A stretch of 64,000 bases of DNA, taken from contig JAMAHW010000047.1 of NCBI GenBank assembly GCA_023627715.1, positions 124,001 through 188,000 on the forward strand, read 5' to 3'. Position numbers and translations under genes: made by a program. Under the pieces are notes generated by a model, which worked only from the letters and a program-made list of their open reading frames with translations, made no database searches and was not told the DNA's origin. This document shows, piece after piece, positions 1 through 64,000 of this stretch (within the stretch, counting starts at the first letter, position 1; each line of letters begins with the position of its first letter). Source of the DNA: Periconia sp. R9002 (lineage: Eukaryota; Ascomycota; Dothideomycetes; Pleosporales; Periconiaceae).

Positions 1-1265
1 GAAGATTCTGCTTCTACGATTTAGAACTCTCTAATCTTCTTGCTTGCGAGGGAAATGATTGACCATGTCTAATGGGAGTGACGAAACAGCTGGAGACGGG
101 GCTATGAAGAAACGGAGTCGGAAGTGAAGGAAGTGAAAAGTTGAAGGGGATTAGGAGTTCGACCGTACCATCCCGCAGCCTGAGATAAGGCGTACGACTC
201 CCTCAATGGCGTCTCGACCCATGGCCTGGCTTGCTCTTGCGAGGACTGAAGTGAATCTTTCACAGCCATCTTGATAAACTTCTACAGTCGGATGGGAAGG
301 CCTAAGCTGAACGGTGTGCTCTCCAAAAGATCTACGAGACACAGCGAATGACTGAGGACCGTTCAACTGACTGTGATGAACAAAAATAAGATATTCGCTG
401 ATTCAATTCGAACGCAGTGACAATATATAATCGATAAGGGGCCCAGTTCCATTTTATATCGTACGCATCGAGCCCTGTCACCGGATTATATCCACTCACA
501 CCTCGAATCAATCTTGACGCAACCATGCAACTGACGCGCCCAGGGGTAGTATCTCTTACCCTATAATCCAGCACGATTACCCTATAACTACCTCGATAAG
601 GCAAATTGTTACCCCATCGCATGCGCCCTAATCGGGAAATTACCACGCGCTTGGGATTAGTGTTGAGATGGGTCTGTAATCCGATAATGGCATGGCGGTC
701 CTTGCGGCTATCCACGGCAGATTGATAAAGGGAGTTTCTGGTTCTGCCAGACGGCTCCGCCTTGATTACCATGGTCTTGGCGCTACCTAACCAGGATTTC
801 GTTACGCTGTAGGGCTTTGACCTTGATAGAGATAGAGCGTGTCTTGTGTCATGGTAGTTATCAGTTGGCGGTGGTGGGAGAGTATGCGCGATTCTAGACT
901 CGCTTTCTGGCTCGTGATCTTGTTATCATGCGTAACAAAGAAGTCCTGAATCAGGTATATTTTCAAATGTTAGGATCTTCGGAGCGGATGCGGGGAGAGA
1001 GGTTGCGCAACCGTCGGGAAACGTTGACAACGGCCGGGAAACAATGTTGTCCAATCCGAAATATGATCTTTTCACTATACACTTTCATCCAAAGACGCAA
1101 TGACAACGTTGGACCTGCATGGTATTGCGTGGGACAAATCAAACGTCATATGATGGGCGAAAAGAAAATTGTTGAATTAACCCCCGAAACGCCATCCTGG
1201 TATCAATGCACATGGTATCATGCTCGTGTCCTTCCTTTTTTCCCTACCCTCACTGCTGCTAGAAA
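1..1265. other. Gene-free stretch at left edge
   Basis: No gene is supported here. The longest ATG-started frame runs from 772 to 332 on the minus strand (146 codons); it has no recognisable motif, and no splice partner was found that would extend it. A 113-codon frame lies at 928-1269 on the plus strand, also without recognisable features. The base composition is unremarkable. The stretch probably holds the 3' flank of RAM2 and non-coding sequence, or a lineage-specific gene that cannot be recognised by reading. Confidence 0.5.
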
Positions 1266-2250
1266 TTAAGCTACCGTATCAGTTTGCTCTAGCAAACCTT
1301 TTCGATAGTTCCAATAATATGCCCTGATGGGATCGTATTTGCTCGCCAACAGATCCAATGCCTTCTTTGCATCCTCTTTACTCCCCTCCTCTTCCGCATA
1401 TATATCGGCAAGCAAGTCAAGCGCATGGCTAGAGTAGATGTCATCTGGCCGACGGACATCCGCGAACTCCAGCGCAAAGTCTTTGAGTACCGACGTTGAA
1501 AGTTTCTCGTGGCGCACGATGCCTTTGAGGTAGTTCCACGGGCTTTGGTTCTGCGGGGCCTTCCGGACTTCGCGTTTAGCGTAGTCAAGCTCCCTCTTCA
1601 CTATATCCTCTGGCAAAGCTTGCCCATTCCGACCGCCGACCACCAAAAACCAGCGATGGTTCCACGCCGAATTGTTTCTCACATCAGCATCAATCATGCC
1701 CTCCGTCCACCTCATCTCTTCCTCGTCGTTGAAGAGGTTGAACCGTTTGACCAGCCACTGCCTGTAGCTCCACACATGATAGTTTTTTGAATCCTGCTCC
1801 AGCATGGTAGATATGAACTCTGGCTCGCCTTCGGGAGAACCGATGCCATCGATCATGGTCTGGCGATGGTGCCATATCTGGTAGTTTTTAAGGTGTTTGA
1901 GAGCGGTGGGATTGAGCCAGGCAACTTCGTCGCGGAAGGAGGCTTTGATTTCGGAGAGGGTCTTTGCGCGGTAAAGCCTGAAATGTGTGTCAGATAAGTC
2001 ACGGCGAAAGTTGGAGAAAGACTGCATACCAGACAGTATAGTGCGCCGGGTTCATAGATATAATGTGCTCCGTCAGCCCCAAAACTCTCTGGCTATATTC
2101 GTTCTTCGCCATGACAGCACGTAGATAACCCATAGCTTCGCTGTATTCCTCCGTGTAGGCGATGGCAGCCAACGGGTGCAGGCCGCCATCGTCCTGGGGG
2201 ATGGGCTCGATATCAGCCCATTCCGGGTTATCATGATATGTCTGTCCCAT
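1266..2250 (-). CDS. RAM2: Protein farnesyltransferase / geranylgeranyltransferase I alpha subunit
   Basis: This is the alpha subunit shared by the two CaaX prenyltransferases, which attach farnesyl or geranylgeranyl to C-terminal cysteines of Ras, Rho and mating factors in the cytosol. There are two exons, 2250-2030 and 1977-1266, separated by a 52-bp intron (GTATGC...TTTCAG) whose splice completes a Trp codon. The product is 310 aa, close to yeast Ram2 at 316. It shows the repeated PPTA signature (Asn/Asp ... Trp-x-x-Arg): NYQIWHHRQ near residue 105, NYHVWSYRQW near 140, NNSAWNHRW near 175, SPWNYLKGIV, and YYWNYRKG close to the C-terminus. The ATG at 2250 is the first in frame; the frame opens further upstream only through non-ATG codons. 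The catalytic beta subunits are not in the window. Family identity is secure. Confidence 0.93.
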
Positions 2251-2703
2251 GCTAGCGTAAAATCGCGTTACCAATTCAAAGCGAGGATAGGTATGAAAAA
2301 GAGTCTAGGAGTTGTAGATGGGATGGACGAGTATCGGCTCGAAGTGGGTGGGGTACGGACTAGGCGGGAAGTAAGCGCGCGGGTCTTTCATCTAGAAGGA
2401 AAGTGCTTGGCACTCTTTGACGGAAAACACCCTCACTTATCATCACCCACAACAATACTAAGCATCACAAAGAGACTATGATCCCATTGCCCGTCTGCAA
2501 ACACCCACAGAATCTTCATATCTTGTATTGCCTATATCTCCCAGACACTGATTACCCGTAGAGTATTTCTCTGCACACGTGCTCCAATAACATCAATTGA
2601 TCTCATCCTTTGATGCACGGGATCAACACCAAACGTGCTTTATTTAATCTTGAATTGCTAATATCTCATGTCAAAAATCTCGCACTCACTCCTCCTCACC
2701 CCC

Positions 2704-3817
2704 TCAAACAACCATTCTGACCACCAACTTGTCCCCGCTAACAATCTCTTCCTTCATGCTCTCCAATTTCTCTACATCCCATGGAGCAGCAACATACCTA
2801 CCGGCCAACCAATCCCTCTTCTCCGCGGTCAACCACACAGCAAAACCTCCGGCTAGCTCAGGAGTGTCGTTCAACAAGCCCTCGAGCTGTTTCTTTCCAG
2901 AGGCCAGTTCTGTTTGCACACCACCAGGGTGCATCGCCACGCACACAATTCCTTTATCGCCGTACTCCGCGTTCACATACTCAGACAATCGGAGAAGGGC
3001 GAGCTTGCACGTCTGATACGCTGAAGCGCCTGGTAAAATGATGTGTGCGCCGATGCTGGACATGTTGATCACGTCTGCGCCCATTCAGTCACGTTCTGCC
3101 CCTAATGAAGTGATGAACCTCGTATCAAGAAAGAGAACATACCTGCTTTTCCACCATGCTTCTCTGCAGTGCTAACGAGAAGCGGGAGGAACGACTGCAA
3201 GAAAAGATACGACGCCTTGACGCTGACCTCAAAGTCCCACCACCAATCACTAGGTTTCGTCTCCGCCATTGGGACCCAATCCCCTCCAGCTCCGGCATTC
3301 TATTGCATTGCTCAGATCAGTATAAGCTTCCTCTTAATTTTCAAGTACTTGGCCCAGAAAATGTACACGTTTTAGATTGTTTGTATTTCGATCCCCGACG
3401 TGTACATGGACCGATACAGAGGAAAGAGAGAGAGCAGAAACTCACATTAACCAACACATCCAACCTCCCTTCCTCCTTCTCCACATCCTCCTTAAGCTTC
3501 TTGACCGCCTCCTCGCTCGTAACATCGGCGGGCTTAACCAACACCTTAATCTCTTTATCGACGCCCTCGATCTCCTTCTTGACTTTTTCCAGCTGCTCCG
3601 CGGAGCGTGCTACAAGGATGATAGTCGCAATGCCCGCATGTGCGTACTGAATCGCGATGGCACGTCCGATACCGCGCGAGGCACCTGTGACAAGGACGAC
3701 TTTACCGGGCTGCTTGAGCGAGGGAGTTTGGGCGGCGGAGATGGCTGGGTAGATGTCGTTGTGGATGTTCTCGAAGCCGACGAAGGCGTAACCAGTGTGT
3801 GGAGGTGGGGCGCCCAT
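2704..3817 (-). CDS. Short-chain dehydrogenase/reductase (classical SDR)
   Basis: NAD(P)-dependent oxidoreductase of unknown substrate. There are three exons: 3817-3446, 3299-3143 and 3074-2704. The introns are 146 bp and 68 bp, with donors GTGAGT and GTATGT. The first splice rebuilds the SDR structural motif NNAG from an Asn codon on each side, which strongly supports the model. The cofactor-binding glycine motif TGASRGIG lies near residue 46. The catalytic Ser is in NMSSIGAH, and the Tyr/Lys pair is in YQTCK. The product is about 299 aa, within the usual range for classical SDRs. There is no signal peptide or membrane segment. The start at 3817 is an ATG ahead of MGAPPPHTGYAF, an N-terminal extension common in fungal members of this group. 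No neighbouring pathway gene indicates the substrate. Confidence 0.9.
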
Positions 3818-6720
3818 CTTGGATGTGTGTTATAGTCGGTTGGAGCTTGTGTGAGTGTGTTGTTTGCAATTTCTGTGGATGTAGATGTAGACGTAAATGT
3901 GCGTGGGGAGGGAGTTTGATATATATATATCAAGTCGCTTGAATATCGATCGTAACTTCTCAGCTTAAATCAATTGATCAGGCCTCAAAAATCTCCACTT
4001 AGAAAACCAAAAGAGATAAGAGACGAACAGAAACATCCATCCAGACCACATGCTTTCCTTCCTTTTATACACCCACCAGCTTACTCGCATCTCCACCAGC
4101 GTAAACCTGATGAACACTCCATTTTCCCCACTAGGCAGCACAGCGCCGCGGCATGCATGCGCACGCGTACCGCCCTGCAGCAAGGACTCCTCGTACGAAG
4201 CTTACCAAGCAGGGGCGGGCACAATCAAAAATGCGGTCATTTTATGCCTCAACACCCCATATGAAAATCTTACAAGCGTTGCGTTGCCCTCGCGTCATTG
4301 AATTCTCCGCCGTCCGAATCCACTAAACTAGCCTGACGTTAACTAACTCACGGTGTTTAGCAACCCCATCTACATACAAACACCGCTTATCGCCGACCAT
4401 TTAAGGGTATGAAACATAGCAACTTCGGGAATAAGTAGTTGAATCACTTTATCGTAGGTTAGTAACCCTCGGGTGCTTTTACGGCATCTAACTAAGGTTT
4501 AAACTTAAGCAGGTGAAGTTTTTTGAACGCATAGAGCTTCATATGAAAAGAGCCTATCATACGCCCTTGTTTCCTCTAGGTTTCAAAATGCAGATGTCTA
4601 AAATATCACTTCTGTCAATCATAGTATGCATTCATGGGTTTGGGACAGGGAACGGGGCAGAGGAGGGGCTCGTATGCATGGCTTGATTTGGCGAATGCAA
4701 CGGCTAGGCCCTAAAAGATGTTTGATATGCCTGGAAGGAAGGATTGAAGCGTATGCACGATGATATGGTATCGTACATTCGATTCCTGTTCTTGCGTTTT
4801 CGAGGATTTACTGTCTATGTCTGTTACTTGAAGGAGTAAATAGAAAAGCGGGGAAGTGTCAGATTGTTATATATTAAGCGGTGTGAGTGCAGTGAGAGCT
4901 AAGCTAGCCAACCTCTGCATGTTATTATGTACGGTGGGACCCTGCTCTGAACGCAGAGGGAATGAGAGTGTTAGTGAGTGGAGAGAGGGGTTTTGTTCTG
5001 GTAAAGGGAAGGCCGCGGGATAAACTATTCGTTTTCTATTTAAAAGATAAGAGAACTCCCTCGGCAGTTCAACTTTGAAATACGACAAACAAAAACAATA
5101 CCGTAACAGAACCACAACATCACCCGCTTTCTTTCTCCGAAAAAGAATCTCCGACAGAACCCTGGTGCCTAACACTTCCCAGTTTTGCCTGGTAACAATA
5201 CTCTGCGATGATCAATTCATACTTCATAACACTTCCCAGCTCCTTGCAACCTCCTCAATCAATCCCTGCTTAACCCTACATACATGTGTATCAATCCTAC
5301 TTAGTCTTTGTTGTCTCGCCCCCATCCCTAAGTACAACGCACTAAACCACAGCACCCCCCGGATCGGGCAACTAATCTCGTATTCGCAGAGCTTACATCC
5401 ACACTATGTGGCTGACACATCTTTGGTCTTTGGTATGTTGCACTTGCGCCTATCAGCTAAACTGCCGTTCAAAGCCGGCGCGCATGTTCAGTTATCCCTG
5501 TAGCCTACCTATGTTTCCATTATTGTTTTTTACACTGCATGGATCTAGGCTGGGATGGATAGGTTGGACGGACGTTCGTACATCCGTTCGTACGTACGAA
5601 CCGACGATGAAAGCAAAGAGGAAAGTTCATCGTACGTGTTATCATAGTAGCTGCGATATAACTATATGAAAAATATAAAATAATCGTCGCAGGGTATTGT
5701 CTTAATCGCGGTATCAGCACAGTAGTCGGTATAAGTACATATCCATTGATGTACTTAAAATACTTCCCACACAACACCGCCCAACCCCAACCCCCACACT
5801 CCCCTCCTCCACCAGAGCATTTCCCTAAACACACACAACACGCTAGCCAAATACGGACATAAGACGGAGAAATATGTCAGCAGGGCGTACCAACCACGGG
5901 GCGTAACCTACGTACATACATATACGCCAAACTAAACCGTACCTATACGCATACATATGCAGGGCGTAACTAGATAAGATCTCAATCTCGATGTTGTTTT
6001 GCCCTGCATGCCTATCAGTGTGGATGGAGGTTATTTGGAGGCTGGGTTTAGAAGAAGGTGAGGAAGTGCATGGAAAACGATTCAGTTTGGTGTAGTGTAC
6101 GCACAAATGGATGTAATCTTGCTTGGCTTTTGTTGGATACGCTGGCGGGATTGAAAAGAAGGGCGGGAGTATGGGGACTAGGCTGGCTGAGGAGGAGAGG
6201 TATAGGCGATGTGTGATTGTTTCGTTAGTTCATTACGTGCTTGCGTGTATGCATCACCTCATAATTTTACACAGGTTGGTTTCATTGTTGATCTTGTTTC
6301 CTTTTCTCTATTCTTGGGCATTGCTTTCTTCTTCGTTGATGGAATCATGATATCTGCCTCTCGTACAGAGCTAAATGCCTGAAACGCTCGAGGCTGGTTC
6401 GTTCAATCGTTCCAGTAAGGTCATTACTAACAAACTGAGATGCAAAGCAAAACATGGCAACGAAAAAGCGTTCGGAAGGGAGAAGAGCAAGGCAAACGGC
6501 ATGCCCGATTAAAAAATCTATGTACAATTGGGAGAAACAAGGGGAAGGGAAACAAGAACCTTCAAAAGCGGCAGCAGACGTGTCCAAGTCCATGACCGAC
6601 GCCCGCCAAAAAACTCCCTTTCATGATCCGCTTGTGTTCGCCAGTGATCTTGTTTCGTTTCCTCTGCCTAGCCCTTTCTCTTTCTCTTTCCCGTTGTTCC
6701 TTAAGGAAAAAAGGTCATTC
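3818..6720. other. Gene-free stretch of 2.9 kb
   Basis: This lies between the SDR start and the EAF1 stop. Only short frames without motifs occur on either strand. An alternating TA run sits at about 3920-3930 in the SDR promoter. Around 5565-5605 there are repeated CGTAC/GTACG words, including a perfect 16-bp palindrome (listed separately). No RNA gene or transposon was recognised. Confidence 0.5.
5586..5601. repeat. Perfect 16-bp palindrome
   Basis: The sequence GTTCGTACGTACGAAC reads identically on both strands. It sits in a 40-base patch rich in CGTAC/GTACG words, within the gene-free stretch upstream of nothing recognisable. It could be a dimeric protein-binding site or a chance product of a simple-sequence patch; its function is unknown. 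Confidence 0.6.
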
Positions 6721-9700
6721 CTAATTTCGATTGCTCTGCGTCTGCTGCATGATTGGGCTTTGTTGGATACCAGGACTCTGCTGCTGCAGATTTGGATTCT
6801 GCGGCGTGGCGCTCCGACTCGGCTGTGCAGCGCTCATACCAGGGCTACCTGCCTGTTGCTGTCTCTGCTGCTGGCTCATCATCTGCTGCTGCCGCACGAG
6901 CTGTTGCTGGTAGTTTTGCACTGCATTCGTGGGCGAGCTATTGGCATTCATGCCGCCATTCTGTACGCTCTGGATGTACATGTTGTTCCCCATCTGCGGA
7001 GACTGCGAGCTGCCCGGAGAACCTGTAGCTGCGTTCATGGCTTGCAATCGCTGTTTGGCCAAAAACCGAGAAAGGTGATCCGAAGCATATTTCTGGACCT
7101 GCTCTTGTGTCCACTCAGGATGTTGGTTTTTGAGGTTGTTCTGTATTTGCAGAAGTTGGGGCATGTGGCCGCTGGAAAGTGGCCGCACTGGGGATTGCAT
7201 AGCAGGATTGGCCTGGTTCAACCGCGGAGATTGGCCATTGTTCGCCATGCCATTCATGTTGCCATTCATATTCCCGCCCATGCCTCCATTCATGGCGCTG
7301 TTCATGTTACCATTCATGTTCCCATTCATGCCGCCATTGGGGGTTTGTGCACCCATAGCAGCTATCATGTTTGCGTTAGGCATGCCATTCATACCCATAT
7401 TCTGCGTCAAGTTGCTTGCTGCGTTGATTTGCTGCTGTTGCAGCTGGAACTGATGTTGTTGGTTGGAGTTGTTGAACTGGCCCCTCTGCATCGCCAACCG
7501 AACCTGATCAGGAGGCGCCATCCGCTGGTTGTTTGCCATATTTGCTTGCATCTGTGCCTGGGGCACACCGGAAGACCCCATGGGCATGCCATTCATGCTG
7601 GTATTCGGGAAGTTGTTGCCCTGCATAGCCTGCTGATTTTGCTGGACGCGAGCAGCCATGGCAGCAGCATTAGCGCCAAGTCCTTGCTGAGCAGGATTAC
7701 CCATCATTCCAGCATTAGGGTTGTTGGGATGCATTCCGTTGCGCTGTTGATTCACACCATTAGCCATGCCGGCCTGGGCAGCCTGCTGCATTTGTTGACG
7801 CGCGGCCATCTGCTGTCATTTATCGTTAGCCAGTTTGGCGAAAACCGCATAGATATTTCACTCACCTTTTGCAACATTTCCTGCTGCACCATCATCTGCC
7901 TTTGCTTGAACTTCTCCTCGCGTTCCCACTTCAGGCGACTAAACTCCTGAGGTGTTTGGATGTTGTTCTTGGGAGCAGCCGTGTCGTGCTGTTTACGCAT
8001 CTGAGCTGCCCTCGCCGCGTCAGCCTGCTTCTGTGCCATAGACTCTCGTTTCCTAGCGAGCTTTCGCATGCCATCAATAATAGCAAGGTGTCTATTGTCC
8101 CTGCGTCGTTCCACGCGGATTGGTTGAGTGGTTCGCCTTCTTGGTTGTCCAGTAGAGATGTTTTGTCCACTCTGTTGTTGCTGTTGCTGAAGCTGCTGCT
8201 GGGCTTGATGCTGTGCAAGGACCGTCTTTTGAGCTTGTTCAAGTCGACTTTGATATGTGCGGAAATATTGGGTCTTGGACATTTCGGCAGGAAGTCCTTC
8301 CAACTGCACCCAACGCTCGAAACATTCCCAGGGAGTGCGTCGGCCAGATCCTGAGGTAAAGAGGGATGGCAAAGCCAACTGCTGAGCGACCAGCGACCAA
8401 TTGAAAGTGTATTCCTTCACAAGAGCACGTAGTTTCTGGTCTTCGTCCCACAGCCACTGTGATGAGTTTCGGTTCTCGAAGAAAGATACTGAAGGCATGG
8501 GAAACTCGGTCGGTGGTCTGAATTGATGGGCTACTTGGAGACGATCGCGGATGTGTCTATTCTCGGGGTTGAACAGAGCAACATCGTTCATCTCGGGGAG
8601 CAGGTCGTTACGGTGGAAAAGTCTTCTTCCAGGAGTAGACGGCATCGAATGCTCTGCCGAAGTCCCCGACCGGCTTGGCGGAGAAGACGAATCGTCTTCG
8701 GAATCATACTCGTACCGACTACGCTTCCTGGGAGGTCCTTTGACCTGGGACACTAGCTTGCCTGTGACGAACTTCGAAACAGGGAGAATGGGCGGATCAA
8801 CGAATGAAAGCGGTGTAACATCGGATGCTCCTTCCAGTATGGGCTCGTACCACGGCAGTTCCTGAAACAACGAGTCGCTGGCCGGCGTTCGGTCAATCTT
8901 CATAACGACTTCATTGAATCCAAGCGAGAATAGTCCGGCAGGTATGCTCGACATTGAAGGACTGCGGAGTTCCTCGTCCTCTGGGAATGAATCGCTTTCG
9001 GTCTCATTTGCGCCCGAATGGATAAGGTCGGGTGTCGGTGCGTCGTTCATGTCTTCATCGGCTGAGCCAGCGTGCTGCTGCACAGATTTAGGAATGCGTG
9101 CCCTTACTCGCAACGACAATCGCTCTTCGGCGTTGCTGTGAATGTACTCTGCACACCATCCCGCAAAGGTCGCGGCCAGTGCCTTTTTCCATTTCCTCTC
9201 CTCCCGGAAGTCCGTTTGCATCCATTTCATCTCAGCAAGTAGATGGTCCTGGTGTGTGATGGGGCGTTCAGGCTCGGCAGATTTCTGCAACTGTCGCAAT
9301 GACCACCGATTCGCATTTTGGAGCTGATAAACCCTCTTAAGAATTTTATAGTCCTGCTGCTCTCTAATCATAGCCAGTGTGCCTGCCGTAGAAACCGTCT
9401 TTTGGGCTGAACTAACTAGCTCTTGGAGTGGTTTTGAGCGAGGAGGATGATGAGCCTGGTACTGGAACAATCCCTGGAGATAGTCTCGTGATGAATCCTC
9501 AGATGCACCTTGCAGAGATGCATAGTCTTCGTTGAATAGCTGCAAAGCCTTTGCCGCTTTGTTGAGATCCGGTTTCGCAAAAACGACTGTTGATACTGTC
9601 CTGCGCTTCTTCTCCTGGACTGGTCGAGCTGGGCTGGTCGAAGTAGACAGACTGCTTGATTGGGGAGTAAGAACGGCCTTCGGTCCCAGCTGTTCGCTTT

Positions 9701-11640
9701 TGTCGGCAATGATCTCGCTGACAGACTTTTGCCGGATGGCACCAGAAGATACGCGCGTAGTCATACGGTCTTGACGAGGCGGTGATTTAGGTGATGTGGG
9801 TGATTTGTTCTCATCAGTAGCAGGTGGTAAGGCGTCACTCATTTCCACGTCCACATCGACTTCTGCGGGCGGAGTGGGATGTTCAGTACCTGTATTTGGT
9901 TTCGGAAGCTTTAGCGCTGCAGATTCTGAGGTTTCAGGGGGCTCGTTTTCCATTGTAGACGGCTCGGGGGCTGTTGTAGTAGGTGTAGGCAATGAATCTT
10001 CCGCCGGTTCCTCGTCCATACCAGATGCACCCGAATCCGCGGCCTCGGCTCCTGATTCGCGAACCGCATCCGCAGCTTGGTTTGTTAATGCCTCTGGCCC
10101 AGTCGGAGGAGCCGTTTCTGGTTCCCCCAACCGATCCTTGCCATCTCTTGCCAACCGAATAGCCTGCTCATCCTCAAGTTGCTGTTCTACATCATCGATT
10201 ACAGTACTGTCTCCACGCGCCCGTTCCCTCGCCTCGCGCATTTGTTCCTGTAGCGCACGTTCATGGTCGTCCTTGGCCACTGGTACAGTAGTATCATCTG
10301 CGTTAATAGCCTGAGGTTGCGACAGTACGCGATCGCGGAAAGAATCCGTGTCCGGGCTTGTGTCGGGTGAATGGTGGGGAGCATGGGGAGTTGCTTGTGA
10401 GTAAGGGCCGACGGTAGAAGATGGGGATGATGCTTGATCGGCCGCGCCATTCGTGGTTGGTAACGCCAGTTTTTCATCCTCTTTACGTTCCTTTTCTGCG
10501 GCCTTCTCAAGTTTTTGTTCCGTCTCTTGTAACCTTGCTTCCTGAACTTCAAGCGGCGGTAAGTGAACTACCTGTGGTTCTTTTGGCGCGTCGTCCTTCT
10601 CTTTCTCATCAGGCAAGACTTCCGACAGGGCAGCAAGATCTTCCGATGACGGTGGAATAACAGCTTCGGGATCGGCTGAGGGACCATCTGGAATAGGCAT
10701 GCGCTGGATTGGTTTTGATACGGCTGGAGGGGCGGAATCCGGCTGCGCGGGAGTGGGTGGTGGTGGTGGGTCAGTCGCATCCTGGTTTGCTGTCTGGTCT
10801 TCTGGAACAGGGACATGTGGAGGAGAGGGCTGCTCGATGCGCGGAAGTGAAGGCGAGGGAACTTTGGTAGGAACACTAGAGTCGACTTTGACTAGCTTTT
10901 CGAGAGGTAGGATAGGCGGATTGGCGACGGAGGGCGAGGCTGAGGCGGCGCGCAGCTGTTCCTCAAGGCTGGGAGCTGCGACAGGTGAGGGCAAGGGTTT
11001 CGCAAGAACAGAAGGAGTCGGCTTCGCGGGAGGTTCAAATGGCAGGGTAGAAGGTAGCGATGGAGATGTAGTGAAGCTTGGGTACGGTAAAGATGCATCA
11101 TTGAAACGTCGACCCCTATGCGCATGAGTGGTAAGTGAACCGGAATGTAACAGTGTAATGACGATGACAATCACTTTGTGGGGATGAAACGGGGTATGGG
11201 GAAAGGGTACATGGAAATTGGGAACATCAAAACGTAAATAATAGTGCAGAAAACAGACCAAAATAGAACCGAGAACCCGAACGTGAATTGGAAGGAAGGA
11301 CTTACTTTGAAATGTCGTTTTGGTCGAGAAAACGGGCCTCGTCCGGTTGAGGCTCGTCAGGAATGGCCCAGTCGCGGGGGGAGAGCAGGCGGCTGGTGTT
11401 CAGGAGGGCAGTATAGCTGTATAGCTCGCGCAGTTTCCGCTTGCGCGACTGCTCGCAATTCCTGTGCAGTCGATATCAGCACCACCACCACCTTTACAAT
11501 CAAAAAGGAGCGATTTTTCGGTGTCGCATCGCGTCGTAGATTGCAGCCATGTGCGGTGCAGCGTGGAAAAAGGCGGTTACTTACGCGACTTCAATCTGTT
11601 TTTCACGTGTGTACGCATCACGAAGACCGTCTAGGGACAT
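6721..11640 (-). CDS. EAF1: NuA4 histone acetyltransferase scaffold subunit Eaf1/Vid21 (HSA and SANT domains)
   Basis: Platform subunit of the nuclear NuA4 H4/H2A acetyltransferase complex. There are four exons: 11640-11585, 11461-11306, 11115-7866 and about 7812-6721. The introns are 123, 190 and 53 bp. The first two exons are small but give the conserved N-terminus rich in Arg/Lys (SRKRKLRELY) followed by LLSPRDW, so the frame start at 11261 lies inside intron 2 and is not the true start. The product is about 1517 aa. A long Pro/Ser/Glu-rich region comes first, then an HSA helix (HLLAEMKWMQTDF, about 685-735, the binding site for actin-related proteins) and a SANT/Myb domain (WLWDEDQKLRALVKEY, about 950-1010). 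The C-terminus is rich in Gln, Asn, Met and Gly, with polyQ and repeated NGNM units. It is divergent from MAK11 across a 391-bp promoter. Confidence 0.92.
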
Positions 11641-12031
11641 ATGAGGACGGACAATCGGTGGCCGACATCCGTTTTTCACGAGTGTCGCCAATTTGATGGA
11701 TTTAGATGGGTGTGGTGGAGTGGTGGATGGTGAGAGGTTATGTCGTTGTGGAGATTGATGAGGGTACAATCGACGGTGGACGGGCGGACGGGCTCAGATG
11801 GGGACGAGAGAAGGGACAGACAGGCAGCGACGACTGGCAGCGCAGCGCTTGCGCCTGCCTCAGAGGCCTCTCACCGCCCGGTAGGGACAAGCTTTGGCGC
11901 TAGGCCGCAGTGGGGCTAGACCCGGCAGAATTTCTCCAAAATTTCTGAGCTCCATCTTCATCCCTCACCCGTCAGCGTCAGTTACCAAAACACGAGAAAC
12001 AAAGAAAATCAAAAGAAAAACGAAAAACACA
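11641..12031. promoter_or_regulatory. Shared divergent promoter of EAF1 and MAK11
   Basis: These 391 bp separate the first ATG of EAF1 (minus) from the ATG of MAK11 (plus). No TATA-like element stands out. The MAK11 5' leader is A-rich immediately before its ATG, as is common in well-translated fungal mRNAs. A bidirectional promoter is inferred from geometry only. Confidence 0.5.
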
Positions 12032-13696
12032 ATGGCGAAGCGCAAGAGGGAAATCCAGGATGGCACGCAAAAAGCAAAAGCCATAAAGAGTCGGGAAAAC
12101 GGCGATGCTCCTTCCAGCCCCAAGGCAAACCTCACCACCACCACCACAAAACACCAAGAACAGCCGGAAAAGAACCAAAACGAAACAAACTCAACAACCA
12201 CCACTCCCAATGGCACCTCTCCGGACCCCCTCACCTTCCAAATCATCACTGGATCTTACGAGCGCGTGCTCCACGGCTTTACCGCCACCATCCCTTCCGC
12301 CCTCATCGCACCCTCGTCCAGCCAGGACCTCTCCATCACGGAGCTCAAAAACCAACCCAAAGTCGACTTCGCCGACACCTTCCTCTTCAACGCACACACC
12401 TCCGCGATCCGGTGCCTCGCCCTAACACCCCCCTCCCAAGAATCCTCAAAAGTGCTCCTAGCCACCGGCAGCACCGACGAGCGCATCAACATCTACTCCC
12501 TCTCCAAAACCCCACCCCCGCTCTCCAACAAGAAAAACGAACCCAAACTCCCAACCCTTCACTCGACGAGCATCTCGGAAAACACCAAAAACAAGGAAAT
12601 GGGCTCGCTCCTGCACCACTCGTCCACCATCACGGCGCTGCACTTCCCCACGCGCAGCAAGCTCCTCAGCGCATCCGAAGACAGCACCATCGCCATAACG
12701 CGCACCCGCGACTGGGAACCCCTCTCGACCATCAAAGCCCCGATCCCGAAAGCACAAGGCCGCCCCAGCGGCGACACGGCCGCGCCCGGCGAAGTCCCCG
12801 CGGGCATCAACGCCTTTGCGGTCCACCCCAGCCAGAAACTCATGCTCAGCGTCGGCCGCGGCGAAAAGTGCATGCGGCTCTGGAACCTGGTGACGGGCAA
12901 GAAAGCCGGCGTGCTCACCTTCACGCGCGACATGCTCGCCGCCGTGGGCTCGACGCGCTTCGACACGGGCGAGGCCAAATCCGTCGTGTGGGACCCGGCC
13001 GGCGAGGAATTCGCCGTCGCGTTCGATAGAGGCGTTGTCGTGTTCGGCATTGATTGTATCCCTAAACTCACCATCTTCCCCACCCCGAGGACGAAGGTGC
13101 ATAAGCTGCAATACCTCCCCCTCCCTCCTACCTCCGAAACCTCATCCTCACCTACCATCCTCCTCATCTCCACAGAAGACGGGCGTATCTTATTATACAA
13201 CACTTCCTCTCCCTCCTCATCATCCACACAAACACCAACTCCACCCATCCTCGCCCAAATCGCCGGCCCAGCAGCAGGAATAACCTCCCGCATCAAAGAC
13301 TTCGACATCCTCCCCTTACCGTCCTCCTCCTCCTCAACCACCTCCTCACCACAAACCCAATCCTTCCTCATCATAACCGGCTCCTCGGACGGAACCGTGC
13401 GTCTCTGGATCCTGAACACTGCCGACATTCTCTCTTCCTCCTCATCGACTTCTGCGAGCAAGGACGAAGACGCGCAAGAAGAGAGTAAAACCAAGGAAGG
13501 GGGAGGATTCACGGCACCGAGACAGGTGGGTAGGTTGGTGGGTACGTATGCTACCGAGACGAGGATTACGTGTTTGAGGGGGTTTGAGATGGCGAAGCGT
13601 GTGGATGGTGATGGGGAAGAGGAGGACGAGGAGGATGAGGTGGAAGGTGGTGCGAGAGGAGAAGAAGATAGTTCGTCTGAGGAGGATGAGGATTGA
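12032..13696 (+). CDS. MAK11: WD-repeat 60S ribosome biogenesis protein, Mak11/PAK1IP1 family
   Basis: This is an intronless gene of 554 aa. Yeast Mak11 is a nucleolar WD-repeat factor for late 60S subunit assembly. The N-terminus is basic (MAKRKREIQDGTQKAKAIK), as in nucleolar proteins, followed by a Thr/Asn-rich linker. WD-like blades are visible: FNAHTSAIRCLAL followed by LLATGSTDERINIYSL; HSSTITALHFP with LLSASEDSTIAI; INAFAVHPSQKLMLSVG with MRLWNLVTGKKAG; and late in the protein IITGSSDGTVRLWIL. Ser/Pro/Thr-rich insertions between blades make it longer than the 468-aa yeast protein. The C-terminus is strongly acidic (Glu/Asp/Ser). The ATG at 12032 was chosen because it has an A-rich context and matches the family start; the longer open frame begins at a TTG. 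Known role is from the family; the substrate complex is inferred. Confidence 0.88.
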   Translation: MAKRKREIQDGTQKAKAIKSRENGDAPSSPKANLTTTTTKHQEQPEKNQNETNSTTTTPNGTSPDPLTFQIITGSYERVLHGFTATIPSALIAPSSSQDLSITELKNQPKVDFADTFLFNAHTSAIRCLALTPPSQESSKVLLATGSTDERINIYSLSKTPPPLSNKKNEPKLPTLHSTSISENTKNKEMGSLLHHSSTITALHFPTRSKLLSASEDSTIAITRTRDWEPLSTIKAPIPKAQGRPSGDTAAPGEVPAGINAFAVHPSQKLMLSVGRGEKCMRLWNLVTGKKAGVLTFTRDMLAAVGSTRFDTGEAKSVVWDPAGEEFAVAFDRGVVVFGIDCIPKLTIFPTPRTKVHKLQYLPLPPTSETSSSPTILLISTEDGRILLYNTSSPSSSSTQTPTPPILAQIAGPAAGITSRIKDFDILPLPSSSSSTTSSPQTQSFLIITGSSDGTVRLWILNTADILSSSSSTSASKDEDAQEESKTKEGGGFTAPRQVGRLVGTYATETRITCLRGFEMAKRVDGDGEEEDEEDEVEGGARGEEDSSSEEDED

Positions 13697-14079
13697 GTGT
13701 AGGGAAGATGATGTGCTTGCGGATGGTTAGATAGGTGGATAGATAGAATGGAAGAGTGAATGAATGGAAAAGGAAATAATCATGCTTCAAATTTAGTGAC
13801 AAACAGATCGGAGTTTCTATACAATCTTTTTCTTTTCTTTTTTCGTCTTGTTCTATCAACATTCATTCTAGCCATCTGTCTTCATACCTACACTTTCACT
13901 TCATTTCTCCGCGAGCTATCTACCCTTCTTCCTTCCCACATACACAAAAACAATATATACGTATCCAGTCTAGTGTTTACTCAACATGCACACACATAGA
14001 ACCCACGAATAAAAGGGAAAGATATTGTACACCACGTCATCCACCTCTCTTGCCTCCAACTTTCGTCATCTCTACCCAT
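13697..14079. other. Convergent 3' intergenic region
   Basis: 383 bp between the MAK11 stop and the AVT transporter stop, presumably holding both 3' UTRs and polyadenylation signals. The middle is rich in T and C runs. No other feature is seen. Confidence 0.5.
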
Positions 14080-16406
14080 CTACCGCCCATCGCAATACCC
14101 CGGTAGGGGCGGCGCACTCCCTTTAATCCAACTATTTACCGTCAAAGCCGTGGTGTATACCATGCCCACACCTCCTAATACGCATAGTAAGATATCGAAA
14201 GTGCGCTGCATCGTTGTGCGGGCGACGGCGCGGTAGTGTAGCATTGGCTGGCCAGAGTCAGTCCGGAGGTAATCGAGGTTTGGAGAACGGGAGAACTTAC
14301 AGGGTAGATGTAGACGAGTGGGATGCAAGCAAAACTCCCGACGAGCGATACGAATTTATCGAGATCATCGGCGCCTAGCCATGCGAGCAAGGCACACACG
14401 CCGACCATGAAGAAGCGGAAGAAATTTTTCTTCCACTTGATGTACGGGTTATACTTCCCAGTCTTGCTGAAGAGCTGCTGAGACGTAATTTCGATGGCCG
14501 GGTAGATTTGCAACGGGGTGGAGAGCAGGATGGCGAGGGAGTAGATAAATTGCACGCCGTTGACAAAGCGGTTGTCCTGTGGCATATTAAGGATGATGAC
14601 GGTTTTGGTTTTGGAGCCGAAAGCAGCGTAGGAGAGAGCGCCCATGCTAATGAAGACGACGGTGATGATGATCATGACAAGGCCGAGAACATTTGGAAAT
14701 TTCTTGGGGTTCTTCATGCCGGTTTGGATGGGAATGATGAGGCCGATGCCTTCAAATGTGAATATGGCGGTGCCGATAAAGAGCGTCCAGTCGTTTTTGT
14801 TGAAATTGGCAATGTCTGAGATGCCGCCTTGGTCGACGATGGTGAATATGTCAAAGTAGTAGAGGTACACCAGCCCCGCAAGAATGAAAAGGTCCGCGAC
14901 GAGGGCAAGTTTTTGGATATGGTTGATGTTGCGGTAGAGGGAGAGGGGGAGGAAGATGATCATCTGCATGAGGATCATGAGACCGATGCTAATATGCGTT
15001 TTGCAGTTGGAGACGGCAAGCACGAACGCTTGCAAGTTTTCGGACACGAAAACTATGTAGGCGGATGAAAAGCCGATCTGAGAGATGACGAGGGAGAAGT
15101 TGATTAGACTCCGCATCCAGTTTCCGTAGATGTGGAAGCCCATGTCGCCAAAAGAGTGCTCGACCACAAGTCGGGTAGAGACCAAAAGGACGAAACAGAA
15201 GTAGGAGAGCGCGGCGATGGCGAATAGAACCACATTGGAAAACAACATACCGCCATTGAGAAACGCCCTAGGTAAGAATAGCACGCCTGTGCCCACAAAC
15301 GACTTGAGGAGAAGCAGCGCAGCCCCCGTGGGACTTCCCTGACCAGCAGCCTTAATTTTTCTCTTCTTCCGTCTGCCTGGAGTCAACAAAGCACTTGACT
15401 CGCCATATTCACGATCTTCATTCTCGCTATGCTCTCCTGAATCTAGCGCGTCCGACGAAAAGTATTCATCTGGACCGAGGTCTTCATCGTCTTCCTCGAG
15501 AGATTCTCCTGCAAAGTGGCCATACAACGTGAGGAACTCGAGGAAGCTGTTGGTGAAAGGTGCCGGCTGTGACCGCTGGTTCAGGGTGCCATAGCCCGAG
15601 GGACCCGGTGCGGGCGAGGGACTAGCTACCCTGCGGTGTAAATAGTTTCGGCGGAATCCACCAGGCTGCAATATTCTATCAATGTCCGAGGTCGGGCTTC
15701 TTGCTCTAGCAGGCTCCTCTGCAAAACTTTGGCTCCTCTTCAGCTTCTGGCGCTCCAAAGCCTCTTGTTGCTCGGTCCATCGATAAATCTGACGGGTGAT
15801 GTCGCCTCCCTGCAGCTGTAAGCTGTTGAACTCCTCCTCTTCACCCGAAACAGACTCGGCCTGTGTTCCCAAACCACCGCGGTGTGATGCGCTCGGCGAG
15901 CCATACTGGCCAGATAGGTTGGAGAAGGAAGATTTGTGAGGTGGGCCCACAAGATGGCGGCGGACAATCTCAGGGTCTTCAGCGGGTAAGGCTGGAGAAC
16001 GACTGCGGGCGTCAAAAGAGCCGAAATTGCTTGGGGGTCCTCGACCTGTACTGGCTTCGGCAGCAGGGGACAACGGGCGGATGGGCGGCGTGCCAAAGCG
16101 TGGAGGGCTCCTCCCAAAAGATTCCTTCAAGGCAGATGAAAGAGCGGATTCGCCTGCGATATTTTGTGGGAGAGAAGCGCGTGATTCGTCGCGGCCGGGT
16201 AACGGGGTCTGGGTAGAGGAAGTCTCTTCGGACGTGAGCTGGGCGGGTACGGGAATCTGACGCACGGTGGGTGAGCCCACGGGCAGCGAGGGTGAGTGAG
16301 AAGTTCGTTTAGCAAAAGACGAGGGGGTAGGAGAACTGCGATCGGAGCCGCGGGCGTCAGAAGCCGAGGACGGCACGGGTCTGGGGTTCGAAGGCTCTTG
16401 AGCCAT
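14080..16406 (-). CDS. Vacuolar amino acid transporter, AVT3/AVT4-like (AAAP family)
   Basis: Proton-coupled amino acid transporter, by family expected in the vacuolar membrane exporting neutral amino acids to the cytosol. There are two exons, 16406-14301 and 14247-14080, with a 53-bp intron (GTAAGT...GGCCAG). Splicing replaces a spurious tail with the conserved YIYPP motif, a Tyr/Arg-containing loop and a final membrane helix. The product is 757 aa. Residues 1-350 form a disordered Ser/Pro-rich cytosolic N-terminus with an acidic segment, typical of Avt3/Avt4. The Aa_trans domain then starts at GAALLLLKSFVGTGVLFLP (near 357) and contains about ten or eleven hydrophobic helices. The long N-terminus is where phosphoregulation is usual in this family. 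The start ATG at 16406 is the first in frame. It is divergent from the SLC12 gene. Confidence 0.9.
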
Positions 16407-17428
16407 GGTGTGTGGTTATATTCTTGCGGTGGTTGGTGATGACGGTTTCGGACTCATTGGGGTTGTTGAGCAATGTGTCTGGGGACGAAAAGCTGGAGAA
16501 GAGGAGGCAAGAAGGAGAGAGAAAGAGCGAGCGAAGGATAGAGATGGTATGTATGCTGATGAATTAGTCAGAGCGTGAGAGATGATACATCAATGTACCA
16601 AGTATGTATGGATGCTCAGATGGTGTGTGTTGCAGCGTTGTCGTGGGTCAACAAATGAGTAAGTGGCAGGACAGCTGACTTTGGCTAGAGCAAAAGAAAG
16701 AAGAAAGGAAGGAAAGGGTCCGAGCAGCCTTAGGACGTCATTGGCTGCCTGTTCGGGATAGCTACCTTGGGCAATCAGGTATCACCGTCTCCCGCACTTG
16801 ATCGCACAGAAAAAACACCAACGTTACCTTGATATTGGCTAACTAGCTACGTACTGACTTGGCTGCATGCGCACATACATCGAGGACGAACAAGTTCATG
16901 CCAATGCCCGTGCTGGCATCAATTGATTGCAAGTCGAGATAACCGCCAGATCACATGGCGATGCAGATGGCGCTACACGGGACCAGCCCCACGCTAAGCT
17001 AACCAACGGTTTGGAGAGGAAGACCATGTGGTGCTAACAAGAAAGAGTGTAATGCAATGCATCCATCCTCATTCCTCAATGTTCCTGGCATCGCCCATGC
17101 CATCTCCCTCATCCTCGCGTCATTGCTTGTGACCTTCTCTTTTTCTTTTCTTCTCTCTTCCGCCGACCTCCGCCATTCCACGCAGCTACCTGTGCAGATT
17201 CATGGCTCTTTTTTCAATCTTCGGTTCTGCCAGGACATCGACCCATCCCACGCCTTGACTGGACGCGGTTCGCTGTGCCACACTTCGACCGCAGCCACTC
17301 TTCCACCCTCCTTATCAGTCTCCCTCGCCCATCCACTCAGCATCATTAATCCTTATCCCACGTCCCGTGACTGGATCCCCCGTCAGTGGTCGCCCAGGTG
17401 CCGCGGCTGACCCGTCGACGTGAAGAGA
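16407..17428. promoter_or_regulatory. Divergent intergenic region between AVT transporter and VHC1-like genes
   Basis: 1022 bp between the two start codons. It must contain both promoters and 5' leaders. The half nearer VHC1 is pyrimidine-rich (C/T runs between about 17060 and 17350), as in many fungal promoters. No gene, RNA or repeat is recognised. Two transport genes for the vacuolar membrane face each other here, so co-regulation is possible but unproven. Confidence 0.4.
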
Positions 17429-20400
17429 ATGACCGGTCAGGAGAATGCATCACGGGCCCAGCCACAGACGCAGAGTCTCCCGTATAGGCGGATGCCGCCG
17501 CGCACTCGCTCGACGTTCGCTACCAGAACCGCCGCAGACGTGACAGACCAACTGAGCCGACGAGGCTCCATCGTCAACAATTCCTCACGTGATGCTCCAG
17601 ACGAAACTACGCCCCTTTTGGCTGGCCTCCATTCCTCGACCAATGGCGACCATATCAATACTACTTCCCAAAACAGACCTGAAAATCCTTCAGACGAAAC
17701 TCACCATGGCCTCAACACCATGCGAAATTGGGTCTCCGGTGCTTGGGAATGGTTGCCCTCCAGATCGAATCAAGGCAGCCCTCGCACACCAGAGGGCAAA
17801 CTCACCACCAATTCTGAACCTATCAGACCGAGGCCAGGTGCCTTTCCTCGACCGGTAGGCGGCACGTCCAAATTAGGAACATTCGCCGGCGTTTTTGTTC
17901 CGACTACGTTGAATGTGCTCTCTATTCTTATGTTCTTGAGGTTTGGTTTCATTCTAGGCCAAACCGGTCTGGTTGGCATGATGGGTGAGTAGCTTGAGAT
18001 GGGGGCCGTAGCCTAGTGATTGACTCCCGAGTAGGTATGCTGATTGCTTGCTACTGCATTAACCTTTTGACCACCATGTCGATTTCCGCCATTGCCGTAC
18101 GTAGCACCTGTATCCAAAATCTGCTAAATTGTACGCTTCCGTGTTTCTCATGACTGACGAAATCACAGACCAATGGCACCGTCCGTGGGGGCGGCGCCTA
18201 CTATTTGATATCTCGAAGCCTTGGGCCTGAGTTCGGTGGTTCCGTAGGCCTCGTATTCTACTTTGGTCTTGTCTTCAACACCAGTCTGAATGCTGTAGGT
18301 CTCATTGATTGCTTCATTGAAAACTTTGGCACCGACAATGGAAGTTGGTCGCAATGGATGCTCGAAGGCTTTTGGTGGCAATTCCTTTGGGCAACCATTG
18401 TGCTCGTCACTTGCACCTTCATCTGCTTAGCGGGAAGTGGTATCTTCGCTCGCTGCAGCAATGGCCTTCTTGTCTTGCTACTTGTGGCTACATTCAGCAT
18501 CCCTATCTCCGCACTAGTTATCCAGCCCTTCACGAATAAGAAGGAAGGAATCATGTTTACTGGCCTCAGTTTGCAAACTCTACGAGAGAATCTGATGCCA
18601 CACTTCACCAAGCGAGCTGCCGGTGCTCAGCATCGTCATACAGAGACATTTCAAGATATGTTTGGCATTCTATTTCCGGCAACAGGAGGTATCTTCGCGT
18701 GAGCAACCTCAAATCTAGGCAAATTACTGTACACTGGCTAACTTGATGAAGTGGAGCTTCAATGTCTGGTGATTTGAAGCATCCTTCGAAAGCTATTCCA
18801 AAGGGTGAGAATCCATTGACGGTTAGTCGTGAAACGCAAGCTAACACCGCCGAAGGTACACTCTACGGGCTTGGGCTCACTTTCTTTTCATACACAATCG
18901 TGATAGTATCCATGGCGGCGACCATCACGCGAGAGTCTTTGCACAACAACACAAATGTCATTCAGCTGGTAGGTCTCTGTACCCGAGTGTTGAAAATTTT
19001 AAATTTGCATCCATAACTAATCGTCTCCAGACCAATATATCCGGTGTAATTATCCTTCTGGGCGAGTTCGCAACAGCAGCGTTCTCTGTGCTAATGGGGG
19101 TCATTGGATCTGCAAAGCTACTCCAAGCCCTAGCACGAGACAACATTCTGCCCGGTTTATCGATTTTTGGTCAGGGCACACAAAAGTCCGATGATCCGAT
19201 CTATGCGATCTTCCTCACATACGTGCTGGCCCAACTAACTATGCTGTCCGATATCAACCAGATCGCCTCGTTCATTACCATGACTTATCTAATGACGTTC
19301 TTAGTTACCAATCTAGCATGCTTTCTCCTGAAAATTGGTTCGGCCCCGAACTTTCGGCCTTCGTTCCACTTCTTCAATTGGCAGACTGCTGCTTTGGGCG
19401 CTGTTCTCTCCGGCGCAACCATGTATTTTGTAGATGGCGTTTATGCGTCTGCTTGCGTAGCACTTTTGATTGTCATTTTCTTGATTATTCACTACACCAC
19501 ACCCCCAAAGCCATGGGGAGATGTCAGCCAAAGTTTGATAGTATGCGCTCATCGATTATTTCTGTCGTCGGTCCAGATGCTAACAAACGACAGTACCACC
19601 AAGTTCGAAAGTACCTATTGCGACTTCGCCAGGAACATGTCAAGTTTTGGAGACCGCAGATTCTGCTCCTGGTCAACGATCCTCGGCGCCAGTACAAACT
19701 CATTCAGTTTTGTAACTCATTAAAAAAGGGCGCTTTATTTGTCCTTGGGCATGTCATCGTGTCTGATGACTTTGGTGCAGCCGTCCCAGAAGCTCGACAA
19801 CAACAGCAATCTTGGACTAAATACATTGATTTCTCCAAAATAAAAGCGTTCGTCAATATCTCCATAGCACCCACAGTTGAGTGGGGAGCAAGGAATATTC
19901 TGCTTGGTGCTGGACTTGGAGGAATGAGGCCGAACATCGTGGTCATGGGTTTCTACAATTTGGGTGAACTAAGGCAGACGAAACCCGGCATCGACATACC
20001 ATCTCCCCAACCATCTCGTCCAGCCAGCAAGGCAGCAAATCACCCCATCTCACGACAAGCCATTCAAGCCATAGCGACAAAGCGGAAACAGACCGGCACG
20101 CTGCCAGGAATGTTGCCTACCGACGCCATGAAGCCGGAGAATGCAGTTGGAATTCAAAACTATGTCACCATAGTCGAAGACCTTGTCCTGCGCCTCCAAA
20201 TCAACGTTGCACTAGCCAAAGGGTTCCACGATCTCGAGATTCCCCCACCAAAGCCAACGGCAAAGCAAAGATTTCTTTCTGCGTTTGGCCTGGGCGATGA
20301 ACATGATGAAGCGCCCACTAAGAAGTACATCGACATGTGGCCCATCCAAATGTCTGCGGAGATTGCGACAGCCGGCGAAGATCTCACAAAGAAGAACGTG

Positions 20401-22050
20401 CTGACGACGAATTTCGACACATATACTCTCATTATGCAGCTTGGGTGCATTCTTCATACAGTTCCATCATGGAGGCGAGCATATAAGCTGCGGGTCATGG
20501 TGTTTGTAGAGTACGAGTCCGATGTGGAAGAAGAGCGGGGACGAGTAACTACTCTTCTTCGAAATCTCCGCATCGAAGCAGAGGTTCTTGTATTCTGGTT
20601 GGCCAGTGGCGATCTCAAGATGTACGAGGTGATTGTGAACGGGCGACAGGATGGCGAATATACTCAAGCGGCGTCGGACGTTGATGATGCGCTCGAAGAC
20701 GAAGAATGGTGGTCTGATATAAAACAACTGCGAAACCCTCAAGACTTGACGTCGAGCCAAGATCTGACACGGGCGAGGAACCTTTTACAATCTGTGAACA
20801 ACTGGCCGACGGCGTCGTTCCAGCAAGGCAAGAAAGGGCAACGTCCGAAACGCTTTCGGCAACTTCGCAAAATGCTCAAACGTAGTAGAAAAGCATCGAT
20901 CAATGACATTCACGAAGCCGGTGCTACTATAGGCATGCGCACGCAGCGGCTATCGAAGGATCTTTACCATGACAGCGACAGCGAATCCTCCTCCGATGAA
21001 TCCGAATACTCCAAACGAGTGCCATATGCAGATTGCCTTCGAAACGAAGCGATCGCATCCTCAAGCGAGTCCGTGGGAGACGAACTAAGCTCCTATGATG
21101 TGGATGCGTCTACGTCAGAAGACGAGGATGATCTACTGCCTGGGGCCACTCAGCTCCCACGCCGTAAAGGGACCGGAGCAATGCAGGCCACTACCCGCAG
21201 AAACCTCCCTTTTCTTTCTTCAGGTCTCGACACATTCTTCCGACGTTCCTCGTCACCAACAACCCAATCAAAAGACCTAAATGACAGCCCTGCTCAGCCT
21301 CTTCTGCCCCCTGTTCGAGCCACAGCTTCTGACAGCGTAGTGGCCACTGCACATCAAGCCTCATCCTCATTAACATCATCTCAAACCATAAGTTCTCCCA
21401 TCGATGCCAACCGCGCAGCAGTACCCTCTAGCAGCATCCCACCCATCCGCCAACAATCCGTCCCCAAATTCGTCTCCAACCCCACTCCCCGCACGGCAAT
21501 CACAGACGAGGAAACGGGCGGTCCCTCCATCATGTTCGTCGGTACGCCCTCACCCGACGCATCACGAAAACCCGACCCGCTGCTCTCCTCCGCCACGAAA
21601 TTAAAAACATCTGGGGAGGATACGAAAAGACCAAGTAGAGGTATCCAGCACGCACCAAGCTTCCCCCTCCAATCCCCCGGCTCCAGCACCCCGTCTTCCT
21701 CAACACCCCCTACCCATGGAAAAGCAAAGCCAGAAGAACCACCCTCCCCTCCCCGCCCTACCAGCAAACACCAAGCAACAGGCTTTCCCCTCTCATCCGC
21801 CCTCCCCTTCTCCTTCAACGACCTCCCCTGTCGCGCCCAGCACCTCATCCTCAACGAACTCATGCGCAGCGCGTCGGACCCGGAGGAAACGGCCGTTGTG
21901 TTCACCACGCTCCCGTCCCCGCTTGAGGGAACCAGCAAGAGCGAGAGGGAAAGCGTCAAGTATGTTAGCGATCTGGAGGTCTTGTGTCAGGGTTTACCTG
22001 CGGTTTTGCTCGTGCATAGTAATAGTATGACTGTTACTATGAATTTGTAG
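17429..22050 (+). CDS. VHC1: SLC12-family cation-chloride cotransporter (vacuolar Vhc1-like)
   Basis: Electroneutral K+/Cl- cotransporter; the yeast relative Vhc1 is vacuolar. There are six exons: 17429-17984, 18035-18096, 18169-18698, 18752-18968, 19031-19540 and 19594-22050. All introns are 50-72 bp, and the total frame gives 1443 aa. After a disordered N-terminus, the APC-fold region begins at GTFAGVFVPTTLNVLSILMFLRFG (near residue 150). It includes TNGTVRGGGAYYLISRSLGPE, the SLC12 hallmark in the third helix region, then TNISGVIILLG. Exon 6 encodes the SLC12 cytosolic C-terminal domain (starting QVRKYLLRLRQEHVKFWRPQ) followed by a long Ser/Pro-rich tail and a conserved end with LPCRAQHLILNELM and FTTLPSP. 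The start is the first ATG at 17429; the open frame begins nine bases earlier at GTG. Length exceeds yeast Vhc1 (1120 aa), mostly through the disordered tail. Confidence 0.92.
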
Positions 22051-23384
22051 AGGTGTGGGATAGGAGGAGAGAGTGATGATTGCATTGGTTATTTATGTGT
22101 TAAATGGTGCATGGTTTGCATATAGCTTGGTGAGTAGATTGAGAGCAGGTACTTAAACTGTAAGGCCACATACATGTGCATGTTGATATATTTCCATCTA
22201 TATATTCTTCTTGAGAAAACAAAAATCTAGAATCTATACACACCTTCCTCGCCATCACTTCGTCCGAAACCCTCCTCCCTTTTTTTTTCTTTTTCCTTTT
22301 TCCCCTGGGTCTCACTCCTTAACTATATCCAATTTTTCTTTTCTTTCTCTTTCGAAAAATCGGTTGGACTACGTACACACGTACATACACATACACTAGG
22401 ACTAGTGTTTCTAACCCTCTCACGCCTCCCTCGTTCCTCCCTCAAAAGAAACATGAGGATTTATCCCCCGCGCTCCTTGCGTGCACTTCTTAATAACTAT
22501 AAATAATAATAATAATAACTTTTAAAATGCAAGGTACGCGAGGTGTAGTGCACCATATTCTCTTCCTAAAGGGGGAGGCAATGAAGGAGGTTAACAAGGG
22601 AGAAGGGAGAAGGGATGGGAGGAGGGAACGTAAAATAGGATGAGGTTAAGGAGTGTTTAACGCGTAAATATTATATAGGCTTAGTTAGGAGAGAGCAAAA
22701 TAAAATAGAATACTATTTAAAAGGAAGAAGAGAAAAAGAAGAGAAGAGCTCAATAATATGTAAGGGGTATATAGTAAGTAAGTAACCCCCGCTGTCTCGA
22801 AACACAATGGAAATAGGAGAAGGTAGATAGCAACTTTCTTTATTCACTGTAAGAAAAAAAATGTTAAAGAAAAGTGGATATTTTCTTTTACTCGAGTACA
22901 TATGTATCCACCTAGCTACCAACCAAACGAAAATGCCTTGCAGACATAACATGTTTCTACCTATGTATGTATATAAAAATTCTTGAAAAGAAACAGATGT
23001 GCCCACCCTTTGCAAGATGAAAAAAAAGGCATATATATAGTGTCGCAGTGATCCAGGTCCTACTCTGCTTCAGACCAGAAGCTTCCTTCTCCTACTTCCT
23101 GTAATGATAAAGGACATAGATCTCCTTCTTAGTCTTAAACTGATTAATCGAAGTTGGCCTAGTGTATTTAGGGAGATTTGGCTTCACGTAAATATAATCC
23201 TGGGCCTAAGGGGTATTAGGATTGATAAGGAACTGTATTTTAGTATACTAGAAAGACTAATTAGAAAGTTTCTTTAACTAGTGAGAGTTGGTTTGAGTGA
23301 TGATCTTCTTAGTGTTAGACATAGTGATAGTTATTAATAAGTCAATTAATTGTGAGAAAAGAAATAGGTTGTATTCTAATAGTG

Positions 23385-23500
23385 ATTGGTGTAATCAGTC
23401 ACGGTATCAACACTGGTTCGAATCCCAGGTAAACGTCCCCAGCCAAGGACGCTACCTTGAGATTCAAACCAGTGTTGATACCGTGACTGATTACACCAAT
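23385..23500. repeat. Inverted pair of SINE-like repeats (54-bp arms)
   Basis: The arms at 23385-23438 (plus) and 23447-23500 (minus) are reverse complements over 54 positions. The outer 34 bp are perfect; inner positions carry a few substitutions and a one-base shift. Only 8 bp separate the arms. Each arm contains TGGTGTAATCAG, resembling a tRNA A box, and 25 bases on GGTTCGAATCC (plus arm) or GGTTTGAATCT (minus arm), matching the RNA polymerase III B box. The T-stem cannot form well, so this is not a functional tRNA. A tRNA-derived short element inserted twice head-to-head is the best reading. Confidence 0.75.
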
Positions 23501-23528
23501 CAATTGCGAAGAAGAAGACACTTTGATA
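23468..23528 (-). repeat. Copy of dispersed SINE-like repeat (extended segment)
   Basis: This extends the minus-strand arm of the inverted pair by a GCGAAGAAGAA-containing flank. The 61-bp segment matches 31932-31993 with only four substitutions and one extra base, so the family repeats beyond the inverted arms. The plus arm at 23385 lacks this flank. Confidence 0.75.
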
Positions 23529-23608
23529 ATAAGCCCGGCACTCTCCAAACCAAAAAAGAAAATAAAAGAAAAAAAAATCCCCCCATCACGCCCACAGACT
23601 CCCCAATT

Positions 23609-24997
23609 TTAATAATTCAGCGGACAAGTAGTGACATCCTCCACAAAGTGCTTTTCCCTATAACCCCTGCTCCACCACAGATACCACGGCACAATAGTAG
23701 TCTTGATGTAATGCCCCAGCCAACCCGTCTCGTTCACGGTGCGAACGACGCTCTGGCTCTCCTTGAACGCAACCTCGATCCTTCCTCTACGTAACTTCTC
23801 GTACGCGTCGAAAGCTTCCTTTACGGGTGGGGGGGATTGCGTTTTCGATGATGAGGACTCGGGGGAGGGGAAGGAAGAAGCGCGCTTCTCCATCCACCGC
23901 GCGAGACAGCGCGAGAAGAGGACGCCGTCTTCAAACACGATGCCCGTAGCTTCGCCCTGGGGCGGCATCGCGTGCGCCGAGTCGCCGATCAGCATGACGC
24001 GGTCGGTACACCACTTTCCGCCGTCGGTGAGGGTGAAGACGGGCCAGAGGAAGAGGTCTTGCGCGTCTTCGATGAGGTGCTGGATGAGTGGGTTCGCGGC
24101 GCCTTCTGCGAATCTTTCCAGCATGTCCTTGCGCGTCTTCTCGGCGTCGGCGCCCGCGGCTTTCCACCCGTCGCGCGAGGCAATTTCGGGGACCTGCATG
24201 AGTCCGCCGACGTAGATGGATTGCTTGGAGGTGTCGTGGAAGGAGGTTAGGAGCATCCCGCGTCGGCTGAAGTTCATGGCTGAAGTTTCAAAGTGCGTGT
24301 GTTCGTAGCCGGAGGCGGTGGAAGCGTCTTTGCGCCGCGGGGAGAAGCCGAAGGCGTTGCAGATGCCCGAGTAGATGCTGGTGCGGGAGGGGTCGACGTG
24401 CTTGAGGCGTGTGACGGAGTGGATGCCATCGCAGCCGATGAGGATGTCGGCGGTGGTGGAGCCGCCGTCTTCGAAGGTGAGGGTTACGTTGGTGGCGGTT
24501 TCGTCGATGGAGGTGGTTTTCTTGCCGCAGATGAGTTCGATGTTGGGGTGTTTTTCTATGGCGGCGAGCACGCCTTTGAGGCTGTCACCGCGCGTGATGC
24601 GGAGGGCTTTGAAGGGTGGGGTTCCGAGACCTTTTCCATCTGGGCCGCGGAAGCTGCTCTCTGCGAGCTTGGAGCCCGAGTAGATGTCGAAGACTTCGAC
24701 AGCGTCACAGTCTTTGCCGTAGTTGTTCTTTCGGATCTCGTCGAGGGCGCCGAGGTGGGAGAGGAGACGGAGGGCGTTTGGTGTGAGGTTTACCGCGCCG
24801 CCGATGGTAGCAGGTTCGGGACGTACTTCGTAGATGGTGATGCGTGGTGGTGCTTCTCCAACTGGAGCGAACTTGGTGAGCGAGAGTGCGGTCGTTAAAC
24901 CTGCTATTCCACCACCTAATATTACTATGTTTAGAGGGGGTGGGGATGACGTTGGAATAGAGGCAGATTGTTGTGCGACAGCCGTTGAACGTCCCAT
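23609..24997 (-). CDS. FAD-dependent monooxygenase, salicylate hydroxylase-like
   Basis: Intronless, 462 aa. It is a class A flavoprotein monooxygenase that would use NAD(P)H and O2 to hydroxylate an aromatic or similar small substrate. The N-terminal dinucleotide fold shows VILGGGIAGLTTALSL (near 25-40) with the following acidic strand end at IYEVRPEP. The second FAD signature is LIGCDGIHS (near 185). The third, VMLIGDSAHAMPPQGEATG (near 335), is the canonical GD motif binding the ribityl chain. No signal peptide is visible. The substrate cannot be read from sequence; salicylate, 6-hydroxynicotinate or secondary-metabolite roles are all possible. It sits at the edge of the accessory island, downstream of the inverted repeat. 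The third and second codon positions are GC-rich, unlike the flanking AT-rich DNA, so the gene appears functional. Confidence 0.9.
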   Translation of the reverse strand: MGRSTAVAQQSASIPTSSPPPLNIVILGGGIAGLTTALSLTKFAPVGEAPPRITIYEVRPEPATIGGAVNLTPNALRLLSHLGALDEIRKNNYGKDCDAVEVFDIYSGSKLAESSFRGPDGKGLGTPPFKALRITRGDSLKGVLAAIEKHPNIELICGKKTTSIDETATNVTLTFEDGGSTTADILIGCDGIHSVTRLKHVDPSRTSIYSGICNAFGFSPRRKDASTASGYEHTHFETSAMNFSRRGMLLTSFHDTSKQSIYVGGLMQVPEIASRDGWKAAGADAEKTRKDMLERFAEGAANPLIQHLIEDAQDLFLWPVFTLTDGGKWCTDRVMLIGDSAHAMPPQGEATGIVFEDGVLFSRCLARWMEKRASSFPSPESSSSKTQSPPPVKEAFDAYEKLRRGRIEVAFKESQSVVRTVNETGWLGHYIKTTIVPWYLWWSRGYREKHFVEDVTTCPLNY

Positions 24998-26944
24998 GTT
25001 GAAGACTCGGCGTAGTTAAAAGTAAGCTCGTGTACAGCAATTGGTCAACAGTGTAGATTGTACGACCCAAAAGAGAATGCAACAAGGCTGGAAGTGACCA
25101 GTCGGAGCAAAGTTATCCTGGGTTAGGGTAGTAAGTCGATCCCTAGGCGTGCAATTCAGGCCCTGGGAATACGATATTCGGATCTGAGGGTGATGGATGA
25201 TGGTAGATAGAGATGAAATGGAGTTTGACGCATCTTGGAAGCAGCCGTCTTTATACACTCCCCAACGGTTTTTTGTATTCCACAGCTTTCAGTAACCTCT
25301 TCGCAGGGTCAGACAAGATTCCTTTCGGTGTACAATGGGGAACCGAAGGTAGGAGCCGACTAGTCGTACACCAATCCCGATGCGGTAACGCATACTCTAA
25401 ACCTACGGAGAGACGCTACTAAATCGAACAACCACTCGTACTATAGCCTGGCTACCTAGTCAGTCCAGTAAGCTGCCAATTACGCCCCTGTCAATCCCCA
25501 TTCGTACAAGAATAGCTAGATTTCTTCTCAGGGTTATGATTCGAGAGAGCTAGGAACACTATCCTCGTTTCTCGTTCCGAGACACTTCGTCGCGATTATG
25601 TCGCCGAGTGTATCGAAGGATTGCGAGCGTTTAACTAACTGATAGCGAGTAAACGGTTGACATTCCTTTCATTTGTTGGTTGTTGGGCTGTGATGCAAGC
25701 AGCACCTCGACGTCCCAGATCCCGCTCTGCACGCATGAGCGAATGTCGCACCACTTGTTTGAACAAGTTGGTACGCGGCTAGGGCGGTTTCTAAAGGATT
25801 TGGCGGCTGTTCTAAGAACGTAATCGCAAGACATCCTCTCACTTAAACCTAAATAAAAAAATACCACGGTGGACCACGATCGCAGACTCCATGAGCTTAA
25901 CTAATACTCTATTTGTTAGACAGACATTCGCAACAATCAACAAGGCCAAAGAATGAGTCCTTCACGTCATGGTAACCCAGAGATTGAAAGTAGCCTCTAG
26001 CGATTGAACGAAATTCTATGCCATTTGCTGCTTGGGCGAGGAAACTGTTTACAAATTCCTCTTCCAGATTGCTTACATAAGAAAGAAAGAGATTCAAACG
26101 AGTATCTTCATGGACAAGACAAAATACTTCCGTACTGGTCTGTATATCATTTTTCTTGTTGTGTCCCTAAGCTATCGGCGCGAAGATAAAGAATTCCCTT
26201 TCTCACGTGATCCCTCGTTCCATACATATGTACCTAATACAACGCTAGTTCTAGGCAATACTTCCTAGATAACCTCGATACCACAAAGAAAGAACGTGAC
26301 AATTTCGAGCATCTTGCTATTCTTCAGAGATCGAGCAAAAGATTGATACCACTTCTTTTTCAGTTCACTTCCGAGCTTGACTTTTCGGTGGCGTTATTTC
26401 TACGTACCTACATATGTACGATGTACGCCTCGGCTCGTCCAGAAACCCTCGTCTCCCAATCAGCGGCCCTCTTAGCTACACAAACGACGCCTCACGGGCT
26501 TGGAGCACGATATGCTTTCATGAAATTTCGTAGAAGAGGCTCCTCGAAGCAGATCCTCTCCCAAAGATGAAAAATTGACTTTGCGGCTACGCGAAAAAGT
26601 TGAGCTGCTGTTTTCAAGGAATCCCTTTGCCATGAGCGATTCAAAGTTGCGCGAAAGGCGAAAGGCCAACTGCCATTTCCAAGGCGGCTCAAGTACCCCA
26701 GCTGGCGGGACCATCCACGAATTTTCTAGATGAACTTGATATGTCGCAAGTGGTGGCTCACCTCGTTGCATAGCGAGCGCAACGATACGAACCAATACAA
26801 CGAGGCTGCTGCCTGGCTCAGCCTTTCGTGCGTCGTCAGCTGCCATGCCAGGTACAAATCGATTGATATACATACCCAATTTCCCAGCCGAGCGGAACTG
26901 GAGTCGAAGCTGCCACAGCCTCTTAGACAACCGAATCCGTCAAA
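24998..26944. other. Gene-free stretch upstream of the gasdermin-like gene
   Basis: Between two divergent starts (monooxygenase, minus; gasdermin-like, plus). Short frames occur on both strands, the longest being 152 codons at 26930-26472 on the minus strand; none shows a motif or a credible splice partner. The sequence is of mixed composition with several TA-rich words. It may hold remnants of a decayed gene, but nothing could be identified. Confidence 0.45.
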
Positions 26945-27835
26945 ATGAACAACAAACGCAAATATTTCGAGATGCCCGATTTTGATACACCACCCGACAC
27001 TCTCGTCAGGCTTGGCCAAATCATCCATGACTATCAGAACCCAGCAGACGTTGTAGCACCGCCTATCCAGCGTGTCCCCGATGTGATTTCCAGCACGCAG
27101 TTGAACTGGCACTTTAGTAAAGAAAAACTCGTTAGCGGCTCCGTCGGCGTGTGGACCCAGTTCCTGGCCTCAGTGTTGGGCATTAGTGGCGATGTAAAAT
27201 TGCTGCTCGAGCGCGAGCAAGGCGATGTACTCAAGTTCGACAAGCTCGAAACGTATTCCATCGCTCCAGATATCGAGTATGTTCGTGCCGCAATGGCGAC
27301 GCCGCAGGCGCGACGCTACTACGAGGACAATCCGCATGCATCTGCGTTCATGGTCACAGGCATAAAGATTGCGCGCGGTGCAGAAATCGAACGACTCAGG
27401 CGCGTCAAGTACGGGGCTGAAGGTGGCGCTGGTTTCCACCTGACGTCAACAACAGGGTCGCCAGTCACGCTTGGTCCGAAGGGGTCTGTAGAGAGGGGTA
27501 CAGCGACAAAGTTTGGGATTTCGGGTTCATCGGATTTTGTGTTCGCATACAGACTCAGGAAAATTCAGATGACTCGCAAACTTGCTGTCACTGGGTCCAA
27601 AGACTATGTGAAGGGAGCGGTTCATGATCTGCCTGAAGGTTCGGCTGAGTGGATCCCTGAAGTGACCGCAGCGACGAAGGCATTCGAAGTGACCGGTTTC
27701 GAAGGCATAGATTTCGGTGCGGAGCTTATATATTCTGGTTACAAGATTCTAGACATTGACGACAGTGGTGATGGGGCTAAGAATGAAGAAGCTGTTGAGA
27801 CGGTGGGATTGGTAGTCAAGGAAACGGATGCTTGA
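26945..27835 (+). CDS. Gasdermin-like pore-forming cell-death protein (candidate)
   Basis: Intronless, 296 aa, no signal peptide and no clear transmembrane helix. I read it as a fungal gasdermin-like protein (RCD-1/HET-Q1 group), which on proteolytic release oligomerises into membrane pores and kills the cell. Visible support: an N-terminal LVRLGQIIHDYQNP segment, a mid-domain strand AFMVTGIKIARGAEIE (near 135), and a late strand SSDFVFAYRLRKIQM (near 200) after a KFG turn. Their order mirrors the strands of the gasdermin N-terminal domain. The last 40 residues are acidic and poor in structure, fitting the short inhibitory tail of fungal members. The strongest support is context: a subtilisin-like protease gene lies convergently 93 bp away, the known het-Q1/het-Q2 arrangement. 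The family was recognised by pattern, not by search; a fast-evolving fungal-specific protein of another kind remains possible. Confidence 0.7.
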   Translation: MNNKRKYFEMPDFDTPPDTLVRLGQIIHDYQNPADVVAPPIQRVPDVISSTQLNWHFSKEKLVSGSVGVWTQFLASVLGISGDVKLLLEREQGDVLKFDKLETYSIAPDIEYVRAAMATPQARRYYEDNPHASAFMVTGIKIARGAEIERLRRVKYGAEGGAGFHLTSTTGSPVTLGPKGSVERGTATKFGISGSSDFVFAYRLRKIQMTRKLAVTGSKDYVKGAVHDLPEGSAEWIPEVTAATKAFEVTGFEGIDFGAELIYSGYKILDIDDSGDGAKNEEAVETVGLVVKETDA

Positions 27836-27928
27836 GAGGTTGCCTCTATGGTTTAGAGTTATTATCTCGAAGGCTTTCACATCTATTTTGAGCACGCGCA
27901 GCTATATTTATCGTAACGGCCGTCTCAT

Positions 27929-30297
27929 CTACCCCATTCCCTCTTGTCCCAACTGCAACGCATCAAAATACAGCTTCCTTATCTCACTCAAATCTCCCTC
28001 ATGCATCATCTTATCCGTACTCACCAGCTCCCAAGGGCACACATACGAGAAACCCCCAGGAGTCCGAAGATACCGCCCGCCCGCCATTTTCCAAAACAAA
28101 TGGCGCATTCCTTGGGGTCGATCCACATATCTCCAAACAGCAATATTCTCCGGATCTGCCGTAGACATATCTTCCCTTCCGCGTAACACGCGCCCAAAGT
28201 CCATAGTCAGCGCACATATGGCAGCCATCAATGCCGTAGAACTCGATGTCCCGGATGATGTCTTCCACATGCCCTCTATGCCATCTTCACGCCGACCGCC
28301 TTCGAGCTTTTCTGGCCATGGGCATAGTATGTTAGATCCCAGTGTAGCTAGATTATCGTTGTTGTCGTCAATTCCAGCCGGAGGGTTGCATCCCAGGCTA
28401 TGGCCGTTCTCGTCGACAGCGTTCACGCGGAAGACGCGACGGTCGGTTGCTGGGTACGGGTTCTGGCGCCGAATTCCAGAGTTGGATGCCGCTGCGAACA
28501 TGATAACGTTTTTAGCCATCGCTTGGGCAATGGCGTGGTCCAAGTCGTGCCTTGGCGGTCCTTCGAACGCAAAGGACATGGAGATTATGTTGGCCTTGAG
28601 CGTATTTGTAGCAAATAGGATAGCCGGCATGATATAAGTAAGATGTGCAGCGGTAATAGACGGCTTCATACCTGGCGAACACGTTCGAGCGCAACCTTTC
28701 CCTTCTCACCGTCGAATTCCCTATCGGAAAATACCCGGAGCACAGAAAGCTCCACATATGGCGCGACCTGTAGTATCAGACCCACCATTTGCGTTCCGTG
28801 ACCTTCGGTATCAACAGGCTCTATAGGTGGTTGCTCTTCAAGAGTTGTAAAATCGAAGAACCTGGTCTTCTCTGGTGTACTTTTCCATCTTTTCTTAATG
28901 TAGGGATGTTCTGCGTCGACTCCAGTGTCCAGCACTACGAGGTGAACTGGCTGGAGAGCCTTCTCGAACCTTTTTACTACCAGCAGCGTCTTCTTAAATT
29001 CCTCTAGCCACGGTCGAGCGGTCGGGCCAGCGGTATGCGACGTTCTTGATATCGTCAGCTTTAAATATTCTCCAGTCATCGGGCATGGCCTACTGGGTTT
29101 GCGGTTCCGGAATTTCACCAATTTTGACCTGACAGACAGGTTTGAATGAGTCTTGGTTGGCCCTGGCCACAATTGTATATAAGCTACGTACCAGTTTTTT
29201 TTGCAAAAGTTTTGATCAGACTACCATTGTTACTCTCAAGTCCGTAGATGTATTCCATCGTCGAATCTTTCATCCGTTTTCGCGTCTTCTTTGACCAGTC
29301 ATAGTAGGAAGATTCCACGGTGGGAGTACTAAAATACTGATAATAAAGATTAGTGTTCATGCTCACTTCTAGAAAGAGCTTGTGAGCATGAAGCTGCTTT
29401 ACGGTTCCCCTTGGCTCGTTGACTTGACCAATGATCAATTTGGTCAATGCCATGCCTCGCAGTAAAGGCCATATAGAGCGTAGTCGTCCTGGCCAAGATG
29501 ATTTGGTTATACCACCACAACCCAAGTTGAGCATTGCAGCAACGCTACTCGGAAGAAAATGATAGCGGGCTTCTTCCAGACCCACCCAAGATGGATTGCT
29601 GAGACCAGTCAAAGAAGATGCAATGCAAGTATACTCCGTTTCCCCTTTGGCATTTCGAAATTCGACGGGATTGACGTCGAGCGGTGTTGCTATGGCTGCA
29701 AGTGCAACCTTCCAGATTGGCAGTTCTACCCGTGATTGGCCAAGACCTGACAAGTAGCTTTTGAACAGCTTTGGATTGGCGAGGTCACTTGGATCCGTGG
29801 CCAGAACTAGGGTAAGAGCTCTATCCCTGGCCAGGTCTTTGTCATAAAAGGGAAGTTCAGGATTACCGTGTTGATTGCAGCTACTAATCATTCGCTTTAA
29901 TCTTTTCTTGTACGCACCGCTTCGAAGCCACGTTATTCCTGGAACAATGTTCAGGGATCCGTGGGGATATGGGAATCCGAGAGTTTGGAGCCACTCGCGA
30001 CAGGCAGGAATGCTCTTCCCATACGTCAGCAGGTAATCACGTCATCGAACAATAATTCCTCACAAGTTGTAGTCGTCCCAATAGAATGGCGATGATCGCT
30101 CCCCATTCCGAGCCGACAATAAGGTGAAAGTATTCGCAAGGCAGCGGGGCGTCGACACCGGGGGCAGCTGCGCTCATCACTTCTTCCAGTATCACGAGTG
30201 CTGACCAGCATCGTGCTCCTCCTCCATTCAGGGAGAGTATTCTCACATATGGTTCCGATACATCTCTTATACGGACTCGGTACTTTGGATGGTCCAT
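27929..30297 (-). CDS. Patatin-like domain fused to subtilisin-like (S8) protease
   Basis: Predicted protease partner of the gasdermin-like protein. Exons: 30297-30064, 30014-29192, then a doubtful junction, 29003-28672, and 28594-27929, giving about 684 aa if a 188-bp intron (29191-29004) is accepted. The N-terminal part is patatin-like: RILSLNGGGARCWSAL near residue 13 and HLIVGSEWGAIIAILLGRL near 58. Where active patatins have Gly-x-Ser-x-Gly, this reads GSEWG, and no Asp-Gly-Gly/Ala motif is seen, so the lipase is probably dead. The C-terminal S8 domain keeps all catalytic residues in subtilisin order: Asp in VVLDTGVD (about 28930), His in EGHGTQMVGLI (about 28800), oxyanion Asn in AAASNSG (about 28490) and Ser in SSGTSSSTALMAA (about 28245). 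Frame problems at 29015-29200 leave a pseudogene or two-gene reading open. The start at 30297 is uncertain because the frame stays open upstream. Confidence 0.72.
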
Positions 30298-30758
30298 GGA
30301 ACCGCTGGAAGGGGTACGAGAACACAAATCGTTCAGGGGTGGCTTGCAAAGCCAAAGCCAACGAACCCGTGGTCCACACAAGCATGCAAACCTTGATAAT
30401 AGGGATCGACTTCTCGGAGTGTATAAAGTATTTGAAAGCGTATAGGTCGATGGAAGCTGGCACGATGCCCACTCAATGGGGATGGGGAATCGCTTACCCA
30501 TGCACGAATCGCATCTCTTCACCGGTTTGGGGGCTGTCGTAACTACCCAATGAAACGTTGGTCTAGATCTCATCAAAACTCAGCCGTATGCCTTATCTCT
30601 GTTGCAACAATTAACTTACACTGACCCCGCCAAACATTCTTTCGTGAGCAGTTTGTTTGATGGCACACTCTGCCGATGACACTTGGTATAAGACTCATAG
30701 TTTCTTAATACAACTCTATCGTCGGCGCCTTGATCTCCGTATTCTATAGCCGGACAGA
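30298..30758. promoter_or_regulatory. Divergent region between S8 fusion gene and zinc-ribbon gene
   Basis: 461 bp between the chosen ATG of the S8 fusion gene and the ATG at 30759. The S8 reading frame stays open upstream to about 30576, so part of this stretch may be coding. No repeat or RNA gene is seen. Confidence 0.4.
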
Positions 30759-31843
30759 ATGAGCAGTTCCTACTTTCAAACTGAATGGAAATGGGATGCT
30801 GCCCGATATAAGTACTACTATGTCGACGCAACTGGACAATACATTTACAGTGACGGGATTTACCCAGACCCTCACGAAGTGCACGTTTCGAGCGACCAAT
30901 ATGGGCGACGTATCCAGAGTGGTGAAGAAGCGTCATACGATTCCTTCGACTCTAAAAGTCAAGACGTTCAACGGCACGAACCTACAGCAAGCGTATATGA
31001 CTACTCTCTACTCAGTCAACTAAAACTCGCTCCTGAATCTGGTCGAGACGATGGCAGCTCCATGTTTGCCAATTTACCGGGGAGCCTTCATCACATCAAC
31101 CCCTTGAAGGAATGTATCTCCCTTGTCGTTTGCCATCATTTGCTCATATCGGATGAGAGCGGGTGCTCTTTACCGTGGGAGCATTATCACCCATATCTTG
31201 GGTACACTAATCCAAGCATGGCCCTGTACTTAGACGTCAGCAAGGAGGAGCATAATCTTGTGATCAACCTCGGCTACAGCCCAGTGAGCACAGTAAGTTG
31301 GGAACGTTCTTACTGTAAGCCCATGATGTAAAAATCGCTAATCATACGTCAGTCCGCTTTGGTGGCACACTTGCGTGACGCAACACGAAATTATACTCAA
31401 TGGTCAGGGATGTGCGTAGCAAGCAAAAAAGGAACAATGTTCGGTCGTGGCTTGGAATGGAAGAAAATGTACGAGGCCGAGTTGAAACATTACGACTGGC
31501 TTACAGTAGCATTCATGCCTTCGCTAACAACTGTACGTATACGTTATGGTCCACATCTGTTAGACGCTATTTACAATTTATCGGCTAACCGTAACCATTA
31601 TAGCAGATACGTATGGGTGTATTCTACGTTAGCGGCATTATCTGCAGCCGATGCCGCCGATGGACCAAGTTAGGGAAATACTGTTGTCGCTGTAAGAGGC
31701 TGCTGAGGGATGAGGTACACATCGACATGGACGAAGTTTCGAGGGGAAGGATGGAAGGGATAATGGAGGGAAGTGTTGGTGCGATTGGAGCGGTCGTTAC
31801 TGTTGGGACACTTCTCTTCCTGAATTTTCTTGCGATGCCTTGA
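30759..31843 (+). CDS. Fungal protein with CxxC zinc ribbon and C-terminal hydrophobic segment
   Basis: Function not recognised. There are three exons, 30759-31292, 31353-31532 and 31604-31843, with introns of 60 and 71 bp (GTAAGT and GTACGT donors). All junctions are in phase 0 and give 317 aa. The N-terminus has a Trp/Tyr-rich segment (TEWKWDAARYKYYYVD then TGQYIYSDG) of a type seen at the start of many ascomycete proteins of unknown function, possibly a small WW-like fold. Near residue 250 is CSRCRRWTKLGKYCCRC, whose paired CxxC motifs suggest a zinc ribbon. The last 25 residues (SVGAIGAVVTVGTLLFLNF) form one hydrophobic helix, so a tail-anchored membrane protein is likely. It is divergent from the S8 fusion gene and within the repeat-bracketed island. 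A role with the cell-death pair is inference only. Confidence 0.65.
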
Positions 31844-31931
31844 GCTTGGCTGGCCGGGACTAAGGCAAGATTTAAATCTTTTATTGACCAGATCAAGTCT
31901 CTTATACTCCTGCGCGTTACCTGATTACCAA

Positions 31932-31993
31932 ACCAGCGTTTATACCGTGACTGGTTACACCAATCAATTGCGAAGAAGAAAACACTTTTGATA
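31932..31993 (-). repeat. Dispersed SINE-like repeat copy
   Basis: It matches 23468-23528 over its full 62 bp with four substitutions and one extra T, including the shared ACCGTGACT core and the GCGAAGAAGAA flank. On the minus strand it shows the same A-box-like TGGTGTAACCAG. The B-box part is degraded. Confidence 0.75.
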
Positions 31994-32117
31994 CTCCTGC
32001 GCGTCACTCTCTTGACTGGATCAATTCAAAGCATTACGCAACATCATTCGCACCACTCGTTGATTTCCCACGTTTTGGTCAAACATGTTCTAATTCTATT
32101 TCTGAGTTAGTAAACAG

Positions 32118-32176
32118 CATCAAGGTGTTTTTCTCTTTGCAGTAAATTAGTGTAATAAGTTACAGTATAAATACTA
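32118..32176 (+). repeat. Degenerate SINE-like repeat copy
   Basis: This aligns with the plus-strand consensus from the ATCAA/GTGT end through GTGTAATAAGTTACAGTATAAA to CTAGG. Most differences from the other copies are C-to-T or G-to-A type, as expected from repeat-induced point mutation or cytosine deamination. It is oriented opposite to 31932-31993 at a spacing of about 125 bp. Confidence 0.55.
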
Positions 32177-32900
32177 GGTAATAATTACTCTTTAGGTAAC
32201 GTTCTTAGCTAGGCGACGTTTATATAAGTAACTCTTAGTGGAGATAACCGCCTGGACAGTAGAAAATCTAGTATCGTCCAGCGGCCGTAAGCAAAAATGA
32301 GGCTCAAAACCAATATCACTTAGGCGTACATATTCGTCTCAACTAAACCAAATTTTAATTGCCCAACCACTTGCCCCATGGCAATGGAGTAGATCTATGC
32401 AAGCGCGCCCTGAAGCCGAAGCAATAGAACCCTGCTGGAGTCATGCAGTCCTTGAGAACAGAAATAAGAAACATGACCAATCTTATACGGTGCAGGCATC
32501 GATGACGCAAACTATAATTAGAGGTTTGCTGGATCTGGCGAAGATGTTTTAGTTGATTCACCTCTGAGGTAGGTTTCGATAGTTCGACCTAAACGTAGGT
32601 AGATGACTGGATTCTGAATGTCTTGAATCTTGCTCAGATGTGTTTTGAGGTGGCCAAAGATTCGGGACGCTGAATTGCCAAGCACGGAATCATGCCCTTG
32701 TGTTGTAACTGACGTGCATATGTGACATTTCCAGGAATGAGTCGCACAGCAGGTGAATCACGTACGCTGGGGCGGTGTGAGCGATAGTGTTATGCAGTGG
32801 TGACATTTTTTTGGTTTTATGCATTAGGGTCGGCATTTTCACTGCCAAAACCGTCCTAAAAAAGCTATCCTGCAATTCCTTCTTATGGACGTCTTTGCAA

Positions 32901-33546
32901 TCACATCCGCCGCGCTTCGGCCTCGCGCTTCTTCAAGAGGTTTATACGGCGCTCCCTTCGTTCGTCCCTTAACGCCAGGAAAATCTACGCTCAGTCAGCT
33001 ATTGAAGCATACCCTGATATGGCACGCAACTCACCCAAAACCAGGTTGCAAGTTCCAAAAACCCAAAAGTGAAGACAATGCTGTTCTTCAATAGATCGCC
33101 TTTGTTGACGGTGTATTTGCGGCCACCACTCACAAACATGCCGTCGGGCTTGAACGCGTAGCTGTACCCTGTGAGAGTGAAGAGAAAGGCCAGCCGGATG
33201 GGGACCTGCGTGCCCCAGTACATTTCGAGTAGGTCTTCGGAGAGATAGAATGTGGCAAGATCGCTAATGGCATGGAAGGCCAAGAGGACGGAAACAAAAG
33301 CTGTGAGGGCGGTCGGCTTCAGGAACTCGCGTGGTGTTGGCTGCGCTTGTTAGGACTGTCCGAATCACTGGAAATGAGAATTATGATGAAATAGAAATTC
33401 GAACGTACCAATTGCATCGCTTCCTGCATGAGGATTACGATGTTGTGCTCTGCGACGCTTCTGGGGTTCCGTAAGAAAAGCACAGCGATGGCGAGATGGA
33501 ACAGCGCCAGGGCGCGGATCATGGTATACGCCGATACGAGGCCCAT
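32901..33546 (-). CDS. ILM1: ILM1 family ER membrane protein
   Basis: Small membrane protein of the fungal ILM1 family, named in yeast for increased loss of mitochondrial DNA; biochemical role unknown. There are three exons: 33546-33409, 33340-33035 and 32984-32901. The introns are 68 and 50 bp (GTACGT and GTGAGT donors). Both junctions are phase 0, giving 175 aa (yeast 203). Recognised by its start, MGLVSAYTMIRALALFHLAI, and by four hydrophobic helices: near residues 8-25, 55-75, 90-105 (RLAFLFTLTGYSYAF) and 130-155 (SIVFTFGFLELATWFW). The last exon adds an Arg/Lys/Glu-rich tail ending KKREAEARRM, with a dibasic pattern plausible for ER retention. Without splicing the last intron, the protein would end in an unrelated short tail. 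It shares a 256-bp promoter with the dipeptidase gene. Confidence 0.85.
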
Positions 33547-33802
33547 TGTTCCGTGATAGAGCGGGCAAGGGAAAAGAGGGATGGCTGAAACACACGGGTT
33601 GAATGCGAATGAGAAAAGAGCGTGAAGTTGATAACAGATTGATTGATTGTAAGCTTGTGTGTGTTCGGAGGAGAGTTGGACCTCCGCAGCTGCCGGCGAA
33701 GCGAGCAGGGATCAGGCGTCATCGCGCTAAGAGCTTCAACCTCATCTCCTCAGTACACCCCACACCATTGTACTGTATCCTTCCCTACTTACAGAAATAA
33801 TT
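33547..33802. promoter_or_regulatory. Short shared promoter of ILM1 and M19 dipeptidase
   Basis: 256 bp between two divergent ATGs, the most compact head-to-head pair in the window. No TATA-like box is evident. Bidirectional control is inferred from spacing. Confidence 0.5.
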
Positions 33803-35409
33803 ATGGACAAGACAACGGAAGATGGATCTCACATTGATGAGAAAACTTCACTCTTCCGCCGTGCAGCCTCAAAGCAGCATCGCTCATCGCGGAATAGAAT
33901 TGTGCTGCCCGTTATCGCACTCTGCCTGCTCGGCTTCTTTGCAACCATCACCACGCGCCCTCTGCCTCAATCATTTTGCAGATACTACGGACATAAAGGG
34001 TGTTTCGAAGAACCGGTTGTAAGCAAAGCTCAGAGGATTTTGAAGGAGAACCCTCTTATCGGTCAGACCCTCTTTCTCACGTGCATTCATACTCTCATCA
34101 ATCCACCACGTCTGAATGTCCATTCGGATGAGACTCAATTAAATCATACTGACAGTATTTCATACTCAGATGGTCACAATGACTTGTTGATAACAATTCG
34201 TCAGGCCTACAAAAACCACATCTACAGCGAAGACTTCAAGCAAAAGTTTCAGAATGGCGGCTTTGTTAGTCACGTGGATATCCCACGACTGGACGCAGGT
34301 CTTCAAGGGGGAGCATTCTGGAGTGCATTCATGCCATGCCCAGCAAGCAAAAATGGAACCGACTTCTCCGACGCTCAATACGCTCCCAGTGCGTCTCTCC
34401 CTTCATTTTTCTCCCCTGCAAAAACCACAATGGAGGACTGACATGAATGACAACAGTCGTCCGCGCAACCCTCGATGCCTTAGATCTCTTCCACCGCCTA
34501 GGCGCCCAATACCCAAAATACTTCACGCCCACATCTTCTCACAGCACAGCTCTCGAAGCCTTCGCAGCAGGCCGTCTCATCTCCCCCGTCATCATCGAGG
34601 GCCTGCACCAAATCGGAAACTCCATTGCCAACCTACGCCTCTTCCACCGCCTCGGAGTGCGCTATGCAACCTTAACCTGGAACTGCCACAACAAGTACGC
34701 CGACGCGGCGCTCGAATCCGACGAGCACTTCAACGCGCGCATCGCAACGCCCTACTGGCACGGCCTGAGCAAGGACGGACGCAATCTAATCCGCGAAATG
34801 AACAGACTCGGCATGATCGTCGACCTGGCGCACGTCAGCGTCGAAACTATGCAAGACGTCCTCATCGGATCAAATTCCTCCTCTTCATCCCAAGAAGACC
34901 CCTGGAAAGGCTCCCTCGCACCCCCCATCTTCTCCCACTCGTCCATCTACGCCATCTGCCCGCACCCACGCAACGTCCCCGACCACATCCTACACCTGCT
35001 CCCCCAACGCGGCTCCCTCGTAATGATCAACTTCTCCCCATCTTTCATCTCCTGCGTCCTGCCACCCGACGCAGACCCCGCCACCACACTCCCTACCACG
35101 GACCCGGCCCACGCGACCCTCGACCAGGTCGTCAAACACATCATGTACGTCGGCGAGCTCGTTGGGTACGACTACGTCGGCATCGGCACGGATTTCGATG
35201 GCATCGAGGATACGCCGCGCGGCTTGGAGGATGTGAGTAAGTTCCCGGATCTGGTCGCGGAGCTGTTGAGGAAGGGCGTCAGCGAGGAGGATGTGGTGAA
35301 GGTTATTGGAGGGAATTTGTTGAGGGTGTGGAGGGAGGTGGATCGGGTTAGGGATGGGTTGGAAGGGGAGGAGCCGTTGGAGGATGAGATTAGCAATCCT
35401 TGGGGTTGA
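33803..35409 (+). CDS. Membrane dipeptidase, peptidase family M19
   Basis: Zinc dipeptidase of the renal dipeptidase family. There are three exons, 33803-34061, 34170-34388 and 34457-35409, with introns of 108 and 68 bp; total 476 aa. The first splice creates the metal-binding DGHND motif (His-x-Asp) from a split Asp codon, which confirms it. Further metal and substrate residues appear in IIEGLHQIGNS (Glu/His), MIVDLAHVS (His), FSHSSIY (His) and GIGTDFDGIEDTPRGLED (Asp), the family C-terminal signature. The N-terminus has a cytosolic 30-residue stretch and one hydrophobic helix (RIVLPVIALCLLGFFATI), so it is probably a type II membrane or secreted enzyme. Near residue 120 GGFVSHVDIPRLDAGLQGGAF matches the usual strand after the first motif. 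Physiological substrate is unknown; fungal homologues occur both in secondary-metabolite clusters and alone, and no cluster partner is adjacent. Confidence 0.92.
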
Positions 35410-36508
35410 GGAGATCGGTATAGGAACATTAGCCAAGTAACATAACTGAAGGCCAGGCCAGTTTAGATGAATCAATCACTCACTCGCTTTTGTAGACTGT
35501 TGAAGTCACTCCATGTTTTCTCTTCCTCTCCTTATGTAACCTTCAGAACGAAACTTCTTTTGCACTATTATAAAAACTCCTGCCTAGTTTAAAACAATCT
35601 AGGAATAAACTCATCACAACACATACATACACACAAACCCCCGACAACAAAAACCTAACCCCTCTCAAAAAGAAACCCCCCTCCTCACCTATGTAGTAAC
35701 GACATAAACACCACACTACCCAACCCCATCAACTGCATACAAAACTCATACATACATATATACACAAGACCCCTCAAGCTATCACTACGCACGCACACAC
35801 GGGTATATAAATAAGTGCTTTAGTCCTAACCAACCATTCCTCTTTTATACAATCTTAGGAACGAGTCGTTCTTACCTAAGAATCTTAAACAGAAAAGTGT
35901 AGAATTGTAGAACTATACATATATATATGTGTGTACGTAGTTTTTTTGTTAGCTAGAGTAGGTGGGTGAGTACCTCCTTTCTCTATAGACGCTGTACAGT
36001 TTTGCACACTAGAAGAATTTAGGGAAATAAAGTTGTATGTAGTAACGTTAATAATAAGAGAGGAGAGAGGTGCTGTAGAAAATGTAAGGTTTTGGGGTAT
36101 TGTGGAGATTGTGTACTTTTTTTCTTTCTTTGTTTAGGCGATCAAGGAGGAAAGGGGGAGAGTGGGAGAGGGGCAGAGGAAGGGGGTTTATTTGTTTTCA
36201 AGGGTCAGGCTTTTAAGGAATGCTTCGGGGGAAGAGGGAGTAGGAGTAAGAGAGGGAAAGAAGAAAAAGGAGTAAAGGTACGGTGAGGTAGAATAAGTTA
36301 ATGTAAGGCAGGGTTACAACTAGATTTAAAATTTTCTAATTTTATGTATGTATATATATATATATTTTTTTTGAGTATTCGGGTCGATGGTTTTGAGGGA
36401 AAAACCCGACGTTTTTTTCTTTTCTTTCCCGCCTTCTTCCGTCTACCCACGAATGCAGCGTAACCACATAAACGTATTAAAAATTAACAAAGAAACACAC
36501 GCCAGCCC
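35410..36508. other. Convergent gene-free stretch with simple repeats
   Basis: 3' regions of the dipeptidase and the Zn2Cys6 regulator. It contains TATA runs at about 35920 and 36345-36362 followed by a T tract, and purine-rich segments around 36140-36270. No gene is recognised. Confidence 0.5.
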
Positions 36509-39391
36509 TCACCGACGTCCCGCACCACTTCCACCCTCACCAACATCCCTTCCCCCCTCGCCTCCGCCAGACCCCCGTGGTCCGGCTCCCCCACCTCCTC
36601 CACCATTCCCAGCACCCACCGGCGGCGGCGCCGTAACTGCACCCCCAGAAGCAAGCAAGCTCCCCAAATCCGCCCAATTCCAATCCTGGATCTGGTTGAC
36701 GGTGAAATCCATGAAGCCCATTTGCAGATTGCGGTCGAATCTCGCATTTGCGCCTGCAGCGGCGCTGGTGTTTGGGGGGTTTAGCTGCTGTTGCTGTTGG
36801 GAAGGGGGAGGGGGGTGGATTTGATGTGGTTGTTGGGGTTGGGGTTGGAAGGGGTTTGGGTGCTGGTGGTGATGGGGAGCGTGTTGAGGCGGGCCCAGGA
36901 CGTCGCTGCCGGGATGGGAGAAGTCTGAGTGGTGGGGGGAGGTGTTTGGGAAGAAGCGGGCTGAGGTGCTGATGGGGAGGTGGTTGTTGGGGTTGTGATG
37001 TTGGCGGTGGTGCTGTTGTTGCGGGTGAGGGTGTGAGTGCTGCGGGGCGTTGGTATCGGTGAGCATGAAGGCGCCGCTGTTCGTGGTGGATTGTCCAAAG
37101 AGGTAGGGGGAAAGCGGGAGCGTTGTTGTGTGTTGCTGTTGGTGGTGGTGGGCCATTTGGGAAGGGTCTGGTTGCCCGTGGTGCGGGAGTGGGTGGTGTT
37201 GTTGGTGGGGGTTTTGAGGAAGTTGTCGCGGTTGCTCTTGGAGATGGGGTTCGAGGAGGGATGTTGAAGACGACGTTGTCGATGTGAGGATCGTGGGTAT
37301 GTCGCTGGTCGCCGTCGTCGAGGCCATGGAGAGCATCATGTTTTGGGTCGCGGAATCGGCCATGGCGTGGAGCTCAGGGACTATGGAGATGAACTTCTCG
37401 ATCGTCCCTGGCATGTGCGGATTTCGCTTGTTCTTGTGGGCTAGATCTGCGAGTTGGGTGAGTAAGATGCGGGATTCGGGGACTTCGCCGTGGCTGTCGT
37501 TGGCGGTGCCTCCGGACAGAACGCCCGTGTATTGCACGCAGACGATATCGAGCACGAGCACGGAGCCCGAGGATAACGCGTAGAAACTGTCCCACCAGAA
37601 AATCAGGTCGAGCTTGCGTATACTGTCCAATCTGAGGAGGATCCGCGCCAGTATTTTGCCTGAATCGGAGCAAAAGTCTGCCATCTCGATGAGTGCAGCG
37701 TTGGGAGAATCGAGTCGCTCGCGCGAGAGCAGTGTCGTGCGTTCTAGCAAGGCGGCTCGACAGAGCACAATCACGGTGTAGTGATATAACGCGTGCAGAA
37801 GGAGGATCGGGCGGTGAAAAGCGGGAGGTGAGGTCTCGAGGGCTTCCATGTGCAAGTGCTGGGGGAGATTGGCCTGCCACCGCTCCAAGTCTCGCTTCAC
37901 GCCAAAGGCTGGCGAAAGAGGCCCCGCATAAAGCTCTTCGGTTGCACTCGATTTTATGCTCTTCGGGGCTCGACAGGTGGAGCTCAGATGTACGACCATG
38001 CGGTTGAACCACTTGCGATAGTCGGGCGGGTAGTATTGAGTGGAGGCGAGAATCTGCGCGTTCGGGCAATTGACTTTGAACCCAAATTGATCTATAGCAC
38101 TTGGACGATCATACGATGAAACCTGCATTTGTTCAAAGGCGTACAGAGTCCACCACAATCGCCTCCTCAACTCCCTCGTCAGTGGCGTTTCCGCACTGTT
38201 GACGTTCTCTTGGTGTAGACCGATGGCGAAAGCGATCCGCACGGCCGTCCCCGTAAGGTTCCAACAAGCGTCCCGATGGTTTGTGTTGTGCAGGTGAATT
38301 GCGGCCAGTAAAAGGGCCTGCACGGCCACCACGCTGGTGGTGAAGATGACGACGGGGAGTAGAGTTTGAATGCGCCGCCACCACCTCTTCTCCTCTTCTT
38401 CGGGTATGGTCACTCGCGTGACGCGACGAGCGAGCAGTAGCATGCAGAGGAAACTGCACAGCCAGGCGGGATCGGCAGTGGACTTGTCCGCGAACCACTC
38501 GTCGTATGCCACGCGAAACGAAGCTTCGTGCAGCACGGGAAAGTCGGGGTTGATGTGGGCAAAGTAGGCTCTTATCAGCGAGTCAAAAGCAGACACCACC
38601 TCGGGCGCGGCCGCACCACCCACTCCCGCATGGGCCGGAGAATCGTTGGCGGTTGATGCCGCAGCACTCGTGGGAGAGGAGAAGCTGTGCGGGTCGCCGT
38701 CATCATCTCCCAGTCCCACACTGGCGTCTGCTGGATTCCGGCCAAAGAGGACAAACTCTCGACGGGCTCCCTGGCCACAAAGGGAGCGCAGTTTGAGGTG
38801 GAAGGAGAAGGAACTCGACGGTCCAATATACTGGACCTGGCCCTGCTGATCTGGTAGCAACTTGAACGACAGTGGTTCGTCCTTGTCGGAACCCACGGCA
38901 TCAGCGCCCGGGAGGAGGCCCGGAGCAGTGGCTGCGCTGTTCTCTTGATCGCTGTCGTTGGGGACACCGTTGGCTGGATCTGGTAGAGGGATGCCTAGAG
39001 AAATGCCCAACTGGCGCATTTCATCCAGGTTGGAGACATCGGCCTCGGGAAGTAGGCCCTTGACGAGCGACTCGAGCAGAGCCAGGCGGTCGCTCAAGCC
39101 CTCGACGCTTCCATAGAGCCTCTTTTTGCGCGGTTGCGTGGTGAGACACTGGATGTTGTGGAGGATACAGTAGCGACACGCATTCTGACCCGGTTCTTTT
39201 CGGCATTTCTGCTTCCTCGACTTGCATTTGTCACAGCTCGTCTCGGTTCGCTTTCGCTTATCGAGAGGAACGCGACGGGAAGAGGCGGCAGCTGAGGAGG
39301 AAACGTGGTTGGAGGACCCAGAGGAGAGAGAGGCAGTCTTTGGGGCGGTGGACAGGATTGTAGGCAAACTTTTGATGATGGGCGTGGTCAT
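36509..39391 (-). CDS. Zn2Cys6 transcription factor with fungal-specific TF domain
   Basis: Intronless, 960 aa. This is a binuclear zinc-cluster regulator expected in the nucleus. The DNA-binding cluster is at residues 53-82 with spacing C-x2-C-x6-C-x8-C-x2-C-x6-C (starts CDKCKSRKQKC), preceded by a Ser/Ala-rich stretch and followed by a basic RKKR linker and a leucine-rich coiled segment (LSDRLALLESLVKGLLPE) for dimerisation. The fungal-specific TF domain starts near FDSLIRAYFAHINPDFPVLHE (about 270) and contains the usual signature RRLWWTLYAFEQ. The last 250 residues are His, Pro, Gln and Gly-rich, possibly an activation region. The start ATG at 39391 is the first in frame. Target genes are unknown: the layout resembles XlnR/Gal4-class factors, but nothing in the cluster or its neighbours fixes a pathway. 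Confidence 0.92.
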   Translation of the reverse strand: MTTPIIKSLPTILSTAPKTASLSSGSSNHVSSSAAASSRRVPLDKRKRTETSCDKCKSRKQKCRKEPGQNACRYCILHNIQCLTTQPRKKRLYGSVEGLSDRLALLESLVKGLLPEADVSNLDEMRQLGISLGIPLPDPANGVPNDSDQENSAATAPGLLPGADAVGSDKDEPLSFKLLPDQQGQVQYIGPSSSFSFHLKLRSLCGQGARREFVLFGRNPADASVGLGDDDGDPHSFSSPTSAAASTANDSPAHAGVGGAAAPEVVSAFDSLIRAYFAHINPDFPVLHEASFRVAYDEWFADKSTADPAWLCSFLCMLLLARRVTRVTIPEEEEKRWWRRIQTLLPVVIFTTSVVAVQALLLAAIHLHNTNHRDACWNLTGTAVRIAFAIGLHQENVNSAETPLTRELRRRLWWTLYAFEQMQVSSYDRPSAIDQFGFKVNCPNAQILASTQYYPPDYRKWFNRMVVHLSSTCRAPKSIKSSATEELYAGPLSPAFGVKRDLERWQANLPQHLHMEALETSPPAFHRPILLLHALYHYTVIVLCRAALLERTTLLSRERLDSPNAALIEMADFCSDSGKILARILLRLDSIRKLDLIFWWDSFYALSSGSVLVLDIVCVQYTGVLSGGTANDSHGEVPESRILLTQLADLAHKNKRNPHMPGTIEKFISIVPELHAMADSATQNMMLSMASTTATSDIPTILTSTTSSSTSLLEPHLQEQPRQLPQNPHQQHHPLPHHGQPDPSQMAHHHQQQHTTTLPLSPYLFGQSTTNSGAFMLTDTNAPQHSHPHPQQQHHRQHHNPNNHLPISTSARFFPNTSPHHSDFSHPGSDVLGPPQHAPHHHQHPNPFQPQPQQPHQIHPPPPSQQQQQLNPPNTSAAAGANARFDRNLQMGFMDFTVNQIQDWNWADLGSLLASGGAVTAPPPVGAGNGGGGGGAGPRGSGGGEGGRDVGEGGSGAGRR

Positions 39392-40404
39392 GGTGAGAAT
39401 GAGAGTTGTGCTGAGTGGCCCTGTAGACGCAGCTTGGTGAGGCCGGCGAAATTCGGCAAAAGGCGCGGGTTACCACCTTGCTGTCATGTCAGCGGGCAGT
39501 GGTATCCGGTTGCTTGCCCAGCACTGTGGAAGTAAACACGGATGGCAATGCCGGCGGAATGGCAGACAGACAGACAGACGAGACATGGCGGGCTTGGGCT
39601 TGAATGGGATGGGGTAGGATGGGGGACGGCAGATGCAATCATGGACAGACTAGGTAGTGGGCCAATGACACCAGTAGCCGGTTTGGAGCATCGAAGCAAA
39701 CCGTTGGTCATGGGTCCGGTATAGGGCTAGAGTCTTCTGTGAAAGTAGTCCGAAGCATCTAAAGGGCACTTGGATCGATCTTATCTGTCGCGGGGGACCG
39801 ATTCCCACCAAGCCAATCACATGTGGTCCTCTGTTTTGTTCGCCTTTGCTCTCGATAGCCGAGAGGGTCACTAAGGCTATGGGCTGACTAGTTATACCTC
39901 GACAATATTCTCCGAAGAAGACACTTGACTCTGTAGTTAGTTGCTAGTCCAGAAAGCTTGAGTCGACTGTACTTGGTATTAGAAATCATCTCCAGCAATC
40001 CAGTCTTTTCAGACCCCTCTCGCTCCGCTTTCAAATTTGCCCTCCCCCCTTTTCCCTTCCTGCATCTGCATTGGTGACGTTGTGGCATGGGCATCAAGTC
40101 TCTCCGGCGCCAAGATATATTTCAGGCCGTTCGAGCCAATCGGAATCCTACCAACTTCGTATCGAAATCCTCTTCCTGACTCGCCTAGCGCCGTTACATG
40201 CCCTTGTATTACTCGTCCGGATAAACATATACCCACCTGTACCCATCGTTGTTTACTGGAGAAAGCAACATAAAAAGAAAGAGAGCGAAAAAATTTCAAA
40301 ACTAGGGCGGGAAAAATTCGCCGAAGGTTCCATTCTAGAACCATTGTGATTCAAGGCTACCACGTGTGCGTCTCTGTCGACGACTGTAACAATGTTACTC
40401 TACT
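39392..40404. other. Intergenic: promoter of Zn2Cys6 gene and 3' flank of FAP1
   Basis: 1 kb upstream of the Zn2Cys6 start and downstream of the FAP1 stop. It shows a CAGACAGACAGACGAGAC run near 39560. No gene or RNA is recognised. Confidence 0.5.
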
Positions 40405-43400
40405 CTATTCGTCCAACCTCTCACTCCATGGCAAGGAAGAAGAAGGCGCTTCAGCAGAGCTTTCAATCACCTGAGCAGATCCATCATCCACCACACTGAC
40501 CGCCTTACTACCCTCACCCTCCCCTTCAATATCGCTATTCGATCCACTCATTTGTTCCTTCTCCCTCTCTTCCTCCTTCTCCTCCTCTGCCTCCCAATCA
40601 TCCACCACCTCCTCGACAACCTTCTTGTTCTTGCCCTTCTTGCTCAAGCTGAGCACTGCGAAGCCGCCTTTTCCACTGATGGGCGCGCCAGACGGGAGTG
40701 CATGTCTTGCCGACGCGCCTCCTTTCGCGGCAACTTGACTCCACCCCGCGCCGACACCGTCCGACTCTGTCCGCAATATATTCAATGACGCATCGAGACG
40801 GGCAAGCTGTAGGCTGCCTATTTTCTGCGCTGTGAGCTCCTGTGCTAAAGGTGTTTTGATGGTTTCGAGCATGGCCTGAACGTCCCGGTCAGGAAAATTG
40901 ACGCGGGCCGCGATGGGTGGTTTGAGAGCTACTTCTTCCGTAGGGAGGAAGCTGATATCAAGTTCTAGAGGGAAAGAAATTTTGGGAAGAACCTTCTTGA
41001 GAACAGAGCGCACTTCTTCGATGGTGAGGGCGAAGCGTGGATTGTTAATCAGGAATGCATTGTACGGATCTGCAGCGGTTATGTTGCTGAGCTTGGTCCT
41101 GGATGGCAAGGTGGATGCTAGTGCTGCTGGAGGGGCAATCGTGCGTTGGACCTGTCGTATCCTTACGCACTCTGCCAATGTCTTCATAGGTGCCATGACA
41201 AAACGAGGAGTTTTGAATATAGCTACATGCCGATGCGGTTCTGGATCCATGCTCTCCGAGTCGAATCCAAAATCCTCGGCTAGGGAGTGTAAGAAAGCAC
41301 GTTGCTTTCGCTGCATTGGCTTAAATCGTAAACGTTTCTGTTCGGGGTTTGCGGCAAACAGGCGAAGTTCCTTCTCATGGACACTAGCCCACGCAGAATT
41401 CTGTTGATACATATTCAACGTATCCGCCGAGTATGGGACATGGTCAGTCTGCTGAGTAGGGTCCACGTTCAACGCTACAGCGAGTCGGCGGTTGCGTTCC
41501 AATCGAGCACACTCTTCGTCGCATTTCAGTTGCTTCTCGTGGTTTCCTACTGTGTTCTTCGATGCACCGCACTTGGCCTCTTGTTTGATTCGCTGGCACT
41601 CGCAAGTAATAAAGATCTTATGCTGGCATGGTTTTTGCTCTTTGCATGGAGTGGGAGAATGGCATGGTGACATACAAGGATGACCGCAGACGCTCAATTC
41701 TTTGCCACATGGTTGTCTGCACGGTTCTTCACACTCTCCAGGACGATGGCATTGTTTCTGGCATCTGTGAGCGCCGCATTTGAGCACTGCACCACAGACA
41801 TCGGCGCAGCGAACTTCTGTTAGCCAACATGGCTGGTTTTTCAATGTGTTCTTTCCGCAAAGGCAAGATTTGGTAGTCAAGAATGGACATTTTGGGCAAG
41901 ATTCCTCATCCTCATGACAATTATGAGAAACCTGGGGGTGGCCGCAGTCTTTTGGTCTTTCGCAGGGAAAACGGCAAGGGGGCGGTCTAGTACCGCAAGG
42001 CAATGGCGGTTGCAACACAGTGCGCCCACAGTTGCAGCCGATTTCGTCAAAGATAGCTTCCCGGCAAGTGCCGCAGGGTCCTTTATGGCAAAGTTCCTGG
42101 CAGCGGTGATCTGGGTTACCGCATCGCAATTGGCGGCCGCAGCTCCTGGTATCAATATGTTCAGCCTCAAACCCATCGCCGTGCGTGTGCTGACGAGCCG
42201 AATCCAACGGTCGAGGCTTTTTCCGTTGTGCCTGACGCTCAGCAGCTTTCCGCTCGCCCGGGCAACATCGCTCTCCACATTCATGTCGACCGCAATTGAG
42301 TGATACTCGGCAGACTCGCATACAGTGCGGTGGCTCCTCCGTTCCTTGGTGGCATATGGTCGAAGATGTGGTGCGTCCGCATCGGCAGGAAATAGAAATG
42401 GTTTGTAAACAGGGCGCGCATTCTCCTTGGTGACACAATTGCTCGCATTTGTGGCCGCAGGCAAGTTTGTTTCCGCAGGGCTTCGAACAATTGGGAATTG
42501 GGTCTTCACAAGTCGTTCGAACTGCATCTGAAATATCTTTCAGCGCGGTTTTTCCGCAGGGACAATGAGAGACAACGTCTGGCGAACGCGGGCAATGAGG
42601 TGGCGTGGCATGCTGCTGGTGGCATGATTTTTCACAGATGTGTTTGCCACAGTCAAAACTCCGTCCGCAAATGTTTGGACATTCAAAAACTCCAGTCCAC
42701 TCATCGAGAATAGTGGAACCGTCCTCGGCGACAAGTGTCCGGCTACTTCCCCGTTCAATATTTTTGTCGCAGCAAAGTATGTCTTTATCAACCTGACCGC
42801 AATAGCAGCGGGCAGGCACTCGAACCTCGCAGACTCCACATGATCCTTCATGACATGGCTGAGGACAGAAGTGCTCTCCGCACGGCATAAGCTCGCCACA
42901 CACATCACCACAGCTCCAGCCGTGCTCATAATCGGTATCTACGCAACGCCGTGTCATCGATTTCTTGCCGCAAAAGCAGTGCTGTGTAGGCCCCATCTGT
43001 GTACATGGTGGGCATGGTCCGGCATGGCACGTTGATGGGCATGGGTGAGGACATTTCTTTGGAAGTATTCTCGGGCGGGCACTGCAGAAGTTAGTAATTC
43101 TCCAATTGTTTTCAAAAAGATGGTGATCTCACCAAGTCTGGCCACATGAGAAAGGCGGGAGTCCGGGCAGTGGCTTAGGATCCACCTCCTTCTCACACCA
43201 ACATGCAAAGCTGCGGGGTAGTTCCTCCTTAGGAAGATTGCACCCCGGACAGCGCCACTGGCGGGGTGGAGGCAATTCACCCTCAGGCGCCTGTTGACGT
43301 GCAGCAGCCGAGCCCTCGTTAGTGGACCATTTCTTTATACATCCCAAATGAAACACAGTCCAGCAGGTCCTACACGACCATACACCTTTGGCAGTCCTCT

Positions 43401-43995
43401 TGATGGTTTCTACGCAAATTGCACATTCGTAGTGCCCGTTGTCAATATCCTCATGGGTTCGGGTAGTGAGATCGGGTGCGGTCGATTTCGGAGCCTGAGG
43501 TCGGCGGGGGCGTGGGTTACGGGGAATCAGCGGTCGCCCGGGTTCGAAAGAGGGGGCATCTGGCTGAAGATCTGTAGTTTGTGAAGAACCTGAGCCAGAT
43601 GAAGAGGCAGAGTTTCCATTGACATTCCCAGTCGTTAGTTGACCTCCAAATTGCCTCCCACCAACCGCGCGTCCATGAAATCTAGGAGGCCTCGGCTGGC
43701 CACCTCGTCCTCTTTGGTTGTTCGCGGGAGTTACTGAAGGAGAGTCCGATGTAGGGGTCGCGGCATCATTTGGAGGCTGGCCGCGCCCTCTGGGATGGTT
43801 TGTATGTGATGCACGTCCTCGTCCTCTACCGCGCCCGCTTCTGCCGCCTCGTTGTGATGCTACGGGAGGTACGGAGGACGAATCTTGTTCAGAGCTTTGC
43901 TGGGGCGCTCCAGCGTTGTTTTGGTTCCTATTTCTCGGCCGGCGGCGTCTTTGACCTTCGTTTTGTGCAGCGGCGGGTGCCGTGCTGACTTCCAT
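40405..43995 (-). CDS. FAP1: NF-X1-type zinc finger protein, FAP1-like
   Basis: Large Cys-rich protein of the NFX1 family; yeast Fap1 binds the FKBP12 prolyl isomerase and counters rapamycin toxicity. There are two exons, 43995-43133 and 43081-40405, with a 51-bp intron (GTGAGA...CTGCAG) whose splice restores a Cys codon. The product is 1179 aa. Residues 1-180 are low-complexity Gly/Arg/Pro with RGRGRGR repeats. A RING/PHD-like finger begins at CAICVETIKR (near 190) and ends at WRCPGCNLP. It is followed by a series of about eight NF-X1 fingers with the repeated pattern CG...C...H.C...H.G.C..C, for example CGRSFDCGKHICEKSCH and CGAHRCQKQCHRPGEC. An R3H-type nucleic-acid-binding region lies near 845-915 (QRAFLHSLAEDFGFDSES). 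The acidic C-terminus ends LPWSERLDE. A RING plus NFX1 array implies possible E3 ligase or transcription roles; both are inference. It is divergent from BIG1. Confidence 0.93.
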
Positions 43996-44524
43996 GTTGC
44001 GCTAGAAGGTGATCTGCTGGCGAGTTGCTTGAGAAGTTTGGATAGAGAAAATGGAAGAAATGAGAGTAAAAACTGCCCGAAGAAACACGCGTTTTGTTAA
44101 TAAGTAGTCGTGGCGAAGAAAGTTAGTGCAAGGACAGTGGTCGCTGGCGATTTTGTACGATGAAAGACTGGATGAGTCGAAATGATCTAGGGCTTCGCCT
44201 CTGCTCCGCCCGCAACAGTTGGGTAATATCTCGGTGCCTGCTGCAATATATGCACAATTGCGGGTGGCGAAGCCCTCCTCCGAGCGGAGATACGAGTCCA
44301 ATCTAGACAGTTTTTAGTCGCTTCTACGAGGACTGGAATTTTCATGGAATAGGCTGGCTCTGCTGAGAATTGCCATCAGAATTTCCCACCGCGCGTCATA
44401 GGTAGCTCCGCTTATGTAATTGCCGGGACCAATGACAGGAAACCACCAGCATCGCTATCACGACCTCCACCTTCATCACTCCTCCGCCGCAGCCCACCCA
44501 TCGCATCACGGCCATCGCAACATC
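43996..44524. promoter_or_regulatory. Divergent promoter region of FAP1 and BIG1
   Basis: 529 bp between the FAP1 and BIG1 start codons. An upstream in-frame ATG for BIG1 exists at 44432 but encodes a His-rich stretch ahead of the signal peptide. No other feature is seen. Confidence 0.45.
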
Positions 44525-45514
44525 ATGGTCAACTCATTTGTCGGGGCACTTGCTCTCGCCTCCATCCCCTCCGCGCTCGCTTTCCGCAACTCGTCTCCCT
44601 ATTTCCTCTTCTCCACCGCCGAGTACGTACAGCTTCCCTAGGCTTCAGGGTTTGGATCCCATCCAGCACCAGGGCTAACGGCGATCATAGGCTACTCATC
44701 CCTAGCTCGAATACTGAAGTTGCGCCGGTGGTCGATGTCACAGACAGAATAATAGAAGCCCTCAAGGGCTGCCCCACCAAATCGTATATCCTTGTGCAGC
44801 AAGATGGCGTGTCTCAGGCCGATTATATCGACAAATATGCCGCGCCCCGATTGAGCCACTACCTCAGCGGGCAGGACCAGAAAATCAGAAGCACCATGGC
44901 CATTCCCGAGGTCATCGCAAGCACTTCATCCCGCGACAAAATGGCAACCCCAGCGCAACAAATTAGTGACTACCTTCAGCAACACTGCAGCGCGGTAGAT
45001 GCGGAAGATGCGACTGGCAAAGGCGGCCCCAAGTTCAACATATTTACTATGGAGGCACCCCGAGCACAGCAGGATCTTGGAAAAACAGGTTAGTGCAGCA
45101 GCTTTTGGGAGCCAATACAGTGATTAATGGAAGGGATTAGACGCGAAACTCGAAGATCTCATTGTGGACTTCGCAGGTTCCGATGATTACACGGTCGTTT
45201 ACACTACTACCCCCAGGCAAGAGCCACGCTACCCCCAGGCTTCAGTGAAATCGTACGAAATGGAGAGCCCATTCGCCGGCGTTGTCCAGATGGAGCTAAA
45301 GCGCGATCTCTCTTCCCATAAGCGCGCTTCAGCTTCTAAGGAGGGGGCGCTTTTCGAAAGATACCAGTACTTCACACCGGGTATTTTCATGGCCCTCATC
45401 GCCATTGTACCCTTGTTTAGTATCATCATCGTCGGACTACGAGCTTTGACTAGCCTCGAAGTGTCATATTTCGCCTTCAGCAAAGAAATGGGACCCGCAG
45501 CTCAACGAAAGTGA
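44525..45514 (+). CDS. BIG1: BIG1-like ER protein for beta-1,6-glucan synthesis
   Basis: ER type I membrane protein required in yeast for cell-wall beta-1,6-glucan; the family is related to the V-ATPase accessory subunit Ac45. There are three exons, 44525-44622, 44691-45088 and 45141-45514, with introns of 68 and 52 bp; 289 aa. The ATG at 44525 begins a clean signal peptide (MVNSFVGALALASIPSALA), cut before FRNSSPYFLFS, the usual mature start in this family. Motifs include SYILVQQDGVSQADY and DYTVVYTT, which are typical of the lumenal domain. One hydrophobic helix (IFMALIAIVPLFSIIIVGLRAL, near 245-268) is followed by a short tail ending in basic residues. An in-frame ATG at 44432 would add 31 His-rich residues in front of the signal peptide and is less likely. 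A VOA1-type V-ATPase assembly role is the alternative. Confidence 0.85.
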
Positions 45515-46533
45515 GGAAGATTCTTAGAGCAAGGGATGTGTCTCGGTAGATGTTCCAGAAATATCGGCGGTGTACGAGCATAGGAAACTGGCGTTCAATA
45601 TGGGTTGTTTTTTGTAGCCTCTATTACTGATCATGTACAATCACGCGTGTTGGCGAAAGAGTTTATATATCATATCCCTTACCAATGTTGTCAATCCACT
45701 GTTGATACTGAGACCATGGCAATACTCCTAAGCATTGCCGCAGCGCCCGCTTTAGCTTGCGGGGTCTTGAGATCTGATGCAAATCGGAATCCCGAGATAT
45801 CTCCAAGACCAGACCAAGTCCTACAACCTCCTACACGACACCAAGAAAATTAACTTCCAGCACCACACCGCCCGCGCGGCTTTCGACGGCCAGCCAGCCA
45901 GCCAGCCGCAAAAGCCCGCCCCCCAAAGAAAAAGATAGACGGCGACGCGCCCTACAAGTATCTCGCCAATTAACGACCCAACTAAGAACCTCTTAGCGCG
46001 ATACTTAGTCCGGTATTCCAACTCGCGAATCAACACCATCAATGGAACACTTTTCTCAAAACGGAAACCAGCTCCCCCCGCCGCCTCACCCCCTCCCCGC
46101 TTCGAGAAAGAGTAAGCAGGCGCGCGCCCTGCTTGTTACATCTACAATGGGTCATTGTTTTGCGGTGGGGGAAGTTGACGTTGAGGGTGCGGTAGAGGCG
46201 AGTGGGAGCCCCGCAATTGGAATGGTGTAATTGATAGATAGACAGATAGTGGCCTCGGTGGGTGGTCCGATGGGAGCCGCGGCGCGGAGTTGTACATATT
46301 GGGTGTGGAGTGTATATATGTAGAGGTTACCGCCGGTTTGCGGTTTGTGGGTATGTATAGTGTTGGGTAATACTGGAAATTTGGAAGTTTGAACGTGTGG
46401 TTTTGTTTACGATACTGCGGGTGGTGAATTGTCTGCACATATACACGCGAAGATCGACGACGCTCTCTACCCTGTACGAGGCCGAAAGGCAAAGATTAAA
46501 GAAAGAAAGAAAAAGCGCACGCGAATCCTCACA
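45515..46533. other. Gene-free stretch between BIG1 and oxidase gene
   Basis: About 1 kb holding the BIG1 3' region and the promoter of the oxidase gene. A CAGC/CAGCC tetranucleotide run lies near 45890-45907. Short frames only. The last 100 bases before the ATG are purine-rich (AAAGAAAGAAAG), a typical fungal 5' leader. Confidence 0.5.
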
Positions 46534-48088
46534 ATGCCCTCCCCGCAACCCTCCTACCTCATCCTCGGCGCAGGCGTCTTCGGCGTCTCAACCGCCCTCC
46601 GCCTCATAACCAAATACCCCTCGGCGAGCATAACCCTCGTCGACCGCGACGCCTTCGACGCCTCCTCGCGCGTCGCCGCGTCCTGGGACTGGAACAAGGT
46701 CATCCGCGCCGACTACGACGACCTCATCTACTGCCGCCTCGCGCTCGAGGCCCAGGACATGTTTCGCACGGATCCCCTGTACTCGCCCTACTTCCACGAG
46801 AGCGGCATCTTCTGGGTCTGCCGCAGCGATTACGCGAAGGATGTGATTGGGAATTACGAGGCGTTGGGTCGCAAGGCGGATTTAAGGGCCGTTGGGGTGG
46901 AAGAGGCGAGGAAGATGTATGGGGGCTTGTTTGAGGATGCGAGGTATGATGGGGTCAAGGATGTGTTGGTGAATCGGACGAGTGGGTGGGCGAATGCTGG
47001 GGATGCGCTTGTGAATGTTACGAGGAGGTGTGTCGAGTTGGGGGTGAAGTATGTGGTTGGGGATGTGGAGACGTTGGTTTTTGAGGGGGAGAAGTGCACA
47101 GGGGTGAAGACGGTGAGTTTGTTTTTCTTGGGTGGACGTGCTGGGTGGAGTTTGCTGACTTGAAGTGTGTGATATAGGCGAAAGGAGAGGTATACAAGGC
47201 GGATAAGGTGGTGCTGTGTACGGGAGCGTATACGCCGCGGTTGCTGGAGCAATCGGCCAAGGCGAGTGGGAGACAGGAGGTTAGTGCTGGGGAGAGGATC
47301 GTTGCGGGCGGGATCACGACGGGCATGACGCAGTTGGACGAGAAGAGCTTTGAGAGGTTCAAAGACATGCCAGTGGGCGTTCAGGCGTATACTGCGTCGA
47401 CAGGTACGAGTCCTTACACACATACTTGCGCGCGAAACGTGCTTTGTGAATGGTGGTACTGATTCATGATCATAGGACCCTTCATCGGCAGTCTTCCCCC
47501 GACTCGCGACCGTGAGCTCAAGTGGTGGGGTCAGAAGATCTTCAAGAACACGCAGAACGTGCACGGAAAGGCCATCTCTGCGCCGCCTGCGAAGCCTGAT
47601 TACGACCAGTGGAAGGTTCCGTCGCAGTTGAAGCAGGATATCGACTACGCGAACCACGTCTTCTACGGCAAGAACGGCGCCAATTGGAAGATGGAGAAGC
47701 ACAGGATCTGCTGGTATGTGTCTTCTCCCCCTTACTCATACTATCAATCCGAGTCCTCTCCTCTACTCATCCACCATCAGTACTCGTTATGCCATGACAC
47801 TAACGTATGCGTGTGTGATTTAGGGACGCCTTCACCACCTCCAACGACTTCATCGTCTCGCCGCACGCGGGGGCCAAGAACCTCTTCGTCGCCACGTGCG
47901 GCTCGTTCCACGGCTACAAGTTTTTCCCCGTGCTAGGCAAGTACGTTGTGCAGATGCTCGAAGGCGAGCTCGAGCCTGAACTGGTGGACAAGTGGGCGTG
48001 GGATCGCGAAAGGCCGGATCCGAAGCACAATGCCGACTGGCCGAGGTGGGAGATGCGGGATTTGATGGATGAGAGGGCGAAACTGTAG
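46534..48088 (+). CDS. Fructosyl-amine / sarcosine oxidase-like FAD enzyme
   Basis: FAD-dependent amine oxidase that would deglycate fructosyl amino acids or oxidise N-methyl amino acids, releasing H2O2. There are four exons: 46534-47112, 47178-47403, 47476-47713 and 47824-48088. The introns are 65, 72 and 110 bp, and all frames join correctly to 435 aa, the usual length of fungal fructosyl-amine oxidases (about 437). The N-terminal Rossmann motif is YLILGAGVFGVSTALRL, followed by SSRVAASWDWNKVIRADYDD, which contains the family's flavin-contacting stretch. The C-terminal part shows CWDAFTTSNDFIVSPHAG and then CGSFHGYKFFP, where the Cys is the expected site of covalent 8-alpha-S-cysteinyl FAD attachment. 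The C-terminus (ERAKL) resembles a type 1 peroxisomal signal (AKL), and peroxisomal location fits an H2O2-producing oxidase. Confidence 0.92.
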
Positions 48089-48812
48089 GTAGTAGTATTT
48101 AGATGTGATGCTTGGTCGGACTGCAGTACTAGATGTGTGTGTGCTACATGTGAAGCGTCAATTTAATAAAGATATGTATGTATAGAAAACACTACAGAGC
48201 TGGTCATAGCCAATCGGTATCCCTACCTACATCTTGGACTAGGCCCCCTATTTCCCGTTTCGTTCATCGGTGGGACAAAGTGAGAATCGTACGATGTCTA
48301 CATAATGCTGTGGCTAGGTAGCGTGAGGGTGGGGCCATCTCGCTACCCCCTTCACATGCGGTGCTCTTGAACTTGGCAAGTTTATAGGTAGTTATGTAGT
48401 ATAGGCTTTTCTTTCGATGGGTCGGGGGAGGATGCATGAGACTCAGGAAGACCAATGAAGTTCGTCATGTATTTTTTTCGGGTGATATTTTAACATGTCG
48501 TACGGTTTGCTGCTCTTGTCGTGGCTTGGTATATACGTATTCAGCCACATGAGCATATTACAGCATAGATGTAAGACTTGGCTGGAATAATTACCTAGGT
48601 ATTTGTTGATGGACGTTGTGTCGTGAGGTGATAGGCGACTAGGTAGGTGGCGCATTCCGTAGTTACTTGGTACCTACTTCACCGGTGAGCTAGTCTAGTC
48701 TACAAAATACATCACTACTACTCCTACCTACCACCACACTCAAACTTCCACCATCCACGCTTCCACACACAATTACTCACCCAAAAAAGTCCACCAAAAG
48801 AAAGCAGCAGCA
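48089..48812. other. Intergenic between oxidase and LDH genes
   Basis: 724 bp on the same strand: oxidase 3' flank then LDH promoter. The LDH 5' leader is C/A-rich (many ACCTACCACC-like words). Nothing else is recognised. Confidence 0.5.
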
Positions 48813-50207
48813 ATGTCAGCCCCTCCACCCCACCGCCTCAAAACTACGATAGCTATTATCGGCGCCGGTGACGTCGGTTCCACCATCGCTTACACGCTCA
48901 TCCTGTCCACCATCTCCAGCGAGGTCATCATGGTTGATCCAAAGACGGAGCTGCTTGAGGGGCAGGTCAGAGATTTGGGCGATGCTACTTATGGAGGACG
49001 GTCGGGGACCAGGGTTAGGGTCGGCACGAGTAAAGAGGCGGGTCAGGCTGATGTTATTGTTGTTACGGCGGGGGCTAAGCAGAGAGAAGGTATGTTGATT
49101 TCCTATTTCTTTTGTATTTTTATCAGAGCTGGGGAGGCATTGATGGATGGATAAAGAATGACCGAATGTTTTTGGTGTTGGAGGACATCTGCTTGATCGG
49201 GGGTGCACGTGATATCCTCCATTCACCCCACCCATCCTTTCATCATGGTCCCAAACCCGCTACGACCCTCTTCCAAAAACCGAAGAAGAAAAACTCTCCT
49301 CGCTAACGAAACATCCCTCACAGGAGAATCCCGCATCGACCTCCTTGGCCGAAACCTAACGATCCTGAAATCCATCTTCGAGCCCATGAAGCCCATCGCG
49401 CCCACAGCCGTCGTCCTCATGGTCGCGAACCCCGTCGATATCCTCACTTACTTTGCGCGCAAGCTCTCGGGCCTCCCTGAATCGCAGGTCTTGGGGACGG
49501 GCACGAGTCTGGATTCTGCACGGCTGAGGGGCGAGCTCGCGAGGCGCGCTGAGGTGGGGGCAAGTAGTATTGATGCGTATGTGCTTGGGGAGCATGGGGA
49601 GGGTCAGTTTGTAAGTTTGGAGGATTTTTTTGTCGATTTTTTGTCTCAGTCTCTCTCTAATGTGGTGGGAATGAGCGTGGTTTTTGACAGAAAAAGGGCA
49701 GAGCTTGAATTCCCACACAACTCTATGTCATTTACTAACCAAATACCTTCACAGATCGCTTGGAGTAGTGCTTCAATCGGTACAGCACCCCTCCACCTCG
49801 CGCTGCCGGAAGCCAGTCTCACCGCTGAGGCAAAGCGCGAGATCGCCTCCCATACAAGAGGCGCAGCCGGCGCCATCATCAAAGCAAAAGGGTGTACGAG
49901 CTACGGAATTGGTATTATTGCCCATCCCCTCTTCCCATCAATCAACTATCTCTTTCTAACCGTGTATTCTACAGGTAGCGTAGCAGCCTCGCTCTGCAAG
50001 TACATCCTCTTCGACTCGCACACGGTGCGCCCCTTGTCGTTCTACCAGCCTGACCTGAAGGTCTGTCTGTCGATGCCCGCGGTGATTGGACGGAAGGGAA
50101 TTGTCCGTGCCATGCACATCGAGCTGGATCAAGGGGAGAAGGAGGCATTGGAGAATTGTGCGAAGGATTTGAGGGGTATTATCGAGAAGGCTGAAAAGGA
50201 GCTTTAG
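48813..50207 (+). CDS. L-lactate dehydrogenase
   Basis: NAD-dependent 2-hydroxyacid dehydrogenase interconverting pyruvate and L-lactate in the cytosol. There are four exons: 48813-49089, 49324-49610, 49755-49911 and 49975-50207. The introns are 234, 144 and 63 bp, longer than most in the window. The protein is 317 aa, a normal LDH length. The Rossmann glycine motif IIGAGDVGSTIAYTL is at residue 15, followed by VDPKTELLEGQVRDLGD. The active-site loop, rebuilt across intron 1, reads AGAKQREGESR. Its Gln aligns with Gln102 of bacterial LDH, which favours pyruvate over oxaloacetate, and its Arg with Arg109. Substrate-binding Arg is expected near NPVDILTYFARK, and catalytic His is in LGEHGEGQF. 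The enzyme is of the bacterial/animal LDH/MDH superfamily and not flavocytochrome b2. L-LDH of this kind is patchy in filamentous fungi. Confidence 0.93.
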
Positions 50208-51193
50208 ATAGGGGCGGATGGGGAAAGGGAGATGAATTCATGGGATCGGACTAGATGCGGTTGATGTCTCCAAAGGTTTGATGATGGGTGTGCTGACCGT
50301 GGAACATGGATATGGAACTCGGGATGTCCGTACACGGAGACTGGGTGAAGGGAGTACTCAATAGATTATCAGAATATAAATGATATCATGGCATGAGAAT
50401 TGAATGACTTGCGGTGTCGACACGGAAGAAAAAACACAAAGACATCCTCGGTGGTGTATGAGATAGCGAGATGTCATTGATACCTGGACATTAGCAGCGG
50501 TCAATGCGTAGTTTGTGTAGTCAGGCTTAACGCTATATGGGCTAGTGTACATGCTTCAGTCGTGGTTACCCTTCTCTTTTTGGAAAGGCACATGCGGTAA
50601 GAGGCTCCGATTGGAGAGTATGTTCAGGTCTTCTAGAAACGCTAGGTATCTTGTCCAATTTCTGAAGAGTTCCTAGATGTTTTGAATCAACGTGGATGTG
50701 GTTCTACTTGTGGCAAACTGAGACCTTCCAATCATACTAATTCGACCCAGCAAAGCAATGAATAAGCGATGAATACTGCGGAAATGAAAAATGTAATCAA
50801 CCTGTGTACCTAGGCTTCTCTCTTTCCAAACCTCGTGCGTAGGATGATATCGTTGGCGGGGCGTGCTGTTACTGATTATGGATTGAGTTAGTCGCCTAAC
50901 AATGGTGAGAATACTAATCAGCATATTAGTTATGCCGATTTTGCATCCAATTGACATGTATGACGACGGAAAGTTTATTTCAAATACGAATTTTGTTAGT
51001 AGTAAAATTACGCCTGCCCTTGATTGGTCATATCCCGAGCATTCTCCGATGGCGTCATAAACGCCGAATTTCTAAGCATTGCGAAATCGTTCCGCGTTAG
51101 GCTTTTTCGACAGGTATATGAATTCAGGTTGGCCTCTGAAGTAACAACAGTTCATCTTCAGCACAATATCATCTAAAGCGTTCGTCCATCTGC
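50208..51193. other. Gene-free stretch between LDH and CmcJ-like gene
   Basis: 986 bp on one strand: LDH 3' flank and the next promoter. AT-rich between 50640 and 51010 with no convincing frame, RNA or repeat. Confidence 0.5.
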
Positions 51194-52168
51194 ATGTCAC
51201 GTAGCATTCAGCGTCTTATTCTCAACCCTGCCACCATAAGAACACGAGCACCCCGCGCATATCATCAATCACGAGCAATGACTACCGCAACATTTCGTCA
51301 CATCGATACCACGTCCTACACAGGCAAGCCATGGGGTAAAGTCGACGGTCCAGGAACCTCTTTCCAACTCAAAGACCACCAAAGGGAAGTCCATAACATC
51401 CGGGGGCGAGAATCCGAATTCACAACCGACAACTCCGGGTTCGCAGTGTACAAGCACCCCGCACAAGAAAAGCTCTTCACCGACGATGCCGCCGTACGAA
51501 ATGGGTACTACGCCGAGGTAGAAAGCATGCTCCGCTCCAAAATCCCTGGAATCAAAAAAGTCGTGATTTTCGACCACACCATTCGTCGGAGAAACAAGGA
51601 CTCACCTCGCCAGCCCGTGCAACAAGTCCACGTAGACCAGACACCTCGCGCAGTCGAAGTGCGCGTGCGGCGCCACCTCCCCAAGGACGAAGCAGAAGAA
51701 CTGTTGAAGGGAAGGTACCAAATCATTAACGTGTGGCGTCCCATCGAAAACCCAGCCTCAGACACGCCGCTCGCCGTCATTGACTGGAGGTCCACCGTAC
51801 CTTCCGACTTCATCCCCGTAGATCTCCTATACCCAAATCGCGATGAAAACACATCAGACGACGACGATCGCGGTAAAGAAACAGTTGCGGACCCGGAATC
51901 GTACAACTCCACCACAGGATACAGCGTCAAGGGTGAGACGCTGGGTGTTGCGCCCAACGAAAACCACAAGTTCTACTACATGAAAGACATGACGCCAGAA
52001 GAGACGATTTTGCTTAAGTGCTATGATTCTTGGGGTCAAGGCCAACCTCAGGGGAAGGAAGGAATCGCGGTCGGAACACCGCACACGGCGTTTGTGGATC
52101 CGCAGACGCCGGCAGATGCGCCTGGGAGGCAGAGCATTGAGGCGAGATGTTTGGTATTTTATGAGTAG
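51194..52168 (+). CDS. CmcJ/AsaB-like hydroxylase-methyltransferase family protein
   Basis: Intronless, 324 aa. It is a member of the fungal family named after CmcJ of cephamycin biosynthesis (7-alpha-cephem-methoxylase P8 chain) and AsaB; these are thought to act on small molecules by 2-oxoglutarate/Fe-like chemistry, but few have been characterised. Recognised by the ordered family motifs VVIFDHTIRRR (near 130), QVHVDQTPRAVEVRVRRHLP (near 150), YQIINVWRPIENPASDTPLAVIDWRS (near 180), NHKFYYMKDMTPEETILLKCYDS (near 260), then GTPHTAFVDP and the closing SIEARCLVFYE. The His-x-Asp in HVD and a later His in GTPHTAF could form a metal site. The first 28 residues are rich in Arg and Ser before a second Met, which suggests either a mitochondrial targeting peptide or a start at Met28. 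No biosynthetic cluster surrounds it. Confidence 0.82.
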   Translation: MSRSIQRLILNPATIRTRAPRAYHQSRAMTTATFRHIDTTSYTGKPWGKVDGPGTSFQLKDHQREVHNIRGRESEFTTDNSGFAVYKHPAQEKLFTDDAAVRNGYYAEVESMLRSKIPGIKKVVIFDHTIRRRNKDSPRQPVQQVHVDQTPRAVEVRVRRHLPKDEAEELLKGRYQIINVWRPIENPASDTPLAVIDWRSTVPSDFIPVDLLYPNRDENTSDDDDRGKETVADPESYNSTTGYSVKGETLGVAPNENHKFYYMKDMTPEETILLKCYDSWGQGQPQGKEGIAVGTPHTAFVDPQTPADAPGRQSIEARCLVFYE

Positions 52169-52997
52169 GTCTTGGATGAAAAAGGGGGGAAGAAGGAAGC
52201 AGAGTAATTGATGAGGAATGTCTTACTTACTTGACATTTACGAATCTTACGCCGACAAATCACGAAATCTAGTTTCATAATGTGTGGTAAATACATGATG
52301 CAACAGATATTTTTTTACAGGAAAATGTAATCAAATTGAGTTCCTATCCAACAAAATTTTCAATGCCAAAAGGCGAAAAAAATAGCCTCATCTATCCATC
52401 GCCAACGCATAGTCCTCTCCTCCACCAACCTTCTCCTGTCTCACCTATCCTTCTACCCCACTTCTTCCAATCCAACACCAAAACCAAAACTCAGCAACCA
52501 CCCAGTGCAAGCCGTGTCTCTCTATGGCCACGTACTGACCCTTCCCCTATACCCCCACCCCCCTGATTCTTTCCCTCCCTTCTATTTTCTATTCTTTTCC
52601 CCTTTCTTGTAAGCTAAGGCTTATTCCACTGTCCCCTCATACTCTACGCCTCCTATTACACTATTCCCCAGTCCTAGCTTCTGCTCTGGTAACTGTGAGT
52701 GAGACTAAACACAAGAAAGCTCGGGAATGTCTTGTGTTTCGGCGAGAGGATGTTGTGGATATTGAGTTCTAGCTGTTGTACCACAACTGTCCCGCATATA
52801 TGGTTATAACGCCGTCACCTCCACAAACTCTGGAAAATAGAGACTTGGACTCAGAAATTCTCGCGAAGACTTTGAAACGCCTCTCAATTCCCTCCATTTT
52901 TCTCTGAGCTACATCATTGTGGATTCTTAATTTCTTTCCCCTTCACTCCTACTCAGAACTCTACCTCCACCCCCCAAACCACCCGCCAGACGACCAA
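52169..52997. other. Intergenic before proline-rich frame
   Basis: 829 bp with no recognised gene. From about 52370 to 52700 the plus strand is strongly C/T-rich, a composition that continues into the next reading frame. Confidence 0.5.
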
Positions 52998-54146
52998 ATG
53001 CAGACGACAACGACAACAACATTACCAACAAAACCACGACGTCCCTCACCAAAACCTCTCATTCTCCTCCCCATCCGACGCATCCCACACTCTCAAACCC
53101 AAACCTCACCCTACAAACCGCAACACCTTTCCCCACCAACCCCCTTCCGCTCCACAACAACCCCCCTCACGCCTTCACACTCACTAATCCCACCGATCCC
53201 ACCGCTCTCCTACTGGGAACCAGAAACGCCCTTAACCTCGTCCTCAACAGCCTTCTCACCATCCCCAGCGACATCCTCCCCATGGACACCCAAATCCGCA
53301 ACATCCTCACCTCCAACCTCCTTCTCCACCACCTCATCAACAACCTCGCCCTCCCATTCCCCTCGCCTTCCTCCTCCTCAACACACCCGCTCCACAGCAC
53401 TCCACCTCCAACCCCTCCGCCTCACCCCGCCCTCGCCATCCACGCCACAAAAAACCGTAGCATCTCCACTCCTCCCCACACCCACATCCTCCCTCCTCCT
53501 CCCCCCCTCCCCCCTCTCCTCAATCTACTCCTCCCTCCGCTCACCACTCTACATCACCACCAGCCCCGCCTCGTCCGCGTCTACCACACTGGCAGTCGTC
53601 AAGGCGAAACTCGAAGCGGAATTGAGTCCACGGTTCTTGTTTCCACGGCCGGCGCCGGGTATACCTACCCCTAACACCCCGTTGTCCCCGTTTACCTCGA
53701 GTCCGAGCCGTGGAGGGCACATTGTGGATAAGACGACACGAGCGCGCAAGACGGTATCATCGGTTAGAACGTCAATCTTACACATTGTACACCACGCACG
53801 TCGACCGCGCGTTGCGCGCGCGAAGAAAGCGCGGGGGAAGCTCGAAGGCGGGAGGTTGTCGTCTTGTATGGGTTGGAAAGGGCGGAAGGGGGGTCGGATG
53901 TCAGTGTCGGCGTGGGAGCGGGTTGGTGGGGATGGGGATGTGGTGTGTGCGACGCAGATGGAGAGCAAAGGGGAGACGAAGATGGGGGATGGGTTAGTGA
54001 GGGAGTGTAGGATGGGATGTGTGAGGAGTTTGTATGAGGCGGTTCTTTGTGGGAAGGGGGAACGGCGCAGTGTGGGTAGGAAGGCTGTGGTGATGGAGGA
54101 GGGAGAGGGGAAAGGGATTGAGGTTGGTGGTGGTGTTGATTGTTAG
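52998..54146 (+). CDS. Doubtful proline/serine/threonine-rich hypothetical protein
   Basis: A 382-codon intronless frame from the first ATG at 52998. The first 200 residues are almost only Pro, Ser, Thr and Leu; then comes a more ordinary stretch (TTLAVVKAKLEAELSPRFLF), then Arg/Lys/Gly-rich sequence ending in GGGVDC. No domain is recognised. Against reality: the plus strand is nearly G-free up to about 53500 and becomes G-rich after 53850, so stop codons are rare simply through composition, and the antisense strand is also open in places. For reality: frame length and the amphipathic middle segment. It may be a lineage-specific disordered protein. Confidence 0.35.
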   Translation: MQTTTTTTLPTKPRRPSPKPLILLPIRRIPHSQTQTSPYKPQHLSPPTPFRSTTTPLTPSHSLIPPIPPLSYWEPETPLTSSSTAFSPSPATSSPWTPKSATSSPPTSFSTTSSTTSPSHSPRLPPPQHTRSTALHLQPLRLTPPSPSTPQKTVASPLLPTPTSSLLLPPSPLSSIYSSLRSPLYITTSPASSASTTLAVVKAKLEAELSPRFLFPRPAPGIPTPNTPLSPFTSSPSRGGHIVDKTTRARKTVSSVRTSILHIVHHARRPRVARAKKARGKLEGGRLSSCMGWKGRKGGRMSVSAWERVGGDGDVVCATQMESKGETKMGDGLVRECRMGCVRSLYEAVLCGKGERRSVGRKAVVMEEGEGKGIEVGGGVDC

Positions 54147-57100
54147 GATTGGGGAGGGAGGTGCGTGTGTATCGATTGTAGTGTGGGAAAGTGTGGATGG
54201 GTATGTGGATGTGGATGTTGCGTATCTTGGTCTTTTTTTTTTCTTTTTTTTTTCTTTTTTTTTCTGGTTTTTTGGCCTTGTTCATTTCGCAGAAGATGGT
54301 GTTTTGGTATAGACGGGTAATCATAGACCAATAGACATAGACAATAAAAACAATTTTCTTTTTTTACTGTTCGTGATAGCAATCTCCACCATTTCTATGT
54401 CCATTACTCTTCTCAAATTTTACCACCATGTAAGTGGCGCATATACCCACCCGTGTCACACAGATCGACATGCCACCGTCGTCATGCATCCTCCCACACA
54501 TCAATACGAGGAGAATTCCGCGGTGCACATTACATGCCTGTGTTTTTCGTTCAGCAAGACCCGGAACACCGTATCGATCCATTTATCCATAGTGCAGTAA
54601 CGTGAACGGCAGTTGAAGCAGGAGTCGCAGAGGGGTGCGCGGTGCAGGGGAGACCCCATGTGCGTGGGTGACGCACCCAGGAAACCGCCAAACTACCACG
54701 CCGATCCACGTTTTTTCCCACTAACCTTTGCGACCCGCGATCGCGTACCATCTCATCCCCCGCAATCGAGCCGCTCGCCTCTCCACAACTTCGATCGTCC
54801 AAAAGAGATGGACTGGGGAAATTTCTGATAAATTTCTGATCAGGCCGGCGCGCTGGGTCAGTGTGTACTACTTGGCTACCTATTGCGTGCGCGCAAGTGG
54901 GTTTTGCGGAGTAAGTTTACGTAAAAAGCTTCCCTTTTCTGGGGGAGGGGAGATTGAGCGGGCAGGCGAGTTGTGGGGAAGTTAGAAGGGCGAGCGGAAA
55001 GGTGAAAAACAACGTTAGAGATGGGAGTATGCGTTCCAATCTTGCGGAAGAGGGTACCACGTGGAAGTCGACCGTTGTTGCGTACGAGAGATGTACATGT
55101 ACATTTGCATGTAGGTAAGTACTGTAGGATGCATATTGATGCATGCAGTAAGCAGAGCAAGTGCAAGGGAGGGAATAGAATCATCGCTGATTCATGGATT
55201 CATTTGTTCGCGGTGTCCACCATCTGATTCTGCCATGTTAATTCCTTTTCGAGTAATGGCCTAGAACACAGTGGTGGGCAGAGAAGAATTTTCATCGTTG
55301 CGCCCCTAGCTCAGATCAGGAGTTTGGGAGATGGCTAGTTTTCCCACTATTTCTGCAGATACGGCACTCGCCGCTGGGACGGTCTACTGTAGGCGTTCGC
55401 GGCGCTGGAAAGTTTGGTTGTGCATATCTCGCTATGCTGATGATGTTGGGCGAGGGGGGAGATTGGGGAAATGCTACCGGTATCCCAATCCCACAACGCT
55501 GGAAACCTCGGTTGCTGGTGGTTGGCTGCACAAGGCAGGAGCAAGCTGCACTGAATTATTGAGAGACTCATGATTGGACGAATAAAGGGGAGATAGGGGA
55601 CTAGCGGCAGACAAGCTCCGTGGGGGCAATACCATACGCAGGGATCCCATGTTGGATAGGCTGGGCACACCATGTCCCCAATAAGGCTGTTGCTCCGCGG
55701 TCTTCTATCGTGGTCTGTCTTGAACTTGAGCGAAATCAACATGCCGTAGAGCTATGAGTAATGGAAATGATGCGGGAGAGGCTGGGAGTCGTTCCGAGCG
55801 TGACAACCGACTGCAATACATGTACAACAGAGCCATGGACCAGTGTTTTGTGTTTCGCGCGTTTTTTGAGCGTCTTTCAAACAATTGCTTATCATGTCGG
55901 CTTCGGCTGAGCAACAAGGTGTAAGGGTGGCGTCGCACATGCATGTCTGTGTAATCTCGTGCAGAATACTGCATGGAGGTGTTGTAACAGTACAACGGAC
56001 ATGGACGAACGAGAGGAGCACACATGAACGGGGCCATCTGGTGTAACGATGAGCAATGGGGGGACCGTTGCCGCTGGTTGGAGATGGATATATTAACGAA
56101 TGATTGCTGTGATATGACCTGCCAGCTAATCGGGTTTCAGTTGGTGGAGAATGTCTGCATACTTGAGTAGGTTTGGAGGGTGGACGGCTCAAAGTTTGTC
56201 GTTAGTCACGTGCATCCGCCAAGCCCCATCAGGCGCAACACGCGACCCGTTGTTCCTCTCCATCTCTCATCTCTCCAATCAGTGACGCGACGCATCAATT
56301 GCCAACCATTCCATGCCCGCCCAGCGCCGTGGTCATATCCGGACCATTGTACCTTCAAAGGGGCGCTACCAACTGGAAAGCAACCTCTACTGACCAGTGA
56401 ACGCTCTCCGAGGCCCGATTAGGCAGTTCACAAGCGTGTCCAAGACGACGTCCAAACCAACATGCTTGGCTGCCAAGAGGGTTCCGCCAGCTTGTTCGCA
56501 TTCTGGAATCGCCTACTAGATGAGAGGCGCGAGAGGAACGGAGAGGGAGGGGAGGGGACTGGCTCGCGTGGAATCTGTGGATCGACTACGTTACTTGGTA
56601 GTCAGCAGAAGCATTCATTGGAAGGACGGGAAGCCTGACTTTCTTATCAGCTGGAGTCCGGCCAAGCTCATTTCGCGCAGCCGTGCTATCTCTTCCTGGC
56701 CGTGGCGATCCACCTTCTCTCTGTACGCCAAATACCCCGCCGTTGACTACAACGGGCCGATACATCCATGACGGGGAGGTGTCAAGAATTGGGCTTGAGC
56801 GCCGCGCCCGCTAGCTACAGGCTACTGTCTGACTGTCTCTTGGTGTCCCGATTGTCCTGATTGTCGCCCGCCACGACATCCCACCAGCCAATCAGCCGCA
56901 CTTCCCAAATCAGAACGCTCGGCCCACCACCACACTCTTCACTGTGTCCCAAGTACTGTACTACACCCCTGTCGCAGAACCAAGACGTTACTCAATGTAC
57001 TCGTGCGGCGAGGGCGAGGGTCCTGATACTACTGCTGCCAATGCTGGCTGGTCGTTGCCCTACCGGCTTGCCCGACCCTCCCAGCATGGTTCCGCCCAAT

Positions 57101-57267
57101 CCCATGGCAACTGACAAGAGGTATAACTGCTCCCCCTCTGCCGATCTCCCTCACCACCGCTTTAAAGAGGCGCTCGTTTCCCGGGTTTTGGGTTGTTCTG
57201 CTCTTCGTCTTTTGCCCCTTTATCCCCCGCCAGTCTTTCCATTCATTCCCTTCGACGGAAAGACATC
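54147..57267. other. Gene-free stretch of 3.1 kb
   Basis: No supported gene. A long T/C tract (T10, T10 and T9 runs broken by single C) lies at about 54233-54265, and an A/T-rich patch follows. Between 55.3 and 56.2 kb short frames occur on both strands, none longer than 146 codons or with motifs. The last 400 bp before 57268 are C/T-rich and form the permease promoter and leader. Confidence 0.5.
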
Positions 57268-59106
57268 ATGACTAGCCAGGAGAAGACGTTCGTTGATAGC
57301 GAGGAGAAGGGTATTCCCCAGGCCAGTCCCTCGGGAACCTCAGCTGGCGAAGCTACGCCTGTCGATTACCGCGATGGCGAGGACTTCTGGACTCGCAATG
57401 GTATGAACCTCAAGTCTTTCCAGCGTCGCCCTCAAGGTGAAGGCGGCATCGCCAATCTCGACACAAGCATGAAGCCTCGCCATCTCCAAATGATTGCCAT
57501 CGGTGGCTCCATCGGTGCTGGTTTCTTCGTCGGTTCTGGTAAATCTTTTTCCCAGGGTGTAAGTTTCGCAAATGCCTCGCCAAGGAGGTTGCAATTTGTC
57601 GTACTGACCCGTTCTCCAGGGCCCTGGTGCTGTCTTCGTTGATTTTTCTCTTATGGGTGTTATGATCTTCAACGTCGTCTACGCTCTCGGTGAACTCGCT
57701 ATCATGTACCCTGTCTCTGGTGGTTTCTATACCTACTCGACCCGCTTCATCGATCCTTCCTGGGGCTTCGCCATGGGATGGAACTACGTTTTCCAATGGG
57801 CCATTGTCTTGCCGCTTGAAATCACCGTCGCTGGTCTTACTGTCGCATATTGGCCAGTTGATGTGCCTCAAGGTGCATGGATCACCATCTTCTGGCTCGC
57901 CATCGTCTTTCTCAACATTTGGGGTACATTGGGTTACGCTGAAGAAGAGTTTTGGGCATCTTGCCTCAAGCTTGCTGCCACAATCATTTTCATGATCGTC
58001 GCCTTGGTCTTGGTCCTTGGTGGTGGTCCCAGCAGCGGCAAATACAACGAATACTGGGGTGCACGCTACTGGTACGACCCGGGTGCTTTCAAGGGCGGTC
58101 TTCAGGGTTTCTGTTCCGTCTTCATCAACGCAGCTTTCGCTTACTCTGGAACCGAGCTTGTCGGTTTGGCCGCTGCTGAGACCAAGAACCCCCTCAAGTC
58201 GCTTCCCAGTGCTATCAAACAGATCTTCTGGCGTATCACTCTCTTCTACGTTCTCGGTCTGACTTTCGTCGGTTTCCTTGTCCGACACGACGACGAGCGT
58301 CTGCTCGGTTCTGGTTACGTCGATGTCAAGGCCTCTCCCTTCGTCATCGTTGGCAAGGATGCTGGCCTCGTCGGATTCGACTCGTTCATGAACGTCATCA
58401 TCTTGGTCTCCGTCATCTCCATCGGTATGTCCGGTGTCTACGGTGGTTCGCGTACCCTCACTGCCCTTGCCGAGCAGGGCTACGCTCCCAAAATCTTCAC
58501 CTACATCGACCGCTCTGGACGTCCGTTGTTCTCCGTCGGTATCATCTTGGCCATGGGTGCGCTTGCCTACATGAACTTGGCCGCTGATGGTGAACTCGTC
58601 TTCGGATGGTTCCTTTCTCTTTCTGGTCTCGCTGCTCTCTTCACTTGGGGATCTATCTGCTTGTCCCACATCCGTTTCCGCAAGGCCTGGGCTTATCACG
58701 GCCACACCCTTGACGAGATTCCTTTCAGGGCTGTTGGCGGTGTATGGGGCTCGTGGTTGGGTCTCTTTATCATTATCGTCGTTCTCATCGCTCAGGTACG
58801 TTCCACCGACACCGCGTTACTCTTTGACAAGGCGCTAACTCGAAATTACAGTTCTATACCGCCGTCATCCCCCAGGAAACCGCACGCGAGACCGCCGAGC
58901 AGTTCTTCAACGCGTACCTAGCCTTCTTCGTTGTCATTTTCTTCTGGATCATCGGCTTTTTCTGGAAGCGCGCCGGTTGGCTCCGAACCGCCCAAATCGA
59001 CGTCGATACTGGCCGTCGTGAGCTCGACTGGGATTACATCAACGCCGAGCGTGCCCGTCTCGCCGCCATGCCCACCTGGAGGCGTATGCTGAACAAAGCG
59101 TTCTAG
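57268..59106 (+). CDS. Amino acid permease (YAT/APC family)
   Basis: Proton-coupled plasma-membrane amino acid permease, related to yeast Gap1/Dip5. There are three exons, 57268-57558, 57620-58795 and 58852-59106, with introns of 61 and 56 bp; 573 aa, the standard size. After a 70-residue cytosolic N-terminus, the first helix carries the substrate-backbone motif HLQMIAIGGSIGAGFFVGSG, the YAT signature. Further hallmarks: NVVYALGELAIMYPVSGGFYTYSTRFIDPSWGFAMGWNY, FCSVFINAAFAYSGTELVGLAAAETKNP, and SGVYGGSRTLTALAEQGYAPK. Twelve helices can be counted. The C-terminal tail (GRRELDWDYINAERARLAAMP) contains the conserved region that controls ubiquitin-dependent endocytosis in yeast permeases. Substrate range cannot be fixed from sequence. 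Codon use is strongly biased to C-ending codons, suggesting high expression. Confidence 0.94.
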
Positions 59107-60441
59107 ACATTCTGTGCTGGCTCCGTCGCTGGTTGTCGTTGTTCTGCGGCGTGGTACCGTTCAACGCCCTTGGCACGATCTCGCTAAATCACATCTGTCA
59201 GGGTGTTGGATTGCGCGCTCCCGCTTTTCCTCTCTCATATGTACATTAATACAAAGTGTCGCAAGACACAATATAAACTTAATTTCCGTTCACTACGTGT
59301 GCACTATTACCATGACTGAGGTTGTCCGTCTTTTGACTTGTCACGCGAGCAAGGCGCGCCGAGTTGCCATCTGGTTCAAATAAACTCGACAAGCCCGCAC
59401 GCCAGCCCAACCAGCCCGTTCAGCCCTCCCGTCCGCCACACCCCCTTACCCCTTGCCCTTACCCCGCTGCAGTAACAGCACGCCGAAACAAATCGTGGTC
59501 TTTTATTTGTATCACTGTACCGCACTTCACGAGACAAATGGCAACTCCACGTGCGTGGTGCCACCGTGGATTCTGAGCCTTTCACGTGAAATGTTACAGC
59601 TATTTGGGAACTGAGGCACGTGGTGGCACCGACTACATAATTACACTCAATGACAATAACAACGAATGAGATCGTGGAAGGCAATGGGGGGGAAGGGAAA
59701 GGGGTTTGTTGGGTAAGTAGATGGGTAAGCAGACTAAGCAATTGATAGGATAGTAACACGCTTAGATTAGGAGAGGAAGAGGGTCGGTTTGTGGCCACAA
59801 AAACGCAGACATTCAATCGCACGCGTGCGCGCGTCGAAGACGCAGTGACGAGAACTATTCGTTGCAGAAGAAATAAAAGGAACAGGGGTTGTGAGAGTTC
59901 GATAGGTAGCACCACCGCCTCGGTCTCGTCCAAAACGGGATGGATGCCCTTTCTTGGCTTGAACTCTTGGGGTTGATGAGATGTACGTGAGATTGAAGGG
60001 CACGCGAGCAGTTGTCTTGGCTCTTTGCCCTTGGTACGGCGGCGGCGGCGCGGTCAAGAGGGAATGGTGCAGTGCAGGATTGTTTACTACATATGTACGT
60101 AAGGTGGTTACGACGGGTAGTGCGTATGATGTGTACGTGTACGTGTGTAGGTAAGCTGATTGTTGCAGCTTGTGCACCGGTGGTGAGATGATTTGGGTAT
60201 GTATACGAAGTTTGAATGGTGGGGGAGTACGTACGTAGATAGCTAAGGAAGAGAAAGAGAGGGAAAAAAGGGGGTGATGACGGTTATTGTTAGGTATTAT
60301 TTTTTTCCTTGAAAGGAAAAAGGGAAGGATTCGAAGGAATGGATGGGGAGCCAAGAGATTGGATGGTTGGGTCGATGTTAGCTTTTTAGCGAGGGTTTTA
60401 TTTGCTGGGGCTTGGCTGAAGGTGTGGGTGGGTATGGGTAA

Positions 60442-60477
<36 letters not shown>

Positions 60478-61536
60478 AGTTTAGGTATTGATGATAGAAG
60501 TGTGTGGGAAGTGTGGGGAGTGCTTCTTGGGATGGATATTTGGAAGGCAGAACGCGCACGCGTGATAGTAAGATCCATTCCTTGTTGTATTTTGTAACCT
60601 GCTTTTCTCTTTTCAAATCCCATCAATATTGGTACATATGCAGAGTATGTACCTTTCTTTCTATCTACACTTTCCCTTTTACTCACCTACCATGGAATTG
60701 GCCAACGATCGCCAACCCAAAACACACAATAAAACGGAGATAACACCTAACATTCTAGCGCCTCTGTCGAACAAAAAAGAGAACTTTACGATACTAGATT
60801 AGTCTTGAGTCTAGCTAACACCGCCAAGATCCCCAAGCCCTACGGACCTCCGAAATCGATCTAAACAACAAGCGCTCGTCAAGGGTAAAGGAAGTGCGAG
60901 TGTCGCGTGCGGTGTTGCTGTTTTTAGGCTGGTTGGTGGGTCTGCTATCTACGGAGGTTGAGGATCTGGAAATAGGTAGGGGATTGGTGGGGTTAAGGGG
61001 ATGGGAAGGAGATTTGATCACGTCGCGTTTACTGCTTTTGGTTTTTTGGAGGGTGAATTTGGGGTAGTGGGAATGTGAGTAAGTGTGAGAAAATGGACGT
61101 GCGCGATGAGGGTTTGGGTGAGTTGTAGAAAAGTTCGATGGGAAATGGGGGATTTGTATTAGTAGTGACATGACGGGACTGCTCTGCCAGTTTCTCGTGT
61201 TCTGCGTGTGTTGATGATATGTCTTGTAATATACTATTTTTTTTTTGGATCTTTACTTGTGTGCACCTACGGGCCTGTTGTGCAAGGTTTGGTTTTCACG
61301 ATGGGAGGGAAGAGGCCAAGTGACGGCTTAGAATCGAGGAAGGGTTAGGTAGGTAAGAACTAGGTTTGGATCGGCTTCCATCATGTTCCTAGGTATCACT
61401 ATGTAAATCACTGATGTTGTGTGTATACGGTAATTCACAATTACCGGGGCTGTTTATTGAAATCATTGCGACGAAAGCGAGGCATTTCATATATCATAGA
61501 TGTAAATGATCCCCGCATATTGCTTCACTCAACAAC
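59107..61536. other. Gene-free stretch of 2.4 kb
   Basis: Between permease and beta-galactosidase 3' ends. It includes repeated CGTAC/GTACG words near 60080-60240 and a GGGTAT microsatellite (listed separately). Minus-strand frames of 195 codons (60354-59767) and 118 codons (61171-60815) occur but show no motif. No RNA gene is recognised. Confidence 0.45.
60430..60477. repeat. GGGTAT microsatellite, 8 units
   Basis: Eight tandem hexamers, seven GGGTAT and one GGGTAA (second unit), without interruption. It is G-rich on the plus strand and resembles but does not match the TTAGGG telomere repeat of filamentous fungi. Length polymorphism is expected. Confidence 0.9.

Positions 61537-64000
<2,464 letters not shown>

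Follow-up and report, generated by a model that had tools for sequence, protein, structure and literature searches.

A fungal gasdermin gene and a convergently oriented gene for a multidomain subtilase were found side by side in the genome of Periconia sp. R9002, and the pair probably constitutes a two-gene module of regulated cell death, for which cleavage of the gasdermin and killing of the cell are predicted. Both genes are located in the 64,000-nucleotide stretch of DNA analysed here (the window, C47:124001-188000 of a 42.9-Mb genome). As judged from sequence and predicted fold, the first product is a gasdermin in which a pore-forming core is followed by a variable linker and an acidic tail, and the neighbouring gene encodes a subtilase with further domains. 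The two stop codons are separated by 93 bp, as stated in the original prediction. Modules of a gasdermin and a protease are of a known kind in fungi. Passages of PMC10197012 report approximately 1900 gasdermins mined from 400 fungal genomes, about 80% of them clustered with protease genes (S8 in about 63%, CHAT in 19%), and describe 18 architectures of Q2-like proteases, covering roughly a third of some 1500 sequences.

The gasdermin gene (26945..27835, plus strand) is a single exon encoding 296 amino acids without interruption, exactly as predicted originally. With base composition modelled simply, the probability that a frame stays open by chance over this length is approximately 6e-7. Sixty homologues were found at E ≤ 0.001, and Decorospora gaudefroyi (56% identity) and Lophiotrema nucula (51%), both Pleosporales, are named close relatives. 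The sequence is homologous to the solved structures of RCD-1 and HET-Q1 over the pore-forming domain, with the pore domain of HET-Q1 detectable at 3e-12. The closest solved structures among the matches listed, by sequence as well as by fold, are those of RCD-1 from Neurospora crassa. The predicted structure has the gasdermin fold and not an unrelated one, the outcome that would have told against the family assignment. The model is of moderate quality (mean pLDDT 73, 35 residues below 50), and its best Foldseek match has a TM-score of 0.46 by query and 0.61 by target with an rmsd of 6.5; the structure of HET-Q1 itself is absent among the listed Foldseek matches. A Pfam search with E-values up to 1 gave no match for this open reading frame, which is taken as a gap in the library because the searches against solved structures do match. 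The PADLOC bGSDM profile did not match the gasdermin of the window either, and no relative was found in 54 stretches of viral contigs. There is good evidence, from sequence and model, that the product belongs to the fungal gasdermin family (fGSDM), and pore formation and killing are predicted for it.

Three parts can be distinguished in the gasdermin. The pore-forming core (residues 1–211, 26945..27577) was delimited by the secondary structure of the predicted model, from which the boundary at residue 211 was set, together with the RCD-1/HET-Q1 alignment and conserved motifs. It is followed by a variable linker of low confidence (residues 212–246, 27578..27682), recognised by low conservation, low pLDDT and the alignment to HET-Q1, and by a C-terminal tail with three short strands (residues 247–296, 27683..27832), defined from the family alignment and the model. 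Conservation is low at residues 229–247 (mean frequency of the top residue 0.23) and recovers partially at 248–260 (0.43); within the tail, Asp256 is kept in 97% of an alignment of 40 proteins. The model shows pLDDT values below 50 at residues 223–236 and 238–241, with 46 in the blocks covering 221–240, before the three strands begin. Counted from four residues after the FAYR core, the tails are 73 to 104 residues long and net-negative in 40 of 40 proteins, the one set of tails measured. HET-Q1 is described as being cut by HET-Q2 at F238 (passages of PMC10989679). In the alignment, position 218 of the gasdermin corresponds to residue 222 of the HET-Q1 chain, and if chain and protein numbering agree, the cut would map to approximately residue 234, inside the linker. 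By analogy, the linker may serve as the protease cut site and the tail as inhibitor. Near the C-terminus, in the alignment column of residue 287, Cys is the most frequent residue (78% of the 40 proteins) and is absent from the protein of the window.

The convergent gene (27929..30297, minus strand) has its start ATG at 30297 and its stop at 27929, and its product joins a patatin-like domain to an S8 subtilase. It matches a protein of L. nucula (P0061) in four stretches with 69, 46, 52 and 57% identity and without internal stops, the third of which was matched from its 55th residue onward, the linker before it being unconserved. P0061 and a more distant relative from a metagenome (P0062), which are only 34% identical to each other, were found by the protease search, in which the 7991 candidates with most shared words were scored. 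The patatin-like domain begins in exon 1 (30064..30297), where GSEWG stands at the place of the nucleophile motif (Glu codon 30106-30108). Intron 1 (30015..30063, 49 nt) reads GTGAGG...AAG and contains a branch-like CTGAC site; once it is removed, the match to P0061 has no gap. The remainder of the patatin-like domain lies in exon 2 (29188..30014), where Ser (29616-29618) occupies the position of the catalytic Asp; the comparison ran to 29193 and the final bases of the exon were extrapolated. Intron 2 (29129..29187, 59 nt), with the non-optimal donor GTAGCT, was placed by eye in the unconserved linker. Exon 3 (28672..29128) comprises the linker and the first subtilase half, which carries Asp (28927-28929) and His (28798-28800), and exon 4 (27929..28624) the second half with the oxyanion Asn (28481-28483), Ser (28244-28246), the C-terminal tail and the stop. 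PF00082 scores above the cut-off in both halves (29.2 and 32.5 versus 21.8 bits), and Asp, His, oxyanion Asn and Ser are common to the window protease, P0061 and P0062. An S8 subtilase is supported by the sequence, and catalysis is predicted. The predicted model of P0061 is confident mainly in the subtilase part. Of the intact subtilisin-like triad originally claimed, all three residues are present; the triad is, however, split over two exons, and the intron joining them lacks the expected AG.

This intron 3, as placed by homology (28625..28671, 47 nt), has an ordinary donor (GTATGA) and no AG at the predicted junction, across which both P0061 and P0062 continue ungapped. The sole AG before the next conserved strand is located 30 nt downstream and in frame, and its use would drop 10 residues. 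These are present in P0061, in P0062 and in a paralogue on contig C33 of the same genome, and belong to a helix (H538-555) in the P0061 model. The isolate may use the later splice site or carry a damaged allele, or the assembly may be in error at this point.

The patatin-like fusion of the original prediction is borne out narrowly: exons 1 and 2 joined score 27.9 bits against a PF01734 cut-off of 27.7 (model positions 1–172 of 191), while the frame of exon 1 alone stays below it (22.6 bits). Among the relatives, P0062 reaches 35.8 bits and P0061 22.5, below the cut-off. An active patatin would have a GxSxG nucleophile motif and the Asp of an Asp-Gly pair, and both are absent in all three fusion proteins. 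The nucleophile motif reads GSEWGA in the window protein, P0061 and P0062, and at the Asp position they have Ser, Ser and Ala, respectively. For comparison, 11 of the 20 patatin loci listed for the genome were tried; three gave no usable reading frame (L033, L034 and L048) and one a false motif match (L035). Six of the seven usable loci have GTS at the nucleophile (L032, L036, L037, L039, L040 and L042) and one has GTG (L043). Only L032 and L037 extend to the Asp position; both have Asp-Gly there and read GTSTGG at the nucleophile. The patatin at L029/L043 reads GTGTGG and may be inactive as well, so that nucleophile loss also occurs outside the fusion. The domain fused to the protease looks catalytically dead, and an active phospholipase as a second effector was rejected on account of the absent catalytic residues. 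The shared GSEWGA, in three sequences only, points to a single ancient loss that has since been maintained by constraint, and not to recent decay. When homologues of the patatin region were sought among the 7997 candidates sharing most words, nothing but the query itself was returned, and the P0061 model is too poor over this part to be relied on (10-residue blocks of 26–43 over residues 131–390). A 22-residue stretch on a contig of the viral collection (L031:5001-5066) is 55% identical to P0061 residues 65–86, just past the lost nucleophile position.

Association of gasdermin and protease is not confined to the window. In L. nucula, the one named species concerned, the gasdermin (P0009) and the protease (P0061) each come from a contig of 1,589,828 bases, presumably the same one; this speaks against the other outcome that would have refuted the original prediction, a pair kept in no further genome. 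Three queries revealed four gasdermin-like places in the Periconia genome, two of which are uninterrupted over the match: that of the window and C33:117947-118675. The latter is located less than 1 kb downstream of a DUF7580-S8 protease gene in the same direction; this second pair (L022:2546-6293) has a gasdermin that likewise ends in an acid-rich tail. On C11 and C62 the match is interrupted by a stop, and these copies appear decayed when translated in three frames, where introns are possible. One of the two (L012:1974-5322) has a HET-domain gene (PF06985) on its own strand approximately 0.7 kb away, and the other (L013:4350-5350) has matching pieces in three frames with stops between them. 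No S8 or CHAT match is listed within the 9.9-kb stretches around the C11 and C62 copies, and on C11 the nearest listed S8 match is some 60 kb from the gasdermin copy. The idea that the decayed copies have a CHAT partner was rejected; the genome has at least seven CHAT places, none of them listed on C11, C62, C33 or C47. By the definition quoted from passages of PMC10989679, a cluster has a gene for an S8 or CHAT protease no more than 10 kb from that of the gasdermin, and the window pair falls within this distance at 93 bp, with PF00082 above its cut-off. For a single gasdermin, the chance of such closeness to an S8 gene is roughly 0.003, calculated with 16 S8 loci; grouping the 20 S8 matches gives 17, which makes no material difference. 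The window pair was the starting point, and the independent pairs are only those of C33 and L. nucula, which provide moderate evidence for linkage elsewhere.

In the proposed mechanism, the tail would keep the gasdermin core inactive in the resting state, and the patatin-like domain, with both catalytic residues lost, might act as a sensing or oligomerising module that holds the protease quiet. Upon a signal, the protease would cut the gasdermin linker; the tail would depart, and the core would enter the plasma membrane as a ring, leading to death of the cell or hyphal compartment. By analogy to HET-Q1, the protease is probably the switch of the gasdermin, and proteolytic release is the best reading of its activation. 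That the dead patatin is the regulatory or ligand-sensing half of the protease, a pseudo-phospholipase that senses a lipid, the membrane state or a small signal and then releases the subtilase, is put forward tentatively; the arrangement is kept in the fungus of the window, in L. nucula and in the metagenome relative. The targets of the sensors in fungal gasdermin clusters are called a major open question in a passage of PMC12881547, and an enzyme-derived sensor that has lost its active site near-identically in three distinct proteins would offer a small, concrete system for a ligand hunt. Such a sensor is also relevant to the question of how immune-receptor effector enzymes might turn into pure sensors.

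Other readings were weighed against this module. The protease allele might be broken or decaying, leaving an orphan gasdermin restrained by its tail and activated by another protease, or without cleavage like RCD-1, which passages of PMC12881547 describe as not controlled by cleavage. The missing AG and the 10 conserved helix residues lost with the next one point in this direction, as do the two decayed-looking gasdermin copies; yet the flaw concerns a single splice site and could stem from misassembly, none of the four exon stretches contains a stop and all match P0061 at 46–69% identity with the catalytic residues kept, and the gasdermin retains a longer tail than RCD-1. This reading is considered unlikely. 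Less likely still is a het-Q-like locus of heterokaryon incompatibility, which would be polymorphic among strains and kill fused cells of unlike type. It would fit with fungal gasdermins being known het genes in two species and with the action of patatin-like proteins in incompatibility in Neurospora (both in passages of PMC12881547) and in Aspergillus fumigatus (passage of PMC11138114). However, passages of PMC12881547 describe het-Q1 and het-Q2 as idiomorphs, meaning that one locus is occupied by different genes, whereas both partners are found here on one haplotype of one genome. Of the original reading, the gasdermin, the subtilase and the patatin fusion are supported; its analogy to adjacent het-Q genes had to be rejected. 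An allorecognition role of the pair is possible, and sensing of infection or damage is judged likelier than allorecognition of the HET-Q type because both partners occur in the same genome. Mere chance neighbourhood of a gasdermin and an unrelated intracellular subtilase appears very improbable: convergent genes share no common promoter, which would be in keeping with it, while the pair on C33, the L. nucula orthologues on what is presumably one contig of 1,589,828 bases and the published clustering rate (passages of PMC10197012) all speak against it.

Among known systems, the pair in cis resembles the two-gene clusters with Q2-like (Q2L) S8 proteases, in which the same genome carries a gasdermin with a short C-terminal tail adjacent to a multidomain S8 protease. 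The protease companions named in the passages of PMC12881547 and PMC10197012 are ANK, TPR, WD40, NLR and kinase-like domains; a patatin-like domain is not among them. With HET-Q1/HET-Q2 of Podospora anserina, the pair shares a gasdermin of homologous pore domain and a subtilisin-like protease; it differs in that HET-Q2 is a protease of 388 aa (passages of PMC10989679) and not a longer fusion protein, that the HET-Q genes are described as idiomorphs and not in cis, and that about 62 residues follow the mapped cut here compared to 40 in HET-Q1. RCD-1 of N. crassa is described as controlled by the mixing of alleles instead of cleavage (passages of PMC12881547), and the gasdermin studied here has a longer tail and a protease neighbour. 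CapV of CBASS and fungal PLP-1 are patatin-like phospholipases with a homologous domain, CapV being the best solved relative of the patatin part of P0062, albeit weakly (E = 0.015, residues 1–72); in contrast to them, the nucleophile Ser and the Asp of the dyad are both replaced in the fusion protein. A patatin-S8-gasdermin arrangement is not named in the titles, abstract openings and passages searched. Novelty of a dead patatin on a gasdermin-linked protease is not established, because the 18 Q2L architectures lie outside the literature covered. The pseudo-patatin as a sensor and the odd splice site are the points worth following.

On contig C58, on which the gasdermin searches had no match, S8 matches are found on opposite strands about 7 kb apart (C58:169413-177633). 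Divergent from the protease gene of the window and approximately 460 bp away, a gene read as three exons (30759-31843, plus strand) encodes a protein of 316 aa. Considered as a third component, it had no Pfam match; by eye, its product starts with a WW-like part, contains a stretch rich in CxxC and has a hydrophobic segment at the C-terminus.
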